Positions 1-64,000 of a DNA stretch of 64,000 nucleotides are shown here, piece after piece (the stretch's first letter is position 1; every line of letters starts with the position of its first letter). Where the stretch lies: contig NZ_FNZV01000001.1 of NCBI RefSeq assembly GCF_900109555.1, forward strand, positions 1 through 64,000. Direction: 5' to 3'. The notes beneath the pieces were generated by a model that did no database searches, was not told the origin of the DNA, and saw only the letters and a list, made by a program, of their open reading frames with translations. The translations under genes were made by a program, and so were the position numbers. Source of the DNA: Pacificibacter marinus (lineage in GTDB: Bacteria > Pseudomonadota > Alphaproteobacteria > Rhodobacterales > Rhodobacteraceae).

Positions 1-201
1 GTCGGCAACGCTGGCGATGTTGGCATGGGCGCGACGGTTACTTTTGCGCCGCCCAAAAAACCACCGAGCTCTGCGGGCGCCTACATCAACGATGCCGGCG
101 AGCTCACACTCTACAGCCCGATGATGGCGCGGATGAACACCCCGCTGCGCGACATCTCTGATCACGATCCTGAAACAGGCGAAATCCGCGACATAGACTG
201 A
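1..201 (+). CDS. C-terminal part of an unidentified protein (cut by window edge)
   Basis: An open frame runs in from the left edge and stops with TGA at 199-201, giving the last 66 residues of a protein whose start lies outside the window. The tail is proline- and alanine-rich near its beginning (APPKKPPSSAG) and acidic at its end (DHDPETGEIRDID). I do not recognise the family. It lies 53 bp upstream of the DUF2303 gene on the same strand, so it probably belongs to the same phage-like or integrative element. Confidence 0.55.
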   Translation, partial: VGNAGDVGMGATVTFAPPKKPPSSAGAYINDAGELTLYSPMMARMNTPLRDISDHDPETGEIRDID

Positions 202-254
202 ACGCACTCGGACTGATCGCGTTTAGACATTTTACCCCCACAGAAAGGCAAGCC

Positions 255-1244
255 ATGCTTAATCTCACCCCTCTCACCAACGACAATCCTGCCCAAACCA
301 TGCGCGATACAATGCTGGAGCTTGGCAAACATGAAGCCATCGCCCCGCCAGATGGCATGGATCTGACAAAGCCGTTTCTGATCACGGTGCCGGACAAGCG
401 TAAGGTCGAGGATTTAACGCAAAAGTATTTGTCCGCAGCGCAGCACCTAAAACCAACCCAGCGCAAAGGCACGGCGCGCCTCAAAGACTTGGAAAGCCTT
501 GTGGCTTGGGCCAACCGTTTTAAGGGCGACAGCTCAGTCTTGTTTGCCAATCCCGTCATGGAAAATCCGTCTTTGACCTGCATTGCCGATTATCACGATG
601 AAGGCCCTGCAGACCCGACAAACCCACTCGGCGACCCGAGCGCGCGTCACGGTCATCATCGTGGGATCTATGATTTTCCACTGTCTGAGGATTGGAAAGC
701 ATGGATGGCGGTGTCTGACACGCCGCTCGAAAAAGACGACATGGGCGAGTTTATTGAGACGCAGGCCAAGAACATCATGGACCCAACGCCCGCGATCATT
801 GCCGGCGTACAAGACGATAAAAACGACGATTGGGAAAACCGCCTGATTGAAACGGCCTGCAAGATTGAGGGCCGATACGGCCAGCTCACGCAGCTGCTGC
901 AAATGTCCAAACAGTTCCTCATCAATGAAACCAGCGACCTCAAACTGACCACCAACCGCGACACTGGCGAAGCGGAAATGAAGTTCATCAATGAGCACAA
1001 AGGCCTCAACGGTCAGCCGCTGAACCTGCCAAACCTGATCATTATTGCCATCCCGGTGTTTTTGAACGGCCCGCTTTACCGCATGCCCGTGCGCTTTCGC
1101 TACCGCAAGTCCGGCGGTCAGGTGAAGTTCATCCTGTCGATCTACAACCCCGAGAAAGCGTTCGAGGCGTCCTTCGATGAATCCCTCGACCTCGCCGTCG
1201 CGCACACCGACCTGCCGCTCTTTAAAGGCACGCCGGAAGCGTGA
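255..1244 (+). CDS. DUF2303 family (YfdQ-like) phage-type protein
   Basis: This 329-residue protein matches my recollection of the DUF2303/YfdQ family, found in prophages and integrative elements and of unknown biochemical function. No signal peptide or membrane segment is visible. The ATG at 255 is preceded by AGAAAGGCA, a reasonable ribosome binding site. The C-terminal half has the family-like pattern NLPNLIIIAIPVFLNGPLY followed by a basic RFRYRKSGG stretch. It is followed by an AlpA-like gene and an integrase, which supports membership in a mobile element. The family call is from pattern memory and would need a profile search. Confidence 0.75.
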   Translation: MLNLTPLTNDNPAQTMRDTMLELGKHEAIAPPDGMDLTKPFLITVPDKRKVEDLTQKYLSAAQHLKPTQRKGTARLKDLESLVAWANRFKGDSSVLFANPVMENPSLTCIADYHDEGPADPTNPLGDPSARHGHHRGIYDFPLSEDWKAWMAVSDTPLEKDDMGEFIETQAKNIMDPTPAIIAGVQDDKNDDWENRLIETACKIEGRYGQLTQLLQMSKQFLINETSDLKLTTNRDTGEAEMKFINEHKGLNGQPLNLPNLIIIAIPVFLNGPLYRMPVRFRYRKSGGQVKFILSIYNPEKAFEASFDESLDLAVAHTDLPLFKGTPEA

Positions 1245-1323
1245 CGCATTGGTGTAGGCCGTGCTCTGCGGCCTCATCCTATGCGGCATGACCGTCTATA
1301 AATCGAAATGAAAAGGGATCGAC

Positions 1324-1530
1324 ATGGGGCAAGCTTTACCAATCGCCGTGGCAGAAAAAAATGCAGCAAGGCTGTTGGACATGCCGACATCAGTGTTCCT
1401 TGATCTCGTCAACAAAGGGGCCCTGCCAAGGCCCATTGGAATAGCATCTGGCGTGCAAAGGTGGAGTGTGGCGCAGTTGAACGCCATCATGACTGGCGCT
1501 GCGATGGAAGATGATGAGTTTGAGACGTGA
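1324..1530 (+). CDS. AlpA/excisionase-like small DNA-binding protein
   Basis: A 68-residue protein with the shape of AlpA/excisionase (MerR-like winged helix) proteins: a short helix-turn-helix (AARLLDMPTSVFLDLVNKGALPRPIGI) in which the segment KGALPRPI is the typical 'wing' leading to RWSVAQLNAIM. Such proteins bind element ends or promoters and control excision of integrated DNA. AAAAGGGATC stands 5 to 14 bases before the ATG. Its TGA overlaps the GTG start of the integrase gene by four bases, so the two are translationally coupled, as is usual for excisionase-integrase pairs. Confidence 0.72.
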   Translation: MGQALPIAVAEKNAARLLDMPTSVFLDLVNKGALPRPIGIASGVQRWSVAQLNAIMTGAAMEDDEFET

Positions 1531-2549
1531 AAAAAACAAACCTACCATACTTGAATATTATTGAGCGTAAGGGCGTGACCTACATCTATTTTCGCCGTGG
1601 AAAAGTTCGCCATCGCCTACCCGACAATCCAGACACAGAAGAATTCAGTCGTGCGTATTGGGAAATTCGCAGTGGCAAAAAAACTTCGTCCATCAAAACA
1701 ACGTGGGGCGCACTTGTGGTGAGCTATTACAAAAGCCCCGAATTCAACAAGTTAAGCGATGGAACCAAAGCCAACTATCGCCGACATTGCGAAGTCATTA
1801 GAGAGAAAAACGGCATAAAAGACGTGAGGCGCTTTCGGCGTAAGCACGCAATTGCTGCCCGTGATGCTTTGCAAGAGACTTGGTCAAAAGCCAACGAGAG
1901 AATCGCGGTCCTATCCATTCTCTGTAAACATGCCGTTGATCTTGAATGGATTGACAGAAATCCCGTCGTGGACATCTCAAAATTATCCGGCGGCTCGTAT
2001 GAAGCATGGCCAGACGTAAAGCTCCTTGCTTTTGAGCGCTACTGTTTGACCCACGATCTAACAACAGCGCTCACGGCATTTGAGGTGGCAATCGGCACAG
2101 GTCAACGCATCGGTGATTGTGCGAAAATGGCTTGGGATGATTTTGACGGCGAATTCATGAATGTTATCCAGGATAAGACGAAGGCCAAGCTACGCGTGTA
2201 TTGCCCAGAACGCCTGCAACAATATCTTGGATCACTCCCCCGAAAAGGGCGCCACATCTTCGCAAAAAACCTCACGCAGCCCATTGGTAAGCGCCAAATT
2301 CAAAAATCAGTGGAAGACGTGCGGGACGCCATCGGAATCATGGGTGGTAAAGATCGCCTTGTGCCTCATGGCTGGCGCTACACAGCAGCCAAACTACTTG
2401 CTGAGGCCGGATGCTCCGACAGCGAAATCCAAGCGGTAACGGGGCACAAAACTCTGACAATGGTTCAAAAATACCGTGCTCAAGCCGACCAAGAAACGTC
2501 ATCTAAACGTGCGCAACAACGCAGAGAACGGAACAAGACTGTCCGTTAA
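1527..2549 (+). CDS. tyrosine recombinase / phage-type integrase
   Basis: A 340-residue site-specific recombinase. The catalytic residues of tyrosine recombinases are all visible: Arg194 (GTGQRIGD), Lys217 (QDKTKAK), His281 and Arg284 (PHGWRYTAA), His307 (TGHKTLTM) and Tyr316 (VQKYRAQA). The N-terminal 70 residues look like an arm-type DNA-binding domain, and residues 60-150 like the SAM-like core-binding domain. Start is GTG overlapping the stop of the excisionase-like gene. It is intact and full length. A decayed second copy of the same C-terminal coding sequence lies at 23130-23247 beside tRNA-Leu, indicating that elements with this integrase type have entered the region more than once or were rearranged. 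Confidence 0.92.
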   Translation: MKKTNLPYLNIIERKGVTYIYFRRGKVRHRLPDNPDTEEFSRAYWEIRSGKKTSSIKTTWGALVVSYYKSPEFNKLSDGTKANYRRHCEVIREKNGIKDVRRFRRKHAIAARDALQETWSKANERIAVLSILCKHAVDLEWIDRNPVVDISKLSGGSYEAWPDVKLLAFERYCLTHDLTTALTAFEVAIGTGQRIGDCAKMAWDDFDGEFMNVIQDKTKAKLRVYCPERLQQYLGSLPRKGRHIFAKNLTQPIGKRQIQKSVEDVRDAIGIMGGKDRLVPHGWRYTAAKLLAEAGCSDSEIQAVTGHKTLTMVQKYRAQADQETSSKRAQQRRERNKTVR

Positions 2550-2600
2550 ATTTAACCACTACAGGGCCGCGCATCTTCTAGCGCAGTTCGCTGCCATTGA

Positions 2601-2632
2601 TACACGCAGTGAACGGCCCAGAGCCGCCGTTG
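2601..2632. repeat. degenerate copy of dispersed intergenic repeat (copy A)
   Basis: The segment around GTGAACGGCCCAGAGCCG resembles the core of the better copies at 5952, 9660 and 16411. Only the core is recognisable; the left half (the AAGGTCCGG part) is missing. Confidence 0.4.
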
Positions 2633-2804
2633 CCCGAAGAACCAAACGCTGCGTTGCAGCTTTCCTAAAGCTGCCGTTCGACACCTGACACAGCAAATTT
2701 GACAGCCCAAGGTCGGCTGTGCGGGACTATACTGCCGTTCCCCGCAAGTTCCCCAATGCCCGGTTCGGCGAACCGTTCTATATGGTGGTTTTTGGAGGAC
2801 GTGA

Positions 2805-2839
2805 AATAACGAAGCGAGGACAGGCCCCGCTTCGTTATT
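2805..2839 (-). terminator. 12-bp perfect hairpin downstream of the DUF2798 gene
   Basis: AATAACGAAGCG (2805-2816) pairs perfectly with CGCTTCGTTATT (2828-2839) around an 11-base loop. On the minus strand it lies about 30 bases after the stop of the DUF2798 gene and is followed by TTTCACG, so it is probably its transcription terminator, though the U tract is short. A second, smaller hairpin (CGGTTC-GGC-GAACCG) lies at 2761-2775. Confidence 0.55.
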
Positions 2840-2869
2840 GCGCCTGATTTAGTCGATGACCTTCACCGC

Positions 2870-3088
2870 TCAGCGCCTTATTATAAGATTTGCCATCCGC
2901 GAGGCTACCGGGAAGGCTATTGCTCCAAGCACAAAGGCAAAGGGCCATGCGATAAGAGCTGCTTTGGGCCACTCTGAGAGCCAAAGTGCGGTTGGGCCAA
3001 GGGCGATTAGTGACATTATGCCAGACATGGTGACCGCCATCATAAAGGTCATGATAACTTGAGTGAGGATTAGCGTTTTCTTGTCCAT
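2870..3088 (-). CDS. DUF2798 family small membrane protein
   Basis: A 72-residue protein with two hydrophobic helices (about residues 6-32 and 42-66) and the DUF2798 pattern: MDKKTLILTQ at the start, then MSGIMSLIALGP and WPKAALIAWPFAF. The function of the family is unknown; members are small inner-membrane proteins. I chose the ATG at 3088 because it is preceded by GGAAAGAACC and because the family starts at this MDKK motif; the open frame continues 34 codons further upstream without resembling the family. It is a single-gene unit with a hairpin terminator at 2805-2839. Confidence 0.75.
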   Translation of the reverse strand: MDKKTLILTQVIMTFMMAVTMSGIMSLIALGPTALWLSEWPKAALIAWPFAFVLGAIAFPVASRMANLIIRR

Positions 3089-3691
3089 CGTTGGTTCTTT
3101 CCATGGTGGAAGATGCCTTGACGCGCATTGTGCGAAAAAGGGCACCATCCTGTTGCAAGGTTGGTGCCGCGGGTTCGTGCTTTCGAGCACGACTAAATCT
3201 CGTATGACCGAGGACTGGAATAACCGGACCAGTCTGAAATTTTTTCGACCTCGTTCAAATACGTGTCACACATAAAATGTCAATGATGGAAAAGGATTGC
3301 TTACTGCAAACCTTCCAAAAACGCTCGTTTGTGAAACAAGCAAAAGCGGCCCCTTTTAACGCAGCTCAAAACCCAAGTGGTTGTTGAAGGCTTTTGACTA
3401 CGTCGACGAAAGCTGACATCCGCGACGTTGCAGCATTTCGGAACTATGGGCTCCAAGCGGACTTGCAGCAATGCTGCGCGTGGGTTTTGCGCAAAATGCC
3501 CTTCCACCGGCCTGTGAGTGATCACACCGGATGACTGCTGTCAACCCAAAACGGCTGTGGCGCTTCAGGGATGAATTGACAAAGCCGACGTTCATGGCGA
3601 TGTGTTCCAGCGACGGAAGTGCGGACGAATCTGCCCTTCGATCCTGTGGCCTATCCAGCAAAGTTGGCGTTTGTCCAACATAGCATGATGG
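3089..3691. other. gene-free stretch with decayed repeat sequence
   Basis: No convincing gene is seen in these 600 bases. Short open frames here lack ribosome binding sites and family-like sequence. Positions 3395-3600 carry pieces reminiscent of the dispersed repeat family, such as GGGCTCCAAGCGGACTTGC near 3450 and AAAGCCGACGTTCATGG near 3582. The mirror-like TTGCAGCAATGCTGCG (about 3463-3478) can form a small hairpin. Confidence 0.4.
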
Positions 3692-5035
3692 TTACCCAAG
3701 ATAGACTTGCCCCGCTGGGTATTTCACCCTCGGAACACTGCGCGACGCGAGGAAGAACCCGATGGTCAGCGGGCCGACACGGCCGATGAACATCATCACC
3801 ATAATGATTGACCTGCCAATACCATCAAGCTCTGCCGTTGTGCCACGCGACAGGCCGACGGTCCCGAATGCGGATGTGACTTCAAACGCGAGATCAATGA
3901 ATTCACCATCGTGATGGATCGAGGCGACAAAAATGCCCGTCAGGACCAAAAGCATGGAAATGGTGGTGAGGGCGAGCACCTTCATCACCTCATTCACCCC
4001 CAAAGAGCGGCCAAATGCGTTCAGCGTCGTGCGGCGTCTGAAAAACGCGGTCGTGGCCAGCAACAAAACACAAAGGGTTGTGACTTTGATCCCCCCCGCG
4101 GTCGAGGTGCTGCCACCGCCCACTAGCATCAGCGTCATCGTCAGCATCGTCGCGCTGTCATGCATGCCGCCGGTGTGGATCGTATTGAACCCAGCGGTGC
4201 GCGGTGTGACCCCCTGAAACCAGCTCGCCCAGAGCTTGTCGGAGGTGCTCAACTGCCCCAAGGTCTCTGGATTCGACCATTCCAGCAGGCCGAACATGAC
4301 GCTGCCCCAGACAATCAAAACGGCGGTCCCGAGCAGCATCAGTTTGGAATGCAGTGTGAGTGTGCGCCACTGACGTTTTTGATAAATATCGCCCATGACG
4401 ATGAATCCGAGCCCCCCCAAAATGAACAGCGCCGGGATCACGATGTTGATGATCGGGTTGCCCACCCATTGCGACAGACTGTCGGCGTGCAGCGCAAAGC
4501 CCGCGTTATTGAAGGCCGACACCGAATGAAAAATCGCCTGCCATATGCCAGCCCAGCCGAACTCTGGAACAAAGACAAAGGCCAGCAACGCGGCACCGCA
4601 GGCTTCACACATAAGAGCAACAACAAAAATAATGCGTGCAAGATAGGTGAGATTAGACAGTGATGTCTGGTTCAGGTCTTCGCGCAGGATCAGCCGTTGC
4701 GGCATGCCGACGGGAATACCTAGCGCCCCGAGCAGCAACACAGCAAAAGTCATCAACCCCAATCCGCCCAATTGGATTAGCGTGGCTATGACCGCCTGTC
4801 CGAAGCCCGTAAAGACGGCGCCCGTATCGGCAAGCACAAGACCTGTCACCGTCACAGCAGAGGTGGATGTGAACAGCGCATCCCCCAGTCCGATGTCACC
4901 ATAGTGCGAGATTGGCAGCCTCAGCAGGATTGCCCCTATGATAATGAATGCAATGTAAAAAATGACAAGCACCGCTGGCGGTGGCAGCTGCACTTTGGTG
5001 AAACGTTTCACCAAATTCAAGGTCCAGACTGTCAT
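3692..5035 (-). CDS. trkH: potassium uptake protein, TrkH/KtrB family channel subunit
   Basis: A 447-residue polytopic inner-membrane protein that conducts potassium (or K+/Na+) as partner of a TrkA/KtrA regulatory ring. The four pore-loop repeats typical of the TrkH/KtrB superfamily can be traced: TSTSAVTVTGL (about residue 60), SVSAFNNAGFAL (about 175), VTPRTAGFNTI (about 285) and VTSAFGTVGLS (about 392), each with its selectivity glycine. A positively charged link (FFRRRTT) precedes the last membrane pair. Its length fits KtrB better than the about 480-residue E. coli TrkH. The ATG lies two bases after the stop of the trkA gene, so both are made from one transcript. Symbol trkH is used broadly; ktrB would be equally apt. 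Confidence 0.9.
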   Translation of the reverse strand: MTVWTLNLVKRFTKVQLPPPAVLVIFYIAFIIIGAILLRLPISHYGDIGLGDALFTSTSAVTVTGLVLADTGAVFTGFGQAVIATLIQLGGLGLMTFAVLLLGALGIPVGMPQRLILREDLNQTSLSNLTYLARIIFVVALMCEACGAALLAFVFVPEFGWAGIWQAIFHSVSAFNNAGFALHADSLSQWVGNPIINIVIPALFILGGLGFIVMGDIYQKRQWRTLTLHSKLMLLGTAVLIVWGSVMFGLLEWSNPETLGQLSTSDKLWASWFQGVTPRTAGFNTIHTGGMHDSATMLTMTLMLVGGGSTSTAGGIKVTTLCVLLLATTAFFRRRTTLNAFGRSLGVNEVMKVLALTTISMLLVLTGIFVASIHHDGEFIDLAFEVTSAFGTVGLSRGTTAELDGIGRSIIMVMMFIGRVGPLTIGFFLASRSVPRVKYPAGQVYLG

Positions 5036-5037
5036 GG

Positions 5038-5703
5038 CTAAAGGCTGGCTGCGAAGTTGCGTAGGTCCTTGCGTTGCCCCAGCAACAGCAGCAAGTCATC
5101 CCGCGCCAATTGGCATCCTGTCGCATCTTGCCCGACAAATTCAGTGCCGCGCATGACGCCAATGCACCGCAGATTGAACTTCTCGCCATGGGGCAGGTCT
5201 TTGAGACTTTTACCTTCAAGGCTTTGTGGGATACGGAAATTCACAACGTGGTAGCCATTCCCCAAGGAGACATAGTCCCGCACCAAAGGGTTGTGCAAAA
5301 CCTGCGCGATATGCTGGCCGACTTCCACTTCTGGGTGGATGATCCTGTCCACGCCGAGTTTGCTCAAAATCCGGTGGTGCGTCTTGGTCGCAGCTTTGGC
5401 CCACACGATCGGAACGCCAACGAGTTTCAGGTTGATCGCCGCAAGGATGCTGGCCTCTAGATCATCACCGATCGCAATGACGACCACATCACAGTCGCCA
5501 AAGCCCGCTTCTCGCAACGCGACATCATCGCGCGCATCGACGATCATGGTTTGTGACAGTGTATCGGCAAGCCCCATAACGTTCGCTTCGGAAATATCGG
5601 CGCCGATGACATGATTGCCAAATCTCTGCAGTTCTTTTGCGACGGTACTGCCGAAATTTCCCAGCCCTAAAACACCAAAAGTACGGTTGGTAGAGGTCTT
5701 CAT
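5038..5703 (-). CDS. trkA: TrkA/KtrA-type NAD-binding regulator of K+ uptake
   Basis: A 221-residue cytoplasmic RCK protein that forms the gating ring of the adjacent TrkH/KtrB channel. It has a Rossmann-type RCK_N domain (VLGLGNFGSTVAKEL at residues 12-26; the acidic end of strand 2 is IGADIS) and an RCK_C domain in the last 80 residues (around LEGKSLKDLPHGEKF). One RCK pair only, as in KtrA, against two in E. coli TrkA. It is the first gene of the two-gene operon; the promoter should be in 5704-5760, but I see no clear hexamers. Confidence 0.9.
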   Translation of the reverse strand: MKTSTNRTFGVLGLGNFGSTVAKELQRFGNHVIGADISEANVMGLADTLSQTMIVDARDDVALREAGFGDCDVVVIAIGDDLEASILAAINLKLVGVPIVWAKAATKTHHRILSKLGVDRIIHPEVEVGQHIAQVLHNPLVRDYVSLGNGYHVVNFRIPQSLEGKSLKDLPHGEKFNLRCIGVMRGTEFVGQDATGCQLARDDLLLLLGQRKDLRNFAASL

Positions 5704-5951
5704 GTGTTCGACTCACGATATTGAATGACAATTGGGCGAAAATCGCCGCAACGCAGCACGTTGTCAATATAGGCTCGAAGCCGTCGTTAGCTGCATCTTT
5801 GCCGAATGGCGGCTTTGGCGCAACTGCCAAACTTTGCAAACTCCGCTTTCTGCGCATAGCTGACCTTGATGGTTGGTGCAGCATGGTTGGTTAGGCTTTC
5901 GCGGTCTTGAATGACCGCTTTCACCGATCTGCAGTAAGATGAGTACAGGTG

Positions 5952-6016
5952 TAGCTAAGGTCCGGTTTCCGCCCGAAGTGTGGATCAACACGAACGGCCC
6001 GAAGCGGACGTTGAAC
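5952..6016. repeat. dispersed intergenic repeat, copy C
   Basis: Contains the two halves of the family: TAGCTAAGGTCCGGTTTCC at the left and GAACGGCCCGAAGCGGACGT at the right. The left half recurs at 12922 with one or two changes, and the right half at 9695-9712 plus 11115-11130 (split by an insertion sequence) and at 16445. Confidence 0.65.
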
Positions 6017-6108
6017 AAATGCCTACGCTGCGGAGTAGAACCATCAAACAGCCCTTCTATGATGAGCAAACTGAAATGGCATCATGTCCTACCATCATCG
6101 TGTCAAAC

Positions 6109-6124
6109 CACTTGAATTCAAGTG
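6109..6124. promoter_or_regulatory. exact 16-bp palindrome, possible operator
   Basis: CACTTGAATTCAAGTG is its own reverse complement. It lies in a non-coding AT-rich stretch about 400 bp before the trkA start and 160 bp after the stop of the large secreted protein. A dimeric regulator site is possible; no regulator can be assigned. Confidence 0.3.
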
Positions 6125-6281
6125 ATTGAAAATACTACCAGACTGTACAGACATATCCCAAATTATTTTTCGAAATAGATCTGCAACTTCTTTTTAATCA
6201 CTACCGTCAAAGCACCTTGACCTATGGACAGCTGAAAACAGTGCTTCCCGCGGGGGGCAGCTAACCAAAACTCAGCAGCTC

Positions 6282-9200
6282 CTACTTATCAATACGGGTC
6301 CTGAATTCAAACGTCGCGGCTGATCCTGGCAAGACCTCGCCATCGCATTCCCATCTTATACCACCCACATAACCAGGCGTCACTATATCAGGAAGCGCGA
6401 GGGTGCATTCGGTCCCGCTGCCGATTGTGAGCGTTTGTGTAATTCCGCCATCAAGGCTCGTGTAGGGTGGCGTGTGGTCGTGGATATGGACTCCACGCAC
6501 GGAATCAATCCCGGTATTCGTGATGCGGATCCTGTACAGAAGAATATCGGCAGGCCCCCCGCTGTTGGAATGAGATTCGCCGGTCATCCGGGTCAGGTTT
6601 TCGACAGTTTTCTCGACGATGATGCCGCCGCCACTGCCTATGGTCACGCGGTCGGTATTGTCAGCCTGCAACGTAACACTGACATCATCAAACGCGGTTA
6701 TTGCAGTAAGCCGATATGTGATGGCGGCACCGTCAGGCAATCCAGAGCCCGTGGCAACGCGGGACAGGATGCAGATACGGTCGCCGACTTCCACGGCAAA
6801 GGGCGCGGAAATCACGGCTCCGAGGGTGCCGTCGCAATCCTCGTCATGAAACAATGCAACACTGGCTGCGCCCTCTGATGGAAGGCTCAAGTCTTCGACG
6901 GAAAACGCGACGCTGCCCTTGCTGCCTGCAACGTAATCGTGAAACAGAAGGGCGATCTGCCCCGATTGCGCATAGGCGACAGAATTTTCGGAAAGCCGCG
7001 GCACGGGAACCAGGCCGAAGGCAAGGTTGCTCACGATGCTATCGGCTGCAAGGTCCAGCAGTATCCCCCCCCCATCATTTGGCGGGGATGATACGATCGC
7101 GGGAGAGCCTGAAATGCTTTTGGATATCGCCAGCATGCCGTCCGGCACCACCACCCTTGCCAAGGCAGGCCCCTCGAAACCAGGTGGAAGATCTACTGAC
7201 CAATTGCCGAGGTCATCCGTAGAAGTCACGGCAATGGTCTGCCCGTCAGGTGTCTCGATCCTGACCGATACCGCTGCCAAGCCCGCCTCGCCACCGTTGA
7301 GCGCACCGTCATGGGCGCTGCCGTTCCCGGTGCCCGTGTCGGCAATGACCTGGCCCGAAAGCCTTGGGCGGGGTGGCCCAGACAGGGCGACGGCGTGGTC
7401 CTCGACCTCTCCGTCCGGAGCGTTTTCGATGGGGTCCAGGCCGGGTTGCGTGGACCAGCGGAACCGCGCGAAGCTGGCCCCCGGCCGAGCGTTGAGGGGG
7501 ACAGCCACCGAAAGCGAAATCACCCCAGCCCCGCTTGACGTCATATCACTTGCGATTTGTTCGCCCGCCCCGAACGTGCCGTCCCCGTTCCAATCGATCC
7601 AGGCCTGCAAATATCCGGCCTCTCCCCCTGTTTCGCTCACGCTGACCTCGATGGTCTGGGTCGTGCCGACTGGCAAGGGTGGCAGAACAACGCCATCTTC
7701 GTCGTCGATCCCGCTTTCGTCATCCCCAGTCGCCGTCGGGTTTGCCTGCGGCCCTGACTCCATATCTGGCACGGCAGAGCCCATGAACAACGTCTCATAG
7801 ATCAGATGGTAAGGGCTGCCGTAATTCGCTGTTGCGGTGCCATCGGGTGCGCGACCTGAAATCGGGCAATCAGCGTAGTCGGTGCAGATCGACGTCACCC
7901 CCGAAATCGACGCCTCCGCCTCTCCGATACCGACGCCGAAAAAACCGAGGAGAGGATCAACGGTAAGGTCCAGGCTCGGAGAGATTGCATCCACCAACAG
8001 ACCGCCGACCAGGTCACCCACCAAAGGTTCGATCGTCGTGTCGATCAGCGGACCAACCAGGTTTCCCAGGCTGTCTTCCACGTCCACGTCGAGGTTTTCC
8101 GCAAGGGTTCCGATGAGATCACTGAACGATGATGCGCCATCCCCGGTTGACTGCCTTTGCGGATAGGGTGGCGAGAAGAACAACGTCTCGCTTATTTGAG
8201 GCGCGCTCTGCGCAAAGGATTTCACCCGGATGCCCGCGTTTTCTTGAACCAGACCACCAAACAAGGAGACGTCGAGTTGTGCAATGGTCGCAAATTCGAC
8301 ATCTGACTGCGCGATCGGCCGATTTCGATTGAAGAATATGGCGTCGTCGATACCGCCCAGAAACAGGTCGATTGCACTGGGCGCAAGAATGACGCTGGCC
8401 GTCTCCGTCACGGGGTCGGCCGAAAGGATCGTGCCGTCCACGCGGCCGAATTCAAAATAGAGATCCACGTCCCCCAAGGTGACATCCGTCGCTATCAGCC
8501 CCCCAAGAAGGGCCCCGAGAGCGCCATCCAACACAGCGGTATCCAACCCGATATCGGCCAGATCTACGGAAAGCTTGGCCCGCACGGTCGAGGTATGGAA
8601 CTGCGTTCCAGCACCCCCGCATTCGAAATGGGGCGGCTCGACAACCTGCAGCAGTATCTCTGCTCCGCCAATGCCAAATTGTTGTAGAATGGCGTTATTC
8701 AGTGCGATGGGCTGTGTCGTGGTCACAACGTTTTCATAGTTGTAAAGCTGGATCGCCCCACCGATCAGATCCAGCGCATTCAACTCCAGCGTCGCCAAGG
8801 CCCCTTGGGGCAAGCCGATCGTGATTAGGTCAGCCAGATTGATGGTCTGATTCAGCTCGGCTATCGGCACGCTCAGCGCATTCAAGGCGTTCACCAGCGC
8901 GGTGTCACCATCAGCCTCTGCAACAGCGGCTGAGGCTTGAACGAGGTCCAGAAGGGTCAGGTCAACATTGGCGATCTGCCCCGGATCAGAAACCGTGACA
9001 TCCTGCCCATTTTCACCAAGAAGTCCTAAAAGATCAATGTTGGCACCGGCCATCGCATTCCAATCCAGAACGCTCAGGCTGACATCGGTCCCAAGCAATC
9101 CCGAAAGGATGGGGCCAAGAAGCTCTGCCTCGCTGGATTCAACGCTGGCCATTCGGGGGCCTGCGAACACGCAGGCAGCTCCGCAAGAGTCTTGGGCCTG

Positions 9201-9323
9201 TGCCAAATTAGCAGCCGATAGTGAGAAAATCGCCAACAAAAAAACGACCACCTTCGTTCGAACCACCATGTAATGACGCAGCAAACTTTGAGCAGAGCAA
9301 CAACGTGAAATTGAGAGATTCAT
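6282..9323 (-). CDS. large secreted protein: TadG-like region, GEVED, SdrD_B-like and DUF11-like domains
   Basis: A protein of 1013 residues from the first ATG; Met19 (9269) gives a more classical signal peptide (VVVFLLAIFSLSAANLAQAQ) and may be the true start, though neither start has a strong ribosome binding site. Residues about 60-250 resemble the leucine- and aspartate-rich central region of TadG-like proteins (GTDVSLSVLDWNAMAGANID, then EILLQVVEPPHFECGG). Around 560-670 is a GEVED domain (AWIDWNGDGTFGAGEQI; DGEVEDHAVAL). Around 675-760 is an SdrD_B/Cna_B-like module (LSGQVIADTGTGNG... GNWSVDLPPG). The last about 130 residues are DUF11-like (IVEKTVENL, RIRITNTGIDSVRGVHIHD). No membrane anchor or sorting signal is seen at the end. 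Likely exported, surface-associated; function unknown. Confidence 0.8.
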   Translation of the reverse strand: MNLSISRCCSAQSLLRHYMVVRTKVVVFLLAIFSLSAANLAQAQDSCGAACVFAGPRMASVESSEAELLGPILSGLLGTDVSLSVLDWNAMAGANIDLLGLLGENGQDVTVSDPGQIANVDLTLLDLVQASAAVAEADGDTALVNALNALSVPIAELNQTINLADLITIGLPQGALATLELNALDLIGGAIQLYNYENVVTTTQPIALNNAILQQFGIGGAEILLQVVEPPHFECGGAGTQFHTSTVRAKLSVDLADIGLDTAVLDGALGALLGGLIATDVTLGDVDLYFEFGRVDGTILSADPVTETASVILAPSAIDLFLGGIDDAIFFNRNRPIAQSDVEFATIAQLDVSLFGGLVQENAGIRVKSFAQSAPQISETLFFSPPYPQRQSTGDGASSFSDLIGTLAENLDVDVEDSLGNLVGPLIDTTIEPLVGDLVGGLLVDAISPSLDLTVDPLLGFFGVGIGEAEASISGVTSICTDYADCPISGRAPDGTATANYGSPYHLIYETLFMGSAVPDMESGPQANPTATGDDESGIDDEDGVVLPPLPVGTTQTIEVSVSETGGEAGYLQAWIDWNGDGTFGAGEQIASDMTSSGAGVISLSVAVPLNARPGASFARFRWSTQPGLDPIENAPDGEVEDHAVALSGPPRPRLSGQVIADTGTGNGSAHDGALNGGEAGLAAVSVRIETPDGQTIAVTSTDDLGNWSVDLPPGFEGPALARVVVPDGMLAISKSISGSPAIVSSPPNDGGGILLDLAADSIVSNLAFGLVPVPRLSENSVAYAQSGQIALLFHDYVAGSKGSVAFSVEDLSLPSEGAASVALFHDEDCDGTLGAVISAPFAVEVGDRICILSRVATGSGLPDGAAITYRLTAITAFDDVSVTLQADNTDRVTIGSGGGIIVEKTVENLTRMTGESHSNSGGPADILLYRIRITNTGIDSVRGVHIHDHTPPYTSLDGGITQTLTIGSGTECTLALPDIVTPGYVGGIRWECDGEVLPGSAATFEFRTRIDK

Positions 9324-9659
9324 TTGAGCTCAAGCCCCGCTTCGGTCGAAACCATGGCTGTTTGGTACAACAGCGCAATTATAGGTTGGGTAATCATAAA
9401 AATTTTTACTTCGTATTCGGTTGCAAAATTATGAACTGGGTGCCTCGTTTATCGTGCGACCAGCGAAATAAACGAGTTCTTTGCCGATCCTGCCAAGATC
9501 TAATTATCACGGAAAATCTAATCGGTCCCTGCTCATTGGTATGACTTCGATCTCTTAAGGATAGTGGCTCATGAAGGCCAACCGAGATTAAATCAGACAA
9601 CATTAGAACGTAGCAGGTTTTCACTCGGCTTTCGAAAAGGACAAGGCTTGTTTCACATG
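9324..9659. other. gene-free stretch upstream of the IS110 element
   Basis: No gene is supported. A 9-bp inverted repeat, CTCGTTTAT (9444-9452) and ATAAACGAG (9468-9476), could form a hairpin. The AT-rich part 9370-9420 may carry the promoter of the large secreted protein on the minus strand; no hexamers are convincing. Confidence 0.4.
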
Positions 9660-9712
9660 TAGCGAAGGTCCAGAAACCGCCCTTGTGCAGATCGACGTGA
9701 ACGGCCCGAAGC
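9660..9712. repeat. dispersed intergenic repeat, copy D, left part (interrupted by IS110 element)
   Basis: TAGCGAAGGTCCAGAAACC, then TTGTGCAGATCGACGTGAAC, then GGCCCGAAGC. The sequence breaks off at 9712 and continues after the insertion sequence at 11115 with GAAGCCGACGTTTAAC. Joining the two parts restores the same right half as in copy C. Confidence 0.7.
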
Positions 9713-9793
9713 ATGCGTAATTGGGCTACCCTCTGTTCTGAGGTCGAGCTCCCGATAAGATCACGGGATGACTGTGAACAAGGGAGAAAGAAG

Positions 9794-10828
9794 ATGGAAT
9801 ATTTTGCCGGAATAGACGTATCGCTTCGATCCTGTGCGCTTTGCATTGTGGATGGCAAGGGGAAGGTGCTTCTTGAACGAGAGCTACCATGCGAGATCAG
9901 CGATATCACTAATTGCCTTGCTGAGTTTGCACATCCGATTGAACGGGTCGGCTTTGAAGCAGGTACTCTGAGCCAGCACCTATACTTCGGTTTGACAACA
10001 GAAGGCTTCGATGTGGCCTGCATGGAGGCGCGACAGGTCAATGCGGCGCTGTCAGCAATGCGGAACAAAACAAACAAGAATGATGCCCGTGGGATTGCCC
10101 AAGTGCTACGGACGGGCTGGTTCAGTCCAGTACATATGAAGAGCCGAAAGGCACATGGTGTGCGTGCCTTGCTCAGCACACGCAAGGCGTTGCTGAAGAA
10201 AACGATGGATTTGGCAAACGAAGTGCGTGGACTGCTGAAGATCTTCGGCATTCGTCTGCCCATGACCGTCAAGTATGGCAGTTTTGATGGTGTCGTCCGT
10301 CCGCTGATTGAGATGGATGATGTTTTGGCGCATGCCTTGGTGCCACTATTGGATGCACGCGTGGTTTTGTATCAGCACTTTCTGGAACTGGATCGGCGCG
10401 TCAAACGCGCAGCCAGCCATGACGAAGTTTGCATGCGGTTGATGACCGTTCCAGGCGTCGGGCCGATCGCATCGCTGACCTTCAAAGCAGCTGTAGACGA
10501 TCCGACGCGCTTCAAACGATCACGGACTGTAGGTGCGCATTTTGGGCTGACGCCGCGACGATATCAGTCGGGTGAGCACGACAATCCCGGTCGTATATCA
10601 AAGGCAGGTGACCGAGATGTCCGTGCAACTTTGTATGCCGCTGCCAACGCATTTCTGATGCGAACGATGGCCGGGTCCCAGATCAAATCTTGGGGCATGC
10701 GACTGATGCGCACCAAAGGACGACGCCGTGCAGTTGTTGCAGTTGCACGCAAACTCGCCGTCTTGCTCCACAGGATGTGGGTTGATGGCACTGAATTCCG
10801 TCAGGATCCGGTGGGAGGCAAGGCATGA
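9794..10828 (+). CDS. IS110-family transposase (DEDD recombinase)
   Basis: 344 residues. The N-terminal RuvC-like DEDD domain begins with FAGIDVSLRSCALCIVDG (first Asp at residue 7), continues with GFEAGTLSQHLYF (Glu) and KTNKNDARGIAQ (the paired Asp region). The C-terminal Transposase_20 part has LMTVPGVGPIASLTF and GLTPRRYQSGE, with the family serine expected in the following segment. The ATG at 9794 is preceded by AGGGAGAAAG; an upstream ATG at 9713 exists at the very edge of the element but lacks such a site. It looks intact, so the element may still be active. Confidence 0.92.
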   Translation: MEYFAGIDVSLRSCALCIVDGKGKVLLERELPCEISDITNCLAEFAHPIERVGFEAGTLSQHLYFGLTTEGFDVACMEARQVNAALSAMRNKTNKNDARGIAQVLRTGWFSPVHMKSRKAHGVRALLSTRKALLKKTMDLANEVRGLLKIFGIRLPMTVKYGSFDGVVRPLIEMDDVLAHALVPLLDARVVLYQHFLELDRRVKRAASHDEVCMRLMTVPGVGPIASLTFKAAVDDPTRFKRSRTVGAHFGLTPRRYQSGEHDNPGRISKAGDRDVRATLYAAANAFLMRTMAGSQIKSWGMRLMRTKGRRRAVVAVARKLAVLLHRMWVDGTEFRQDPVGGKA

Positions 10829-11114
10829 TCTAAAACGCAACCACCCAATCCTAACGGGGTCGTCCCTCACCGGACGAGGTTCGTGCCCTCTCGGGCATGT
10901 AAACATGCCCTGTCTGGTAATAGAAGAAGCCGAAAATGTCTGCTGCGCAACGTGAAGCGCGCCCCAAAGCAAGGCTCTCCACTGCCTATCCGACATATGC
11001 GTGCAGCGGTGCCATCACGGCATCAACAAGACTGCGAAGAGAAGCGTGACCCGGATGAGTGACAAAGACCTAAAATGACAAGGAAAAAGAGCTTGACCTA
11101 AACACCCAATTAGA
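10829..11114 (+). ncRNA. candidate bridge RNA region of the IS110-family element
   Basis: Members of the IS110 family encode a structured 'bridge' RNA in their long non-coding end that pairs with donor and target DNA; in the IS1111 group this end lies downstream of the transposase. These 286 bases are the only long non-coding part of the element. They can form several stems, for instance GGGCATGT-AA-ACATGCCC (10893-10910) and CCTC...GAGG around it (10865-10879). The 9-mer AGAAGCCGA at 10925-10933 also occurs across the right insertion junction (11114-11122), and CACCCAAT at about 10842 recurs near the right end, as might be expected for guide segments. RNA boundaries are unknown; this is inference. 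Confidence 0.4.
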
Positions 11115-11430
11115 GAAGCCGACGTTTAACAATTGGTTTGATACTGCGGCGCAGCTTTCGTTTTACGGCCTTTCTTGCGGTTGCAACATCTTGTGGGCTT
11201 GAAGCCCCTGTATGTGGAAAAGCGCACCTCTGCGCTGCCCAACAATGACCGACATTCGTTTGTGCGGCTTCTAAGCAACAGTGCTATCCACTGAGGTCAC
11301 GTGAGCGAGCAAACCAGTTGCTTACAGCAAACGAAAGCTGTCTCCCTAGGTTATTCCAATTCGAAGGGCGATCATCTTGCTTGCTCTTGCGGAATTCCCA
11401 CTAAGCACTTGGCAAAAAGAGTTTATAAGC
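11115..11430. other. right remainder of repeat copy D and upstream region of the ubiquitin-autotransporter gene
   Basis: Positions 11115-11130 complete the interrupted repeat. The rest (300 bases) has no supported gene. Hairpin-prone segments occur (GGGCTTGAAGCCC at 11199-11211; AAAAGCGCACCTCTGCGCTG near 11218). The promoter of the downstream gene must be in this stretch or within the insertion sequence; no clear hexamer pair is visible. The site before the start codon (AAAAAGAG) is weak. Confidence 0.45.
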
Positions 11431-12603
11431 ATGCGGCATCTACTAATATCGGCGTTCATTTTCGCTCTGGCAAGTTCCGCAACACCAGTGATTGCGATGC
11501 AGATTTTTGTCAAAATGCCTACGGAGCAGACCATTACTCTCGACGTCGAAGCCAATGATACAGTCGAAAATGTCAAATCCAAAGTTCAAGAGAAACAGGG
11601 CATTCCACCGGAACAGCAACGCTTGATTTTTGCCGGTACGCAACTTCAAGTCGGTCGGACGCTTTCCGATTACAACATTGGGAAGGAATCCACGCTTGAT
11701 CTATTCTATGTACAGAGTGGAGCTGTCGATGCCGGCCCCGTTGCCGCCATTAGCGCCAACGGCCAGACGCGAGCAATGCAAACCGGTACAAGTAATAACT
11801 CCCGAAGCCGTTTAGGCGAAAGCTCTAGCAATATCGTGTCCCGGAGCCAGCTGTTTTTTTCGACCCAAAACCTGTCGAACAATTCGTTGGAGAGGCCTGA
11901 GTTGAACGTCTGGTTCTTGGCAGAGGGCCGACATTACAGCGGTGGCTACGATGGCTATTCTGCGGATGTGGTTTTCGGTGCGGATAAGTTGTTTTCCAAC
12001 AATTTCTTGGCCGGCTTAATGCTTGGCTATGGCCACGTCGACATCAGCGACGCAACTGGCAGCGTTGGCGCGAACTCTCCTGCCGTTGGTGCGTACTTTG
12101 CTACCAAGTTCGCTGGGGACTTAATACTGGATGGCTACTTCAGCTACGCACGGCCTGAGTACAAGCTTGATGGTGCCACCTTAAAATCTGATCGCATTTC
12201 TGCCTCACTTGCACTGAGCGGCGATCACACAATAGGCACATTGAACATCCGTCCTTTTACATCTGTCAGTGGATATAGCGAAAGCCAACCGTCCTACATA
12301 GGAGGCGGTGGAGCGGTTGCCGCAAATGACATCTATGAATATAAAGCGTCATTGGGTGCAAGGTTCGAGGTGACCAGCGCCTTAGGCTTCACGGGCATGA
12401 CATCTTATATGAGCGCCGCAGTTGACTATGGTCGCTCAAAGTCGACATCAACGGGAACCGAGGACTTTGCCGCTCCTCGCCTTGGCTTCGGTGTGAGCGG
12501 CCCTGTCGGCGAAGGTTATCTCAGTATTGATCTTGATGGCGGTAAGGTGTCTTCGGAAACTTACGATTTGGGTCTTCGAGCTAACTACAGTTTTAACTTC
12601 TAG
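11431..12603 (+). CDS. signal peptide-ubiquitin-autotransporter beta-barrel fusion
   Basis: 390 residues from the ATG at 11431; an upstream in-frame start at 11377 would add 18 residues and spoil the signal peptide. Residues 1-22 are a Sec signal peptide ([19 protein letters not shown]). Residues 23-98 (DNA 11497-11724) align without gaps to human ubiquitin: 52 of 76 identical, 51 of the first 69, including [13 protein letters not shown] and [15 protein letters not shown]. Predicted cleavage after Ala22 would make ubiquitin Met1 the new N-terminus. Retained lysines: 6, 27, 29, 33, 63; Lys11 is Gln and Lys48 is Thr. Of the Leu8/Ile44/Val70 patch only Ile44 remains. The C-terminal LRLRGG is replaced (YVQSGA) and runs on into a Ser/Asn-rich linker (99-157). 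Residues 158-390 form an autotransporter-type barrel of alternating strands ending in Phe (LRANYSFNF). Inferred role: outer-membrane display or secretion of a ubiquitin-like passenger that cannot be conjugated through its tail. Confidence 0.93.
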
Positions 12604-12985
12604 GATGCAGCCAATTGCTGTGCGCGCAATCGCCGTGACAGCAGTCGCGACATATTCGTTACAGCGGCAGGAGGGCTACTGTTCGAAAATATGTCTTTCG
12701 GCTCATTCGCATCAAATTTCTGGTTGAGCATCAGTGGGCCGCCAGTGACGTGACCGCGTGCAAATTACCAACTTCCACACTTTGGCATTCATTCAACCTG
12801 TCGCCGCGCTGATTGCAAATTATTCATCAGTAAACTCTGGCTCGACGAAAGAAGTCCAAGCCAATCTTAAGTGCCTCGGGAGGGGCCGCTTTGACTGTTT
12901 ATAGTTGGGAATCCTGCGTCATAGCTAAGGTCCGGTTCCCGCCCGACGTGTCGGCCTACAAGAGTCCACCGCCGTTTACGGACAT
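12604..12985. other. intergenic region with repeat copy E
   Basis: No gene is supported between the autotransporter stop and the methyltransferase stop (convergent genes). A copy of the dispersed repeat starts at 12922: TAGCTAAGGTCCGGTTCCC, then GCCCGACGTGT, and a decayed right half GCCGTTTACGGAC reaching 12983. I see no clear terminator for either gene. Confidence 0.5.
12922..12983. repeat. dispersed intergenic repeat, copy E
   Basis: The left half TAGCTAAGGTCCGGTTCCC differs by one base from copy C at 5952. The right half is diverged. Confidence 0.55.
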
Positions 12986-13666
12986 TCATGCCGATGAATG
13001 CCGATAGCCGATCCACCCCTTAAATGTGAACGCGGCATAGAACAGCTGAATATCCGTGAGCCCAGCCTCTTCTAATAAGGTCGTGTCTTCTCGCGGCGTC
13101 AGGATCGGCAGGCGCTTTTTGAATGTTTCGATGCTCTTTTGTGCTTGTTCGGAGGGTATCCCATGGGACATCATCAATGCAGCGTTCCGACGTAGCCAGA
13201 CGTCTCGTTCGGCGCCCTCCGGCGCGCTATGATGCATCACGATCAGCGGTGCGCCTGGGCGCAAGCGCCGCGCGATCTCTTGCAACGTGCGCAAGCGCTC
13301 TTCGCGCGGCAGGAAGTGTAGAGTCAGCAAGCAGGTTGCGCCATCGAAGGGGCCAATCGGCGCATCATCGATATAGCCTTGGGTGAATGACACGCGGCCA
13401 GCCTGACCGCCCAGCGTCAGGTGGGCTTGATCGATCATCTCGGCAGAGGGGTCGATGCCGTCAAAATGCCAATCGGGTTGCATATCTGTGAAGGCTTTTA
13501 GCTCAAGGCCACCACCAGCGCCCAATACCATCACGCGACCTGAGGCAGGCACCTGTTCGGCCAGCAAAATTCCAGCCATGCGATACATATCTTGCAGGCC
13601 GGGAACAAGACGTGCAGTCCTTGCTGCGTATCCGGGGGCATCCCGCGTGAATGTGTGATTGCTCAT
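12986..13666 (-). CDS. class I SAM-dependent methyltransferase
   Basis: 226 residues from the ATG at 13666, chosen because AAAGGAGAG precedes it; the frame is open 11 codons further. Motif I of class I methyltransferases is VMVLGAGGGLEL (about residues 46-57), motif II is FDGIDPSAEMI, and motif IV is GPFDGATCLLTLHFL. The start region DAPGYAARTARLVPGLQDMYRM is typical of the 'class I SAM-dependent methyltransferase' group near UbiE and Trm-like enzymes. The substrate cannot be told. It is the last gene of an operon with a thioredoxin reductase-like flavoprotein (11 bp gap) and an Rrf2 regulator, so the substrate may be a thiol-reactive or redox-active compound; that is inference. Confidence 0.85.
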   Translation of the reverse strand: MSNHTFTRDAPGYAARTARLVPGLQDMYRMAGILLAEQVPASGRVMVLGAGGGLELKAFTDMQPDWHFDGIDPSAEMIDQAHLTLGGQAGRVSFTQGYIDDAPIGPFDGATCLLTLHFLPREERLRTLQEIARRLRPGAPLIVMHHSAPEGAERDVWLRRNAALMMSHGIPSEQAQKSIETFKKRLPILTPREDTTLLEEAGLTDIQLFYAAFTFKGWIGYRHSSA

Positions 13667-13677
13667 GCCTCTCTCCT

Positions 13678-14574
13678 TTATCCATGCATGTCTGGCCAAA
13701 CCAGTGAGCGATGAAGTTGCAGGCCAGCCATGGCGCCGTCACCAACGGCAAAAGACAATGAATGCGGCATTTGGGCGACGTCACCGCAGGCGTATACGCC
13801 GCGCACCGTGGTTTCTTTCGCCCCGTCCACAGCGATCATCTGACCCATCGGTCCCTCTGCAATTGTGCAACCCAGTTTGGCTGGCAAAGTGGTCGAGGGC
13901 GTGACCGTCGGCGCAACAAAGAGCCCCGCAAATGACAGCGTCCGGCCATCAGCCAGTTGCACGCCGACCTCCCCCGTCAGAGCGCGGATGGCGGTGTCTT
14001 CGATAGTAACGCCTTTCTGCTCCAGAGCCTGCTGGGCAGCGGGGGCAAGCGGCAGGACACCGTTGGTGAAAAACGTGACCGTGCCCCACTCCGCCAACAG
14101 CTCGGCCTGATGCGTTGACATCGGGCCGGACGCGATAACGCCGATGCGGCCCTGATCAAGCTCGTAGCCATGGCAATAGGGGCAATGAAAGACGGACTTC
14201 CCCCACCGTTCCGCCAGCCCGTCGATCTCTGGCAGGTGGTCGGTTACCCCAGTCGCAAACAGGATACGGCGACTGCGGTAGGTTTGATTGCCCACGGCTT
14301 CCACGACAAACGTGTCACGTTCTCCGGTGACAGAGGCGGCCTTGCCTTCGACCCAAGTCAGGGTCGGATAGGCCTCCAACTGGCAGCGGGCATCATGGGC
14401 GATGACGGCAGGGTCTACGCCGTCCTGCCCCAGAAACCCATGAGAATGACTGGCCGTGCGGTTGCGCCGCTGTCCGGCGTCGATGACCAGCACTGAGCGG
14501 CGGGCACGCAGAAGCTGGAGGGAAGCTGCCATGCCAGCATAGCTTCCCCCGATGACGATGACATCATGGATCAT
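13678..14574 (-). CDS. thioredoxin reductase-like FAD/NAD(P)-dependent oxidoreductase
   Basis: 298 residues. FAD-binding motif VIVIGGSYAGMAASLQLLR at residues 5-23, a second nucleotide-binding segment GRIGVIASGPMSTHQAELL near 145, the FAD-closing motif GVYACGDVAQMPHSL near 265, and a CPYC pair near residue 134 at the position of the redox-active cysteines of thioredoxin reductases (CHGYE follows). It is shorter than true TrxB proteins and the NADPH motif lacks the canonical GxGxxA, so it belongs to the wider family. Its ATG starts directly after the TAA of the Rrf2 gene, showing one transcript. Confidence 0.88.
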   Translation of the reverse strand: MIHDVIVIGGSYAGMAASLQLLRARRSVLVIDAGQRRNRTASHSHGFLGQDGVDPAVIAHDARCQLEAYPTLTWVEGKAASVTGERDTFVVEAVGNQTYRSRRILFATGVTDHLPEIDGLAERWGKSVFHCPYCHGYELDQGRIGVIASGPMSTHQAELLAEWGTVTFFTNGVLPLAPAAQQALEQKGVTIEDTAIRALTGEVGVQLADGRTLSFAGLFVAPTVTPSTTLPAKLGCTIAEGPMGQMIAVDGAKETTVRGVYACGDVAQMPHSLSFAVGDGAMAGLQLHRSLVWPDMHG

Positions 14575-15021
14575 TTAAAGGTCTTTCTGTTTAAGCCGTG
14601 CCGCGTATCGCACCGCAAAATCCGCTGCGAGGTCGGCAAGGGTAATTTCTCCAAAACGCGCCAACAGCAGGGCCTCAGCCTCGGCAAAACTTTGGTCTAG
14701 CGCTGCATTGACAGCCTGTTCGACAAGACAGTCGGGTGCTTCGTTGCGGTTGCCAACGGCGAATAACGCGGGTTCCCCCAAGGCATCATGCAGGTGGCGA
14801 AGCGTAACCACAGACAGGTCAGCCGTGATGCGCCAGCCACCCGCATGGCCCCGATCCGAGGTGACAATACCCGCATCCCGCAGGAACCCCATCGTCCGCC
14901 GAACAACGACAGGGTTTGTGGCAAGGCACTTTGCAAGGTCGTCGGATGTCATGGGGCCATCGCGCTCAGCCATATGGAGGAGCGCATGTAGTACAGAGGA
15001 GAGGCGACTATCACGTTTCAT
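14575..15021 (-). CDS. Rrf2 family transcriptional regulator
   Basis: 148 residues. The N-terminal winged helix has the Rrf2 pattern SSVLHALLHMAERDGPMTSD and NPVVVRRTMGFLRDAGIV, with the wing SDRGHAGGWRI (family consensus G..GG..L). The usual three cysteines for an Fe-S cluster are not present; one cysteine (PDCLVEQAV) remains, as in the YwnA/CymR-like thiol- or electrophile-sensing branch. It is the first gene of the operon with the flavoprotein and the methyltransferase, and probably represses it. A TAACT-5-AGTTA inverted repeat lies immediately before its start codon. Confidence 0.88.
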   Translation of the reverse strand: MKRDSRLSSVLHALLHMAERDGPMTSDDLAKCLATNPVVVRRTMGFLRDAGIVTSDRGHAGGWRITADLSVVTLRHLHDALGEPALFAVGNRNEAPDCLVEQAVNAALDQSFAEAEALLLARFGEITLADLAADFAVRYAARLKQKDL

Positions 15022-15022
15022 G

Positions 15023-15057
15023 TAACTTCAATAGTTATGATTCGGGCATTTTGTCAA
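15023..15057 (-). promoter_or_regulatory. likely promoter and operator of the Rrf2 operon
   Basis: Reading on the minus strand, TTGACA stands at 15057-15052, followed by an AT-rich stretch containing the inverted repeat TAACT TCAAT AGTTA (15023-15037) just before the start codon. The arrangement fits an autorepressed Rrf2 promoter with the operator overlapping the -10 region. The -10 hexamer is not distinct. Confidence 0.4.
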
Positions 15058-15124
15058 GCAGTGCCCTTATTGCCGAACGTGGGTGGGTAAATATGGGCGC
15101 ACATCTGCCTTTTGGCAAAGTCCG

Positions 15125-15976
15125 CTACGGAGCGGTCAGAATTTCAACTCTTGGCGCGTGGAGGCCCGCCGGCGAAAGTGTGAAAATCTCGAAGCCATCG
15201 GAGGTCACACCAATCGAATGCTCGAATTGTGCCGAAAGAGATTTGTCCCGCGTCACGGCCGTCCAGTCGTCCGCCAGTACTTTCACTTCCGCGCGCCCCA
15301 GATTGATCATCGGCTCAACAGTAAAAATCATACCCTCGCGCAGCTCAGGGCCAGTGCCCTCTTTCCCAAAGTTCAACACATCGGGGGAATCGTGAAAAAC
15401 CTGACCGATGCCGTGCCCGCAAAACTCGCGCACCACAGAGCAGCGTTGAGAATGGGCGTAGTTCTGGATGGCGTGACCGATATCACCCAACCGCGTCCCT
15501 GGCCGCACCGCATTGATGCCCTGCATCATCGCCTCATGGGCGACCTGAATCAGACGCTCAGCCGCGCGTTTCGGCTTTCCCACCACATACATGCGACTGG
15601 AATCGCCATGCCACCCATCATGGATCAGCGTCACGTCGACATTCACGATATCGCCGTCGCGCAGCTTTTTCTCGGTTGGAAAACCGTGGCAGACAACGTG
15701 GTTTACCGATGTGCAACAGGCATATTGATAGCCGTTGTAACCAAGCGTTGCAGGCCTTGCATTATGGGCGGCGGCGAAATCGAGGACGAAGGTATTGATC
15801 TGCGCCAAAGCGGTGCCGTCGCGAATAAGATCGCACACACCGTCAAGGCATTGGGCGGTCAAAGCGCCTGCGCGGCGCATACCTTTAAAGGCGCTTGGTC
15901 CATAGATCTTGATGCTTTCGGTTCTGCGGGCGTCCTGCGCCTTTGATGTGGCAGGCACGTCAATATAACTAACCAT
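15125..15976 (-). CDS. map: type I methionine aminopeptidase
   Basis: 283 residues. Removes the initiator methionine from new proteins in the cytoplasm. All five metal ligands are visible: Asp114 (VNVDVT), Asp125 (HGDSSR), His188 (CGHGIG), Glu221 (FTVEPMI) and Glu252 (AQFEHSIGV); His97 (NHVVCHGFP) is the conserved substrate-binding histidine. Length is about 20 residues above the E. coli enzyme, with an extra N-terminal extension. ATG start; its upstream neighbour is divergent (ParD-like gene). It lies in the accessory-looking part of the window, so it could be a second, non-essential copy; that cannot be decided here. Confidence 0.93.
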   Translation of the reverse strand: MVSYIDVPATSKAQDARRTESIKIYGPSAFKGMRRAGALTAQCLDGVCDLIRDGTALAQINTFVLDFAAAHNARPATLGYNGYQYACCTSVNHVVCHGFPTEKKLRDGDIVNVDVTLIHDGWHGDSSRMYVVGKPKRAAERLIQVAHEAMMQGINAVRPGTRLGDIGHAIQNYAHSQRCSVVREFCGHGIGQVFHDSPDVLNFGKEGTGPELREGMIFTVEPMINLGRAEVKVLADDWTAVTRDKSLSAQFEHSIGVTSDGFEIFTLSPAGLHAPRVEILTAP

Positions 15977-16046
15977 CGTCCATTCTCTCTACATATCCTA
16001 CGCTGTGGCGATCAACGCCATGTTGACCGACTGCTAATTGTCCGTG

Positions 16047-16072
16047 TATACGAATCATATATGAATCGTATA
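16047..16072 (+). promoter_or_regulatory. 26-bp near-palindromic operator before the ParD-like gene
   Basis: The 26 bases from TATACGA (16047) to TCGTATA (16072), centred on CATATATG, equal their reverse complement except at one symmetric pair of positions. It lies 23 to 48 bases before the ATG of the ParD-like gene, between it and the divergent map gene. Type II antitoxins of the ribbon-helix-helix class repress their own promoters through such sites. Confidence 0.55.
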
Positions 16073-16094
16073 TTTTAAATTAGGAGACTGGTCG

Positions 16095-16301
16095 ATGGGC
16101 ATCGTAAAAATCGGGGACGATCTGCATGAAGAACTACGCAAGGCCAGTTCGGTCATGTGCCGCTCAATCAATGCACAGGCCGAATTCTGGATGAAGGTCG
16201 GTATGCTTGCCGAAGCGAACCCAACCTTGCCTTTTATGGAAATTATGGCGCGGCAGCTCAAGAACGCCGGTGTGCAGGTGCCGCAGATCGAAGCAGCCTG
16301 A
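16095..16301 (+). CDS. ParD-like antitoxin (ribbon-helix-helix type), no toxin nearby
   Basis: 68 residues matching the ParD_like family: MGIVKIGDDLHEELRKASS forms the strand and first helix, then RSINAQAEFWMKVGMLAE is the second helix with the conserved 'SINAQAE.W.K.G' pattern. The C-terminal tail (residues 42-68) is where a toxin would bind. TTAGGAGACTGG precedes the ATG. No toxin-sized gene follows: the next 270 bases hold a repeat copy, and the next gene is on the other strand and does not look like RelE/ParE. It is therefore an orphan antitoxin or a stand-alone regulator. Confidence 0.8.
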   Translation: MGIVKIGDDLHEELRKASSVMCRSINAQAEFWMKVGMLAEANPTLPFMEIMARQLKNAGVQVPQIEAA

Positions 16302-16410
16302 AACCTGACGCGTTCTTTGCAAACTAACAATTTGGGTGAAGTGGCCGTCTGCTTGACGGAATTGAGCGACAGGCCCGTTCGGCAAAACCGCCTGGGAACA
16401 CTCTGCAGAG

Positions 16411-16469
16411 AATGGCGGCTCTCCGCCCGTTGTGCAGATCGACGCGAACGGCCCAGAGCCGACCTTGGT
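16411..16469. repeat. dispersed intergenic repeat, copy F
   Basis: GGCGGCTCTCCGCCCGTTG followed by TGCAGATCGACGCGAACGG and CCCAGAGCCGACCTTGG. The middle part differs by one base from copy D (TTGTGCAGATCGACGTGAAC). A downstream piece, ATTGCAGCTTCCCC (16492-16505), also occurs in similar form near 23023 and 2648. Confidence 0.6.
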
Positions 16470-16576
16470 CATGAGATATGTCGCCGCATTGCAGCTTCCC
16501 CAGAGTTGACATTAAGCGAAGGCCCAACAGCTTGGACCGATTAAGTCTGCCAAGCGTATAATCTGAGCATGGCCCT

Positions 16577-16876
16577 CTAGGATTCAGAGGAGGCCAACAT
16601 CTCGCCGCCATAAGCATCCATCAGCTCCGCCCCAAATTCTTCAGCACCTTCGCTCCTGAGGGCTGAGATATGAGCGACGGCGTCATCACGAACCTCGCGG
16701 CTTGGATAAACCGTTACGATGGCAAAGCGGTCTAGTTCAGCATCCATCAGCATTGAATGCTCCGCGCCCAAAGCCAGCAACCCAGGGAAATATTTTTGCA
16801 CCATCAGGTCCGTTACATGCTGCAGGGTTTCGGTCTCGCCTATTATTCGCCAAGTGGTTATTGAAACAAAGCTCAT
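16577..16876 (-). CDS. uncharacterised small protein, possible ferredoxin-like (ABM-type) fold
   Basis: 99 residues, ATG preceded by GGAGGACGATCAA, a strong ribosome binding site. The sequence (FVSITTWRIIGE, then a helix ending in MVQKYFPGLLALGAEHSML, then RFAIVTVYPSREVRDDAVAHI) has the strand-helix-strand rhythm of dimeric alpha/beta-barrel proteins such as antibiotic biosynthesis monooxygenases, but lacks a diagnostic motif. I do not recognise a precise family. It stands alone between repeat copy F and the helicase gene. Confidence 0.6.
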   Translation of the reverse strand: MSFVSITTWRIIGETETLQHVTDLMVQKYFPGLLALGAEHSMLMDAELDRFAIVTVYPSREVRDDAVAHISALRSEGAEEFGAELMDAYGGEMLASSES

Positions 16877-16999
16877 TTGATCGTCCTCCGCTAAGTAGAA
16901 CTATAGCACAGTTCGACACGATGGTCCTATATGTACTAATGCCAGTCTGCAGAGCCTTTCTCCACTTTGCTGTATCGCGTGCTACTTCAATGGGCGCGT

Positions 17000-17025
17000 C
17001 GCCATTCGGCCCTAAGCGGACCTTG
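17000..17025. repeat. degenerate fragment of the dispersed repeat (copy G)
   Basis: CGCCATTCGGCCCTAAGCGG followed by ACCTTG resembles the right half (GGCCCGAAGCGGAC) of the family. Only a short piece is recognisable. Confidence 0.3.
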
Positions 17026-17085
17026 CCAATGTCTTCAATCGCTGCGGCGAAGCTTCATCGGAACAGACGTTCATTGTTAGTCCGG

Positions 17086-20000
17086 TTAAAGGTCATCAAT
17101 AGAAGAGAACATCCTTATTGCTAGTGCCACCCTGACCTCATTGTGAACGGTATCAAGATCGGCATTAGCATCCGCAGAAAACCCATCCTCTATCGTTTTG
17201 AGTTCCTCGTAGGACCCAACACGGGAAGTGTTGTTCGTCTCCCTTCTGAGCCATGCGTGATGCCTATTGAAATCTCCTGCCTTGACCATCTGTTGCAGCA
17301 TTTCGATAATAGGGCTTGGAGGTATCCCTGTCTCAAGCTCCATTGCTTTCACAATTTGGCTCAGAAGGCTGCACAAAAAGCCGATGTCCGGCAGTATTCT
17401 GATAGAGAAACGCCGAGCTCGGTTCGCGTGTTTTTGAGCAGAGGTTTGTTGAAGGACGGGTTGCTCATGTTGGCGCACAAAGGCTAAGAGCCAAGTTTGA
17501 ATCTCAACTAGCGACTTGCCGCCACACCACATTTCGACCAATGACTTCAAAGCCCCTAATATAATCTGCGAGCCTGCATCCTTGTCCGCCTGATTTGTGA
17601 AAGCGCGACCAAATACGGTATTTAACGATGTTTCTCGTACGAGCAGCGTTAGGTCTGCCGAAGATGTTACACACACATCTAGGAGCCAAGAAACCCAGTC
17701 GCTGGTTTCGGCTTTGTCGATTGGTGCAGAACCCATTTGGCTGACAATACGAGCGATCAGCTCAGGCGGAACACCATTCCGAACAGCTAGAGTTTGTTGC
17801 CAAGGAAGCACAGGAGGGTCCTGTAAAGTTTCTGTCGCTGCGGTGAGTGCTATTCGCCGAGACTGCAGCCATGCATCAGCAGAGGTCCCCTCTCGCGCTT
17901 TTCGCACAAAGTATCCGAAAGACCTTCCTGCGATGTCATCAAAACCCGATCGACCATCGTTCGTGACCGACGAAAGGCGCCGTATCATTGCCTGGGCTTT
18001 GGGATCAGAACTCGCTGTTGCTTCGATAGTATCCAAGAGTAGTTCTACTGGGTCGATAATGTCCTGGCATGCATCGTTATCGGAGAACACAATATCCAAA
18101 GGGTTTTGATCCTGCCCGAAGGCAAGTGCAGAAGTATCGACTCGGATAGGGTTGGCAGGAACAACGATAGCGAGCCCCGTTGCAGAATATGCAGCACGGC
18201 CAGCACGGCCCATTGCATTCAAAATCTCATGGGGAAGTAGATCTTTTCTTGGGTTCCCGCCCGGATCATCTTGAACGCTTCGATCGGTGCCTGCTAGAAC
18301 TACTACGTCGCACGGCAAATTGAGGCCTTGAGCGATTGTTGAAGTGGCAGCAATTACCTCCAACCCATGCGTTGGCCCTGACGTAGGTCGACCTGTGCGA
18401 AAGACGGTCTCCATCAACCTTCGCTCCAAAGGCATCAAGTCACCATGATGCACGCCCGCCCGCAATCCTGTAGGTTCATAGGCTGCATCTGAAGAGCCAA
18501 TGTCTTTTAGAATCGACTTTCTCATACTTTCTTGATCATCGGTTAAGGTGATGTCTGCGATGTCCAACTGTTCATTAATCGCATCAGCAATACTTCCACA
18601 TGCCGTAGCATCAGTGCAAAAAACGACTACCCGCTTGCCTTGCGCCGCGTAATCAGCGGCCACTTGTGCCGCAACGGCGTTTCTATTTGAGGTGTGACGC
18701 CCATTCGGCTTGCGCGTCAGGGCTGGAGTTGCCGCCGTTAGTCTACGCACTGCGAGTTTTTCTGGCCTATCTGGATGCCAGCCTGACAACAGTGAGAACA
18801 ACCCAAAGGGTTGAACTGGAATCGCATTCTGTTCCTTTTTCGTGGGTAATGTTGCAGTTTCTGCCGCCGAGCTTCTTACTTCGGCGTCGTCGTAAACCAC
18901 ACATGAACGTAACTGACGTGTCGGCTTCCAAGGATCATTGAAACAGTGGACTGTCTGCCCGGTGGTCGAGTGAAGCCAATTTTTAATTTCCTCTCCGTTT
19001 GCGACCATTGCGGAAAGCAGCAGTAAGTCCGCATTCCGTCGAAAGCTCATGAAACTCAATAGAGCCAACATTGCATCGATTGCGCGCGAGTTGATTTTAG
19101 GAGACGTCTTTGGGTCGTCTGCACTGATCAAGTGAAACTCATCAAAAACCAGTAAACCTACATTCTCAAAGAGCTCCGGGGCTGAACTCAGCAATGCAAG
19201 ACATCTCTCCGGGGTCATCACGGAGAGTTGGGGGAGGCGATCTCCAATTTCTTCCAGCAAAGTATCTTCGACGCTTTCTGGATCGATGTCTCCGACCTCA
19301 CCCGACAGGTCATACTCCACCTGATCCACAAGTGCATGGGTCGGCGCGAGGTAAACAACACTCTCATCAGCACACAATACAGCGGCAATTTTCAAGACTG
19401 ACAACGTGGTCTTTCCCGAACCAGTAGGTGTAGTCATCACCATAGAGGAACCACGGTCTAAGTATCCTGTCGCGACCGCGTGCAAGTGGTTGGTCCAAAG
19501 AAACGGACGCTTTTCAGCTTGAGGCAGCAACCATTCTCTCCAAGTGGTCGAGTTCGCCCCTACCGGAACGGGTGTACGAATGAGCATGGATTGCCTGACT
19601 CTTGGCAATAACCTTAACAAGAGAGTGGCAACATGATGTGGCCCAGCATATTGCTCGTGCATTAGGCCCGCGATTCCTTCCGGCAGTTCATTATCGCGTG
19701 GTTCTGCGAGCGAAATAACCTGAACCAACTTTTGTTCCAAGTCTTCCACAATCTCTGACTTGCCGAGAGCTTCCACAGCGAGACCTTGCACGACTAGAGC
19801 ACATTCACGGAATAAGAGGTTAGTTGCGTGCTGCCTGCTGTCGTCCGCTGCAATCGACTCCCCCTCCAAGGCTCGTTCAGAAATCTTCGAGAGTTCGCCC
19901 TTTGCGAGCTCGCGAATCGAGATTATCAACGCTCGCCTAATTGCATGATCTTCACCTTTTGCGATGAGCTTTGAAGCAGCCTCCGCAGCATCAGCCGCTC

Positions 20001-20373
20001 GGTCCGCAATCAAGAACAGCAATGTGCTGGCAATGGTGGAAGAAACCGCATCGCTAGAAAGTAAAGTTGGCCCAACTGCTCGTCCGTTGGTTGCTCTGGC
20101 AATGAGCTGATGAGCGCTCGCGGCGACAAATGCTGCCGCTTGTGTCCGTGCTGGCTGCAAATCAAGAGCAACATAGGCTTCGAAGGTGGCCGCCAAACGT
20201 CGCACCTTATCAAGAAGAATGCTCCGCCGAACCTCGTCTTCCCCAAAAATTTCGACCCGTATTGTCGCAAGCTCAATGTGCGCTTCTGTTAGCACCTCAT
20301 CCAACATGTCGGCTTCAAGCCCTGGAAGATTTGGCGCTGTACGAATTAAACGTCGTGAGCTTTCGTCAAACAT
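17086..20373 (-). CDS. Ski2-like DEXH helicase of a Hachiman-like defence pair (HamB-like)
   Basis: 1095 residues from the ATG at 20373, which has GGAGG six bases before it; another ATG precedes it directly. Superfamily 2 motifs, numbered from this start: Walker A TPTGSGKTT at 315-323, motif Ia VYLAPTHALVDQ about 340-351, DEXH box DEFH at 411-414, motif III LLSAM about 453, a TSTIAQGLNLP segment at 677-687 and motif VI MGRAGRA at 721-727. The MGRAGR form points to Ski2-like helicases. About 300 residues before the helicase core are helical and unassigned, and about 300 after it are rich in helices. The gene overlaps the upstream nuclease-like gene by 8 bp. A helicase coupled to a PD-(D/E)XK-type protein is the layout of Hachiman (HamA-HamB), where the complex senses and degrades phage DNA. 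Assignment to Hachiman is inference. Confidence 0.82.
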   Translation of the reverse strand: MFDESSRRLIRTAPNLPGLEADMLDEVLTEAHIELATIRVEIFGEDEVRRSILLDKVRRLAATFEAYVALDLQPARTQAAAFVAASAHQLIARATNGRAVGPTLLSSDAVSSTIASTLLFLIADRAADAAEAASKLIAKGEDHAIRRALIISIRELAKGELSKISERALEGESIAADDSRQHATNLLFRECALVVQGLAVEALGKSEIVEDLEQKLVQVISLAEPRDNELPEGIAGLMHEQYAGPHHVATLLLRLLPRVRQSMLIRTPVPVGANSTTWREWLLPQAEKRPFLWTNHLHAVATGYLDRGSSMVMTTPTGSGKTTLSVLKIAAVLCADESVVYLAPTHALVDQVEYDLSGEVGDIDPESVEDTLLEEIGDRLPQLSVMTPERCLALLSSAPELFENVGLLVFDEFHLISADDPKTSPKINSRAIDAMLALLSFMSFRRNADLLLLSAMVANGEEIKNWLHSTTGQTVHCFNDPWKPTRQLRSCVVYDDAEVRSSAAETATLPTKKEQNAIPVQPFGLFSLLSGWHPDRPEKLAVRRLTAATPALTRKPNGRHTSNRNAVAAQVAADYAAQGKRVVVFCTDATACGSIADAINEQLDIADITLTDDQESMRKSILKDIGSSDAAYEPTGLRAGVHHGDLMPLERRLMETVFRTGRPTSGPTHGLEVIAATSTIAQGLNLPCDVVVLAGTDRSVQDDPGGNPRKDLLPHEILNAMGRAGRAAYSATGLAIVVPANPIRVDTSALAFGQDQNPLDIVFSDNDACQDIIDPVELLLDTIEATASSDPKAQAMIRRLSSVTNDGRSGFDDIAGRSFGYFVRKAREGTSADAWLQSRRIALTAATETLQDPPVLPWQQTLAVRNGVPPELIARIVSQMGSAPIDKAETSDWVSWLLDVCVTSSADLTLLVRETSLNTVFGRAFTNQADKDAGSQIILGALKSLVEMWCGGKSLVEIQTWLLAFVRQHEQPVLQQTSAQKHANRARRFSIRILPDIGFLCSLLSQIVKAMELETGIPPSPIIEMLQQMVKAGDFNRHHAWLRRETNNTSRVGSYEELKTIEDGFSADANADLDTVHNEVRVALAIRMFSSIDDL

Positions 20374-21268
20374 CATAACCCTCCGTTGCCGAACCGATGT
20401 CTCGCAACTTCTCAATCACTTCTTGAGCAAGCTGGTGAAGCCCATTTCTAACATCGTCGAAAGGCATAACCCCGCCAATCCTACTTGATAGTGCCCCCAA
20501 TGCTACTTCATCGAAGCCAGCAAGGAGATGGGCAAAGTCAGCCGTTCCGCGTTGATTTTCACCTGTGGCTATCGACACACGGAACTGCCGAATTTTCTCC
20601 CAGAATATCGCATCGACCGCATCCTCCAGCTCTTCACCTGAAAGACCAGGGACAGCCTTTAAAAGCGTTGTAAGTGCAGACGATACCTCATCTTCACGTT
20701 CTCCGGCGCATATTGATGTGATTTCGTCCCAGACTCCTCCCTTTTTGATCACCAACCTACGTGGGTCCTGTGACGCCTTATCTTCACACAGAACCACTTT
20801 CTGCACTCGTTTCTGTGCGTCATCAAATTCAATAATGAACCCATCAAAGCCTTTATCAGCCTGCCGGACATGTGGCGGCGTAAGTATGTCGTTAGGGTTA
20901 GCTAATCGAGCAACGACCCAGGACAAGTATTGAAAGAGATGTCCATCCCTGTGCCAAATCGACACTTTAATGCGGTCAGTTGCTTTTTTTCGTTCATCCT
21001 CATCGCCACTTTGGGACAACTCGACGTCGGCGGGCTTTGGGGCCGTGAGCTTTGTAATAGCGTTCGGCAAGACTCTTTCTGTTGAAGAACGCGTCCTCGT
21101 TTCCAAAGTTTCTATAATGCGTTCGGCGTTTTGTTCTTGTCGTAGATACAGGTATGCCAAAATCGTAACGAGCTGGTCTCTCTTGGCCGGATCGATTGAC
21201 CACTCGGTTAGGTTACACTCAATTGAAGTGAGTTGAGATTGGGCTACTGGCAAAAATACGCACTCCAA
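20366..21268 (-). CDS. PD-(D/E)XK-like nuclease partner of the helicase (HamA-like)
   Basis: About 300 residues. The frame opens with TTG at 21268; no ATG occurs near and no good ribosome binding site is seen, so the start is uncertain. A PD-(D/E)XK nuclease signature can be read: Asp142 (DKGFDGFII) and Glu162-x-Lys164 (VVLCEDKAS), 20 residues apart, flanked by hydrophobic strands. This is the pattern of the DUF1837/HamA group as I know it. The C-terminal half (residues 180-300) is helical. It is the first gene of a two-gene operon with the Ski2-like helicase, overlapping by 8 bp. Alternative: another nuclease-helicase defence module of the same general kind. Confidence 0.68.
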   Translation of the reverse strand: MECVFLPVAQSQLTSIECNLTEWSIDPAKRDQLVTILAYLYLRQEQNAERIIETLETRTRSSTERVLPNAITKLTAPKPADVELSQSGDEDERKKATDRIKVSIWHRDGHLFQYLSWVVARLANPNDILTPPHVRQADKGFDGFIIEFDDAQKRVQKVVLCEDKASQDPRRLVIKKGGVWDEITSICAGEREDEVSSALTTLLKAVPGLSGEELEDAVDAIFWEKIRQFRVSIATGENQRGTADFAHLLAGFDEVALGALSSRIGGVMPFDDVRNGLHQLAQEVIEKLRDIGSATEGYDV

Positions 21269-21442
21269 AACTGGTTTTCTAACAATATATGTCTGAACAC
21301 ACCTATAGAGGGAAGCCTGTAGTGTGTGTTCACTCAGTAATAGAAGGATAAGATACGGTCCGCTTTTGCGAAATCAGACTGCGCGATGCCCAGTCGGTCT
21401 GAATGTCTGCTAACGCGGAGCTACCCTTGCAAATTCGATACC

Positions 21443-21465
21443 GCAGCGAAAGTCCGCTTTCCGCC
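21443..21465. repeat. fragment of the dispersed repeat at the left flank of the IS1182 element (copy H)
   Basis: GCAGCGAAAGTCCGCTTTCC followed by GCC resembles the left half of the family (TAGCTAAGGTCCGGTTTCCGCC). The insertion sequence begins two bases later, so this element too seems to have entered or abutted a repeat copy. Confidence 0.4.
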
Positions 21466-21466
21466 G

Positions 21467-22999
21467 ATTCTGTTGAAAAACACCGTGTTGCTGGCGCAGA
21501 AAGTATTGCTTTAGACACAGCGCGAGCGCCTTTTCTATCAGGCTTTGCGCGTTTGCTGCGGTGCAGGAAAGATCTTGGCTAGTTTGCGGAGGTTTTGGAC
21601 GGTTGCAGCGAGTAAAAATTCGTCATTTGCGCCGTTCGGCCCACGCAATCGCAATCGTCCCAATCCGAGGATGCGTTTGAGGTGGGCAAAAAGCATCTCG
21701 ACCTTCTTTCTGAGCCGCATCGAGACCACATATTGCTTGGTTTTGGCGATATCGCGGGCGACCTGACGGGCGTCTTCGTCAGGTTCGCGGTTGATCGTTC
21801 GAATGCTCTGGTCCGGACAGCATTTTGCTTTTGAAGGGCAATCTTGACAGGTCAGCTTCAGAGCACGATATCGCATTGTACCTTTGCCCGATGGGCCACG
21901 ATTTGGATCAGAATAATTGCGCCGGAACTGCTTGAGGTCGTGCCCTTCTGGGCAAATGTATCGATCATTTTCTTGATCCCATTCAAAGTCATCACGTGAC
22001 CAAACGCCTTCTGCTTTTTTGGCCTGGTCGATGACTGGGATATGGGGTGCGATGCCACGCTTGACCAACCAACCGAGCATTGGACCTGTTCCATAGGCGG
22101 TGTCTGCGATCAACCGTTCTGGATCAATGTCGTGCCGGTCTTTGATCCGATCTAGCATGGTGCGCACTGACCCAACTTCGGCCTGTCGGATCGATCTGGA
22201 GCCTTCGACATCAACGATCACGCTGTGGTCGGTGTCGATCAGATAATTGGTTGAATAGCTAAAGAACGCAGGCCCTTTGCGCGCTGCAGTCCACTGGCTG
22301 GCGGGATCAGAATGCGATGTGAACTTAGGCTTCACCTCTGATGCGGCACCAAAGGCAGCATCGTCCAAGACGTCCAAATACTCCTTCACAGCTCGTGGCG
22401 CATCGCTGGGATTGATGGCGCTTATGTCCCAATCTTCCTTCGGTGTGGAGTTCTGTTTATTCGCGTCCGCTTCAATCAAACTGGCGTCGGCAGCAAGACG
22501 TTGGCCGCTGACCAAGCCATCCGCGATGCACCGTGCAACAGTCTTTTCGAATAGATGCCGCAGCAGCGCGCTCTCACGAAAACGGCCATGGCGGTTCTTG
22601 GAAAATGTAGAATGGTTCGGCACCGGATCAGATAAATCGAGGCGACAGAACCAACGATAGGCGAGGTTCAGATGCACCTCTTCGCACAACCGGCGCTCTG
22701 ATCTGATACCGAAGCAATAGCCAACCAGCAGCATCCGGATCAGCAGTTCCGGATCAATCGACGGGCGACCTGTATGGCTGTAAAACTCAGCTAGGTATTG
22801 TCGAATGTCATCCAGATCGACGAACCGATCAATCGACCGCAGCAGATGATCTTGCGGGACATGCTCTTCCAGAGAAAACTCATAAAACAGTGCCGCCTGT
22901 GCTTCCTGCTTCGGTCCCATCATCGCCAAATCTCCCGCTACCGTAGACAAATTGAATCAGTCACAGGTCCTCAAATCAAGAAGAGTTTTTCAACAGAAT
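21467..22999 (-). mobile_element. complete IS1182-family insertion sequence
   Basis: Bounded by a perfect 15-bp inverted repeat, ATTCTGTTGAAAAAC at 21467-21481 and its complement at 22985-22999. The element is about 1533 bp and holds one full-length transposase. I found no clear target duplication in the flanks, so the true ends may lie a base or two outwards. It separates the nuclease-helicase operon from the integrase remnant and tRNA-Leu. Confidence 0.82.
21538..22923 (-). CDS. IS1182-family transposase
   Basis: 461 residues from the ATG at 22923, preceded by GGGAGATTTGGCG; the frame extends to a TTG at 22950. The N-terminal DUF772 domain is present (HLLRSIDRFVDL, then RPSIDPELLIRMLLVGYCFG and SERRLCEEVHLNLAYRWF). 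The DDE-type domain has ADASLIEADA (first Asp), LIADTAYGTGPML (second Asp) and a C-terminal glutamate region (RLRKKVEMLFAHLKRILGL). A CPEGHDL and CQDCPSKAKCC zinc-like cysteine cluster lies between them, as is common in this family. No frameshift; the enzyme may be active. Confidence 0.92.
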   Translation of the reverse strand: MMGPKQEAQAALFYEFSLEEHVPQDHLLRSIDRFVDLDDIRQYLAEFYSHTGRPSIDPELLIRMLLVGYCFGIRSERRLCEEVHLNLAYRWFCRLDLSDPVPNHSTFSKNRHGRFRESALLRHLFEKTVARCIADGLVSGQRLAADASLIEADANKQNSTPKEDWDISAINPSDAPRAVKEYLDVLDDAAFGAASEVKPKFTSHSDPASQWTAARKGPAFFSYSTNYLIDTDHSVIVDVEGSRSIRQAEVGSVRTMLDRIKDRHDIDPERLIADTAYGTGPMLGWLVKRGIAPHIPVIDQAKKAEGVWSRDDFEWDQENDRYICPEGHDLKQFRRNYSDPNRGPSGKGTMRYRALKLTCQDCPSKAKCCPDQSIRTINREPDEDARQVARDIAKTKQYVVSMRLRKKVEMLFAHLKRILGLGRLRLRGPNGANDEFLLAATVQNLRKLAKIFPAPQQTRKA

Positions 23000-23129
23000 T
23001 CGCCAATGCTGCTTCTCGCTGCGATTGCAGCCAATCACAAGCAGTCCTTGGAGTTAGTCCCAGCGCGGGTCTACTTTTCCTGCGCCATCAAATAAGGCCG
23101 CGTCAAGTTGTAGCTCTGAAGACCACAGG

Positions 23130-23247
23130 AAGCGGAGAACGGACACAAAGCTCTTACAATGTCCAAAAGTACCGCGCCCAAGCCGACCAAGAATCGTCAT
23201 CAAAACGCGCGCAACAGTGTAGGGAACAGAACAAGACCAGAACGTGA
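23130..23247 (+). pseudogene. fragment of an integrase gene (frameshifted C-terminus)
   Basis: The 118 bases align with the end of the intact integrase gene at about 2430-2549: both encode GHK(A/T)LTM, then VQKYRAQADQE(S/T)SSKRAQQ, then the stop. One base is missing at about 23160 (ATG-TCC against ATGGTTC), which breaks the frame between the active-site histidine and tyrosine. Everything upstream of the GHK motif is gone. It lies 84 bp before the 3' end of tRNA-Leu and points towards it, the usual position of an integrase gene at a tRNA attachment site. Confidence 0.78.
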
Positions 23248-23270
23248 AAGTGCCAAACAAAGTGCCAAAC
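23247..23270 (+). repeat. 12-bp tandem direct repeat next to the integrase fragment
   Basis: AAAGTGCCAAAC occurs twice in tandem at 23247-23258 and 23259-23270, between the integrase remnant and tRNA-Leu. Such repeats can be arm-binding sites of a tyrosine integrase; this is a guess from position. Confidence 0.4.
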
Positions 23271-23330
23271 AGCTACATTTTGGCAGTTCATCAACGTTTA
23301 AGCGTCTGGGAAAGTTCAATAAAATCAAGG

Positions 23331-23414
23331 TGGTGCGGGTGAAGGGACTCGAACCCCCACGCCATAGGCGCCAGAACCTAAATCTGGTGCGTCTACCAAT
23401 TCCGCCACACCCGC
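23331..23414 (-). tRNA. tRNA-Leu (anticodon TAG)
   Basis: Read on the minus strand, the gene begins GCGGGTGTGGCGGAATTGG (acceptor stem and D arm), has the anticodon stem-loop CCAGA-TTTAGGT-TCTGG with anticodon TAG, a long variable arm (CGCC TAT GGCG), the T arm GGGGGTTCGAGTCCC and the closing acceptor strand CACCCGC with discriminator A and an encoded CCA (23331-23333). The class II long variable arm and the anticodon agree on leucine. Its 3' end faces the integrase fragment, so it is a likely integration target. Confidence 0.96.
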
Positions 23415-23600
23415 ATTGCGTGCCTCATAGCAAAGGCAAATGACCAGCGCCAGACGTAAAATGCATCAAATATGTTTGAAAGCGCGATTTTGTGAAAAAT
23501 CCTCCAAAACCACACACGCATAGCCCATGGCGGTGCGAGGATCGTTGTGAAATGCGCGCAGTGATTGGCAGAAGTTGGAAAAGATTACAGCGTGAAACCA

Positions 23601-25187
23601 TTACAAACCAAGCGTCTTGAACACCTTGGGTAATGCGTCGGGCAGGTCCTCTGCAATAAGTCCCGCTCCAAAGCTCAGCGCACATTCGGTGTGCAAGTAG
23701 GCGGCAGTGTCAGCGGCATCATGCGGTGCAAATCCACGCGCCATCAGCCCCGTGATGAAACCAGCTAAAACGTCGCCTGCCCCAGCCGTCGCAAGCCACG
23801 GTGCGGAACGCACATAGAGTGACGCGTTGATCGACGCTCTCCCCTCGGGACTTGCGATGACTGTATCGGGGCCTTTGAACAGGACCGTGCAGCCCGCGCG
23901 TTTCGCAGCGTCGCGTGTGGCGTCGACTTTTGAATAGGCGGGGCCTGTCGCGGCTGGGGCGTCGAGTTTGGCGGCAATGTCTGGAAACAGGCGCTTGAAT
24001 TCGCCGACATGGGGCGTGAGCACGCAATTTGCGTGCAGTTTGGCAAAGATGCCCGCATCTCGAGACAAGAGTGTGAGAGCATCGGCATCTAGCACGGTGC
24101 GTCGACCCGCGCCCAATGCCACCTCGACCAGCTTGGCGGCGCGCGCATCCAGACCAAGCGCGGGACCGAGGCAGAGCACGTTGATGCGCGCATCTCGCAA
24201 GGCGCGCCTAAGCGCCTGCGGACCATCGACCTCAGCGAGCATAATCGCGGTGAGTTGCATGGCATTTTCAAGCATGGCGGATTTTGGCGAGCCGACAGTG
24301 ACCACCCCTGCCCCGATCCGCAAAGCCCCGCGAGCCGCCAGACGCGCAGCACCTGTTTGACCCGCAGGACCAGAGAGAACAAGCGCGTGACCGTGAGAGA
24401 ATTTGTGGGAATCTGCGCGCTTTGCAAGGCCAAGATGATGGCCGGTCTTTAATTTAACCACATCGTTTGGCGGTATATGCGGGTGAGACCAGTTCTCAAG
24501 ACCGATATCCGCGACGACCGTTTTTTGTGCCCCAATTGGGCCTTGGGCAAGCACATGCCCAAGCTTCATCCGATGAAAGCTCACCGTTAAGTTGGCCCTG
24601 ACACATTGATCTAATGAGGTACCCGTGCGTCCTAAATACACCCCACTGTCTGCGCAAATGCCCGATGGGATATCGACCGACACGACTTTTGGTCGGTTGC
24701 CATGAAACGATCCAGCTTGCCAAGAATTCAGTTTGCTCTGCACGCGCGCAAGGCTAAAAAATGGACGCGTCAGGCCCGTGCCAAAGATGGCATCCACGGC
24801 CAAAGCTGTTTCAGGATTATTTTCTGCGTAGCTGTCAATCACGTCTTCTGTCAGTGCTTCAACCTTACCCAATTCACACCAGCGCTCATAGTTTGTGCGC
24901 GCGTCTGGGGGCAGCTTGTCAGGATCACCGTAGAGAAAAACATCCACATCCCAGCCTTGGTGCTTGAGCAATCGCGCGATGACGAAACCATCGCCACCAT
25001 TGTTGCCGGGACCGCACAGAACGACGGCTTTGTGGGATGTTGCTGCCAATGTGGGCCATTCTTGAAAAACGGCCCCCACCACGCCATGACCCGCGCGCTC
25101 CATTAATTCTAGGCCCGTGACCGTTCCCGAGGCGATGACCGCCTGCTCAATGGCGCGCATTTGTGCAGATGTCAGAAGTTCGGTCAT
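23601..25187 (-). CDS. nnr: bifunctional NAD(P)H-hydrate epimerase / ADP-dependent dehydratase
   Basis: 528 residues. Repairs damaged NAD(P)HX: the N-terminal YjeF_N domain (residues 1 to about 215) epimerises it, and the C-terminal ribokinase-like domain (about 240-528) dehydrates it using ADP. Visible signatures: GPGNNGGDGFVIARLL in the epimerase (about 57-72), VVSVDIPSGICADSG, and in the dehydratase LTPHVGEFKRLFPD, VLFKGPDTVIASP and TAGAGDVLAGFITGLMA, the last being the nucleotide/active-site loop. Length is that of the fused bacterial Nnr. It is a single gene, divergent from glnB with 171 bp between the starts. Confidence 0.94.
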   Translation of the reverse strand: MTELLTSAQMRAIEQAVIASGTVTGLELMERAGHGVVGAVFQEWPTLAATSHKAVVLCGPGNNGGDGFVIARLLKHQGWDVDVFLYGDPDKLPPDARTNYERWCELGKVEALTEDVIDSYAENNPETALAVDAIFGTGLTRPFFSLARVQSKLNSWQAGSFHGNRPKVVSVDIPSGICADSGVYLGRTGTSLDQCVRANLTVSFHRMKLGHVLAQGPIGAQKTVVADIGLENWSHPHIPPNDVVKLKTGHHLGLAKRADSHKFSHGHALVLSGPAGQTGAARLAARGALRIGAGVVTVGSPKSAMLENAMQLTAIMLAEVDGPQALRRALRDARINVLCLGPALGLDARAAKLVEVALGAGRRTVLDADALTLLSRDAGIFAKLHANCVLTPHVGEFKRLFPDIAAKLDAPAATGPAYSKVDATRDAAKRAGCTVLFKGPDTVIASPEGRASINASLYVRSAPWLATAGAGDVLAGFITGLMARGFAPHDAADTAAYLHTECALSFGAGLIAEDLPDALPKVFKTLGL

Positions 25188-25343
25188 AAAATACTCATAT
25201 AGTTTTCATTTCGCACATTAAACGATCACTTCGCCTAAATATTATGCAAATTGGTGTAAATTCAAGGAGCAGATATTCATGTCTGAGTGTAGTCGATTGT
25301 GACCCCAATTGAGAAGTGATCTGACACATATGAACGAATTTAA

Positions 25344-25697
<354 letters not shown>

Positions 25698-25765
25698 GCA
25701 TAGAGCGGCTTCATTTGAGGCTGTTTTTTCCAATCAATACACAATTTTAAGGGGATAAGGTCACC

Positions 25766-27172
25766 ATGAGCATCGCAAACGTTCTTAAGACCATCAAAGA
25801 CGAAGAAGTTCAGTACGTGGACGTTCGTTTCACCGACCCACGCGGCAAGTTGCAGCACGTCACATTGCGCTACACGGAAGTTGACGCTGACTTCCTTGAA
25901 GAAGGCTTTATGTTTGACGGCTCTTCCATCGCTGGCTGGAAATCCATCGACAAATCCGACATGAAATTGATCCCAGACACTGAATCAATTTACATCGACC
26001 CTTTCTACGCGGAAAAAACACTGTGTATTCACTGTTCCGTTGTTGAGCCTGACACACGTGAGCCATATGAGCGTGACCCACGCTCTGTTGCATCCAAAGC
26101 CGAAGCTTACCTCAAAGCATCTGGCATCGGTGATACAGCATACTTTGGCCCAGAAGCTGAGTTTTTCTTGTTCGACGATGTGCGTTTCCAAGTGTCCATG
26201 AACAAAGTTTCTTACCAAGTCGACGCGCTCGACGGTGCATGGAACTCTGACACAGAATACGAAATGGGCAACACTGGCCACCGTCCTGGCATCAAAGGCG
26301 GGTACTTCCCAGTCAACCCAATCGATGACGCACAAGATATTCGCGGTGAAATGCTGACAACAATGGCCAACATGGGCATGAAAGTCGACAAACACCACCA
26401 CGAGGTTGCATCTTGTCAGCACGAGCTTGGTTTGATCTTTGGCACGCTTACAAAGCAAGCTGATGACATCCAAAAATACAAATACGTTGTACACAACGTA
26501 GCGCAAGCTTACGGCAAATCTGCGACATTCATGCCAAAGCCAATCGCTGGTGACAACGGCACAGGCATGCACGTGAACATGTCCATCTGGAAAGATGGCA
26601 AGCCATTGTTCGCAGGCGACAAATATGCTGATCTGTCTCAAGAAGCGCTGTACTTTATCGGCGGTATCTTGAAGCACGCGAAAGCACTGAACGCGATCAC
26701 AAACCCATCAACAAACTCTTACAAGCGTTTGATCCCTGGTTTTGAGGCCCCTGTTTTGCGCGCCTATTCTGCGTCAAACCGCTCTGGCTGTGTCCGTATC
26801 CCGTTCTCAGAATCTCCCAAAGCAAAACGCGTTGAAGCACGTTTCCCTGATCCAGCAGCCAACCCATACTTGTGCTTCGCAGCCTTGTTGATGGCTGGCC
26901 TTGACGGCATCAAAAACAAAATCGATCCGGGCCCCGCGTCTGACAAAGATCTCTACGACCTTCCAGCGGAAGAACTCGCAGCGATCCCAACAGTTTGTGG
27001 GTCTTTGCGCGAAGCTTTGGACGCACTTGCAGCAGACATGGACTTCCTCACAGCGGGCGACGTGTTCACAAAAGACCAACTTCAGGGCTACATGGATTTG
27101 AAATGGGAAGAAGTGTACGCTTACGAGCACACACCACACCCAATGGAATACAAAATGTACTACTCCTGCTAA
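25766..27172 (+). CDS. glnA: glutamine synthetase type I
   Basis: 468 residues, the usual GSI length. Makes glutamine from glutamate, ammonia and ATP as a dodecamer. Signatures: FDGSSIAGW near residue 52, the metal-ligand block [12 protein letters not shown] near 127, NGTGMHVN(M)S near 264, [11 protein letters not shown] near 330, and the adenylylation motif DLYDLPAEE with the target tyrosine near residue 397. Codon use leans strongly to ACA, CCA and GCA/TCT, as in the aconitase and purB genes, which suggests high expression. The stop is followed by a strong terminator at 27201. Confidence 0.98.
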
Positions 27173-27200
27173 TCGCTGGAACAGTCACAAATTTTGGAAC

Positions 27201-27230
27201 GGGCGCCTCAAAAGGGCGCCCTTTTCTTTT
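27201..27230 (+). terminator. rho-independent terminator after glnA
   Basis: GGGCGCC (27201-27207) pairs with GGCGCCC (27215-27221) around TCAAAAG, followed by TTTTCTTTT. It ends the glnB-glnA transcript. Confidence 0.88.
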
Positions 27231-27291
27231 GGGTAAATGGCTTTTTAGATAGATGGACACAAAGCGATCCCGACAGGGCGCGGCTGACGTT

Positions 27292-27726
27292 TCAACCCAA
27301 CGCTTTTTGCGCCAAATCTGATAGCCTGCGCGCGGCCTCTTTCACGCAGGTTATATCCGCCTCATCCCAGCGGCGCGCATGTTGATGCACTGCGGAAATG
27401 CCTCCAACAGCCGCCTGCCCCACATGAAATGGAACCCCGATATAGGCCATGATGCCCATCTCACGCACCGCACCAGATTTGGCCAACAAAGGATGAGATA
27501 ACGTGTCATCACACACCAACATGCGGTCCATATCCGTCACCAGATGACCGATGGTATGGCGTGGCTGTAACACGCGATCCAAAGGCCGTTGCACGGGTTT
27601 TCCACTGTGCGCAACAATATGTAGACCGCCCGGTTTTGACACCCAAACGACAACACCAGACGATTGCACAGCGTCTCGTACAGCACCAACAAGCGCCACG
27701 ACGTCTGGATCATTCACTTCAAACAT
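27292..27726 (-). CDS. GAF domain protein
   Basis: 144 residues from the ATG at 27726, preceded by GAGGTGCC; a second ATG seven codons upstream (27747) has no ribosome binding site. The whole protein is one GAF domain: a helix (DVVALVGAVRDAVQSS), strands (GVVVWVSKPGG), then ARSGAVREMGIMAYIGVPFHVG-like core (GAVREMGIMAYIGVPF) and a closing VGGISAVHQHARRWDEADITCVKEAARRL helix. GAF domains bind small ligands or cyclic nucleotides. There is no output domain, so its partner is unknown. It starts divergently from purB. Confidence 0.85.
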   Translation of the reverse strand: MFEVNDPDVVALVGAVRDAVQSSGVVVWVSKPGGLHIVAHSGKPVQRPLDRVLQPRHTIGHLVTDMDRMLVCDDTLSHPLLAKSGAVREMGIMAYIGVPFHVGQAAVGGISAVHQHARRWDEADITCVKEAARRLSDLAQKALG

Positions 27727-27884
27727 AGGCACCTCATACTTTGACATCGATTAATATCATATTTCGATATTTTTTTCACACCAAAACACACATCAAAGCC
27801 AAGAAAAGCGTGCCGCTCTTGCCCCCACCCGCTGTTCGTTCTAAAGACGCGACAACTCCTAATCAGATACAGAAGGGCATACCT

Positions 27885-29186
27885 ATGATCCCCCGTTACT
27901 CCCGCAAAGAGATGGTCGACATCTGGGAACCCGCAACCAAATTCAAAATCTGGTACGAAATCGAAGCGCACGCCTGTGATGCGATGGCTGATCTGGGTGT
28001 CATCCCACGTGAAAACGCCGACGCTGTTTGGAAAGCCAAAGATGTCGAATTCGACGTCGCACGTATCGATGAAATCGAAGCTGTCACCAAACACGATGTG
28101 ATCGCATTCTTGACGCACCTCGCAGAACATGTCGGCTCTGACGAAGCACGTTTTGTGCACCAAGGCATGACCTCTTCTGACGTTCTTGATACATGTCTCA
28201 ACGTGCAGCTTGTGCGCGCATCAGACATCTTGATCAAAGATCTGGAAAACCTACTGGCCGCGTTGAAAAAACGCGCGCTTGAGCACAAAAACACCGTACG
28301 TGTCGGTCGCTCACACGGCATCCACGCGGAACCCACAACAATGGGCCTGACGTTTGCACGTTTCTATGCTGAAATGGACCGCAACTTGGCACGCCTCAAA
28401 GCGGCCCGTTCCGAAATCAGCACGGGTGCTATTTCTGGCGCGATCGGTACATTCGCCAACGTTGATCCGCGTGTTGAAGAACACGTATGTGAAAAACTCG
28501 GCCTCACACCAGAACCGATTTCCACACAAGTGATCCCGCGTGATCGCCACGCCATGTTCTTTGCTGTGCTTGGCGTGATTGCGTCTTCGATGGAAAACAT
28601 CGTGATCGAAATCCGTCATATGCAACGCACAGAAGTGCTTGAAGGTGCGGAATTCTTCTCAATGGGTCAAAAAGGCTCGTCCGCGATGCCGCACAAAAAG
28701 AACCCTATCCTGACCGAGAACCTCACAGGTCTTGCGCGTCTCGTGCGCATGACTGTGATCCCTGCGATGGAAAACGTGGCCTTGTGGCACGAGCGCGATA
28801 TCTCGCACTCCTCCGTTGAACGCACCATCGCGCCAGATGCCACGATCACGCTGGATTTCGCGCTCAACCGCCTGACAGGTGTGATCGACAAGATGTTGAT
28901 CTTCCCACAAAACATGCTCGACAACATGAACAAATTCCCTGGATTGGTCATGTCGCAGCGCGTGCTTTTGGCGCTCACTCAAGCGGGCACAAGCCGCGAA
29001 GCTGCTTATTCTATGGTGCAACGCAACGCTTTGAAAGTCTGGGAAGAACGCCTTGATTTCCAAGAGCTTTTGCTCGCGGACAAAGAAGTCGTCGCAGCAT
29101 TGGGCGAAGATGGCATCCGTGAAAAATTCGACATGGAATACCACACCAAACACGTGGACACGATTTTCAAACGCGTCTTTGGCTAA
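27885..29186 (+). CDS. purB: adenylosuccinate lyase
   Basis: 433 residues from the ATG at 27885 (AGAAGGGC upstream); the frame extends 48 codons upstream into sequence that does not look coding. Catalyses two purine steps: splitting SAICAR to AICAR and adenylosuccinate to AMP. Signatures: MIPRYSRKEMVDIWEPATKF at the start, VGRSHGIHAEP (catalytic His), HQGMTSSDVLDT, and the fumarase/aspartase superfamily signature SSAMPHKKNP near residue 265. Full length for the bacterial enzyme. A terminator follows at 29231. Confidence 0.97.
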   Translation: MIPRYSRKEMVDIWEPATKFKIWYEIEAHACDAMADLGVIPRENADAVWKAKDVEFDVARIDEIEAVTKHDVIAFLTHLAEHVGSDEARFVHQGMTSSDVLDTCLNVQLVRASDILIKDLENLLAALKKRALEHKNTVRVGRSHGIHAEPTTMGLTFARFYAEMDRNLARLKAARSEISTGAISGAIGTFANVDPRVEEHVCEKLGLTPEPISTQVIPRDRHAMFFAVLGVIASSMENIVIEIRHMQRTEVLEGAEFFSMGQKGSSAMPHKKNPILTENLTGLARLVRMTVIPAMENVALWHERDISHSSVERTIAPDATITLDFALNRLTGVIDKMLIFPQNMLDNMNKFPGLVMSQRVLLALTQAGTSREAAYSMVQRNALKVWEERLDFQELLLADKEVVAALGEDGIREKFDMEYHTKHVDTIFKRVFG

Positions 29187-29230
29187 GCCCCTTCGGGACT
29201 GCCCTTGGCTTTTGAGACCAGTCACAACCA

Positions 29231-29270
29231 ACGCCCGCCTCGGTTTTTCCGGCGCGGGCGTTTTTCTTTT
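29231..29270 (+). terminator. rho-independent terminator after purB
   Basis: ACGCCCGC (29231-29238) pairs with GCGGGCGT (29254-29261), followed by TTTTCTTTTC. Confidence 0.88.
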
Positions 29271-29372
29271 CAATTCATCTAAAATTTAATGCAATTTCAG
29301 CAGGCTGGTAGCTTTGCGTTAAGGTTGATCGTGCAGGTTGGTCCCAAGATAAAACTAGGACGAGGCACAGGC

Positions 29373-30491
29373 GTGGACGGACTTCCTCAAGATTTTGGCG
29401 ACATGGGCGCCCTGCCCGACCTTGGCTCATTCGGTGACACAAATGATATGGGCGATTTTGGCGGCTTTGATATGCCAGAAACCATCACCCGTATGCCCGT
29501 GGCGCTTTCCAAAAAAGCAAAAGCGGCCGTCATCGTGCGCCTGTTGTCCACCGAAGATGTCAAATTACCACTCTCGACCTTTCCAGAATCCATGCAGGTC
29601 GATCTGGCACACCAAATGACCGAGTTGCGCTATATCGACAAAGATACACTGGCAAGCGTCGTCGAAGAATTCCTCGCCGAACTCGAAGCCATCGGCCTGT
29701 CCTTTCCTGGCGGGCTTGAGGGCGCTTTAAACGTGCTTGAGGGCACGATTTCCGCGTCTACATCCGCCAAATTGCGCAAAAATGCCGGCTTCTCTTTGAC
29801 CGGCGATCCGTGGGAACGCATCGCAGATTTAGAACCCGCACGCGTCCTTCCTATTCTCGAAGCGGAAAGTATCGAAGTGGGCGCCGTTTTACTGTCCAAA
29901 TTAAAAGTCTCAAAATCGGCGCAACTGTTATCAATGCTGCCCGGCGATCGCGCCCGTCGAATTGCTTATGCTATTTCGCTCACATCGGCCATTGCACCAG
30001 ACGTTGTTCAGCGTATCGGCATTTCCATCGCCGCGAAACTTGATGCACAACCCGCCAAAGCCTTTAAAGACGCACCAACCGAACGCGTCGGTGCAATTTT
30101 GAATTTCTCCGCTTCATCAACCCGCGACGGTGTCCTCGAGGGACTGGATGAGACCGACAAAGAATTCGCCGAAGAAGTGCGCAAAAATATCTTCACCTTT
30201 GCCAATATCGCAACGCGTGTGGATGGCCGTGATATCTCAAAAGTTGTCCGTGGCGTCGAACAAGATATGTTGATCAAAGCGCTTGCAGGGGCCACCGGCA
30301 ATGCAGCCGTATCAACCGAATTCATCTTAACCAACATGTCCAAACGCATGGCAGACGGCATGCGCGAAGAGATGGAAGCGCTCGGCAAAGTCAAAGAATC
30401 TGACGCAGAAGAAGCAATGAGCGCAGTCGTGGCAGGCGTTCGAGAACTTGAATCCGCTGGCGAAATCTTCTTACTGACCGGCGACGAATAA
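29373..30491 (+). CDS. orphan FliG-like protein
   Basis: 372 residues from a GTG at 29373, chosen because AGGACGAGGC stands at a good distance; the frame is open from 29289. The acidic N-terminus (DFGDMGALPDLGSFGD) is followed by a segment like the flagellar motor switch protein FliG: SKKAKAAVIVRLLSTED near residue 50, LEGALNVLEGTIS near 135, a middle part with DPWERIADLEPARVLPILE and VGAVLLSKLKVSKSAQLLSMLPG, which matches FliG_M, and a C-terminal FliG_C-like region (FTFANIATRVDGRDISKVVRGVEQDMLIKALAGA). FliG couples the rotor to the stator in flagella, but no other flagellar gene is in the window. It may be a diverged or repurposed copy. Confidence 0.78.
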   Translation: MDGLPQDFGDMGALPDLGSFGDTNDMGDFGGFDMPETITRMPVALSKKAKAAVIVRLLSTEDVKLPLSTFPESMQVDLAHQMTELRYIDKDTLASVVEEFLAELEAIGLSFPGGLEGALNVLEGTISASTSAKLRKNAGFSLTGDPWERIADLEPARVLPILEAESIEVGAVLLSKLKVSKSAQLLSMLPGDRARRIAYAISLTSAIAPDVVQRIGISIAAKLDAQPAKAFKDAPTERVGAILNFSASSTRDGVLEGLDETDKEFAEEVRKNIFTFANIATRVDGRDISKVVRGVEQDMLIKALAGATGNAAVSTEFILTNMSKRMADGMREEMEALGKVKESDAEEAMSAVVAGVRELESAGEIFLLTGDE

Positions 30492-30557
30492 CCCCTGTGC
30501 GCGGTTGCACTTTGATCCATATGGACCCGCCCGTCGCTGTCTCGTACTGTGATAGTT

Positions 30558-31439
30558 ATGGTATGGTTTTCGCGTCAGTCCGCCGCTTCGCAGGGCATTC
30601 TTTTTGTCATGATGTCTGTGAGTTTTTTCTCACTCATGGATGCTATGGCCAAACAACTCGGCACTCAGGTGAACGTCAGTCAAGTGCTTTGGGCGCGCTA
30701 TTTTGGACAGCTGGTGATCGTTTTGATCATTTGCGGCAAGCGCACGTTGCCTTTGCTCAGAACGCCACATCTGGGACTACAGGTTTTTCGGGCGACAATG
30801 CAATTGGGGGCCGCGACATGTTTTTTTATCGCGCTCAAGCACCAAGGCCTTGCTGAAGCCACAACCGTTGCCGATCTGGCACCAGTTTTTATCACACTTG
30901 CGGCAGCTTTGGTGTTGGGTGAAAAAATTGGCGTGCGACGTATTTTAGGTGTGCTTGCTGCACTGGTCGGTGCGCTGATCATCATTCGCCCTGGCTCTGA
31001 CGTTTTTGCGCTCAGTTCACTTTGGCCGCTCGGCACTGCAGCTTGTATTGCAGCCTTTTCAATCACAACCCGCCACATAGGCAAAACGGAATCGCCGCTC
31101 ACCGCGCTGCTGTATTCCGCTTTGATTTGCTCTGCTATCATGAGTTTGATTGCGCCAATGGCTTGGACACAACCCAATACGTCGGGCACAGTGATGATGA
31201 TCGGGGTGGGCGTGATTGGCACGCTGGGGCAATTGATGATGATCAAAGCTTATGCCAGAGCGCCCGCATCCATCGTCGCCCCCTTTACTTATGCTGGGCT
31301 CATCACGGCAACGCTATGGGGTGTTTTGTTCTTTGATCAGTGGCCCGATATGTGGACCTGCATCGGCGCACTTGTGATCGTAACGGCGGGACTTTATGTC
31401 TGGCATAGGGAAGTGCGCGCACGCCCCCGCCGAACCTAA
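30558..31439 (+). CDS. EamA/DMT superfamily transporter
   Basis: About 293 residues with ten hydrophobic segments in two repeated halves, the mark of the drug/metabolite transporter superfamily. The first half ends with ATTVADLAPVFITLAAALVLGEKIGVRRILG and the second with SIVAPFTYAGLITATLWGVLFFDQ, the paired EamA motifs (the conserved 'GE' in the first). The ATG at 30558 and a GTG at 30549 are both possible starts; neither has a clear ribosome binding site. Substrate unknown. The acyltransferase gene follows 37 bp later in the same direction. Confidence 0.88.
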   Translation: MVWFSRQSAASQGILFVMMSVSFFSLMDAMAKQLGTQVNVSQVLWARYFGQLVIVLIICGKRTLPLLRTPHLGLQVFRATMQLGAATCFFIALKHQGLAEATTVADLAPVFITLAAALVLGEKIGVRRILGVLAALVGALIIIRPGSDVFALSSLWPLGTAACIAAFSITTRHIGKTESPLTALLYSALICSAIMSLIAPMAWTQPNTSGTVMMIGVGVIGTLGQLMMIKAYARAPASIVAPFTYAGLITATLWGVLFFDQWPDMWTCIGALVIVTAGLYVWHREVRARPRRT

Positions 31440-31476
31440 CTTTTGATCGGCGCAAATCGACACACTGGACATAGAT

Positions 31477-32385
31477 ATGAAAATCAAACGCGGCGACATA
31501 GAAGGCAGCTTGAGCGATTATATTCAAAGCCTTGCGCTGCGCGGACTTTTCGGCACGATGAGGCTTTTGCCGTTCTCTCTACGTCTCAAACTCGTTGGGT
31601 TTGTGGTCTCGCGGATCATTTCGCCTTTGGCGGGCTATGGCGAGCGCGTGCGCGAGAATCTAGCTTTGGTCATGCCAGACTTACCCGAAAAAGAAATCAA
31701 ACGGCTGATGCGCAGCGTGCCAGCAAGTGTTGGACGCACCTTTGCTGAAATTTATTCGGGCGCAGATTTCAAAGCCCATGCAAAAAATGCCAAGATCACA
31801 GGTGCAGGAATCAAAGACCTTGAGCAAGCAAAAGAACGCGGACAAGGCGTGATTTTCGTATCAGGGCACTTTGGCAATTATGATGTACCGCGCGCGGTAT
31901 TATCTGAGCGTGGATTTAAGATGGGTGCGCTTTACAAGCCTTTCACAAACCCGTTTTTCAATGCCTACAATTGCAAAGCGATTTCTGAAATTTCCGAACC
32001 TATCTTTGCTTCCAAAGACCGGTCTGATTTGGCGAAAATGCTACGGTTTTTGAAATCCGGTGGAATGATGGGCATATTGATCGACATTCATACCAGTGGT
32101 GCACCGCATCTGGACTTTTTTGGCAAACAAGCTGCGACAGCAACATCAGCTGCAGATATGGCCCTAAAATATGGATTGGCATTGGTGCCCGTCTACGGCA
32201 TCCGTCACAGTGATCACGGGGACTATGAGTTGGTGATTGAGCCACCGATCCCGCACAGCACCGCAATTGAAATGACACAGGCATTGAACGATTCGATTGA
32301 ACGCCAAGCCCGTGCCTATATGGATCAGTATTTTTGGGTGCATCGGCGTTGGAAAGCCGAAACACGAAACCGGTCAAACCAGTAA
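31477..32385 (+). CDS. LpxL/HtrB-type lysophospholipid or lipid A acyltransferase
   Basis: 302 residues. The lipid A biosynthesis acyltransferase family is recognised from the HxxxxD active-site motif GHFGNYD near residue 130, the preceding GQGVIFVSGHFG strand, YKPFTNPFFNAY, and GGMMGILIDIHTSGAPHLDFFGKQA near 190-210 (the second conserved acceptor region). One hydrophobic segment near residue 40 would anchor it to the inner membrane. Members add secondary acyl chains to lipid A or acylate ornithine lipids; which one cannot be told. It is probably cotranscribed with the EamA transporter. Confidence 0.87.
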   Translation: MKIKRGDIEGSLSDYIQSLALRGLFGTMRLLPFSLRLKLVGFVVSRIISPLAGYGERVRENLALVMPDLPEKEIKRLMRSVPASVGRTFAEIYSGADFKAHAKNAKITGAGIKDLEQAKERGQGVIFVSGHFGNYDVPRAVLSERGFKMGALYKPFTNPFFNAYNCKAISEISEPIFASKDRSDLAKMLRFLKSGGMMGILIDIHTSGAPHLDFFGKQAATATSAADMALKYGLALVPVYGIRHSDHGDYELVIEPPIPHSTAIEMTQALNDSIERQARAYMDQYFWVHRRWKAETRNRSNQ

Positions 32386-32401
32386 ACTGAAATCACAGCC
32401 G

Positions 32402-32977
32402 CTATAGAATAGCGTCTGCGACCAAGCCGACGGTGATCGCACCAATCGCTTCATTCGTATTTGGGTCTGTGAGGGTGACGGACACCTGCACTTGATACAA
32501 GCCAGTAGACGAATCAACTTCTAGATCCGAAATATGCATCGCCCCCACACCTTTGACGAAGGTTTCGGAATGCTTGGGTTCATCACCTTGCCAATAGTCC
32601 GAGGTTGCAGAGGACGCCGCAACATTTAGACCTTTGGCATCCATGACAAAAATCTCAGTGATGGAACCGCCAGCCTCGGCCACACGGTGACGCAAGAAAT
32701 CGGCAGCGTCACTTTTCAACACGCCATCCACAAGCGGGTGCGTATCGGTTTCAACCTCAGCGCGCCACTGTTTGTCTTGTGCAATCACGTCATCATTGGT
32801 CAGATCTTTGTGCATCACATTGCGCACACGCACAGCGCTGAGCAGGGCTTCGTCCGAAACCCATGGTTCAATTTGTTGTTCGAAGTAGGCCTTGATGATG
32901 ACTTCATTGTCATTGGCATGCGCAGCACCCAAGGGGGAAAGCATGAGCAGGCTTACGAGAAGATTTTTAAGTTTCAT
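32402..32977 (-). CDS. secreted Cache-like (PDC sensor) domain protein
   Basis: 191 residues from the ATG at 32977, preceded by AAGGATACCGAC; the open frame continues upstream without cause. A signal peptide (KLKNLLVSLLMLSPLGAAHA) is cut after residue 21 or so. The rest resembles the extracellular PDC/Cache sensor fold: a long first helix (VIIKAYFEQQIEPWVSDEALLSAVR), then ITEIFVMDAKGLNVAASSATSDYWQGDE and a final strand pair ending in GAITVGLVADAIL. Such domains normally sit in chemoreceptors or kinases; here it is free in the periplasm. Ligand unknown. Confidence 0.8.
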   Translation of the reverse strand: MKLKNLLVSLLMLSPLGAAHANDNEVIIKAYFEQQIEPWVSDEALLSAVRVRNVMHKDLTNDDVIAQDKQWRAEVETDTHPLVDGVLKSDAADFLRHRVAEAGGSITEIFVMDAKGLNVAASSATSDYWQGDEPKHSETFVKGVGAMHISDLEVDSSTGLYQVQVSVTLTDPNTNEAIGAITVGLVADAIL

Positions 32978-33093
32978 GTCGGTATCCTTATAAACACAAG
33001 GCAACATTTCCACCAAAACCTGAAAGAATTGTTTAACGGTGCTCAATTCTTGCGCAAAACGCACCGTTAAAGTGACCTATGGTAAATTTGGGA

Positions 33094-33873
33094 TTAATCA
33101 ATCCGAACCGCAGCAACAATATGACCAGGCAATTGGTTCACATCTTGCTGAAGGATAACCGCCACAGGATCAGCCGTTATTGTCGGCACATCAACCTGCA
33201 AAGGGGCCACGCCATCCCAATCTGCGACATAATTCCATGAGGTCACAACATTAGCGTAATCTATTGTTTTACCAGCGTTTTCACCCATACGGATCGTCAC
33301 CTTTTCCAAGGGCCGAAACTGAACAACTTGCACACGCATCGCGGGGGGAAGCGGCCCTAGCGGCACCATAGAAATGGTCAGGGCATCCTCAATACGCGTC
33401 GCTGAAAGGGCGACAGACGTAGGTCCTGCTTTGCTACGATGATCCATGATGAGGTCGGCCAATTCCATCGGCTTAAACCCAACGATATGATCGACACCGC
33501 TGACAATCATCTGAGGCGTGTAAATCGTGCGATGCCCCGCAGCACGCGCATAGGCACGTTGGCGCAGGGTGAATTTAGGGTCCGCAAAGACGTCTTTCCA
33601 GCCAATGTAATCCCAGTAATCCACATGGAGCGCGAGAGCGATCACATCATCTCGCTTTGCCACTTTGGAAAATAAAGCATCCGCAGGTGGGCACGACGAG
33701 CACCCTTGTGAGGTGAACAATTCCACCACAACAGCCGGACGAGACACAGCATCTTGCGCCGAGCTTGATAAGGGCACAAGGCTAAGCCCTGCCCCCAGTG
33801 CCGTAGCCGCAACAAAACCAAGCGCACGCGCTATAGGGTTTCGGTGTGAATGATGTGGCAAGGCGTGTCTCAT
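33094..33873 (-). CDS. DUF1223 thioredoxin-fold secreted protein
   Basis: 259 residues from the ATG at 33873 (CTGGAGC upstream). A twin hydrophobic N-terminus (LGFVAATALGAGLSLVPLSSSAQ) is a signal peptide. The mature part begins with VVVELFTSQGCSSCPPADAL, the DUF1223 signature with a CSSC active-site pair like that of thioredoxins, followed by ALALHVDYWDYIGWKD and YTPQMIVSG (the cis-proline-like position). Probably a periplasmic thiol-redox protein. It is divergent from the aconitase gene, a neighbourhood I know from other Rhodobacterales. Confidence 0.87.
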   Translation of the reverse strand: MRHALPHHSHRNPIARALGFVAATALGAGLSLVPLSSSAQDAVSRPAVVVELFTSQGCSSCPPADALFSKVAKRDDVIALALHVDYWDYIGWKDVFADPKFTLRQRAYARAAGHRTIYTPQMIVSGVDHIVGFKPMELADLIMDHRSKAGPTSVALSATRIEDALTISMVPLGPLPPAMRVQVVQFRPLEKVTIRMGENAGKTIDYANVVTSWNYVADWDGVAPLQVDVPTITADPVAVILQQDVNQLPGHIVAAVRID

Positions 33874-34167
33874 ACGAGCTCCAGATTGCAATGAACGTGT
33901 TCTACCCTGTCCAAGCTGCTGTGACCAATCAAGCAATTGCGAGAAAGCGTTACAGAAAACCAACCAGTGCGTGATCATTGACGCACCGAAGTGCGTATTC
34001 TTGGCGATGTGCGGCATGAAACCGAGTCAATCATACCTGACTAAAATACTAATTTCATCAATTGTGTACAATGGCATACAAATTGAACGGAAAGCCTCTT
34101 GATTGGACGCGACAGATGGGCCAAAAGCAAGCAAGCCAACCTTTTCATGCATCAAGGGAGCCACCCC

Positions 34168-36858
34168 ATGACAGTTGTTGTCGGACATGACACCGCAAAA
34201 ACACGCCGTACGCTCGACGTAAACGGCAAAAAAATCGCCTACTATTCCATTCAAGCCGCGACAGACGCAGGCCTTGGTGACTTCACCAAATTGCCAGCCG
34301 CTTTGAAAGTTGTTCTTGAAAACATCTTGCGCTTTGAAGATGGCGGGTTTTCCGTTTCTACAGACGACATCAAAGCCTTTTCGGAATGGGCTGACAAAGG
34401 CGGCAACAATCCCCGCGAAATCGCTTACCGCCCTGCTCGTGTTTTGATGCAGGATTTCACCGGCGTTCCTGCCGTTGTTGATTTGGCTGCGATGCGTGAC
34501 GGGATCAAATCTTTAGGCGGCAGCGCTGCAAAGATTAACCCACTTGTGCCAGTTGATCTGGTGATCGACCACTCTGTGATGATCGACGAATTTGGCAACC
34601 CACGTGCGTTCCAAATGAACGTTGACCGCGAATATGAGCGCAACATGGAACGCTACCAGTTCCTTAAATGGGGTCAGACTGCGTTTGAAAACTTCCGTGT
34701 TGTGCCTCCGGGCACAGGCATTTGTCACCAAGTGAACGTGGAATACCTCGCGCAAACTGTATGGTCCGACAAAGATCAAAACGGCGAAGACGTGGCCTAC
34801 CCTGACACGCTCGTTGGTACAGATTCCCACACAACTATGGTCAACGGTTTGGCTGTTTTGGGTTGGGGCGTTGGTGGGATTGAGGCCGAAGCCGCGATGC
34901 TTGGTCAGCCGATCTCTATGTTGATCCCAGAAGTTGTTGGGTTCAAGCTGACAGGCGCAATGGTTGAGGGCACAACAGCCACCGACCTCGTGCTGAAAGT
35001 TGTTGAAATGCTGCGCGCCCACGGCGTGGTTGGCAAATTCGTTGAATTCTACGGCGAAGGTTTGGACAAACTGCCACTCGCAGATCGTTCAACCATCGCC
35101 AACATGGCACCAGAATACGGCGCGACATGTGGGTTCTTCCCAATCGATAACGAAACAATCCGTTACCTGAAACAAACCGGCCGTGACGAAGACCGCGTTG
35201 CTTTGGTTGAAGCTTACGCCAAAGAAAACGGTTTCTGGCGCGGTGATGATTACGCACCTGTGTACTCATCTACTTTGTCTCTCGATATGGGTGAAATCGT
35301 TCCTGCGATCTCTGGTCCAAAACGCCCACAAGACTATGTGGCATTGACCGCTTCCAAAGCTGCATTTGCACATGAAATGGAAGACACATTCAAACGTGAG
35401 CAAGGCAAAGAAGTTGCTGTTGCTGGCGAAGATTACACCATGTCTTCAGGCAAGGTTGTGATCGCATCCATCACATCTTGTACAAACACATCAAACCCTT
35501 ACGTTATGATCGGTGCTGGTCTAGTGGCCCGCAAAGCGCGCGCTTTGGGTCTGAACCGCAAACCTTGGGTGAAAACATCTTTGGCCCCTGGTTCGCAAGT
35601 TGTGACAGAATACTTGGAGGCCGCAGGCCTGCAAGAAGACCTAGATGCCATCGGTTTCAACCTTGTTGGTTACGGCTGTACGACATGTATCGGTAACTCT
35701 GGTCCAATCCAAAAAGAACTGTCAGATGCCATCGCCGAAGGCGATCTTGTGGCAACGGCTGTTCTGTCTGGTAACCGTAACTTTGAAGGCCGTATCAGCC
35801 CCGATGTGCGCGCCAACTACCTTGCGTCTCCGCCCCTCGTGGTGGCTTACGCTTTGGCGGGTGACATGAACATCGACCTGACAACTGAGCCTTTGGGCAC
35901 AGATAAAGACGGCAACGATGTATACCTCAAAGATATCTGGCCCACCAATGCGGAAATTTCTGAACTTGTTGAAAGAACAGTGACACGCGAAGCCTTCCTT
36001 AAGAAATACGCCGACGTGTTCAAGGGCGATGAGAAATGGCAAGCGGTCGAAGTATCTGGCGGCGAAACATACGATTGGCCAGCAGAGTCCACCTACATCC
36101 AAAACCCACCTTACTTCCAAGGCATGGCAGCGGGCAAAGGCACGATCAAAAACGTTGAAGGCGCCAAAGTTTTGGCCATCTTGGGTGACATGGTCACAAC
36201 CGACCACATTTCCCCTGCGGGCGGTTTCGCGCAATCCACACCAGCTGGCAAACTCTTGCTGGAAAAAGGCGTGGCAGTGCGTGAATTCAACTCCTACGGC
36301 TCACGTCGTGGCAACCACGAGATCATGATGCGCGGCACATTCGCCAACATTCGCATCAAAAACGAAATGCTCGATGGTGTTGAAGGCGGCTACACAAAAG
36401 GCCCAGATGGCGCACAAGCCTCAATCTACGATGCGTCTATGGCGTACCAAGCCGAAGGCACACCATTGGTTGTGTTTGCTGGCGAACAATACGGTGCAGG
36501 GTCTTCACGTGACTGGGCAGCCAAAGGCACAGCCCTTTTGGGTGTCAAAGCCGTGATCGCGCAAAGCTTTGAGCGTATTCACCGGTCCAACTTGGTCGGC
36601 ATGGGCGTTGTTCCTTTCGAATTCACTGGCGGCGACAACCGCAAATCTTTGGGTTTGACAGGCGATGAGACTGTAACAATCCTTGGCCTTGATAGCGTTT
36701 CCCCGCTGCAAGACCTGACAGCGAACATCACATACGCAGACGGCACGACAAAAGACATCACAGTCAAATGTCGTATCGATACAGCGCCTGAGATTGAATA
36801 CATCGAAAATGGCGGCGTTTTGCACTACGTGCTGCGCAATCTTGCCAAAGAAGCGTAA
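34168..36858 (+). CDS. acnA: aconitate hydratase (AcnA type)
   Basis: 896 residues from the ATG at 34168 (AAGGGAG upstream). Interconverts citrate and isocitrate in the TCA cycle with a [4Fe-4S] cluster. The three cluster cysteines are in SITSCTNTSNP (near residue 435) and GYGCTTCIGNSG (near 502 and 505). DSHTTMVNGLAVLGWGVGG and the swivel-domain motif GEQYGAGSSRDWAAKGT (near 775) are intact. Length fits the AcnA/IRP1 branch. Codon use is biased to ACA/CCA as in glnA. A terminator follows. Confidence 0.98.
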   Translation: MTVVVGHDTAKTRRTLDVNGKKIAYYSIQAATDAGLGDFTKLPAALKVVLENILRFEDGGFSVSTDDIKAFSEWADKGGNNPREIAYRPARVLMQDFTGVPAVVDLAAMRDGIKSLGGSAAKINPLVPVDLVIDHSVMIDEFGNPRAFQMNVDREYERNMERYQFLKWGQTAFENFRVVPPGTGICHQVNVEYLAQTVWSDKDQNGEDVAYPDTLVGTDSHTTMVNGLAVLGWGVGGIEAEAAMLGQPISMLIPEVVGFKLTGAMVEGTTATDLVLKVVEMLRAHGVVGKFVEFYGEGLDKLPLADRSTIANMAPEYGATCGFFPIDNETIRYLKQTGRDEDRVALVEAYAKENGFWRGDDYAPVYSSTLSLDMGEIVPAISGPKRPQDYVALTASKAAFAHEMEDTFKREQGKEVAVAGEDYTMSSGKVVIASITSCTNTSNPYVMIGAGLVARKARALGLNRKPWVKTSLAPGSQVVTEYLEAAGLQEDLDAIGFNLVGYGCTTCIGNSGPIQKELSDAIAEGDLVATAVLSGNRNFEGRISPDVRANYLASPPLVVAYALAGDMNIDLTTEPLGTDKDGNDVYLKDIWPTNAEISELVERTVTREAFLKKYADVFKGDEKWQAVEVSGGETYDWPAESTYIQNPPYFQGMAAGKGTIKNVEGAKVLAILGDMVTTDHISPAGGFAQSTPAGKLLLEKGVAVREFNSYGSRRGNHEIMMRGTFANIRIKNEMLDGVEGGYTKGPDGAQASIYDASMAYQAEGTPLVVFAGEQYGAGSSRDWAAKGTALLGVKAVIAQSFERIHRSNLVGMGVVPFEFTGGDNRKSLGLTGDETVTILGLDSVSPLQDLTANITYADGTTKDITVKCRIDTAPEIEYIENGGVLHYVLRNLAKEA

Positions 36859-36884
36859 ATAAAACGTTTCTTATTAAAGACGAC

Positions 36885-36920
36885 AAAGGCCCTGCATCCA
36901 CTGTGGGGCCTTTCTCTTTT
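36885..36920 (+). terminator. rho-independent terminator after acnA
   Basis: AAAGGCCC (36885-36892) pairs with GGGCCTTT (36906-36913), followed by CTCTTTT. Confidence 0.85.
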
Positions 36921-37049
36921 GCTGGTTGAACTTAGCCCCTGCAACGCAGTGGCATACCCCCATTTTGTCTAAAATGGCTGCACATATTTTGAATGTTTCT
37001 TAATCTGGTTCTGCTTTGATAACGCGATACGTTGCCGGAGGTGAACCTA

Positions 37050-37850
37050 ATGAGTCTGCAAAAAATTCTACCCGAAACGACAGAACACAAAATCGAAATT
37101 CCGAAACTCGTGAATATCCTCATCGTCGATGATCGTCGATTGGACCGCGCATGTCTCAGACGCATTTGCCATGCCCTCGATTTTGAGGTCAACGTCACCG
37201 AAGCAGGATCTTTGATAGAAATGAGCGCCGCACTTCGGCATTCTACATTTGATTTGGTTTTCCTAGATTTCCACATGCCAGACGGCAACGGCTTGCTGGC
37301 GATGAAAATTATTCAATTTGATATGCGTAACAAACATGCGGCGATTGTCATGGTCACCGGCGACTCTGATGCAGATATCGTAATCGGTGCCATGCAAAAT
37401 GGGTGTCACGACTTTATCAACAAAGACGCTGTTTCAAGAGAATCCGTGCGACGTGCCACCCTGAATGCCTTGCAAAAAGTATCGCTCAACAATGGGTTAA
37501 AAACCCAAACTGCGATGCGTACAGATGTCGAATCTGTGTTGGATCATTTCACCCAACAATGCATCGAAGAATTTCACCCCATGCTGTTCAATATGCTGCG
37601 CCACGTGCGTAGTCTTCAAGCCGTCAAGCAGGACGAAGACAAATTCAAAGCAGCCATGCAGCAGATCGAAAACATTTGCGCCCGCCTGTTCGACTTTATG
37701 GACGACATCGAACATCAAGATCGCAAAGCTCATGCGTTCAAATACGCAAAGGTGGCTCCCAGTAATCCATCAACTCAACCAAAACCGGCAGAGCCAATCC
37801 CAATCAGGCCAAAACTTTTGGGGCACCACCCCAGCCAAGCCGCCGATTAA
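37050..37850 (+). CDS. response regulator with an unusual helical C-terminus
   Basis: 266 residues from the ATG at 37050 (GGAGGTGAACCTA upstream). Residues 20-135 are a receiver domain: acidic pocket VDDRR (Asp27, Asp28), phosphorylation site Asp73 (LVFLDFHMPDGNG), Thr at VMVTGDS and the conserved lysine in FINKDAV. The C-terminal half (150-235) is helical and contains QCIEEFHPMLFNMLRHVRSLQ, not a recognised DNA-binding or enzymatic output, followed by a proline-rich tail. No kinase gene is adjacent. It may act by protein contact. Confidence 0.85.
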   Translation: MSLQKILPETTEHKIEIPKLVNILIVDDRRLDRACLRRICHALDFEVNVTEAGSLIEMSAALRHSTFDLVFLDFHMPDGNGLLAMKIIQFDMRNKHAAIVMVTGDSDADIVIGAMQNGCHDFINKDAVSRESVRRATLNALQKVSLNNGLKTQTAMRTDVESVLDHFTQQCIEEFHPMLFNMLRHVRSLQAVKQDEDKFKAAMQQIENICARLFDFMDDIEHQDRKAHAFKYAKVAPSNPSTQPKPAEPIPIRPKLLGHHPSQAAD

Positions 37851-37919
37851 AAGGCGCTTTGCTATGTCACATGCATAACGTCACAAAGCGCCATGTAGAC
37901 CAACCAAATAGGCCGACTG

Positions 37920-38543
37920 CTATATGGCCTTTTTCAAAGTTTCCATCCCACGCGCCTCAAACGCTTGGAGCGCCTCAAGATCCAGAGCGTCATTCACACG
38001 GTTGAACCAGCTTTTGACATTGTCAAAATCAGGCGTCAAATGCGGTGCCCATTGAAAAGCTGATGCTATAATGATGTCTGCAAGTGTTATTTTATCACCT
38101 AAAAAGAACTGCTTACCTCCCAATCCTTTGGTAAGACACTCCCCAACCTCCGTCATCGTACGAAAGGCGCCAATCATAGCAGGGTGACGGATTTCAGAAA
38201 AATGCGCCACCATCGCAGGTTCGACCACACCACCGTAATACATCATCCAAGACAGAAATGTGCCGCGGCCTTTTTCACCAACAGGGATGCTCAATGGTGC
38301 GCCATAAAGCTCGTCAAGATACATCATGATCGCAGCACTTTCGCGAATTTCTTCGCCTTCATCTGTGACCAAAAATGGTACTTTTCCTTCAGGGTGCGGG
38401 TTGTTTGGATCTGCACGCCCCGAGCCATCATTTCGAACAACGTCCACTATGACGACATTGACCTGATCCAACTTGCCCATAAGCAAAAGCTGCGCAATGA
38501 CCCGTGAAGACCGAGTGTTTGGGGAATGATATAATGTTGGCAT
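37920..38543 (-). CDS. glutathione S-transferase family protein
   Basis: 207 residues from the ATG at 38543 (AAAGGTCATACC upstream). N-terminal thioredoxin-like domain: TLYHSPNTRSSRVIAQLLL carries the catalytic serine region, NPHPEGKVPFLVTDEGEEIRESAAIMMYL gives the cis-proline and the glutathione-binding Glu-Ser pair. The C-terminal helical domain has GDKITLADIIIASAFQW, the conserved N-capping box with Asp. Divergent from the WYL regulator gene, which probably controls it. Confidence 0.9.
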   Translation of the reverse strand: MPTLYHSPNTRSSRVIAQLLLMGKLDQVNVVIVDVVRNDGSGRADPNNPHPEGKVPFLVTDEGEEIRESAAIMMYLDELYGAPLSIPVGEKGRGTFLSWMMYYGGVVEPAMVAHFSEIRHPAMIGAFRTMTEVGECLTKGLGGKQFFLGDKITLADIIIASAFQWAPHLTPDFDNVKSWFNRVNDALDLEALQAFEARGMETLKKAI

Positions 38544-38598
38544 GGTATGACCTTTCAAGTTTGTCTTTTCGTGATGCGCCACATATGTCACCCTCTTC

Positions 38599-38615
38599 CT
38601 GACAATTCCTGTCAG
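38599..38615. promoter_or_regulatory. inverted repeat between GST and WYL regulator, likely operator
   Basis: CTGACA ATTCC TGTCAG: two perfect 6-bp arms around five bases, in the 94-bp divergent intergenic region. YafY-type regulators are known to bind sites of the TGACAG/CTGTCA kind, so this is likely the site of the adjacent regulator. Confidence 0.6.
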
Positions 38616-38637
38616 TATGTATATGTGATATTTCGTC

Positions 38638-39369
38638 ATGGCCAAATCAGATCGACTGTTCAGATTGCTTCACCTTATTCGCGGATTAACACCGCCCGTC
38701 ACGGCTGCGCGTTTGGCAGCCGCGATGGAGGTCTCGGACCGCACGATATACCGCGACATCGATGCCTTGCGCGCGGCGGGGGCGCGGATCGAGGGCGAAT
38801 CCGGACTTGGCTACACCATGACAGAAGACATCGCCCTGCCCCCGCAAACCTTTACACAAATCGAAATTGAGGCGCTCACTTTGGGTTTGTCTGATGTCAG
38901 CCAACGGGCTGATGCGGCACTGGCTGATGCAGCCAGTGCCGCGTTGACTAAAATACTGGCCACGTTGCCAGAACGCCAACAACGCCAAGCGGCCCATGCA
39001 GTCAATTTGGTGCATCGGTTTAACCGAGCAGAGACGCCGACCATTGATATGAACCTCTTGCGAGAATCGATGTGGGCCGAGGAAGCGTTGGATATAAAAT
39101 ATAAAGATATCAAGGATAGCGTAACAGACAGGCGGCTCTATCCTTTGGCGATTTCATATCATGATCGCGCAGTGATGCTATTGGCATGGTGCTGTGTGCG
39201 CCGTGATTTTCGGATGTTTCACGTTACACGAATTCAATCCTATGCCCGCGCCGGCGAGAGCTTTCGCCCTCGCCGTGTCGCGTTGTTGCGTGACTATCTT
39301 GCGGCGCTATATGCACGCGGCCAAGCCAGAGATTGCGACACATCTATTCCGCGGCAGCCTTTAGATTAA
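38638..39369 (+). CDS. YafY-type HTH_11/WYL transcriptional regulator
   Basis: 243 residues. The N-terminal HTH_11 domain ([49 protein letters not shown]) is typical of the YafY family. The C-terminal part is WYL-like: [35 protein letters not shown], where the usual W-Y-L triad is altered. WYL domains sense nucleic acid or small ligands. It is divergent from the GST gene with a clear palindromic site between them. Its 3' end overlaps the end of arsH by 26 bp on the opposite strand. Confidence 0.9.
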
Positions 39370-40072
39370 CCCGATCAATCAAGTCTTTAGCGGTTTCAAC
39401 CCGCTCAGAATAACGATCTGTCAGCGCAGGGCGCGAGCGTGCCATGTAGGTAAATTTGACCAATTCTTCCATCACATCCGTGATCCGCATCAAATAGGGC
39501 GACGGTTTCATTCGGCCCGCGTCATCAAATTCGTTCCACGCTTTGGCGATGGACGACTGATTGGGGATCGTAACCATCCGCATCCAACGGCCCAAAATAC
39601 GCATCTGATTGACCGCATTAAAGCTTTGCGACCCACCGCAAACCTGCATCACCGCAAGCGTTTTGCCTTGGGTTGGGCGCACAGCCCCAAGCGAGAGAGG
39701 AATCCAATCGATCTGAGATTTCAAAATGCCCGTCATCGATCCGTGACGTTCGGGCGATGACCACACCATGCCCTCGGACCACTCGGCCAAGGCGCGTAGT
39801 TCGGCCACTTTGGGATGATCGGGCTCAACGGCATCGGGTAAAGGCAGGTCGCGAGGATCATAGATTTTCACCTCGCAGCCATACCATGTCAGCAAACGCG
39901 CGGATTCTTCTGCCGCTAAACGCGAAAATGATCGTTCGCGCAAAGACCCATACAAGATCAAAATACGCGGTGGGTGCCCGTCATCTTTGGCACTGGCATA
40001 ATCGCGCCAATCAATTGGTTTGAGCAGAGTTTCATCAACAGCAGGCAAGGTATCCGTGGCGATGAATGTCAT
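39344..40072 (-). CDS. arsH: ArsH, arsenical resistance NADPH-dependent flavoprotein
   Basis: 242 residues. ArsH oxidises trivalent organoarsenicals (or acts as a quinone/azo reductase) using FMN and NADPH. Flavodoxin-like start [20 protein letters not shown] gives the FMN phosphate loop; [15 protein letters not shown] and [22 protein letters not shown] are family signatures, and [13 protein letters not shown] follows. The ATG overlaps the arsC stop by four bases. It is the last gene of arsR-arsC-arsH. Confidence 0.95.
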
Positions 40073-40464
40073 GGGGTCACCACTTCACCGTCTTCTTTGG
40101 TGTAGCTTTTGGGTGGGTTTTCCATGATCGAAAAGACTTTTTCAGAGGGGCGACACAGCGCCGTGCCTTTGGGCGTGATAACAAAAGGTCGATTGATCAA
40201 AATGGGGTCCTGCATCATCGCATCTAAAATCTGCGCTTCGGTCACCCCATCAGCCAAAAGCCCATGCTCTTTAGCCTCAGGTTGTTTGGCGCGTAAAGCT
40301 GTGTGCGCTGTTTCGCCTGCCGCGCTGATCATTGCACTCAATTCGGCGCGCGTTGGCGGTGTTTTGAGGTATTCAATCACCTCGATTTCAGCCCCAGAGG
40401 TTTGCAAGATGGCCAACGTGTTGCGCGAGGTGCCACATTTGGGATTGTGGTAAATTTTAATCAT
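40069..40464 (-). CDS. arsC: arsenate reductase (glutaredoxin-dependent ArsC type)
   Basis: 131 residues. [16 protein letters not shown] places the catalytic cysteine at residue 10; ALLRAKQPE-like text appears as [12 protein letters not shown] and the conserved arginine is in [21 protein letters not shown]. These match the ArsC/Spx-like glutaredoxin-dependent enzymes that reduce arsenate to arsenite. Overlaps arsR and arsH by four bases on each side, so the three genes are one translationally coupled operon. Confidence 0.95.
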
Positions 40465-40832
40465 GATGTCAGATCCTTAGGCGTATTTTGCGAATTTGGG
40501 GGACAGCACGGCGCAAGCGTTTCAATCAATGAGGCACAGGCATCGGGGCGACCACCACAGCAATCTTCGAGTAGGAAATGCAGCAAGGCACTCAAGCCTT
40601 GCATGTCAGCGGTGTAAATAATGCTACGCCCGGCCCGAGTGCTAAAAATCAAACGCGCTTGTACCAAATGTGCGAGATTTTGCGAGGTTGTATTGGGTTT
40701 TGCCCCCAATGCCACTGCGATATCACCCGCTGCCATTCCAGTTGCGCCTGCCTTAATAAGCAAACGAAACGCATCAAGACGAAGCGGTTGACTGAGAGCA
40801 GCAAAGGCTGTGAGAGCTTGTGTTATGTCCAT
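40461..40832 (-). CDS. arsR: ArsR family metalloregulator
   Basis: 123 residues. Winged helix with the ArsR pattern ALSQPLRLDAFRLLIKAG, GDIAVALGAKPNTTSQNLAHL (recognition helix) and RAGRSIIYTADM (wing). The cysteines are not in the helix-3 position of classical E. coli ArsR (the 'ELCVCDL' motif is absent) but at the C-terminus: EDCCGGRPDAC and APCC, an arrangement known from other ArsR proteins. TTCATGAA with flanking AT-rich sequence just before the start (40835-40842) is a likely operator. Confidence 0.93.
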   Translation of the reverse strand: MDITQALTAFAALSQPLRLDAFRLLIKAGATGMAAGDIAVALGAKPNTTSQNLAHLVQARLIFSTRAGRSIIYTADMQGLSALLHFLLEDCCGGRPDACASLIETLAPCCPPNSQNTPKDLTS

Positions 40833-40952
40833 AATTCATGAAATATTGAAGTATAAATATGTAAGCAAGTCTAAAAATATGAAAACACAGTGTTTCTAAA
40901 AACAATCACGACATCTCAGACTATTTTAACATTGTTTGCCTATCCAAGGTGC

Positions 40953-41042
40953 ATGATGAAATTTCTAACCTCACTCCCCTTACCCGTGACCGAGCTCATC
41001 ATAGGCGCTGGCCTATTCGGAATATTGGTCCTAAACACCTGA
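40953..41042 (+). CDS. possible 29-residue single-helix membrane peptide
   Basis: Two ATGs in a row preceded by AAGGTGC start a 29-codon frame ending in TGA at 41040-41042. The peptide begins MMKFLTSLPLPVTE and continues with a glycine-rich hydrophobic stretch (LIIGAGLFGILVL), enough for one membrane helix. It lies between arsR (opposite strand) and metY (same strand, 60 bp further), so it could be a small membrane protein or a leader of metY. Evidence is the ribosome binding site and composition only. Confidence 0.4.
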   Translation: MMKFLTSLPLPVTELIIGAGLFGILVLNT

Positions 41043-41061
41043 CCCCATTGTCATGCGCAGA

Positions 41062-41097
41062 CCTGTGATTTAGCCTACGACAAACGTCATAGGGAGG
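41062..41097 (+). promoter_or_regulatory. hairpin overlapping the ribosome binding site of metY
   Basis: CCTGTGA (41062-41068) can pair with TCATAGG (41087-41093), or alternatively CCTACGAC (41074-41081) with GTCATAGG (41086-41093, one mismatch). Both place AGG of the AGGGAGG ribosome binding site (41091-41097) in the stem, so the two forms are mutually exclusive. The TGATTTAG between them recalls SAM-II-type aptamers, but the rest of that consensus is missing. Possible translational control. Confidence 0.3.
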
Positions 41098-41102
41098 ACA
41101 TC

Positions 41103-42377
41103 ATGACAGAGCGCAAACAAGGTTTCGACACGCTGCAAATTCACGCAGGCACAGCCCCTGACCCCACTACAGGTGCGCGTCAGGTTCCGATTTATCAAAC
41201 AACGGCATACGCGTTTCGCGATGCAGAACATGCAGCAAAACTGTTTAACCTCGAAGAAGTCGGGTATATTTATTCTCGTCTGACCAACCCCACTGTCGGC
41301 GCGTTGCAAAACCGTATTGCAGCGCTTGAGGGAGGGGTCGGTGCTGTCTGTTGCTCGTCAGGTCACGCGGCGCAAATCATGGCCCTGTTTCCCCTGATGC
41401 AGCCTGGCACAAATATTGTGGCCTCGACTCGCCTATACGGCGGTACATTGACGCAATTTAGCCAAACATTTAAACGCTTTGGCTGGTCTGCGACCTTTGT
41501 CGACTTTGATGATTTAGACGCTGTAAAAGCCGCGATTGACGACAACACGCGCGCGATTTTTTGTGAAACAATCGCCAACCCAGGCGGCTATATCACTGAT
41601 CTCGACGCAGTGTCAGTCATCGCGAAAGACGCAGGCATCCCGCTGATCGTCGACAACACCACAGCCACCCCGTACCTGTGCCGCCCGTTTGACCATGGCG
41701 CGACTTTGGTGGTGCATTCGACCACCAAATACATGACAGGCAACGGCACGGTGACGGGCGGTTGTGTTGTAGATTCGGGTAATTTCGATTGGATGGCCTC
41801 TGATAAATTTCCATCCCTCAGCCAACCGGAACCTGCCTATCATGGCCTGTGTTTTGGCGCTGCTTTGGGACCTATGGCGTTCACATTCCACGGCATTGCC
41901 ATTGGTCTGCGCGACCTCGGCATGACCATGAACCCACAAGGGGCGCATTACACTTTGATGGGGATCGAAACCCTGTCTTTGCGGATGCAACGCCATGTCG
42001 AAAACGCAGCTAAGGTGGCTGAATGGTTGGAAAAAGACGACCGCGTCGCGGCTGTAACTTATGCGGGATTGGCCTCGTCTCCCTATAAAGAGCGCATGAG
42101 CCGCATCTGCCCCAAAGGTGCTGGCGGCCTGTTCACTGTGGCACTTAAAGGCGGCTATGACGCTTGTGTCGCGACTGTCGATAAAATGGAATTGTTCAGC
42201 CATGTGGCAAACTTGGGCGACACGCGCAGCCTTGTGATCCACCCTGCATCCACAACGCACCGCCAGCTGTCTGAAGCCGAGCAAGTCAAAGCGGGCGCAT
42301 CCCCCGATGTGTTGCGTCTGTCTATCGGGATTGAAGACGTGGCCGATATCATCGCTGATTTAGACCAAGCAATGTAA
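41103..42377 (+). CDS. metY: O-acetylhomoserine sulfhydrylase / aminocarboxypropyltransferase
   Basis: 424 residues, PLP enzyme of the Cys/Met metabolism family that makes homocysteine from O-acetylhomoserine and sulfide. Signatures: GFDTLQIHAG at the start, YIYSRLTNPTVGALQNRIAALEGG, ETIANPGGYITDLDAVS, DNTTATPYLCRPFDHGATLVVHSTTKYMTGNGT with the PLP lysine in STTKYMTG (near residue 208), and HPASTTHRQLSEAEQ near the end. The length of about 425 and these motifs separate MetY from the shorter MetB/MetZ. AGGGAGGACATC precedes the ATG and lies in a possible hairpin. Confidence 0.95.
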   Translation: MTERKQGFDTLQIHAGTAPDPTTGARQVPIYQTTAYAFRDAEHAAKLFNLEEVGYIYSRLTNPTVGALQNRIAALEGGVGAVCCSSGHAAQIMALFPLMQPGTNIVASTRLYGGTLTQFSQTFKRFGWSATFVDFDDLDAVKAAIDDNTRAIFCETIANPGGYITDLDAVSVIAKDAGIPLIVDNTTATPYLCRPFDHGATLVVHSTTKYMTGNGTVTGGCVVDSGNFDWMASDKFPSLSQPEPAYHGLCFGAALGPMAFTFHGIAIGLRDLGMTMNPQGAHYTLMGIETLSLRMQRHVENAAKVAEWLEKDDRVAAVTYAGLASSPYKERMSRICPKGAGGLFTVALKGGYDACVATVDKMELFSHVANLGDTRSLVIHPASTTHRQLSEAEQVKAGASPDVLRLSIGIEDVADIIADLDQAM

Positions 42378-42416
42378 TTGTGACGGTCAGACCAAGCAAT
42401 GTAAATGCGACGGTCA
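42363..42416 (+). repeat. 27-bp tandem duplication at the metY stop
   Basis: Two units of 27 bp (42363-42389 and 42390-42416), each starting GACCAAGCAATGTAA and ending GACGGTCA, differ at two positions. The first holds the last codons and stop of metY; the second repeats them outside the gene. A third unit begins (GATCAAGC) and fades. Confidence 0.8.
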
Positions 42417-42458
42417 GATCAAGCGGTTGCATGATATTATGCTGATATAAAACGACAA

Positions 42459-42490
42459 AACCCGCCCCAATGTTTGTGGGCGGGTTCTTT
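42459..42490. terminator. bidirectional terminator between metY and ccmG
   Basis: AACCCGCCC (42459-42467) pairs with GGGCGGGTT (42478-42486), with TCTTTT after it on the plus strand and TTTTGTCGTTTT after it on the minus strand. It can end both convergent transcripts. Confidence 0.85.
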
Positions 42491-42519
42491 TGAGTATTTG
42501 GCCACAAAAGCCGTGATTG

Positions 42520-43059
42520 CTATTGAGCTGCGTTTTCGATCTCAGGCTTGATATATTTTTCCATGATTTCAACGGTAATCGGCCCCGCAAAACGATAGGT
42601 GATTTCACCATCGGCGTTCACCACATAGGTTTCAGGCACGCCGTAAAGGCCCCATTCCAGCGCCGTGCGCCCCGGCTCATCTGCGCCGACAGCCGAATAT
42701 GGATTGCCCATTTCGGATAAAAATCCAAGCGCAGCATCCGCTTTGTCTTTATAATTGATCCCGTACACAGTGACGCCTTCGCCCGCCAGCGCTTCAAGCT
42801 GCGGATGCTCGGCGCGACACGGCGCACACCATGAAGCCCAGTAGTTGACCAGTTTCACGTCGCCCGTGCGCAGCATGTCGTCGCTCAACGGCGCAAGGTC
42901 GCCAAGCTGCGTGACATTTTCAATCGAAGGTGCCGCTTTGCCCGCTTTGGCCGAGGGCAATTGATTGGGATCATCGCGGTTCATACCGAATATAAACAAG
43001 CTCGCCAAACCTGCGAACATCAAAGGCGGCAGGGCCATCAACGGGGAAAACTTAGCCAT
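42520..43059 (-). CDS. ccmG: cytochrome c maturation thioredoxin CcmG/DsbE
   Basis: 179 residues. Membrane-anchored periplasmic thioredoxin that reduces the haem-binding cysteines of apocytochrome c. N-terminal anchor LPPLMFAGLASLFIFGM, then the active site WASWCAPCRAEHPQLEAL, then GVPETYVVNADGEITYRFAGPI with the cis-proline. GLYGVPETY is the DsbE signature. It is the last gene of the ccmABCDG cluster and overlaps ccmD by 8 bp. Confidence 0.95.
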   Translation of the reverse strand: MAKFSPLMALPPLMFAGLASLFIFGMNRDDPNQLPSAKAGKAAPSIENVTQLGDLAPLSDDMLRTGDVKLVNYWASWCAPCRAEHPQLEALAGEGVTVYGINYKDKADAALGFLSEMGNPYSAVGADEPGRTALEWGLYGVPETYVVNADGEITYRFAGPITVEIMEKYIKPEIENAAQ

Positions 43060-43210
43060 TGGATTTACGACGCTCCTCAGCGGATTTAAGACGTTTTTTG
43101 ATTTTTGCCGATTTGCGCAAAGACAGAATGATCAAGCCGCCAAGCAACACAAATGTAATGCCATAAGCGGCAAGCACATCGCTGGCGTATTTCCCAAGAT
43201 CAGGCATCAT
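43052..43210 (-). CDS. ccmD: haem exporter small membrane protein CcmD
   Basis: 52 residues from the ATG at 43210, preceded by AGAGGGTGCAAGG. A single membrane helix (VLAAYGITFVLLGGLIILSL) followed by a very basic tail (RKSAKIKKRLKSAEERRK), the textbook shape of CcmD, which helps release holo-CcmE from CcmABC. It overlaps the end of ccmC by 4 bp and the start of ccmG by 8 bp. The frame upstream of the ATG is a shadow of ccmC. Confidence 0.92.
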   Translation of the reverse strand: MMPDLGKYASDVLAAYGITFVLLGGLIILSLRKSAKIKKRLKSAEERRKSNG

Positions 43211-43941
43211 CCTTGCACCCTCTCGCGCATTTCGATGGCATGCAAGCGGCGGGCACGGACTTCGGTGCGGGTGCGCAGTAAAACCAATGCGATAAACAGT
43301 AACACAAAGCCCGCAAGCGACACCAAAGCCGGATACCAAAACACGTCGGCAACGTTTTCTTGTTTGTCCAACGATAGAGATGCGCCTTGGTGCAGGCCTT
43401 GGTTCCAGAAATTCACCGCATAGCGTGACAGCACTGCAAACACGGACCCTACAAGGCACAAAACCGATGTCAAATCTGCTGCAGTGTCAGGGTCTTCAAT
43501 CGCTTCCCAGAGCGCTAAGTATCCAGCATAAAACAAAAATAAAATCAAAAATGATGTTAATCGCGGATCCCATTCCCAATAGGTACCCCACATAGGTTTG
43601 CCCCAAATCGCGCCCGATGCCAGTGCAATCAGCGTCATCACCAGCCCGATAGGCGCTGCAGCTTTCGCGGCCAAAACAGACACGTGATGACGGCGCACCA
43701 ACCAAATCAACGACGCAACCAGCATCATCAACCATGCGTTGATCGCGATCATTGCAGAGGGGACATGGATGTAGAAAATCTTGACTGTGGCCCCTTGGCG
43801 GTAGTCGTCAGGGACAAAGAAAAACCCCCAAACCAATCCCGCCACGAACAAAACAGCAGCAGCCACAGCAATCACCGGCAGGGCCTTATCGGTCCAAGCC
43901 ATGAACTTGCGCGGATTTGCCCATTCCCAAATCGAGGCCAT
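43207..43941 (-). CDS. ccmC: haem ABC exporter permease CcmC
   Basis: 244 residues with six hydrophobic segments. Places haem on CcmE in the periplasm. The tryptophan-rich WWD domain characteristic of haem handling proteins is GAIWGKPMWGTYWEWDPRLTS (near residue 115-135), flanked by histidines in KIFYIHVPSAMIAI and SRYAVNFWNQGLHQGAS. Start ATG; the gap to ccmB is 64 bp. Confidence 0.95.
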   Translation of the reverse strand: MASIWEWANPRKFMAWTDKALPVIAVAAAVLFVAGLVWGFFFVPDDYRQGATVKIFYIHVPSAMIAINAWLMMLVASLIWLVRRHHVSVLAAKAAAPIGLVMTLIALASGAIWGKPMWGTYWEWDPRLTSFLILFLFYAGYLALWEAIEDPDTAADLTSVLCLVGSVFAVLSRYAVNFWNQGLHQGASLSLDKQENVADVFWYPALVSLAGFVLLFIALVLLRTRTEVRARRLHAIEMRERVQG

Positions 43942-44005
43942 CTATTTCTCCCATTTTCGCGCCTACAGTACGTGCAAGCGCTGGTGATCTCAACTCAACA
44001 ACGCG

Positions 44006-44662
44006 TCAACGTAACGCAATACGAATGGCTGCGGCTGCGGCAAAGGGCAGCATGGCAATCGCCCCTGCCGTGATCCCAGCTTGCATAAGCAAAGGCGTGG
44101 TCACTTCGAAACCCCGTGCGCCACGCCGCACCACTTCGGCCCCGAAAATCAGCGTTGGAATATACAGCGGCAACACCAAAAGACTCATCAACAATCCGCC
44201 CCGTTTCAGCCCCACAGTGATTGCAGCGCCAAAAGCACCGATGATTGACAGCGCTGGCGTGCCGATCAGCAAGGTGATGATCAGCCAACGATAGGCGTCA
44301 GTATCGAGGTGCAGCAGCACGCCCAAAAACGGTGCGGCAATGACCAATGGCAAACCCGTGGTGATCCAATGCGCCAGCGCTTTCATCGCCACCAATCCCT
44401 CTAAAGGGACAGGGGCCGTGGCGAGCAAATCAAGCGATCCGTCTTCATAATCAAGGGCAAAAATACGGTCGAGCGACAGCAGACATGCCAGCAAAGCCCC
44501 GACCCATAAGATGCCCGGAGCAATGGCTGCAAGGCGTTCTGAATTGGGCCCGACACCAAAGGGGACAAGCGTCACAAGGATCAAAAAGAACCCAAGACCA
44601 AGCCCAAATCCGCCGCCCGCGCGTAGGGCCAATGTCAAATCACGCAGTAAAAGCCGGATCAT
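44006..44662 (-). CDS. ccmB: haem ABC exporter permease CcmB
   Basis: 218 residues, six hydrophobic segments. Partner of the CcmA ATPase. The pattern [15 protein letters not shown]...[17 protein letters not shown] at the start and [20 protein letters not shown] with [17 protein letters not shown] are CcmB signatures. Its ATG overlaps the ccmA stop by four bases. Confidence 0.95.
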
Positions 44663-45279
44663 AAAAAGGCCTCATCAAAGGCACCTGTGGCTGTTTTTGG
44701 GTCTGCACGAAATGGCGTGACATCGAGCACCTGCGCTTGCAAACCAAGATCGATATGGGTGGCAACAATCATCGCACCACCAGTTTCAAGATGCGCCTGA
44801 ACAGCTGCAGCAAACAAAGCCACAGAAGCCGTATCAAGCGACACAGTTGGTTCATCGAGCACCCAAACTGGCCGCCCCGTGACCAACAAACGCGCAAGAC
44901 CCAAGCGGCGTTTTTGCCCTGCAGACAGATTGCCCGCAGGACGGTCCGCGAGAGGGTTCAGATCAAAAGCGGTCAAAGCCGCATCGATGCCCGACTGACC
45001 GTAAACACCGGCCCAAAACGTCAGATTTTCAGCGGCGGTCAACGTGGATTTCAACCCATCTGCATGCGCCCCATAAGCGACCGCATCGGGGGCGCAGATC
45101 ACCTGCCCTGCCAATGCGGGTTGCAAGCCAGCGAGCGTGCGCAAAAGCGTTGTTTTACCCGCCCCATTGGGGCCACGCAAAATCAAAACCTGCCCTGAGG
45201 CGACAGAAAAATTCAGTCCCTCCAGCACAGGAACTCCGCCGCGCGCAACGCTCAGATCCGTAACAGATAAAATGCTCAT
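44659..45279 (-). CDS. ccmA: haem ABC exporter ATP-binding protein CcmA
   Basis: 206 residues. ABC ATPase of the CcmAB complex that drives release of holo-CcmE. Walker [17 protein letters not shown] near residue 35, ABC signature [16 protein letters not shown] near 118, Walker [13 protein letters not shown] near 140, switch histidine in [10 protein letters not shown]. Short, as usual for CcmA. First gene of the ccm group; DUF498 and secDF lie upstream on the same strand with short gaps. Confidence 0.96.
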
Positions 45280-45310
45280 GGCGTTGAGACTACTCGCATA
45301 TGGCGCGACA

Positions 45311-45664
45311 TCAAACGGGTAAGAGTGCCACAGCGACGCGCCGACCCTCTGAGGCCAAAATGTTATAGCTGCGGCAGGCTGTTGGGGTTGCCATCACCTC
45401 GGCTCCGATGCCGACAGCATCCAAAGCGCTGCGCAATGCGGGCGGCAAATAGGCCAGACCAGTACCGGTGCCAAACACGATAAAATCAACACGGGTTTCG
45501 AGCGCCAAAAGCGGGGCAACATCATCATAGCCGCCCCAAGCACGCGCCTCGGATTCCATCAAAATCATCGCACCGTTATGTAGTTGACCTTGGACACGAA
45601 AAAATCCGGGTCCATAGCTGTCGATGGGCACTGCGCCGTCGAATGCCATTTCGTTGATATGCAT
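45311..45664 (-). CDS. DUF498/Mth938-like domain protein
   Basis: 117 residues from the ATG at 45664, preceded by GGGAGAGCGTG; a GTG one codon earlier is possible. [34 protein letters not shown] and [45 protein letters not shown] match the Mth938-like fold (related to the respiratory complex I assembly factor NDUFAF3 in eukaryotes). It stands between secDF and ccmA, a gene order I recognise as common in Rhodobacterales. Biochemical role in bacteria is not settled. Confidence 0.9.
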
Positions 45665-45721
45665 CACGCTCTCCCGCTGTTGATGTGTCGTGTCAGTATG
45701 CGCCCCAAGGCAAGCAGCGCG

Positions 45722-48349
45722 TTAAACCGCGCTGCCATCCGTTTGAATTCCAGGTGTCGGATCTTTCTTTTCCCAATCGCGTTTCACACCCAGCCACAGC
45801 AAGATGTTCGATGCGATAAAGACAGAAGACCACGTCCCCACGACCACGCCAAGCGTCATGGCAAAGACGAACCCGCGGATCACGTCCCCGCCCAAAACAA
45901 GCAGTGCGATCAAGGCAATCAATGTGGTGCCAGATGTCATGATTGTACGCGACAATGTTTCGTTGATCGACAGGTTCAAGACACCCGCAAGTTCGAGCTT
46001 TTTGAACTTACGCAGGTTTTCTCGCACACGGTCGAACACCACAACAGTGTCATTAAGCGAATAGCCCACGATGGTCAAAAGCGCCGCGATAATGGTCAGG
46101 TCGAACTGGATTTTAAAGATCGCAAAAATACCGATTGTGATGGCAACATCGTGCACCAAAGCAACCACTGCACCCAAAGCGAACTGCCATTCAAAGCGCA
46201 ACCAGATGTAGAACAAAACCGCGCCGATCGCGGCCACAACAGCCAAGACAGCAGTTTTGATCAATTCCCCTGAAACCTTTGGTCCGACAGATTCCACAGA
46301 CGGGAATGTAATTGTAGGATCAACAGTTTGCAGCGCCTCTTCGACAATGGCGATGGTTTCTGGTGTCACAGATGACACGTCATCTTGTGCTTCGATACGC
46401 ACCATTGAGACGTGTTGATTTTCGTCAAAATTCGGATCAAACACTTCGGTGATCGACACATCACCAAGCCCCAAAGGTTCCATCGCGGCACGGTAATCGG
46501 CAACGCTGACGGCACTTTCAGACTGCGTACGAATGGTTGTGCCTCCGCGGAAATCGATGCCGAAATTCAACCCCAAAGCAAAGAAGGCAATAACAGCTGC
46601 GATCACAAAAGCGCCAGACAGGCCAAAGGTGTATTTCCCCGATTTAAAGAAATCGACGGTGGTGTTGTCGCGCACAAGCTTGATGCCTTTGAGCGTCCAG
46701 CCTTTACGGTTTTTACGGTGGTACCAAATCGCGACAATCGCGCGGGTCACATAGATCGCCGTGAACACCGATGTCAAAATGCCCAGAGCCAACGTCACGG
46801 CAAAGCCTTTTACGGGGCCAGAGCCCATGACGAACAAAATCGCAGCCGTGATAAAGGTGGTGATATTGGCGTCAACGATGGCGGACAGGGCTTTTTCATA
46901 CCCCAACTCAATTGCACGCCCGACCCCTTTCGAGGTCTTCAATTCTTCGCGGATTCGCTCAAAGATCAACACGTTGGCGTCCACAGCCATGCCCACGGTC
47001 AACACGATCCCCGCGATACCGGGCAAGGTCAATGTCGCGCCGATGACAGACAAAAAGCCGAACAAGAGCGCCACGTTGATGATCAACGCGATGTTGGCAA
47101 AGATACCGAACAGCCCGTAAGCCAGCGCCATAAACACCAACACAGCCGCGAAAGCGATCATTGTTGCGATTTTACCTGCGGCGATGGAATCCGCGCCCAG
47201 TTCTGGGCCGATGGTGCGTTCTTCAAGGAAATTGATTTTGGCGGGCAACGCCCCTGCGCGCAGCAAAACTGACAGCTCAGTGGATTCTTCTACCGTGAAA
47301 TTGCCCGAAATCTGACCAGACCCACCACGAATGGCCTCGTTGATGCGAGGGGCTGAAATCACTTCGTTATCAAGCACAATCGCAAAGGGCGCGCCGACGT
47401 TGGCAGCTGTGTAGTCACCAAATTTGCGTGCGCCAGTCGGGTTGAACCGGAACGTCACAGCAGGCGTACCATTTTGGTCAAACGCAGGTTGGCTGTCCGT
47501 CAGCTCATCCCCAGTGACAACAGGCGTGCTTTCCAAAATGTAGTACACGCCGTTGTCCGCAATATCAGGCGCGATAAAATTACGCGCGCCAGGGGCTTGG
47601 TTGGCGTTAGAGGTTTGGCCCACAACAGGATGGAATGTGAGTTTCGCCGTGGTGCCGATCAAAGATTTCAGCTCAGACGCTGATCCAATGCCGGGCACCT
47701 GAATAAGAATACGATTGTCGCCTTGGCGCTGGATCGTGGGTTCGCGTGTACCCACTTCATCGACGCGGCGGCGAATAATTTCAAGCGATTGCTGCATGGT
47801 ACGCGTGTCTGTTGCGGCTTTTTCAGCTTCAGACAACTGCACCGTGATCACATCGTTTTTAGCGCTCACATCAATGTCATCTTGCCCAGCTGATGTCAAA
47901 GACACCACAGGCGTGCCCAAATCCCGCACCGTTTTCAGCGCAAGTTCCATCTGATCTGCGTTTGAGATTCGCACCCGCAACAGCCCGTCAGGCGCATCCA
48001 CGCGGCGGATCGTGCCAACAGTGTCGCGTTCATCACGCAGCGCATCACGCACCGCTGGCCAATACCCGTCCATGCGTGCGGCATACACTTCGTCGACATT
48101 CACTTCCCCCAGCAAATGCGCCCCGCCACGCAGATCAAGGCCGAGATTGACAAGATTTTCCGCCATCCAAGTTGGCCAAGCGTCGCGTTCAAACGCCAGT
48201 TCTTGTGTTTCCCCCGATGTCTCAATCGCTGCGATCGCGTCATTGTGGCTTTCGACACGTCCGTAAAATGCGTTGGGCATCGCGGCGTAAAGGCCAAGGG
48301 CGACAAGGCCCCAAATGACGATCCGTTTCCAAAGGGGGAAGTTGAGCAT
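45722..48349 (-). CDS. secDF: fused protein translocase subunit SecDF
   Basis: 875 residues from the ATG at 48349; the frame runs 21 codons further upstream. Uses the proton gradient to pull proteins through SecYEG. The SecD half has NLGLDLRGGAHLLGEV near residue 60, the P1 periplasmic domain with RRRVDEVGTREPTIQRQGDNRILIQVPG, and GIVLTVGMAVDANVLIFERIREE. The SecF half starts near 560 with LNFGIDFRGGT and has LTIIAALLTIVGYSLNDTVVVFDRVREN. Twelve membrane segments are expected. Fusion of SecD and SecF occurs in various bacteria. Upstream is yajC. Confidence 0.97.
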   Translation of the reverse strand: MLNFPLWKRIVIWGLVALGLYAAMPNAFYGRVESHNDAIAAIETSGETQELAFERDAWPTWMAENLVNLGLDLRGGAHLLGEVNVDEVYAARMDGYWPAVRDALRDERDTVGTIRRVDAPDGLLRVRISNADQMELALKTVRDLGTPVVSLTSAGQDDIDVSAKNDVITVQLSEAEKAATDTRTMQQSLEIIRRRVDEVGTREPTIQRQGDNRILIQVPGIGSASELKSLIGTTAKLTFHPVVGQTSNANQAPGARNFIAPDIADNGVYYILESTPVVTGDELTDSQPAFDQNGTPAVTFRFNPTGARKFGDYTAANVGAPFAIVLDNEVISAPRINEAIRGGSGQISGNFTVEESTELSVLLRAGALPAKINFLEERTIGPELGADSIAAGKIATMIAFAAVLVFMALAYGLFGIFANIALIINVALLFGFLSVIGATLTLPGIAGIVLTVGMAVDANVLIFERIREELKTSKGVGRAIELGYEKALSAIVDANITTFITAAILFVMGSGPVKGFAVTLALGILTSVFTAIYVTRAIVAIWYHRKNRKGWTLKGIKLVRDNTTVDFFKSGKYTFGLSGAFVIAAVIAFFALGLNFGIDFRGGTTIRTQSESAVSVADYRAAMEPLGLGDVSITEVFDPNFDENQHVSMVRIEAQDDVSSVTPETIAIVEEALQTVDPTITFPSVESVGPKVSGELIKTAVLAVVAAIGAVLFYIWLRFEWQFALGAVVALVHDVAITIGIFAIFKIQFDLTIIAALLTIVGYSLNDTVVVFDRVRENLRKFKKLELAGVLNLSINETLSRTIMTSGTTLIALIALLVLGGDVIRGFVFAMTLGVVVGTWSSVFIASNILLWLGVKRDWEKKDPTPGIQTDGSAV

Positions 48350-48454
48350 GAGACTGCCTATCAGGAAGGGCGCGGGTGCGCGGGTTATTCGGTAAGGGTC
48401 GTAAACGACCAAAGGCCCGCCGATATGCGAGCCTTTGATTTAATTTTCAAACGC

Positions 48455-48778
48455 TTAGGATGCTGGCTCTGTTTTTGAAACAACATTGGCCAATGTGCCT
48501 TTAAGTACGCGGACTTTAACGCCCTCAGCCAATTCAACTTCCAATTCGCCGTCGTCTTTTACTTTGGTCACTTTGCCCAAAAGACCGCCAGCCGTCACAA
48601 CTTGATCACCGCGACGCACCGCTTCGATCATTGCTTTGTGCTCTTTGGCTTTCTTTTGCTGTGGACGGATCATGAGGAAATACATGATCGCGAAAATCGC
48701 AATAAGCGGCGCGAATTGCATAATTGGGTTTGCGCCTGCGCCGCCTGCGGCCTGTGCGAATGCTGGAGATACGAACAT
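48455..48778 (-). CDS. yajC: preprotein translocase accessory subunit YajC
   Basis: 107 residues. Short periplasmic N-terminus, one membrane helix (FAPLIAIFAIMYFLMIRP) followed by QQKKAKEHKAMIEAVRRGDQVVTAGGLLGKVTKV, the YajC signature. Binds SecDF. The intergenic region to secDF (about 105 bp) carries a hairpin (AAAGGC...GCCTTT near 48410-48440). Confidence 0.96.
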   Translation of the reverse strand: MFVSPAFAQAAGGAGANPIMQFAPLIAIFAIMYFLMIRPQQKKAKEHKAMIEAVRRGDQVVTAGGLLGKVTKVKDDGELEVELAEGVKVRVLKGTLANVVSKTEPAS

Positions 48779-49014
48779 GTTTTCGTCCTTTGTCTAAGCT
48801 GCGCGGGGTCTGTCCCGTCGCTGTAAATTTCGTCGCAAAAAGCGGTCTTCCGCCCTTCAAGTCGCGCGCACACTATGCGTCTGCGCGGGACTTGGCAAGC
48901 GGGCCTATCACCTGCTCAGCTTTGCCCCGTGCCCAAGATTAATCCCGTGACAAACGCGCGTTTCATGGATGATATAGGGAGGATTTTACGGAAATGAATT
49001 GAGTAGACTTAAAA

Positions 49015-50373
49015 ATGTCTGAGAAAAACGAATTTGAACAGTTTTTGTCGCAGGTGGATGGGGTGGTGTTTCACCCCTTAACGCTGGGGTTTGTTGGTTT
49101 TGCTGTGCTTAGTTCGGTGATTGTCTTTGCGATGAACAACGCTAAACATGGAAAATCAAACCCACTCAAATTCTCAGAGACCCTTTGGCTCAACTACGTC
49201 TATTGGTTCGCGATCTTCTTTGCGCCGATCCTCGCGATCATCTTTGTATCTATTTTGGCGATGCTCACGCAGGTCGGTTTTCGAATTTTGTCAGGAAACA
49301 CCATGCAAGGCGAAGCCGATAACCTGCGCTGGTATGTTTTATCATTTGTTGGGTTGCTCACAGCGCTAGGCGGTATCATTGGCACACCGCTCGCATTGAT
49401 CCGTGTACATACGACAGAGCGGCAGACAAAGACGTCAGAACAAAACCTGTTAACCGACACCCTAAACAAAGCTATCGAAAATCTAGGAGCTTCCAAAGCG
49501 CATAAACGACAGGTTGGGGGAGGTACAATAGAGACAACAGTTCCAGCTTTGGAAAAGCGCATTGGCGCAATATTAGCTCTAGAACGTTTGGCATCGAACG
49601 ACCTACAAATGCACATCGAAATAATGCGAATTATCACTGCATACCTTAGGACCGAAATCACAGAGTTTTCGCCCGCCAGTGATAAAAAGGAGAAGACAGA
49701 AACTGTTCCGCTGCGAGAAGACTTGAGCGTCGCATTGGCAGTACTATCCAGACGCGGCGAAGCACAGAGGCGATTGGAGAACCGTGAAGCATTTGTACTC
49801 GAGCTAGACAATACTTGCTTTGCAAACTTGCGGATATTGGACGTCAGCTTCGAGGGCATTTCTTTAAACAAATGCTTGTTTTCAAATTGCTACATAAGGA
49901 ATGTGGAATTCTCTAATTGTAGCATTCATGTGGCCAATGCCTTTAACACTCGGCTTGAGCAATGCTCGTTCGAACAAACCGAACTCGTAAACACTAGATT
50001 TCAAAGCTGTAAGTTCTCCGATTGCGACTTGGGTGCAGCAGCAAACATAGGTGAATCTTCTTTCATCAAAGTTGACTTCCGTAATTGCTCAATCCCTAAA
50101 CAGTTTTTGGATACTGGCTTTTGGAAAGAACTGACCAACTGCTGGTTTTATTCGTGTGACTTATCGAATCTAGATTTTGAAGAACCTGAAGACCTTGAAA
50201 CGATTTGGGGCGATCAATTCACCTTACATCCTCAAACATATCAGGGATATGATCCGAGCTTAGACCTGGATACGGATTTTTTTGACGAAGAGCTCGTAAA
50301 TATTCCGATGGAACGCCCAAAAAATTGGGAGCCTATTAGTCCACATGTACTCAATGATTTTAAAGAGCACTAA
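49015..50373 (+). CDS. membrane protein with pentapeptide repeats
   Basis: 452 residues. Three hydrophobic segments (about 24-43, 62-95 and 103-122) anchor the N-terminus; RVHTTERQTKTSEQNLLTDTLNKAIENLGA is a linker I know from other Roseobacter pentapeptide proteins. Residues about 265-370 are pentapeptide repeats with the central L/F pattern (ANLRI LDVSF, NKCLF SNCYI RNVEF SNCSI, ARLEQ-type, FQSCK FSDCD), forming a right-handed beta-helix. The C-terminus is acidic. Base composition is visibly more AT-rich than its neighbours, and it separates yajC from serS; both suggest it was inserted. Function unknown. Confidence 0.88.
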   Translation: MSEKNEFEQFLSQVDGVVFHPLTLGFVGFAVLSSVIVFAMNNAKHGKSNPLKFSETLWLNYVYWFAIFFAPILAIIFVSILAMLTQVGFRILSGNTMQGEADNLRWYVLSFVGLLTALGGIIGTPLALIRVHTTERQTKTSEQNLLTDTLNKAIENLGASKAHKRQVGGGTIETTVPALEKRIGAILALERLASNDLQMHIEIMRIITAYLRTEITEFSPASDKKEKTETVPLREDLSVALAVLSRRGEAQRRLENREAFVLELDNTCFANLRILDVSFEGISLNKCLFSNCYIRNVEFSNCSIHVANAFNTRLEQCSFEQTELVNTRFQSCKFSDCDLGAAANIGESSFIKVDFRNCSIPKQFLDTGFWKELTNCWFYSCDLSNLDFEEPEDLETIWGDQFTLHPQTYQGYDPSLDLDTDFFDEELVNIPMERPKNWEPISPHVLNDFKEH

Positions 50374-50473
50374 TCGCAGGCAACAGAGAACTACAACTAG
50401 CACCCCTGCTTGATCCCATTCGCGCGCTATTGCATAAGCAGCACAACAGACATCCAATCCAAGGACTCCCCCG

Positions 50474-51766
50474 ATGCATGACATCAAAGCCATTCGCGAA
50501 AATCCTGATGCTTTTGACGCGAGCCTTGCGCGCCGTGGGTTGGATGGGATGTCCTCAGACATTTTGGCCATCGATGCGGCCCGCCGTGCGATGATTGTTG
50601 CCGCCGAAGATGCCAAGGCAGCACAAAACAAAGCCTCTAAAGAGGTCGGCGCAGCCAAAGGCCGTGGCGATGAGGCAGAATTTGAACGCCTGCGCGCGCT
50701 TGTGGCCGAAAAAAAGGCCGAAGTCGCCCAGTTGAATGAAGACGCAAAAGCCAAAGATGCAGAGCTAAATGACGTCTTGGCCCGCATTCCAAACTTGCCA
50801 GCAGCCGACGCGCCCGATGGTAAATCCGAAGACGACAACGTCGAAGTCAAAACATGGGGCGATGTGCCGTCATTCGACTTTGACGCACGCGAACACTTTG
50901 AAATCACATCGGTCACAGCCTCAATGGATTTCGAAACGGGCGCGAAATTGTCAGGCACGCGCTTTGTTGTGCTCAAAGGCGGCGTGGCACGCATTCACCG
51001 CGCTTTGGCACAATTCATGATCGACACCCACGTCGATGAAAACGGCCTAACGGAAGTCAACACTCCCGTGATGGTGCGCGACGAAGCGATGTATGGCACT
51101 GATAAGTTACCGAAATTTGGCGAAGACAGCTACCAAACCACAAACGGCTGGTGGTTGATCCCGACCTCAGAAGTGCCTTTGACCTATTCCGTCGCGGGCG
51201 ACGTTTTGGATGAAAGCGCTCTGCCGATCCGCATGACAGCGCATTCTTTGTGCTTCCGTTCAGAAGCGGGATCAGCGGGCCGCGACACGTCCGGCATGTT
51301 GCGCCAGCACCAGTTTGAAAAAGTCGAAATGGTATCCATCACGCACCCAAGCGCATCTGACGCGGAACAAGCGCGGATGTTGGGCTGTGCTGAGGGCATC
51401 TTGGAAAAGCTCGGAATCGCGTATCGCACGGTTGATTTGTGCACGGGCGACATCGGGTTCGGCGCGCGCCGCACATTCGATATCGAAGCATGGTTGCCGG
51501 GGCAAAATGCCTACCGCGAAATCTCAAGCGTTTCCACCACGGGCGACTTTCAGGCGCGCCGCATGAACGCACGGTTCAAGCCCGCTGACGGTGGCAAACC
51601 TGAGTTTGTGCACACGTTGAACGGTTCAGGTTTGGCAGTTGGCCGCACATTGATTGCGGTGCTGGAAAACGGTCAAAATGCCGATGGCACCGTGACCTTG
51701 CCAGCTGTGCTTGCGCCCTATTTGGGCGGCAAAACCACGCTCACGCTGGACGGCACACTCGCCTAA
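50474..51766 (+). CDS. serS: serine-tRNA ligase
   Basis: 430 residues. Class II aminoacyl-tRNA synthetase. The N-terminal coiled-coil arm (residues about 25-105) that contacts the long variable arm of tRNA-Ser is evident ([22 protein letters not shown]... [19 protein letters not shown]). Motif 2 is [25 protein letters not shown] and motif 3 is [25 protein letters not shown] is the serine-binding TXE loop. ATG after AAGGACTCCCCCG. Terminator at 51798. Confidence 0.97.
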
Positions 51767-51797
51767 ACGCGGGTCATATTAGAACGTTAGAACACCA

Positions 51798-51833
51798 AAA
51801 GCGGCGCGCTCTTATGAGTTGCGCCGCTTTTTT
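51798..51833 (+). terminator. rho-independent terminator after serS
   Basis: AAAGCGGCGC (51798-51807) pairs with GCGCCGCTTT (51821-51830), followed by TTT. A 10-bp perfect stem. Confidence 0.85.
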
Positions 51834-51904
51834 CACAATTACCTTGCATAAAACTGAGCCAAATGATCGCCTCAACCGTATCCAGTGAAAAGAAAGGACA
51901 TTTC

Positions 51905-52630
51905 ATGCGTCTCAAGGCCTTTTTCCTTGCTCTTGCCACCATCGCCTTTGCCGCGGGGCCGTTTTTGGTGCCGCAATTTGGTGGTTTCGATCCCGGTCTT
52001 TACCCCTATCCGCAAATTGACCCGCCTGTGCAGCCCGCGGGCTATGCCTTTGCAATTTGGGGCGTGATTTATCTATGGCTGTTGATCCATGCGAGCGTTG
52101 GGCTGCTCAAACGCAATGATGCCGACGACTGGGACCCGATGCGCGCGCCGCTGTTTGTGTCATTGCTTTTGGGCGCAGGGTGGTTGTCGGTGGCCGAAAT
52201 ATCACCTGTTTGGTCGCAGGTGATGATCTTTGCTATGCTGGCGACAGCCTTGGTCGCGATGCAACGCGCGCCCGTGTTGGACCCATGGTTGGCCCGCGCC
52301 CCCGTGGCGCTTTATGCGGGATGGCTGACGGCAGCCAGTTTTGCAGGGCTTGGATTGCTGGGCGCGGGTTACGGTATTGTTTTAGGCGAAGTCGGTTGGG
52401 CGTATTTGTGTTTGATCGGGGCCTTTGGCACGGCGCTTTATGGTTGTAAACTGCGCAGCGACGCGCCGTTTTATCCGCTTGGGGTAGCTTGGGCTTTGGT
52501 CGCTATAGCATTGAAAAACTGGGGAGATCACTGGGGGCTTGTCGCCCTTGCGGGGCTTGGCGTCTTTGTATTGGTGGTGATGAGTTTGCGTGCCTTTCGG
52601 GTTGAAGGCGATTTGACCCGCGACATTTAA
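51905..52630 (+). CDS. TspO/MBR-related tryptophan-rich membrane protein
   Basis: 241 residues from the ATG at 51905 (AAAGGACATTTC upstream). About seven hydrophobic segments. The N-terminal part has PQIDPPVQPAGYAFAIWGVIYLWLLIHA, similar to the 'AFxxxWxxxY' core of TspO-like proteins, but the protein is longer than the about 160-residue five-helix TspO. It belongs to the larger tryptophan-rich sensory protein-like group found in Rhodobacterales. Role unknown, maybe porphyrin or stress related. Confidence 0.75.
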   Translation: MRLKAFFLALATIAFAAGPFLVPQFGGFDPGLYPYPQIDPPVQPAGYAFAIWGVIYLWLLIHASVGLLKRNDADDWDPMRAPLFVSLLLGAGWLSVAEISPVWSQVMIFAMLATALVAMQRAPVLDPWLARAPVALYAGWLTAASFAGLGLLGAGYGIVLGEVGWAYLCLIGAFGTALYGCKLRSDAPFYPLGVAWALVAIALKNWGDHWGLVALAGLGVFVLVVMSLRAFRVEGDLTRDI

Positions 52631-52654
52631 ACCGCATTTACGCCGCCGCGTTGC

Positions 52655-53080
52655 CTATGATTTCAAAAACAACGCGGCGGCGCGCGCCACTTCATCGACC
52701 TTGTCTGACATCGGCAAATGTTTGTCGTAGATGACTTGTAAAGGCACCCAAGCAGCATCCATCGCATCGTCATCCGCCACAGGCACGCCGCTGTCATAGC
52801 GGCACAAAACAGCCCCCAAAACAAAGTGATGCGTGACCGCGCCATCGGCGTCTCGGTGAATAAGTTCGGCCGTGTCCAACAGCGTCACAGCCGTGGCACG
52901 CACGCTGGTTTCTTCATGCAATTCACGCACTGCGGCCTCGGCAAAACTTTCGCCAAATTCCACATGCCCGCCCGCATACCCCCAAGTGCCCGCATCTGGC
53001 GGGTTCTTGCGTTGCACCAAAAGCGCCTGATCTTGATGGATCACGACCGCCAAAGCGCCAAGTTTGGGGACTTGCCCCAT
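52655..53080 (-). CDS. NUDIX hydrolase
   Basis: 141 residues. The Nudix box is GHVEFGESFAEAAVRELHEETSV (first Gly near residue 38), matching GX5EX7REUXEEXGU with Glu residues for Mg binding; the last glycine of the consensus is replaced by valine-arginine-alanine text (SVRA). It hydrolyses a nucleoside diphosphate linked compound, unknown here. Its ATG overlaps the stop of uvrA by one base, so it is coupled to uvrA; a GTG one codon earlier is also possible. Confidence 0.9.
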   Translation of the reverse strand: MGQVPKLGALAVVIHQDQALLVQRKNPPDAGTWGYAGGHVEFGESFAEAAVRELHEETSVRATAVTLLDTAELIHRDADGAVTHHFVLGAVLCRYDSGVPVADDDAMDAAWVPLQVIYDKHLPMSDKVDEVARAAALFLKS

Positions 53081-55962
53081 CACTCGGCCGCTTTGCGGGC
53101 TTTGATTTTATCCAACATCGGTTTCAGATAGCGCCCTGTGTGCGAGTCTGCGACTTCGGCCACCTGTTCGGGCGTGCCTGTCGCCACGATCATGCCACCG
53201 CCATCGCCGCCCTCTGGGCCGATGTCGATGATGTGGTCCGCTGTTTTGATCACATCCAAGTTATGTTCGATCACGATCATCGAATTGCCCTGATCCACCA
53301 ACTCATGCAGCACTTCCAAAAGCTTTTTGACGTCTTCGAAATGCAGGCCTGTTGTTGGCTCATCAAGGATATACAGCGTGCGCCCAGTTGAGCGTTTGGC
53401 GAGCTCTTTTGACAGTTTCACCCGCTGCGCTTCGCCGCCCGAAAGCGTCGTCGCCTGTTGCCCCACTTTGATGTACCCAAGCCCCACGCGCATCAACGCA
53501 TCCATCTTGTCGCGGATGCTTGGCACGGCTTTGAAAAACTCTTGCGCGTCTTCGACAGTCATATCCAAAACATCGGCTATGCTCTTGCCCTTAAACTGAA
53601 CTTCCAAAGTTTCACGGTTATAACGTGCGCCTTTGCAGGTCTCACACTCGACGTAAACATCGGGCAAAAAGTGCATTTCGATCTTGATCACGCCATCGCC
53701 TTGGCACGCCTCACACCGCCCGCCTTTGACGTTGAACGAGAACCGCCCCGGCTTATATCCGCGAGCTTTGGATTCCGGTAGACCCGCAAACCATTCGCGG
53801 ATCGGCGTGAAGGCACCGGTGTAGGTCGCGGGGTTGGATCGCGGTGTGCGCCCAATGGGGCGTTGATCAATATCAATGACTTTATCAAGGTGCTCAAGAC
53901 CCTTGATCGTTTCGCACGGTGCGGGCGTTTGGCGCGCGCCGTTGAGGCGCATGGACGCTGTTTTAAACAGGGTTTCCAACGTCAAAGTCGATTTGCCGCC
54001 GCCGGACACACCAGAGACCACAACGAACATGCCCAAAGGAAATTCCGCTGTGACATTCTTTAAATTGTTGCCTGTGGCCTTAACCACTTTGATCTTTTTC
54101 TTGTTGCCCTTGCGGCGCTTTTCGGGGACTGGCACTTCGCGTTTGCCCGTCAAATAGTCTCCCGTGATCGAACCCTCAGTTTGTTCAATTTCCAGCGGCG
54201 TGCCTTTGGCAACGACTTGCCCGCCGTGCACACCTGCGCCTGGGCCGATGTCGAACACATAATCTGCCTTGCGGATCATGTCTTCGTCATGTTCCACCAC
54301 AATCACTGTATTTCCTTGATTTCGCAGGTTTTTCAAGGTGCCAATCAAGCGATCATTATCGCGTTGGTGCAGACCGATAGACGGTTCATCAAGCACATAA
54401 AGCACGCCTTGCAGGCCAGACCCAATCTGAGACGCCAAACGAATACGCTGGCTTTCGCCCCCTGACAGAGTGCCCGAATTGCGCGACAAAGACAGGTAAT
54501 CCAAACCAACATTGTTGAGAAACCCAAGCCGTTCGCGGATTTCTTTGATGATGGCTTTGGCGATTTCTTGCTTTTGCTTGCTCAGGCTGTCGTTGATGCC
54601 ATCGATCCACGCATAAGCTTCTTTGATCGACATTTGCACCACTTCACCCGCGTGCAAGCGATTGTTTTCAGGTCCAATTTTCACGGCCAATGCTTCGGGT
54701 CGCAAACGGTATCCGTTGCACGCGCCACAGTGGCGGTTGTTTTGATAGCGTTCAAATTCTTCGCGAATCCAGTTGGAATCTGTTTCCCGGTAGCGACGTT
54801 CCATGTTTGGGATCACGCCCTCGAAAGACCGCGAGACCTCGTACACACGGCCGCCTTCGTCGTAGCGAAACTTGATTTCTTCTTCGCCAGAGCCGCGCAA
54901 AAACACGTGTTTCACCGCCTCGGGAATGTCTTTCCAAGGGCTGGAAGCTTTGAAATCGTAATGCTTGGCAATTGCTTCAATTGTCTGGCGGAAATACGGA
55001 GATTTGCCTTTGCGCCACGGTGCAATCGCTCCGTCGTAGACCTTGAGCGACGCATCAGGCACCACTAGACGCTCATCGAAAAACAACTCGACCCCAAGCC
55101 CGTCACACTTTGGACAGGCCCCGAACGGCGCGTTGAATGAAAACAATCGCGGTTCGATTTCGGGGATGGTAAAACCAGACACTGGACAAGCGAAGTTTTC
55201 AGAGAATGTCAGGCGCTCGACATCCCCCTCGCCCTCACGCGGTGCGGTTTCCAAAATGGCGATGCCGTCGGCCAGATCAAGCGCTGTGCGCAGGGAATCC
55301 GCCAGACGGGTTTCCAGCCCCTCACGCACCACAAGACGGTCGACAACCACGTCGATATCATGGCGATATTTTTTGTCTAATGTAGGCGGCTCATCGAGTT
55401 CATAAAACTCACCATCCACCTTAACGCGTTGAAAGCCCTGTTTGCGTAAGTCTAAGAATTCTTTACGGTATTCCCCTTTGCGGTCGCGCACGATGGGCGC
55501 CAACAAAAAACCACGCGTGCCCTCGGGCAAGGCCATAACGATATCGACCATGTCCTGTACCTGTTGCGCTTCAATCGGATCACCTGTGGTGGGGCTATAG
55601 GGCGTGCCTGCACGTGCAAACAACAAGCGCAGATAGTCGTAAATCTCAGTCACGGTGCCCACAGTAGACCGTGGGTTTTTCGAGGTGGTTTTTTGTTCAA
55701 TCGAGATCGCAGGAGACAGCCCCGCGATGTGATCAACATCAGGTTTCCCCATCATATCAAGGAATTGGCGCGCATAGGCGCTTAGCGATTCCACATATCG
55801 CCGCTGCCCTTCGGCATAGATTGTATCAAACGCCAGCGATGATTTGCCCGACCCAGACAGCCCTGTGATCACAACCAACTGATCGCGCGGAATATCCACG
55901 TCGATGTTTTTGAGATTGTGCTCGCGCGCACCTCTGACTTCGATTGATTTCAGCTCTGCCAT
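53080..55962 (-). CDS. uvrA: excinuclease ABC subunit A
   Basis: 960 residues, normal for UvrA. Damage recognition ATPase of nucleotide excision repair. Two ABC modules: first Walker [17 protein letters not shown] near residue 35, second [15 protein letters not shown] near 650; signatures [14 protein letters not shown] and [17 protein letters not shown]; zinc-finger cysteines CPVSGF...[21 protein letters not shown] and [29 protein letters not shown]-type text split over two fingers. The switch region [21 protein letters not shown] is intact. Start ATG at 55962. Confidence 0.97.
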
Positions 55963-56165
55963 GTGCCTGCCACCCGTATAAATTCACCCAAAGCCCAAGG
56001 CTTTTCACATATCTAGCGTTCAATGCCCCGTGTTCCAATAGGAAAAAGAGAACATTTGTGGAACATACACACTCTGTTGAGGGAAATCGCATAATTTAGC
56101 CAGATGCGCGCAATCGCACCCCACATCTGCCGTCTTGAGATAGATTTACACCAAAGCAAATATGC

Positions 56166-57134
56166 TTATTCCGCGGCCTCAGTCACAGCCCCGTCAAATG
56201 TCGCTTGCTCTGCCGCAGCCATCTGCCCGCCTGCATTTGGCTCGTCTGGGCCAAAGTAAACATCACGCCGCGCCGAAAACCGCCCTGCGATAAAGCGCAT
56301 GAATTCGGTGACGCGTGGCACATGGCGCAGATCAGGATGGGTAAGCACCCAGATCGGAAAATGATCGTCCAACGCAAATTGCGGCACACGCACCAACTTT
56401 GGATCACAACTGCCAACCAGATGAGTGCACCGCACCACGCCCAACCCAACATGGGCCGCCGACAAAGCGGACACCATATCATCGGTTTTCAATGCAATTT
56501 TACAGCTCGGCATATTGGCAAACAGCGTTGGCGGGCACACATTGTCCCAAGCCGTAAAGCCGATATAGGGCAGTGGAGTTTCAACGTCTTTCCCACTCAA
56601 AACATCGGCGTATTCTTCCAAAAAGGCAGGCGATGCAAACCACCCTGCCCGTTGCTGCACCATCATCCGCCCCCAAAGACTTTCTTCAGGTGAACTGCTA
56701 ACGCGAATGGCGATATCGGCCTCACGTTTGTGCAAATTCAAAACATCGGTAGAGCCGCGAATTTGAATATCGATAAAAGGGTGCAACCGTTTGAATTCTT
56801 TTAGGTCTGCTGCAAAAATATCGTCAGCCACCAGCGGCGGCATGGTGATGCGCAACTCACCTTCTTCAGTTTCATCACGCGCCGCCAAAGCAATATCTAG
56901 CGCCACCATACGGGCCTCGACTTCTTCGGCGTGAGCTATGGCAACCTTGCCCGCTTCTGTCGCCTGAAGCCCTGAAGCCAGCCGTGTAAAAAATCGCACG
57001 CCCGCAGTCTCTTCGGCACGCGAAAGCTGCCGAGACACCGTAGCATGGTTGACGCCCAAAACACGTGCGGCGCCCGAAAGGCCGCCCTCACGCGCAACGG
57101 CGAGAATATATCTTAAAGAATCCCAATCTGTCAT
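56166..57134 (-). CDS. LysR family transcriptional regulator
   Basis: 322 residues. N-terminal winged helix DSLRYILAVAREGGLSGAARVLGVNHATVSRQLSRAEE (residues 4-41), then the linker LASGLQATEAGKVAIAHAEEVEARM, then a periplasmic-binding-protein-like effector domain. The form LGVNHATVSRQL is typical of the branch that regulates transporter or catabolic genes. The target is unknown; the convergent or neighbouring genes on its side are uvrA and lpdA, neither an obvious partner. Single-gene unit. Confidence 0.92.
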   Translation of the reverse strand: MTDWDSLRYILAVAREGGLSGAARVLGVNHATVSRQLSRAEETAGVRFFTRLASGLQATEAGKVAIAHAEEVEARMVALDIALAARDETEEGELRITMPPLVADDIFAADLKEFKRLHPFIDIQIRGSTDVLNLHKREADIAIRVSSSPEESLWGRMMVQQRAGWFASPAFLEEYADVLSGKDVETPLPYIGFTAWDNVCPPTLFANMPSCKIALKTDDMVSALSAAHVGLGVVRCTHLVGSCDPKLVRVPQFALDDHFPIWVLTHPDLRHVPRVTEFMRFIAGRFSARRDVYFGPDEPNAGGQMAAAEQATFDGAVTEAAE

Positions 57135-57235
57135 GCTCGGAGCATATGAGTGCTTTCATTTGCGCACAAGCGCTACGGCACAGCCTCGCAAAAAAGAACA
57201 TCACATCATCAGGCGCACATCCTCATATCGCAAAC

Positions 57236-57262
57236 GCAAAACGCCGCCCAAAGGGACGGCGC
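57236..57262 (-). terminator. terminator after lpdA
   Basis: On the minus strand GCCGTCC pairs with GGGCGGC (57260-57254 with 57249-57243, one G-T pair) and is followed by GTTTTGCGTTTG. It lies just after the stop of lpdA. Confidence 0.65.
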
Positions 57263-57284
57263 AGTGCAAAATCAATGGATTATA

Positions 57285-58679
57285 TTAGATATGAATGGCA
57301 CGCCCATATGCATCGAGCACGGATTCATGCATCATTTCCGACAAGGTCGGATGCGGGAACACAGTTTGCATCAAGTCTTCTTCGGTGGTCTCAAGTTGAC
57401 GCCCGATGACGTAGCCTTGGATCAGTTCTGTGACCTCGGCCCCAACCATATGAGCACCCAAAAGTTCGCCTGTGGCCGCATCAAATACGGTTTTGACAAA
57501 CCCTTCGGCCTCGCCCAAGGCCACGGCTTTACCGTTGCCAATAAAGGGGAATTTACCGACTTTAACCTTGTAGCCAGCTTCGATCGCTTTCGCTTCGGTC
57601 AAGCCAACTGAGGCCACTTGCGGATGACAATATGTACAGCCGGCGATGGAATTCGGCTTGATCGGATGCGCTTTTTCACCTGCGACCAATTCGGCGACCA
57701 TGACACCTTCGTGCGATGCTTTGTGCGCCAGCCATGGTGCGCCGGCCACGTCGCCAATCGCGAAAACACCGTCCACGCCTGTGCGGCAGTATTCGTCCGT
57801 GACGATGTGTGTGCGGTCGACTTTGACGCCCAGCTCTTCCAGCCCCAAGCCTTCAACATTGCCGACGATGCCAACAGCAGAAATCACAGTATCGAATTCG
57901 TGCTTTTCAATTTTGCCATTGATTTCAATGTGCGCCACGACTTTACCGTTGCCGCGATCAAGCTGTTTCACGCCTGATTTTTCCAAGATCGTCATGCCCT
58001 GTTTTACGAATTGTTTTTTCGCAAATGCAGAGATGTCTTTGTCTTCGACGGGCAGCACGCGGTCCATAACTTCGACCACAGTCGTGTCAGCGCCGAGCGT
58101 ATTGTAGAAGGACGCGAATTCGATGCCAATCGCACCAGAGCCGATGACCAAAAGCTTTTTCGGCATGCGTGTCGGCACAAGCGCTTGGCGGTAGGCCCAA
58201 ACCAGATCGCCGTCGGCCTCAAGACCGGGCAATTCACGCGCGCGCGCGCCGGTGGCCACGATGATGTTTTTGCCCACAAGCGTCTCTTCGCCCGCGTCGG
58301 TTTTCACAATAACTTTGCCAGAGCCAGCCAATTTGGCTTCGCCCATAATGCTTGTGACTTTGTTCTTTTTGAACAGACCTTTGATGCCAGCATTCATTTG
58401 CTTGGCGACACCACGTGAGCGCTTTACGATGGCATCCAGATCGAAACTGATTTTTTCAGCAGACAGACCATAGTCTTTGGCGCGTCCCATTTGGTGAAAC
58501 ACTTCGGCAGAGCGCAGCAAAGCTTTGGTCGGGATACATCCCCAATTGAGGCAAATGCCGCCAAGGTTTTCACGCTCAATACAAGCGACCGAAAGACCGA
58601 GCTGCGCAGCCCGAATTGCGGCGACATAGCCGCCTGGTCCAGCGCCAATTACAACGAGGTCAAAAGATTTGTCTGCCAT
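57285..58679 (-). CDS. lpdA: dihydrolipoyl dehydrogenase
   Basis: 464 residues. E3 flavoprotein of 2-oxo acid dehydrogenase complexes (or glycine cleavage). FAD motif VVIGAGPGGYVAAIRAAQLG near residue 9, redox cysteines GGICLNWGCIPTKALL (Cys40 and Cys45), NAD motif LLVIGSGAIGIEFASFY near 175, GVDGVFAIGDVAGAPWLAHKA near 300, and the catalytic HPTLSE at 440. Full length. No dehydrogenase E1/E2 genes are next to it, so it may serve as the shared E3. An inverted repeat lies in its promoter region. Confidence 0.96.
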   Translation of the reverse strand: MADKSFDLVVIGAGPGGYVAAIRAAQLGLSVACIERENLGGICLNWGCIPTKALLRSAEVFHQMGRAKDYGLSAEKISFDLDAIVKRSRGVAKQMNAGIKGLFKKNKVTSIMGEAKLAGSGKVIVKTDAGEETLVGKNIIVATGARARELPGLEADGDLVWAYRQALVPTRMPKKLLVIGSGAIGIEFASFYNTLGADTTVVEVMDRVLPVEDKDISAFAKKQFVKQGMTILEKSGVKQLDRGNGKVVAHIEINGKIEKHEFDTVISAVGIVGNVEGLGLEELGVKVDRTHIVTDEYCRTGVDGVFAIGDVAGAPWLAHKASHEGVMVAELVAGEKAHPIKPNSIAGCTYCHPQVASVGLTEAKAIEAGYKVKVGKFPFIGNGKAVALGEAEGFVKTVFDAATGELLGAHMVGAEVTELIQGYVIGRQLETTEEDLMQTVFPHPTLSEMMHESVLDAYGRAIHI

Positions 58680-58700
58680 GGGGATCCTCCCGAAACCATA

Positions 58701-58717
58701 TTTAGTTTGATACTAAA
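58701..58717 (-). promoter_or_regulatory. inverted repeat upstream of lpdA
   Basis: TTTAGT TTGAT ACTAAA, two perfect 6-bp arms around five bases, 22 to 38 bp before the lpdA start codon. Possible operator; the regulator is unknown. Confidence 0.35.
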
Positions 58718-58837
58718 CTATTCCAGAATTTCGGGCAACGGGTCGCATGCAATTGACTGCGAAATCCTGCATCCCGCCTGATGCATAGCTCAGACGGGAA
58801 ACGCATAGGGCGTTAAAGTTCTATTTTAAACAGCGTG

Positions 58838-59443
58838 TTAAGCGGCAATTTGGTCTAAGTTTTCCAACGCAAACCTATAGCCACCCTTGGCCAAAAACTG
58901 TTCTTCGGCTTGATTTGTCGCCCGTCCTAGCGCGTCATTGCGGTATGGAAAGCGTCCAAATTCGCGGATCACGTTGCGATGCGCTTGGGCGTGGCGCAAT
59001 TCTTGCCCGCTGGCAGACATCCGCTCTTTGTACAAACAGACATTGCGTTCTTGGTCGGTCAAGCATTCGGAATGCATCAATGGCAGATAGAAAAACTGGC
59101 GCGCTGGAGCGTCGATTTTCATATCCCAGCCCTTTGAAATCGCAACTTTAGCCGCAGCCAAAGCAATACGATCAGAGGCAAAGCTATTGCCCTCTCCGCG
59201 AAACATATTGCGCGGCATTTGATCGTTGAGAATGATATAAGCCAAAGCGCCTGAGGCGTAGGTGAGCCAAAGAGAATACGCGCCATCTTGGGCATTTTTC
59301 CAAGCGGGTAAAAACCGATCCCGGATCTGCTGATCCAGTGCAGGACTGCTGCTATACCAATCCTTGGGGCTCAATTCATCGAGCCAATAGGACAAGACAT
59401 CGTCTGGGGTGATTGTCGACTGTAGCGGCTGAGTTTTGGCCAT
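58838..59443 (-). CDS. DUF924 family protein
   Basis: 201 residues from the ATG at 59443, preceded by GGAGAGAGGCA. Family signature visible: VLSYWLDELSPKDWYSSSPALDQQIRDRF, then YIILNDQMPRNMFRGEGNSFASD and FFYLPLMHSECLTDQERNV, then IREFGRFPYRNDALGR. DUF924 proteins resemble tetratricopeptide-like helical folds and have no settled activity. Single gene between lpdA and an MFS transporter on the same strand. Confidence 0.92.
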   Translation of the reverse strand: MAKTQPLQSTITPDDVLSYWLDELSPKDWYSSSPALDQQIRDRFLPAWKNAQDGAYSLWLTYASGALAYIILNDQMPRNMFRGEGNSFASDRIALAAAKVAISKGWDMKIDAPARQFFYLPLMHSECLTDQERNVCLYKERMSASGQELRHAQAHRNVIREFGRFPYRNDALGRATNQAEEQFLAKGGYRFALENLDQIAA

Positions 59444-59578
59444 TGCCTCTCTCCATGATGGCGTGTCGTTACATAAAAGCGTTACAAACCCACAAGTTGG
59501 GTGCAAGCATATCGTATCAACGCGGCAGGCCTATTTAGGATCGTTGCGCAATAGAGACACAAATGGCCCAACCACGGC

Positions 59579-60850
59579 CTATTCAGCTGCAGTTAGGGCA
59601 TCTTCGGCGTCATCTTCCGCTTGTTCGATCGCCCATTCAGAGGCCACCTCAGAGGCAACGGGCGTGGCAGATGGCATAACAGCGACATAGGCTGCGGTGT
59701 CTTCGACAGGAATTGCGGCACGACGTGTCATCCGCCACCCAGCATAACTGGTGACGCTGAGCATCAAAAGTGCTTGCAAGCCCCAGTACCCAGACGGGCC
59801 AACAACCCCCATAAGCCAACCTGCCACAACAGGACCACCAACAGCTCCGACGCCGTTGATGAAAATCAGCCCCCCCGAAGAGGCCGCCATATCATCAGGT
59901 TCAAGGTAATCATTGGTGTGAGCAATCAGCAAAGAATACAACGGATTGGCCATGCCACCGGCAACAAAAGCGACGCCAAGCGCCACATATAGAACTGTGC
60001 CGAACACAACTCCGACCAGACACACAACGCCCCCCACAGCAGCCGCGCCCAAGATCACAAGGCGGCGATCCATGCGATCTGACATCCAGCCAATCGGAAC
60101 TTGGAACACCACAGCGCCGATGTAGATGGCTGCAATAAACAGTGAGACTTCGGGCAATGAAAAACCCGCTTGGATGGCGTACAAAGATGCCATGCCCATT
60201 TGCGCGGCAAAAACGCCACCCATCAAAAACATACCAACGCAGCCCAAAGGCGACACTTCGTACAGTTTGCGCAATGTCATTGGTTTGGAGGTCTCGAACG
60301 GCGGTGTTGGAATCACCGAAAGCAAAATCGGCGCAAACGAGATCGAAACCAACACAGACGGCACGATGAACAAGATGTAGCCAGAGGGATCACCAAGTGC
60401 CAGCACCCCTTGAGCGATGACCATTCCCACCATTTGCACCATCATATAGGCGGACAATGTTTTGCCGCGCACTTCGTTGGTGGCGGAATTGTTAAGCCAG
60501 CTTTCCGCGGTGACATACACGCCAGAGAAACAAAACCCCAAGGCGATGCGCAAAAACGTCCAGACCCAAGGGTCTGTTAATGTTGGAAAAATGATTAAAG
60601 CGGCAGAGATAAACGACGCCAAAGCAGCAAACACCCGCACATGACCGACGCGGCGGATCAGGTGTGGTGCGATTTGTGACCCGCCCAAGAATCCCAAAAA
60701 GTAGCCAGACATCACGATAGAGATTGAAAAGGTTGAAAACCCTTCGATGCTGCCACGCACGCCCAAAAGCGAGCCTTGCAGACCGTTACCGATCATCAAA
60801 AAGAGCATTCCAAGCAGCAAAGCTGACGATGAAGCAAGAACTTGGCGCAT
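59579..60850 (-). CDS. MFS transporter (YcaD-like)
   Basis: 423 residues from the ATG at 60850 (AAGGTCTTCAATC upstream). Twelve hydrophobic segments. LLLGMLFLMIGNGLQGSLLGVR at the start, GYFLGFLGGSQIAPHLIRRVGHVRVFA between helices 2 and 3 (the MFS motif A position) and WMSDRMDRRLVILGA at the centre (motif A of the second half) mark the family. This pattern is close to the YcaD/'MFS transporter' group common in Rhodobacterales. Substrate unknown. The tail is acidic (EQAEDDAEDALTAAE). Confidence 0.9.
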   Translation of the reverse strand: MRQVLASSSALLLGMLFLMIGNGLQGSLLGVRGSIEGFSTFSISIVMSGYFLGFLGGSQIAPHLIRRVGHVRVFAALASFISAALIIFPTLTDPWVWTFLRIALGFCFSGVYVTAESWLNNSATNEVRGKTLSAYMMVQMVGMVIAQGVLALGDPSGYILFIVPSVLVSISFAPILLSVIPTPPFETSKPMTLRKLYEVSPLGCVGMFLMGGVFAAQMGMASLYAIQAGFSLPEVSLFIAAIYIGAVVFQVPIGWMSDRMDRRLVILGAAAVGGVVCLVGVVFGTVLYVALGVAFVAGGMANPLYSLLIAHTNDYLEPDDMAASSGGLIFINGVGAVGGPVVAGWLMGVVGPSGYWGLQALLMLSVTSYAGWRMTRRAAIPVEDTAAYVAVMPSATPVASEVASEWAIEQAEDDAEDALTAAE

Positions 60851-60968
60851 GATTGAAGACCTTATGACTGAGCGGACACACAAAACAACAAAAGAGACGC
60901 CCCTTTAGCTGTGATATCACTGCGGTTGAACGCCAGCGATATATGAGGACAAGTTGCTTAGAAAGGGT

Positions 60969-62030
60969 TTAAATTTCGTTGGGCAAAAGCAGCGATGAAT
61001 CACCATATGAAAAGAACCTATATCCATTGTCTATGGCATGGTCATAAATCTGGCGAATACGCTCTTGCCCCAAGACGGCAGACACCAACATCATCAACGT
61101 GGATTTGGGTAGGTGAAAGTTGGTCATCAACGCATCAGTCACATGAAACTCAAACCCAGGACGGATGAAAATATCTGTTTCTCCCAAGAAAGACGCAATG
61201 GCCCCCGTGGGGCGTGCGGCGCTTTCAATCAATCGCAGTGCGGTGGTGCCAACTGGAATCACACGTCCGCCAGCAGCTTTGGTCTGTGCGATTTCAGTGG
61301 CAGCTTGGGCAGACACTTCGCCCCATTCCGCATGCATCTTATGGTCATCCACATTGTCGACTTTGACGGGTAAAAACGTGCCCGCGCCCACATGCAGCGT
61401 CACATAGGTGATCTCAACGCCTTTGGCTTTCAATGCCTCCAACAACGGGGCATCAAAATGCAAAGACGCCGTCGGGGCCGCCACAGCGCCAAGGGTTTTA
61501 GCCCAGACGGTTTGATAGTCTTCTTTGTCTTGGGCGTCAGCTTTGCGCAGTGCTTCGATATAAGGCGGCAATGGCATGGCACCCGCCGCATTCAACGCCG
61601 TGTCAAAATCATCGCCAGACAAGTTAAAGGTCAAAAATGCGGCCCCGTCTTCTTTGCGCTCTAAACGCGCAGACAGATCATCAGAGAACCGCACATCTTC
61701 GCCCTCTTTCACCTTTTTCAAGGGCTTCACCAAGGCGCGCCACTGCCCTGCAGTGGACTGTGGTTCGAGCAAAGTGACCTCGACGCGGGCCTCTTGATAC
61801 CCCTGCGCCGTGTCGCGCCCCCGCAGACCTGTCAAACGGGCGGGCAATACTTTCGTGTCGTTCAAAACCAAACGGTCGCCTGCCCGAAACCAATCCACCA
61901 AATCGGTCACATGCCCGTCAGTGATCTGTGTGGGCGTGGCCACCAAAAGCCGTGCAGAAGAGCGCGGCTTTGCAGGGCGTGTCGCGATCAGCGTTTGTGG
62001 CAGGTCAAAATCAAAATCCGAAAGTTTCAT
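60969..62030 (-). CDS. queA: tRNA preQ1(34) S-adenosylmethionine ribosyltransferase-isomerase
   Basis: 353 residues from the ATG at 62030, preceded by AAGGGATGCT; the frame is open 54 codons further upstream but the family starts at [23 protein letters not shown]. Converts preQ1 at the tRNA wobble position to epoxyqueuosine using SAM. Signatures: [84 protein letters not shown], and [10 protein letters not shown]-like [14 protein letters not shown]. Full length. It is 31 bp from the next gene upstream (AsmA-like), same strand. Confidence 0.96.
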
Positions 62031-62061
62031 AGCATCCCTTATATATGATCTATGCGCGACA

Positions 62062-64000
62062 TTATTGCGGGGTAACGGCGCGGGGCTTTTTACGGAAAAT
62101 CCCCCGCAACGCCCCGGGTGTAAGAATAGACAGCGGATTGACCCCAATCGAAGGATTGGACACCGCGCCGTTGAGCGTGAAGTTAAAGCCAAAAAGCCCC
62201 TCGCCTTTGCGCGATACTATCTGGCCGATGCCATTCAAGAAATAGATCGGCGAAATCACCCCTTGCAGATCGATCTGCTTTGACGCGATCTCATAGATGC
62301 CATTCGCCGTAATCCCCAAAGACGGGCCTTCGGCGCTGGCCGATGCGATCGTAATGCGTTCGGGTTGAATGGTGAACCCACTGACGATTTCAGCGAAATT
62401 GATCCCGGGGCCAGACAATTGTTCCAGCAAGCCAACAACAGACACCAGCGACAACAACTCGGCCAGTTTTGGGGCAGACAGCACTTTCATATTTTCAATA
62501 CGCGCTGCCCCGTCATAACTTTTGTCTTCGCGGCGCGACTTAAGCGTCATCGCCAAAGTGCCGCCAGTCGCTTTTTCAAGCAGCCCCATTGCCACAACGG
62601 CTTTGCCCGCATCTTTGGCTTGCACTGAAATGACAGGCCCAAATTCGCCTGGGCGCACTGAGCCCGTGATCGGTGCACTGCCATTTAAGCGCCCAGAAAA
62701 TTGCCCTGATGTGCCGCCATTTTGCGTGAGTGACGCGGACACCCCGTGCAGCGCGATGCTGTCAGTGATGATCAAACGATCCAGAACCAATTCCACAGGC
62801 CCAGATGCCCCAGAACTGCCAGACGTGTTGCCAAGCGGCGATGTTGACAGGTTCAACGTGCCACCGCCAAGGCGCACCGCAACAGGCGTGCCAGCCCCGC
62901 GCCCCACCAAGGTGACAGAGCTGTCCAGCCACGTGCCAACTTTAAACGTTTCAAAGCGCAACCGATCCAGCGCCCCCGCAGATGTAAGCGTCACCGAACC
63001 TTGCTGGGCGCTCAATCCGGGGGCTTCAATCGACAATGACGACACGGCTGGCACAAGGCCCGCCGTGCCAGAAACTTTGAACAATCCTGTGCGTTGCTGT
63101 GCTTTGGAAAAGCCAATGGAAGGCACCGAAAGGCCCAGCCCGTCCATCTCAGATGTTATTGTAAACGCGGGATCTTTGCCTTTTCGCAAAGCGACATCCA
63201 AGTCCCCTTGAGCCGCGCCAGACACAGTGCCCTTGGGCAAATCGATCTGGAAAACATCCAAAAGCGTCTGATTGATCGTCACAGATCCCGCAATATTTGA
63301 GACCCCGCGATGCTCTGGCCCAAAGGCTTTGCGCCAAACCGCAGACGCCCGCGCGCCCTCTACATCGACAACGCCAGATAGACTTAATCCAGTCGGATCA
63401 AGCGCCAAAAGCATGTGCGGCGCGCGCAGGTTTTTCCCCGCCAAAAGTTGATCCGACGACGCCTCGGTGATGTCGCCCGTGATGTTAAAATCAACATCGC
63501 TCAACTGGATTTTCTTGATCAATGGAATGGACAACTGCCCTGCCAACTGCGCCCGTCCCTGCGCGACATCAGCGCCAAAGGCCGCTTCTTTCAGCACATC
63601 AAACGGCTTTTGCGCCATCAACGACAGCGCAGCCTCAACGTTTGATGAGGTCTCAAGCTGCACCCCTAAGGTTGCAGGCTTGATGTTCAACTGCGGGATG
63701 CGCAAAACAGTGCCTGCAACATCAATATAACCACCAGAGGGGGCCGAAATAACGCCCTCTTGCACCACAACGGTCAAAGTATTGCCCGCAATCGTACCAT
63801 ACCCCGCCCCAGCTGTGACAGGTGGCAATGTTTTCATGAAACGCACCTCTGCGTCTTCAAAGTTCCACCCCAAATGGGTTTGTGGCGTCTGCGCCCCGGG
63901 GGCAAGTCGCACTGATACACCAACGTCATTGTACACGCCCGCAGTGATATTGGTGTCCAACCACACACGGGTTTTCGGGGACACGCTTTCGGGCCAAAAT
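62062..64000 (-). CDS. C-terminal part of an AsmA-like / DUF3971 protein (cut by window edge)
   Basis: At least 640 residues, with the start beyond the right edge. The frame is open to the end of the window. The protein consists of repeating beta-strand-rich modules (for example [45 protein letters not shown]) and ends with the AsmA_2/TamB-type C-terminal pattern: LGLTANGIY-like text [32 protein letters not shown] and [29 protein letters not shown]. Such proteins bridge the envelope and are thought to move phospholipid to the outer membrane. Followed by queA on the same strand. Confidence 0.85.

Follow-up and report, generated by a model that had tools for sequence, protein, structure and literature searches.

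Bacteroides fragilis is one of few bacteria with a eukaryotic-like ubiquitin according to a 2017 paper, which describes a secreted product (BfUbb) that is without the terminal Gly and antagonises some B. fragilis strains (PMC5705921). That paper and a second one on BfUbb and its gene ubb (PMC3352274, PMC5705921) present a eukaryotic-type ubiquitin behind a bacterial signal peptide that is cut before Met1, without the conjugating glycine and found in some strains only. The ubiquitin described in this work, whose signal peptide and cut are predicted, would resemble BfUbb in these points, whereas BfUbb is stand-alone, diffusible and of shown antagonism, and the present ubiquitin is fused to a barrel.

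Type Va autotransporters (PF03797) are the other described system close to it, since a putative signal peptide, an N-terminal passenger, a linker and a C-terminal barrel ending in Phe make up the protein reported here, which differs in that its passenger is a ubiquitin and very small (76 residues). Type Va passengers are usually larger beta-helices or enzymes. As for the competition in which BfUbb takes part, its target is reportedly a peptidyl-prolyl isomerase, a result said to come from Jiang et al. in Nat Microbiol in 2023.

Here we report a gene that joins ubiquitin and autotransporter in a stretch of 64,000 nucleotides (the window) of Pacificibacter marinus (assembly GCF_900109555.1, contig NZ_FNZV01000001.1). 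Secreted bacterial ubiquitin and autotransporters are each already known. No description of a ubiquitin-autotransporter, or of the variety of anchors on which exported ubiquitin occurs, appeared among the matches listed in open-licence PMC, a search whose scope leaves most subscription journals outside.

A ubiquitin-autotransporter gene in a single open frame

The gene (11431-12603, + strand) is a single open frame with its ATG at 11431 and its stop at 12603, encoding 390 aa. Pfam search of the product returned PF00240 (ubiquitin) at residues 25-92 (79.3 bits against a cut-off of 25.4, E 1.8e-22) and PF03797 (Autotransporter) at residues 167-347 (57.4 bits against a cut-off of 26, E 2.5e-15), both over cut-off in one frame; the PF03797 score of a homologue on the Pseudorhodobacter MAG contig L004 was 65.4 bits. 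The first-pass annotation of this DNA, made from its letters, had read a ubiquitin with 51 of 69 residues as in the human protein, followed in the same frame by an autotransporter barrel ending in Phe. Both statements were borne out, the former by the PF00240 match and by a gapless comparison with human ubiquitin (51/69 first residues, 52/76 overall), and the latter by the PF03797 match and a C-terminus that reads ...ANYSFNF. Because L004 shows the same domain order, there is very little chance that the join conceals an assembly error or a frameshift between the two parts, which the same annotation had named as a possible flaw. We regard the ubiquitin-autotransporter architecture of the gene as virtually certain. 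An assembly artefact or chance frame was also considered and ruled out, the same order being found at full length in L004 and in two further relatives, L101 and L102.

The precursor begins with a putative signal peptide of 22 aa (11431..11496, +), called by eye from a hydrophobic stretch followed by a V-I-A end directly ahead of ubiquitin Met1. Ala stands immediately before ubiquitin residue 1 in 13/13 precursors examined (L082 not listed), as needed for a signal peptidase cut. The ubiquitin domain (residues 23-98; 11497..11724, +), assigned from PF00240 and comparison with human ubiquitin, ends in YVQSGA in place of LRLRGG and is followed by a linker (residues 99-153; 11725..11889, +), which is partly alignable with relatives bearing other passengers and presumably traverses the barrel. 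The beta-barrel domain (11890..12600, +), with Phe as its final residue, was assigned from PF03797, the homologue L031 and a crude scan with one fixed threshold, which gave 21 amphipathic segments; in 12 of these the length is at least 3 positions. NCBIfam search of the window protein matched no autotransporter model, and PDB sequences searched with the barrel profile yielded no autotransporter, the one match being OprF (E 0.013). Among the best 60 of the 361 PDB matches of the window protein, the names are nearly all ubiquitin, ubiquitin fusions and engineered ubiquitins.

The G+C content is 45% in the ubiquitin part and 53% in the barrel and in the window, and a scan for promoters and terminators gave nothing above chance. 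The window genome has a size of 3.87 Mb in 43 contigs and a completeness of 99.96%; its one PF00240 match is the gene 11431-12603, on a 674-kb contig.

Distribution of the ubiquitin-barrel fusion

The nearest named relative of the window gene comes from an uncultured Pseudorhodobacter (L004), with a protein 77% identical over 390 aa. In blastn comparison the two share a cassette of 82% DNA identity (11259..12626, +), and the similarity is restricted to it, the remainder of the 3.6-kb contig being unmatched. When genomes of the order were queried with the protein of L004, 35/321 gave a match, and the match includes ubiquitin in three, the window genome and those of L101 and L102, both full-length relatives with the window's domain order. 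Other Rhodobacterales, where the first-pass annotation had proposed to look for this domain order, have thus provided it in L004, L101 and L102.

The ubiquitin-barrel fusion is patchily distributed. PF00240 was detected in 1/20 genomes of the window's genus, in 3/394 of a family sample and in 2/398 of a phylum sample, the second of these (L077) barely over cut-off. The three of the family sample are the window genome, L002, in which the barrel reading frame is broken as it stands, and L003, which is truncated by the contig end. The class sample gave matches in 6/385 genomes, five of them over cut-off (L024 fell below it and was dropped), and these comprise barrel fusions in the window genome, L020, L021 and L023, together with ubiquitin alone in L022. 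PF00240 is present in 4/25 genomes of the family f41, and the same four carry the L020-type barrel; in the family of L021 it is present in 1/2 genomes, that of L021 itself. The IMG/VR collection contributed L081 and L082 (97% alike), both with PF00240 and PF03797, and L083, a ubiquitin-barrel gene related to L002. The fusion set used below has 14 rows, the window included, and covers several kinds of barrel. That ubiquitin is the passenger of a type V secretion system, as the first-pass annotation had supposed, is supported by these sequences, and the arrangement is recurrent.

Ubiquitin residues and selection

Compared with eukaryotic and viral ubiquitin, the bacterial copies have a conserved core and an identity of 52/76 residues in the window and 69/76 in L004, but differ in being exported and fused and in having lost LRLRGG in all fusions but L004. 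We take the four-residue I44 face (L8, I44, H68, V70) to be the recognition face of ubiquitin, and likewise presume the roles of the other residues discussed, including K11, K48 and LRLRGG, as well as the list of 14 core positions. Lost from the window ubiquitin are the C-terminal Gly-Gly tail (LRLRGG changed to YVQSGA), the lysines K11 and K48 and all but one of the I44-face residues (L8P, H68D, V70F). The L004 ubiquitin (91% identical to human) retains L8, I44, H68, V70, K48 and K63, and its intact LRLRGG tail leads directly into linker and barrel. Over the whole fusion set, LRLRGG is kept in 1/14 (L004) and lost in 13/14, the end of L026 reading LRLGGG; the I44 face is intact in 5/14, its form in the window being PIDF; and 14/14 have K63, 9/14 K48. 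All 14 positions of the hydrophobic core are aliphatic in every one of the 34 non-human rows, fusions included, and in the window 12 of them are identical to human. The surplus of identity at core over other positions is significant in some rows, among them L023 (p 0.001), whereas the window row falls short of significance (p 0.145). Since LRLRGG is lost in 13/14 fusions and the core is kept in all, use of the fused ubiquitin as a conjugated tag appears unlikely. The search of the window genome for the E2 family (PF00179) gave 0/1 matches, with a control search equally silent.

Selection was compared between the ubiquitin and the rest of the protein. For the window against L004, omega is 0.43 in ubiquitin and 0.23 in the rest. 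Polarised with human ubiquitin as outgroup, 20 ubiquitin changes are specific to the window and 3 to L004 (p 0.0005), while changes in linker and barrel number 13 to 8 or 8 to 9 depending on the outgroup, and the contrast between the two parts has p 0.083 or 0.013 by outgroup. The faster change of the window ubiquitin also fits loosened constraint. Within the f41 genus g433, comparison of L020 with L025 gave an omega of 0.062 in ubiquitin and 0.081 in the remainder of the protein at a synonymous distance near 0.9, and between either of these and L026 the ubiquitin is 82-86% conserved and the rest 57-59%. Ubiquitin is therefore under strong purifying selection in f41 (L020, L025, L026); L023, which also belongs to g433, does not fit, its ubiquitin being 53-57% and its rest 55-65% identical to its sisters. 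The contrasts in omega and conservation indicate that one lineage keeps the ubiquitin sequence itself and that others have remade its surface on a kept core. The L023 ubiquitin has 39/76 residues as in human, against 65 and 68/76 in L020 and L025, and all three genes lie at the same chromosomal site.

Barrel families, a probable passenger exchange and the number of origins

The window barrel matched 34/325 genomes in a search of the family. The nearest barrels without ubiquitin are L028 (43%) and L029 (38%) in that search and L103 (40%, measured against L004); identity of the three to the barrel of the window or of L004 is 37-44%. Other N-terminal domains precede the barrels of L029 and L103, and the frame of L028 opens only shortly ahead of the linker. 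Taken more widely, the small-passenger barrels of Rhodobacteraceae (L028-L037, L103) have barrel and linker homologous to those of the window protein at 27-43% identity, and differ in that the intact ones examined bear other short N-terminal domains, several of them with Cys. Because related barrels carry small non-ubiquitin passengers, ubiquitin looks like an exchanged passenger, and the simplest reading would be a swap on a display system already in place, in which ubiquitin replaced a different small passenger or was replaced by one.

The N-termini of L029, L030, L031 and L103 are small Cys-bearing domains on the window's barrel family, and Pfam scan of those of L029-L031 gave no named family; these small-passenger autotransporters may bear other captured domains. 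PF03797 is weak in L029 (27.7 bits) and in L031, where the match covers profile positions 5-255 of 255 with a score barely above cut-off (26.2 bits), and it has no match in L030.

In the barrel tree, window/L004, L101/L102 and L028/L029/L103 group together (95/94), and L083/L002/L003 form a separate supported group (98/96). A single clade of the Rhodobacteraceae fusions had p-AU 0.042 in a 16-row tree and p-AU 0.113 in the same test after addition of L101, L102 and L103, so that with the added rows one origin within Rhodobacteraceae is not rejected.

To compare barrels across the class, 31 of them were searched against each other, and the E-values given here apply within this set, which is small. 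Barrels of the window and L004 scored 221 and 237 bits against the ubiquitin-free L028, and at most 82 bits against ubiquitin barrels outside their own group. L081/L082 scored 82-86 bits against the ubiquitin-free L045 and, as query, at most 57 bits against the other ubiquitin barrel groups, with weak similarity to the window barrel (22%, E 2e-7) and to the f41 barrels (25-30%). The barrels of L020, L023 and L025 had no match to window-group barrels in this comparison, and that of L026 matched one of them, L102, at E 0.001. The L021 barrel had no match at 1e-3 among the 31; it also has no PF03797 match and is recognised by TIGR01414 (47.3 bits against a cut-off of 16), and in the ubiquitin tree L021 groups with L022 and Paludibacteraceae (99/99, with the bootstrap not fully settled). 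As the 31-barrel set contained no close ubiquitin-free barrel for f41 or L021, the independence of these two is argued from the missing barrel similarity and, for L021, from its placement in the ubiquitin tree. Missing barrel similarity and the ubiquitin tree together point to more than one fusion across the class, and ubiquitin-barrel fusions have thus probably had more than one origin, a plurality on which we put no number.

Other anchors and phage-borne exported ubiquitin

Exported ubiquitin is associated with at least three kinds of autotransporter barrel (those of the window, f41 and L021, with almost no mutual similarity), with T9SS tails, with IPTL-CTERM tails and with free secretion. 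The T9SS sorting tail (TIGR04183) was found in Fibrobacter (L006) and Algibacter (L015), the IPTL-CTERM tail in Paracidovorax (L005) and Acidovorax (L019), and exported ubiquitin alone in L012, L014 and L022. Paludibacteraceae have a large InlB-repeat/LRR protein with ubiquitin, identified by a scan that covered L016 out of L016-L018, and a protein of Bacilli (L013) has a C-terminal NPKTSD-hydrophobic-basic tail, recognised by eye, to which no library gave a name. The presence of ubiquitin on barrels in several lineages and on other anchors in other phyla and phage suggests repeated bacterial invention of extracellular ubiquitin. On plasmid pRUMAL01 of Ruminococcus albus (L099), a ubiquitin-family protein with a signal-like start is encoded in a row of small genes that also includes those for a dockerin protein and for one with a PI-phospholipase C domain.

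Three IMG/VR sequences (L078-L080) encode a signal-like peptide, ubiquitin and an IPTL-CTERM tail in one frame; the tail was scanned in L078, and that of L079 and L080 reads the same. In L078:2382-2768 the GTG at 2382 would start a protein of 128 aa, and terminase genes lie downstream of the ubiquitin gene in L078 and L079. These two sequences are 99.7% identical over 2.7 kb including the ubiquitin gene, with different terminase genes behind it. A further IMG/VR frame, L084:3944-4270, encodes a stand-alone ubiquitin with a signal-like N-terminus, an intact LRLRGG and 72/76 residues as in human.

A phage origin of the window gene was rejected after the window protein found no match in 50,697 phage records; IMG/VR nevertheless has the ubiquitin-barrel genes L081-L083 and the phage-borne L078-L080, and a phage route for the window gene is possible. 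Plasmid search with the window protein returned three records, in none of which a matched stretch extended over 80% of the query.

Proposed display and role of the ubiquitin and alternative explanations

We propose that the product of gene 11431-12603 would be a classical-type (type Va) autotransporter with a ubiquitin passenger, in which signal peptidase would cut directly before ubiquitin Met1 and the barrel would insert in the outer membrane, leaving the folded ubiquitin outside the cell, tethered through its C-terminus by a linker of about 55 residues. The ubiquitin may have been acquired by horizontal transfer and placed on a barrel family displaying other small domains; once displayed, it would be a tethered protein ligand, not a conjugated tag, and would most likely bind or harm other cells in the manner of BfUbb but at contact range. 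The domains, the open frame, the homologues, the loss of the tail with the core kept and the selection on the ubiquitin part are direct observations; export, barrel insertion, the outward passenger and the tether would follow from analogy with type Va proteins. From known type Va behaviour, it is very probable that the window ubiquitin is displayed on the cell surface, from which it could conceivably also be released by cleavage. An antagonistic or ligand role towards other bacteria is suggested tentatively, on the model of BfUbb, and may well prove wrong; the proposal as a whole, type Va display of a captured ubiquitin serving as ligand or antagonist, we would place a little short of an even bet.

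In a more general form, the chances seem to us balanced that bacteria and some of their phages have repeatedly captured ubiquitin as a module for display outside the cell, each lineage fixing it to whatever anchor it owns and using it as a non-tagging ligand or weapon. If so, this would be an extracellular use of ubiquitin unrelated to protein tagging. Natural copies range from the L004 type, in which the tail is complete, to strongly changed forms, and through this series the ubiquitin face that serves the bacterial function becomes testable.

A ubiquitin held by its C-terminus would also resemble a ubiquitinated membrane protein, and could thereby mimic one towards a host or predator: where a cell of a protist, alga or animal ingests the bacterium, it would engage that cell's ubiquitin-binding proteins and its enzymes for chain building or deubiquitination. 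The L004 copy, in which L8, I44, H68, V70, K48, K63 and LRLRGG precede the barrel, is what such mimicry would call for, as are the five fusions with an intact I44 face and the strong constraint on ubiquitin in L020-L025. However, ubiquitin enzymes sit inside eukaryotic cells, the tail is missing from 13/14 fusions and the window copy is without most of the I44 face, K11, K48 and tail, so that we consider mimicry unlikely. The first-pass suggestion of an action on host ubiquitin systems finds no support in the window copy, given these losses, and may apply to relatives like L004 that keep the residues concerned. It is doubtful, too, that ubiquitin is merely a structural tip, a small and very stable fold serving as cap or spacer in place of another small passenger with no ubiquitin-contact function. 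The kept core with a drifting outer face in the window and L023 (core excess significant in L023, not in the window) and the other small passengers on related barrels are consistent with such a tip, but the whole ubiquitin sequence is conserved as well as or better than the rest in L020, L025 and L026, and ubiquitin recurs with different anchors in several lineages, which would be unlikely if any stable fold sufficed.

The faster ubiquitin change on the window branch, the broken barrel frame of L002 and the presence of PF00240 in only 1/20 genomes of the genus could alternatively mark a recently gained gene that is drifting without selection in the window genome. We judge such decay improbable in view of the intact window frame, omega values below 1 for both the rest (0.23) and ubiquitin (0.43) and a core aliphatic at 14/14 positions. 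Surface ubiquitin might instead block or divert phage adsorption, a reading that would explain both the carriage by phages and the place near an integrase (1527-2549) and a defence-like helicase (17086-20415), and with which the exported ubiquitin near terminase genes in L078 and L079, the two scanned (L080 looks alike), would agree. No attachment repeats were found around the tRNA-Leu or the cassette and the window protein is unmatched in the phage records, which leaves this reading highly improbable. Display of a captured ubiquitin as tethered ligand or antagonist is the reading that we prefer.

Genomic surroundings

Upstream of the cassette lie an IS110-type transposase (9713..10828, +; PF02371, PF01548), which we treat as context outside the mechanism, and a GEVED-domain protein of 1013 aa (6282-9323, -; Pfam), which has a signal-like N-terminus and is probably secreted or on the surface. 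The integrase at the left end is of phage type and lies with a DUF2303 protein within 255-2549. Downstream of the cassette follow a methyltransferase, a pyridine nucleotide-disulphide oxidoreductase, an Rrf2 regulator and an M24 peptidase, then the helicase, a DEAD-box protein on the - strand that among PADLOC models resembles PDC-M23B (105 bits) and the Hachiman protein HamB (95 bits), and a DDE transposase (21538-22950). A 300-aa frame upstream of the helicase (20366-21268, -) has no match.

The tRNA-Leu region (about 23251-23500) shares no repeat of at least 14 bases with the remainder of the window, nor do the two cassette flanks share one of at least 10 bases. The same-genus genome G260 gave nine scattered matches to the 15-kb neighbourhood, so that no empty site is readable from it. 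Eight loci were compared, a set that excluded the window, L081, L101 and L102 and included L004, L021 and L003 on short stretches, and the ubiquitin-barrel gene is the only one common to the f41 loci and L002, L003, L021 or L004, so that neither a constant partner nor an immunity gene is apparent. Within f41, L020, L025 and L023 adjoin the same genes, and L026 lies elsewhere. In the window, the ubiquitin-barrel gene sits in a region rich in mobile genes.
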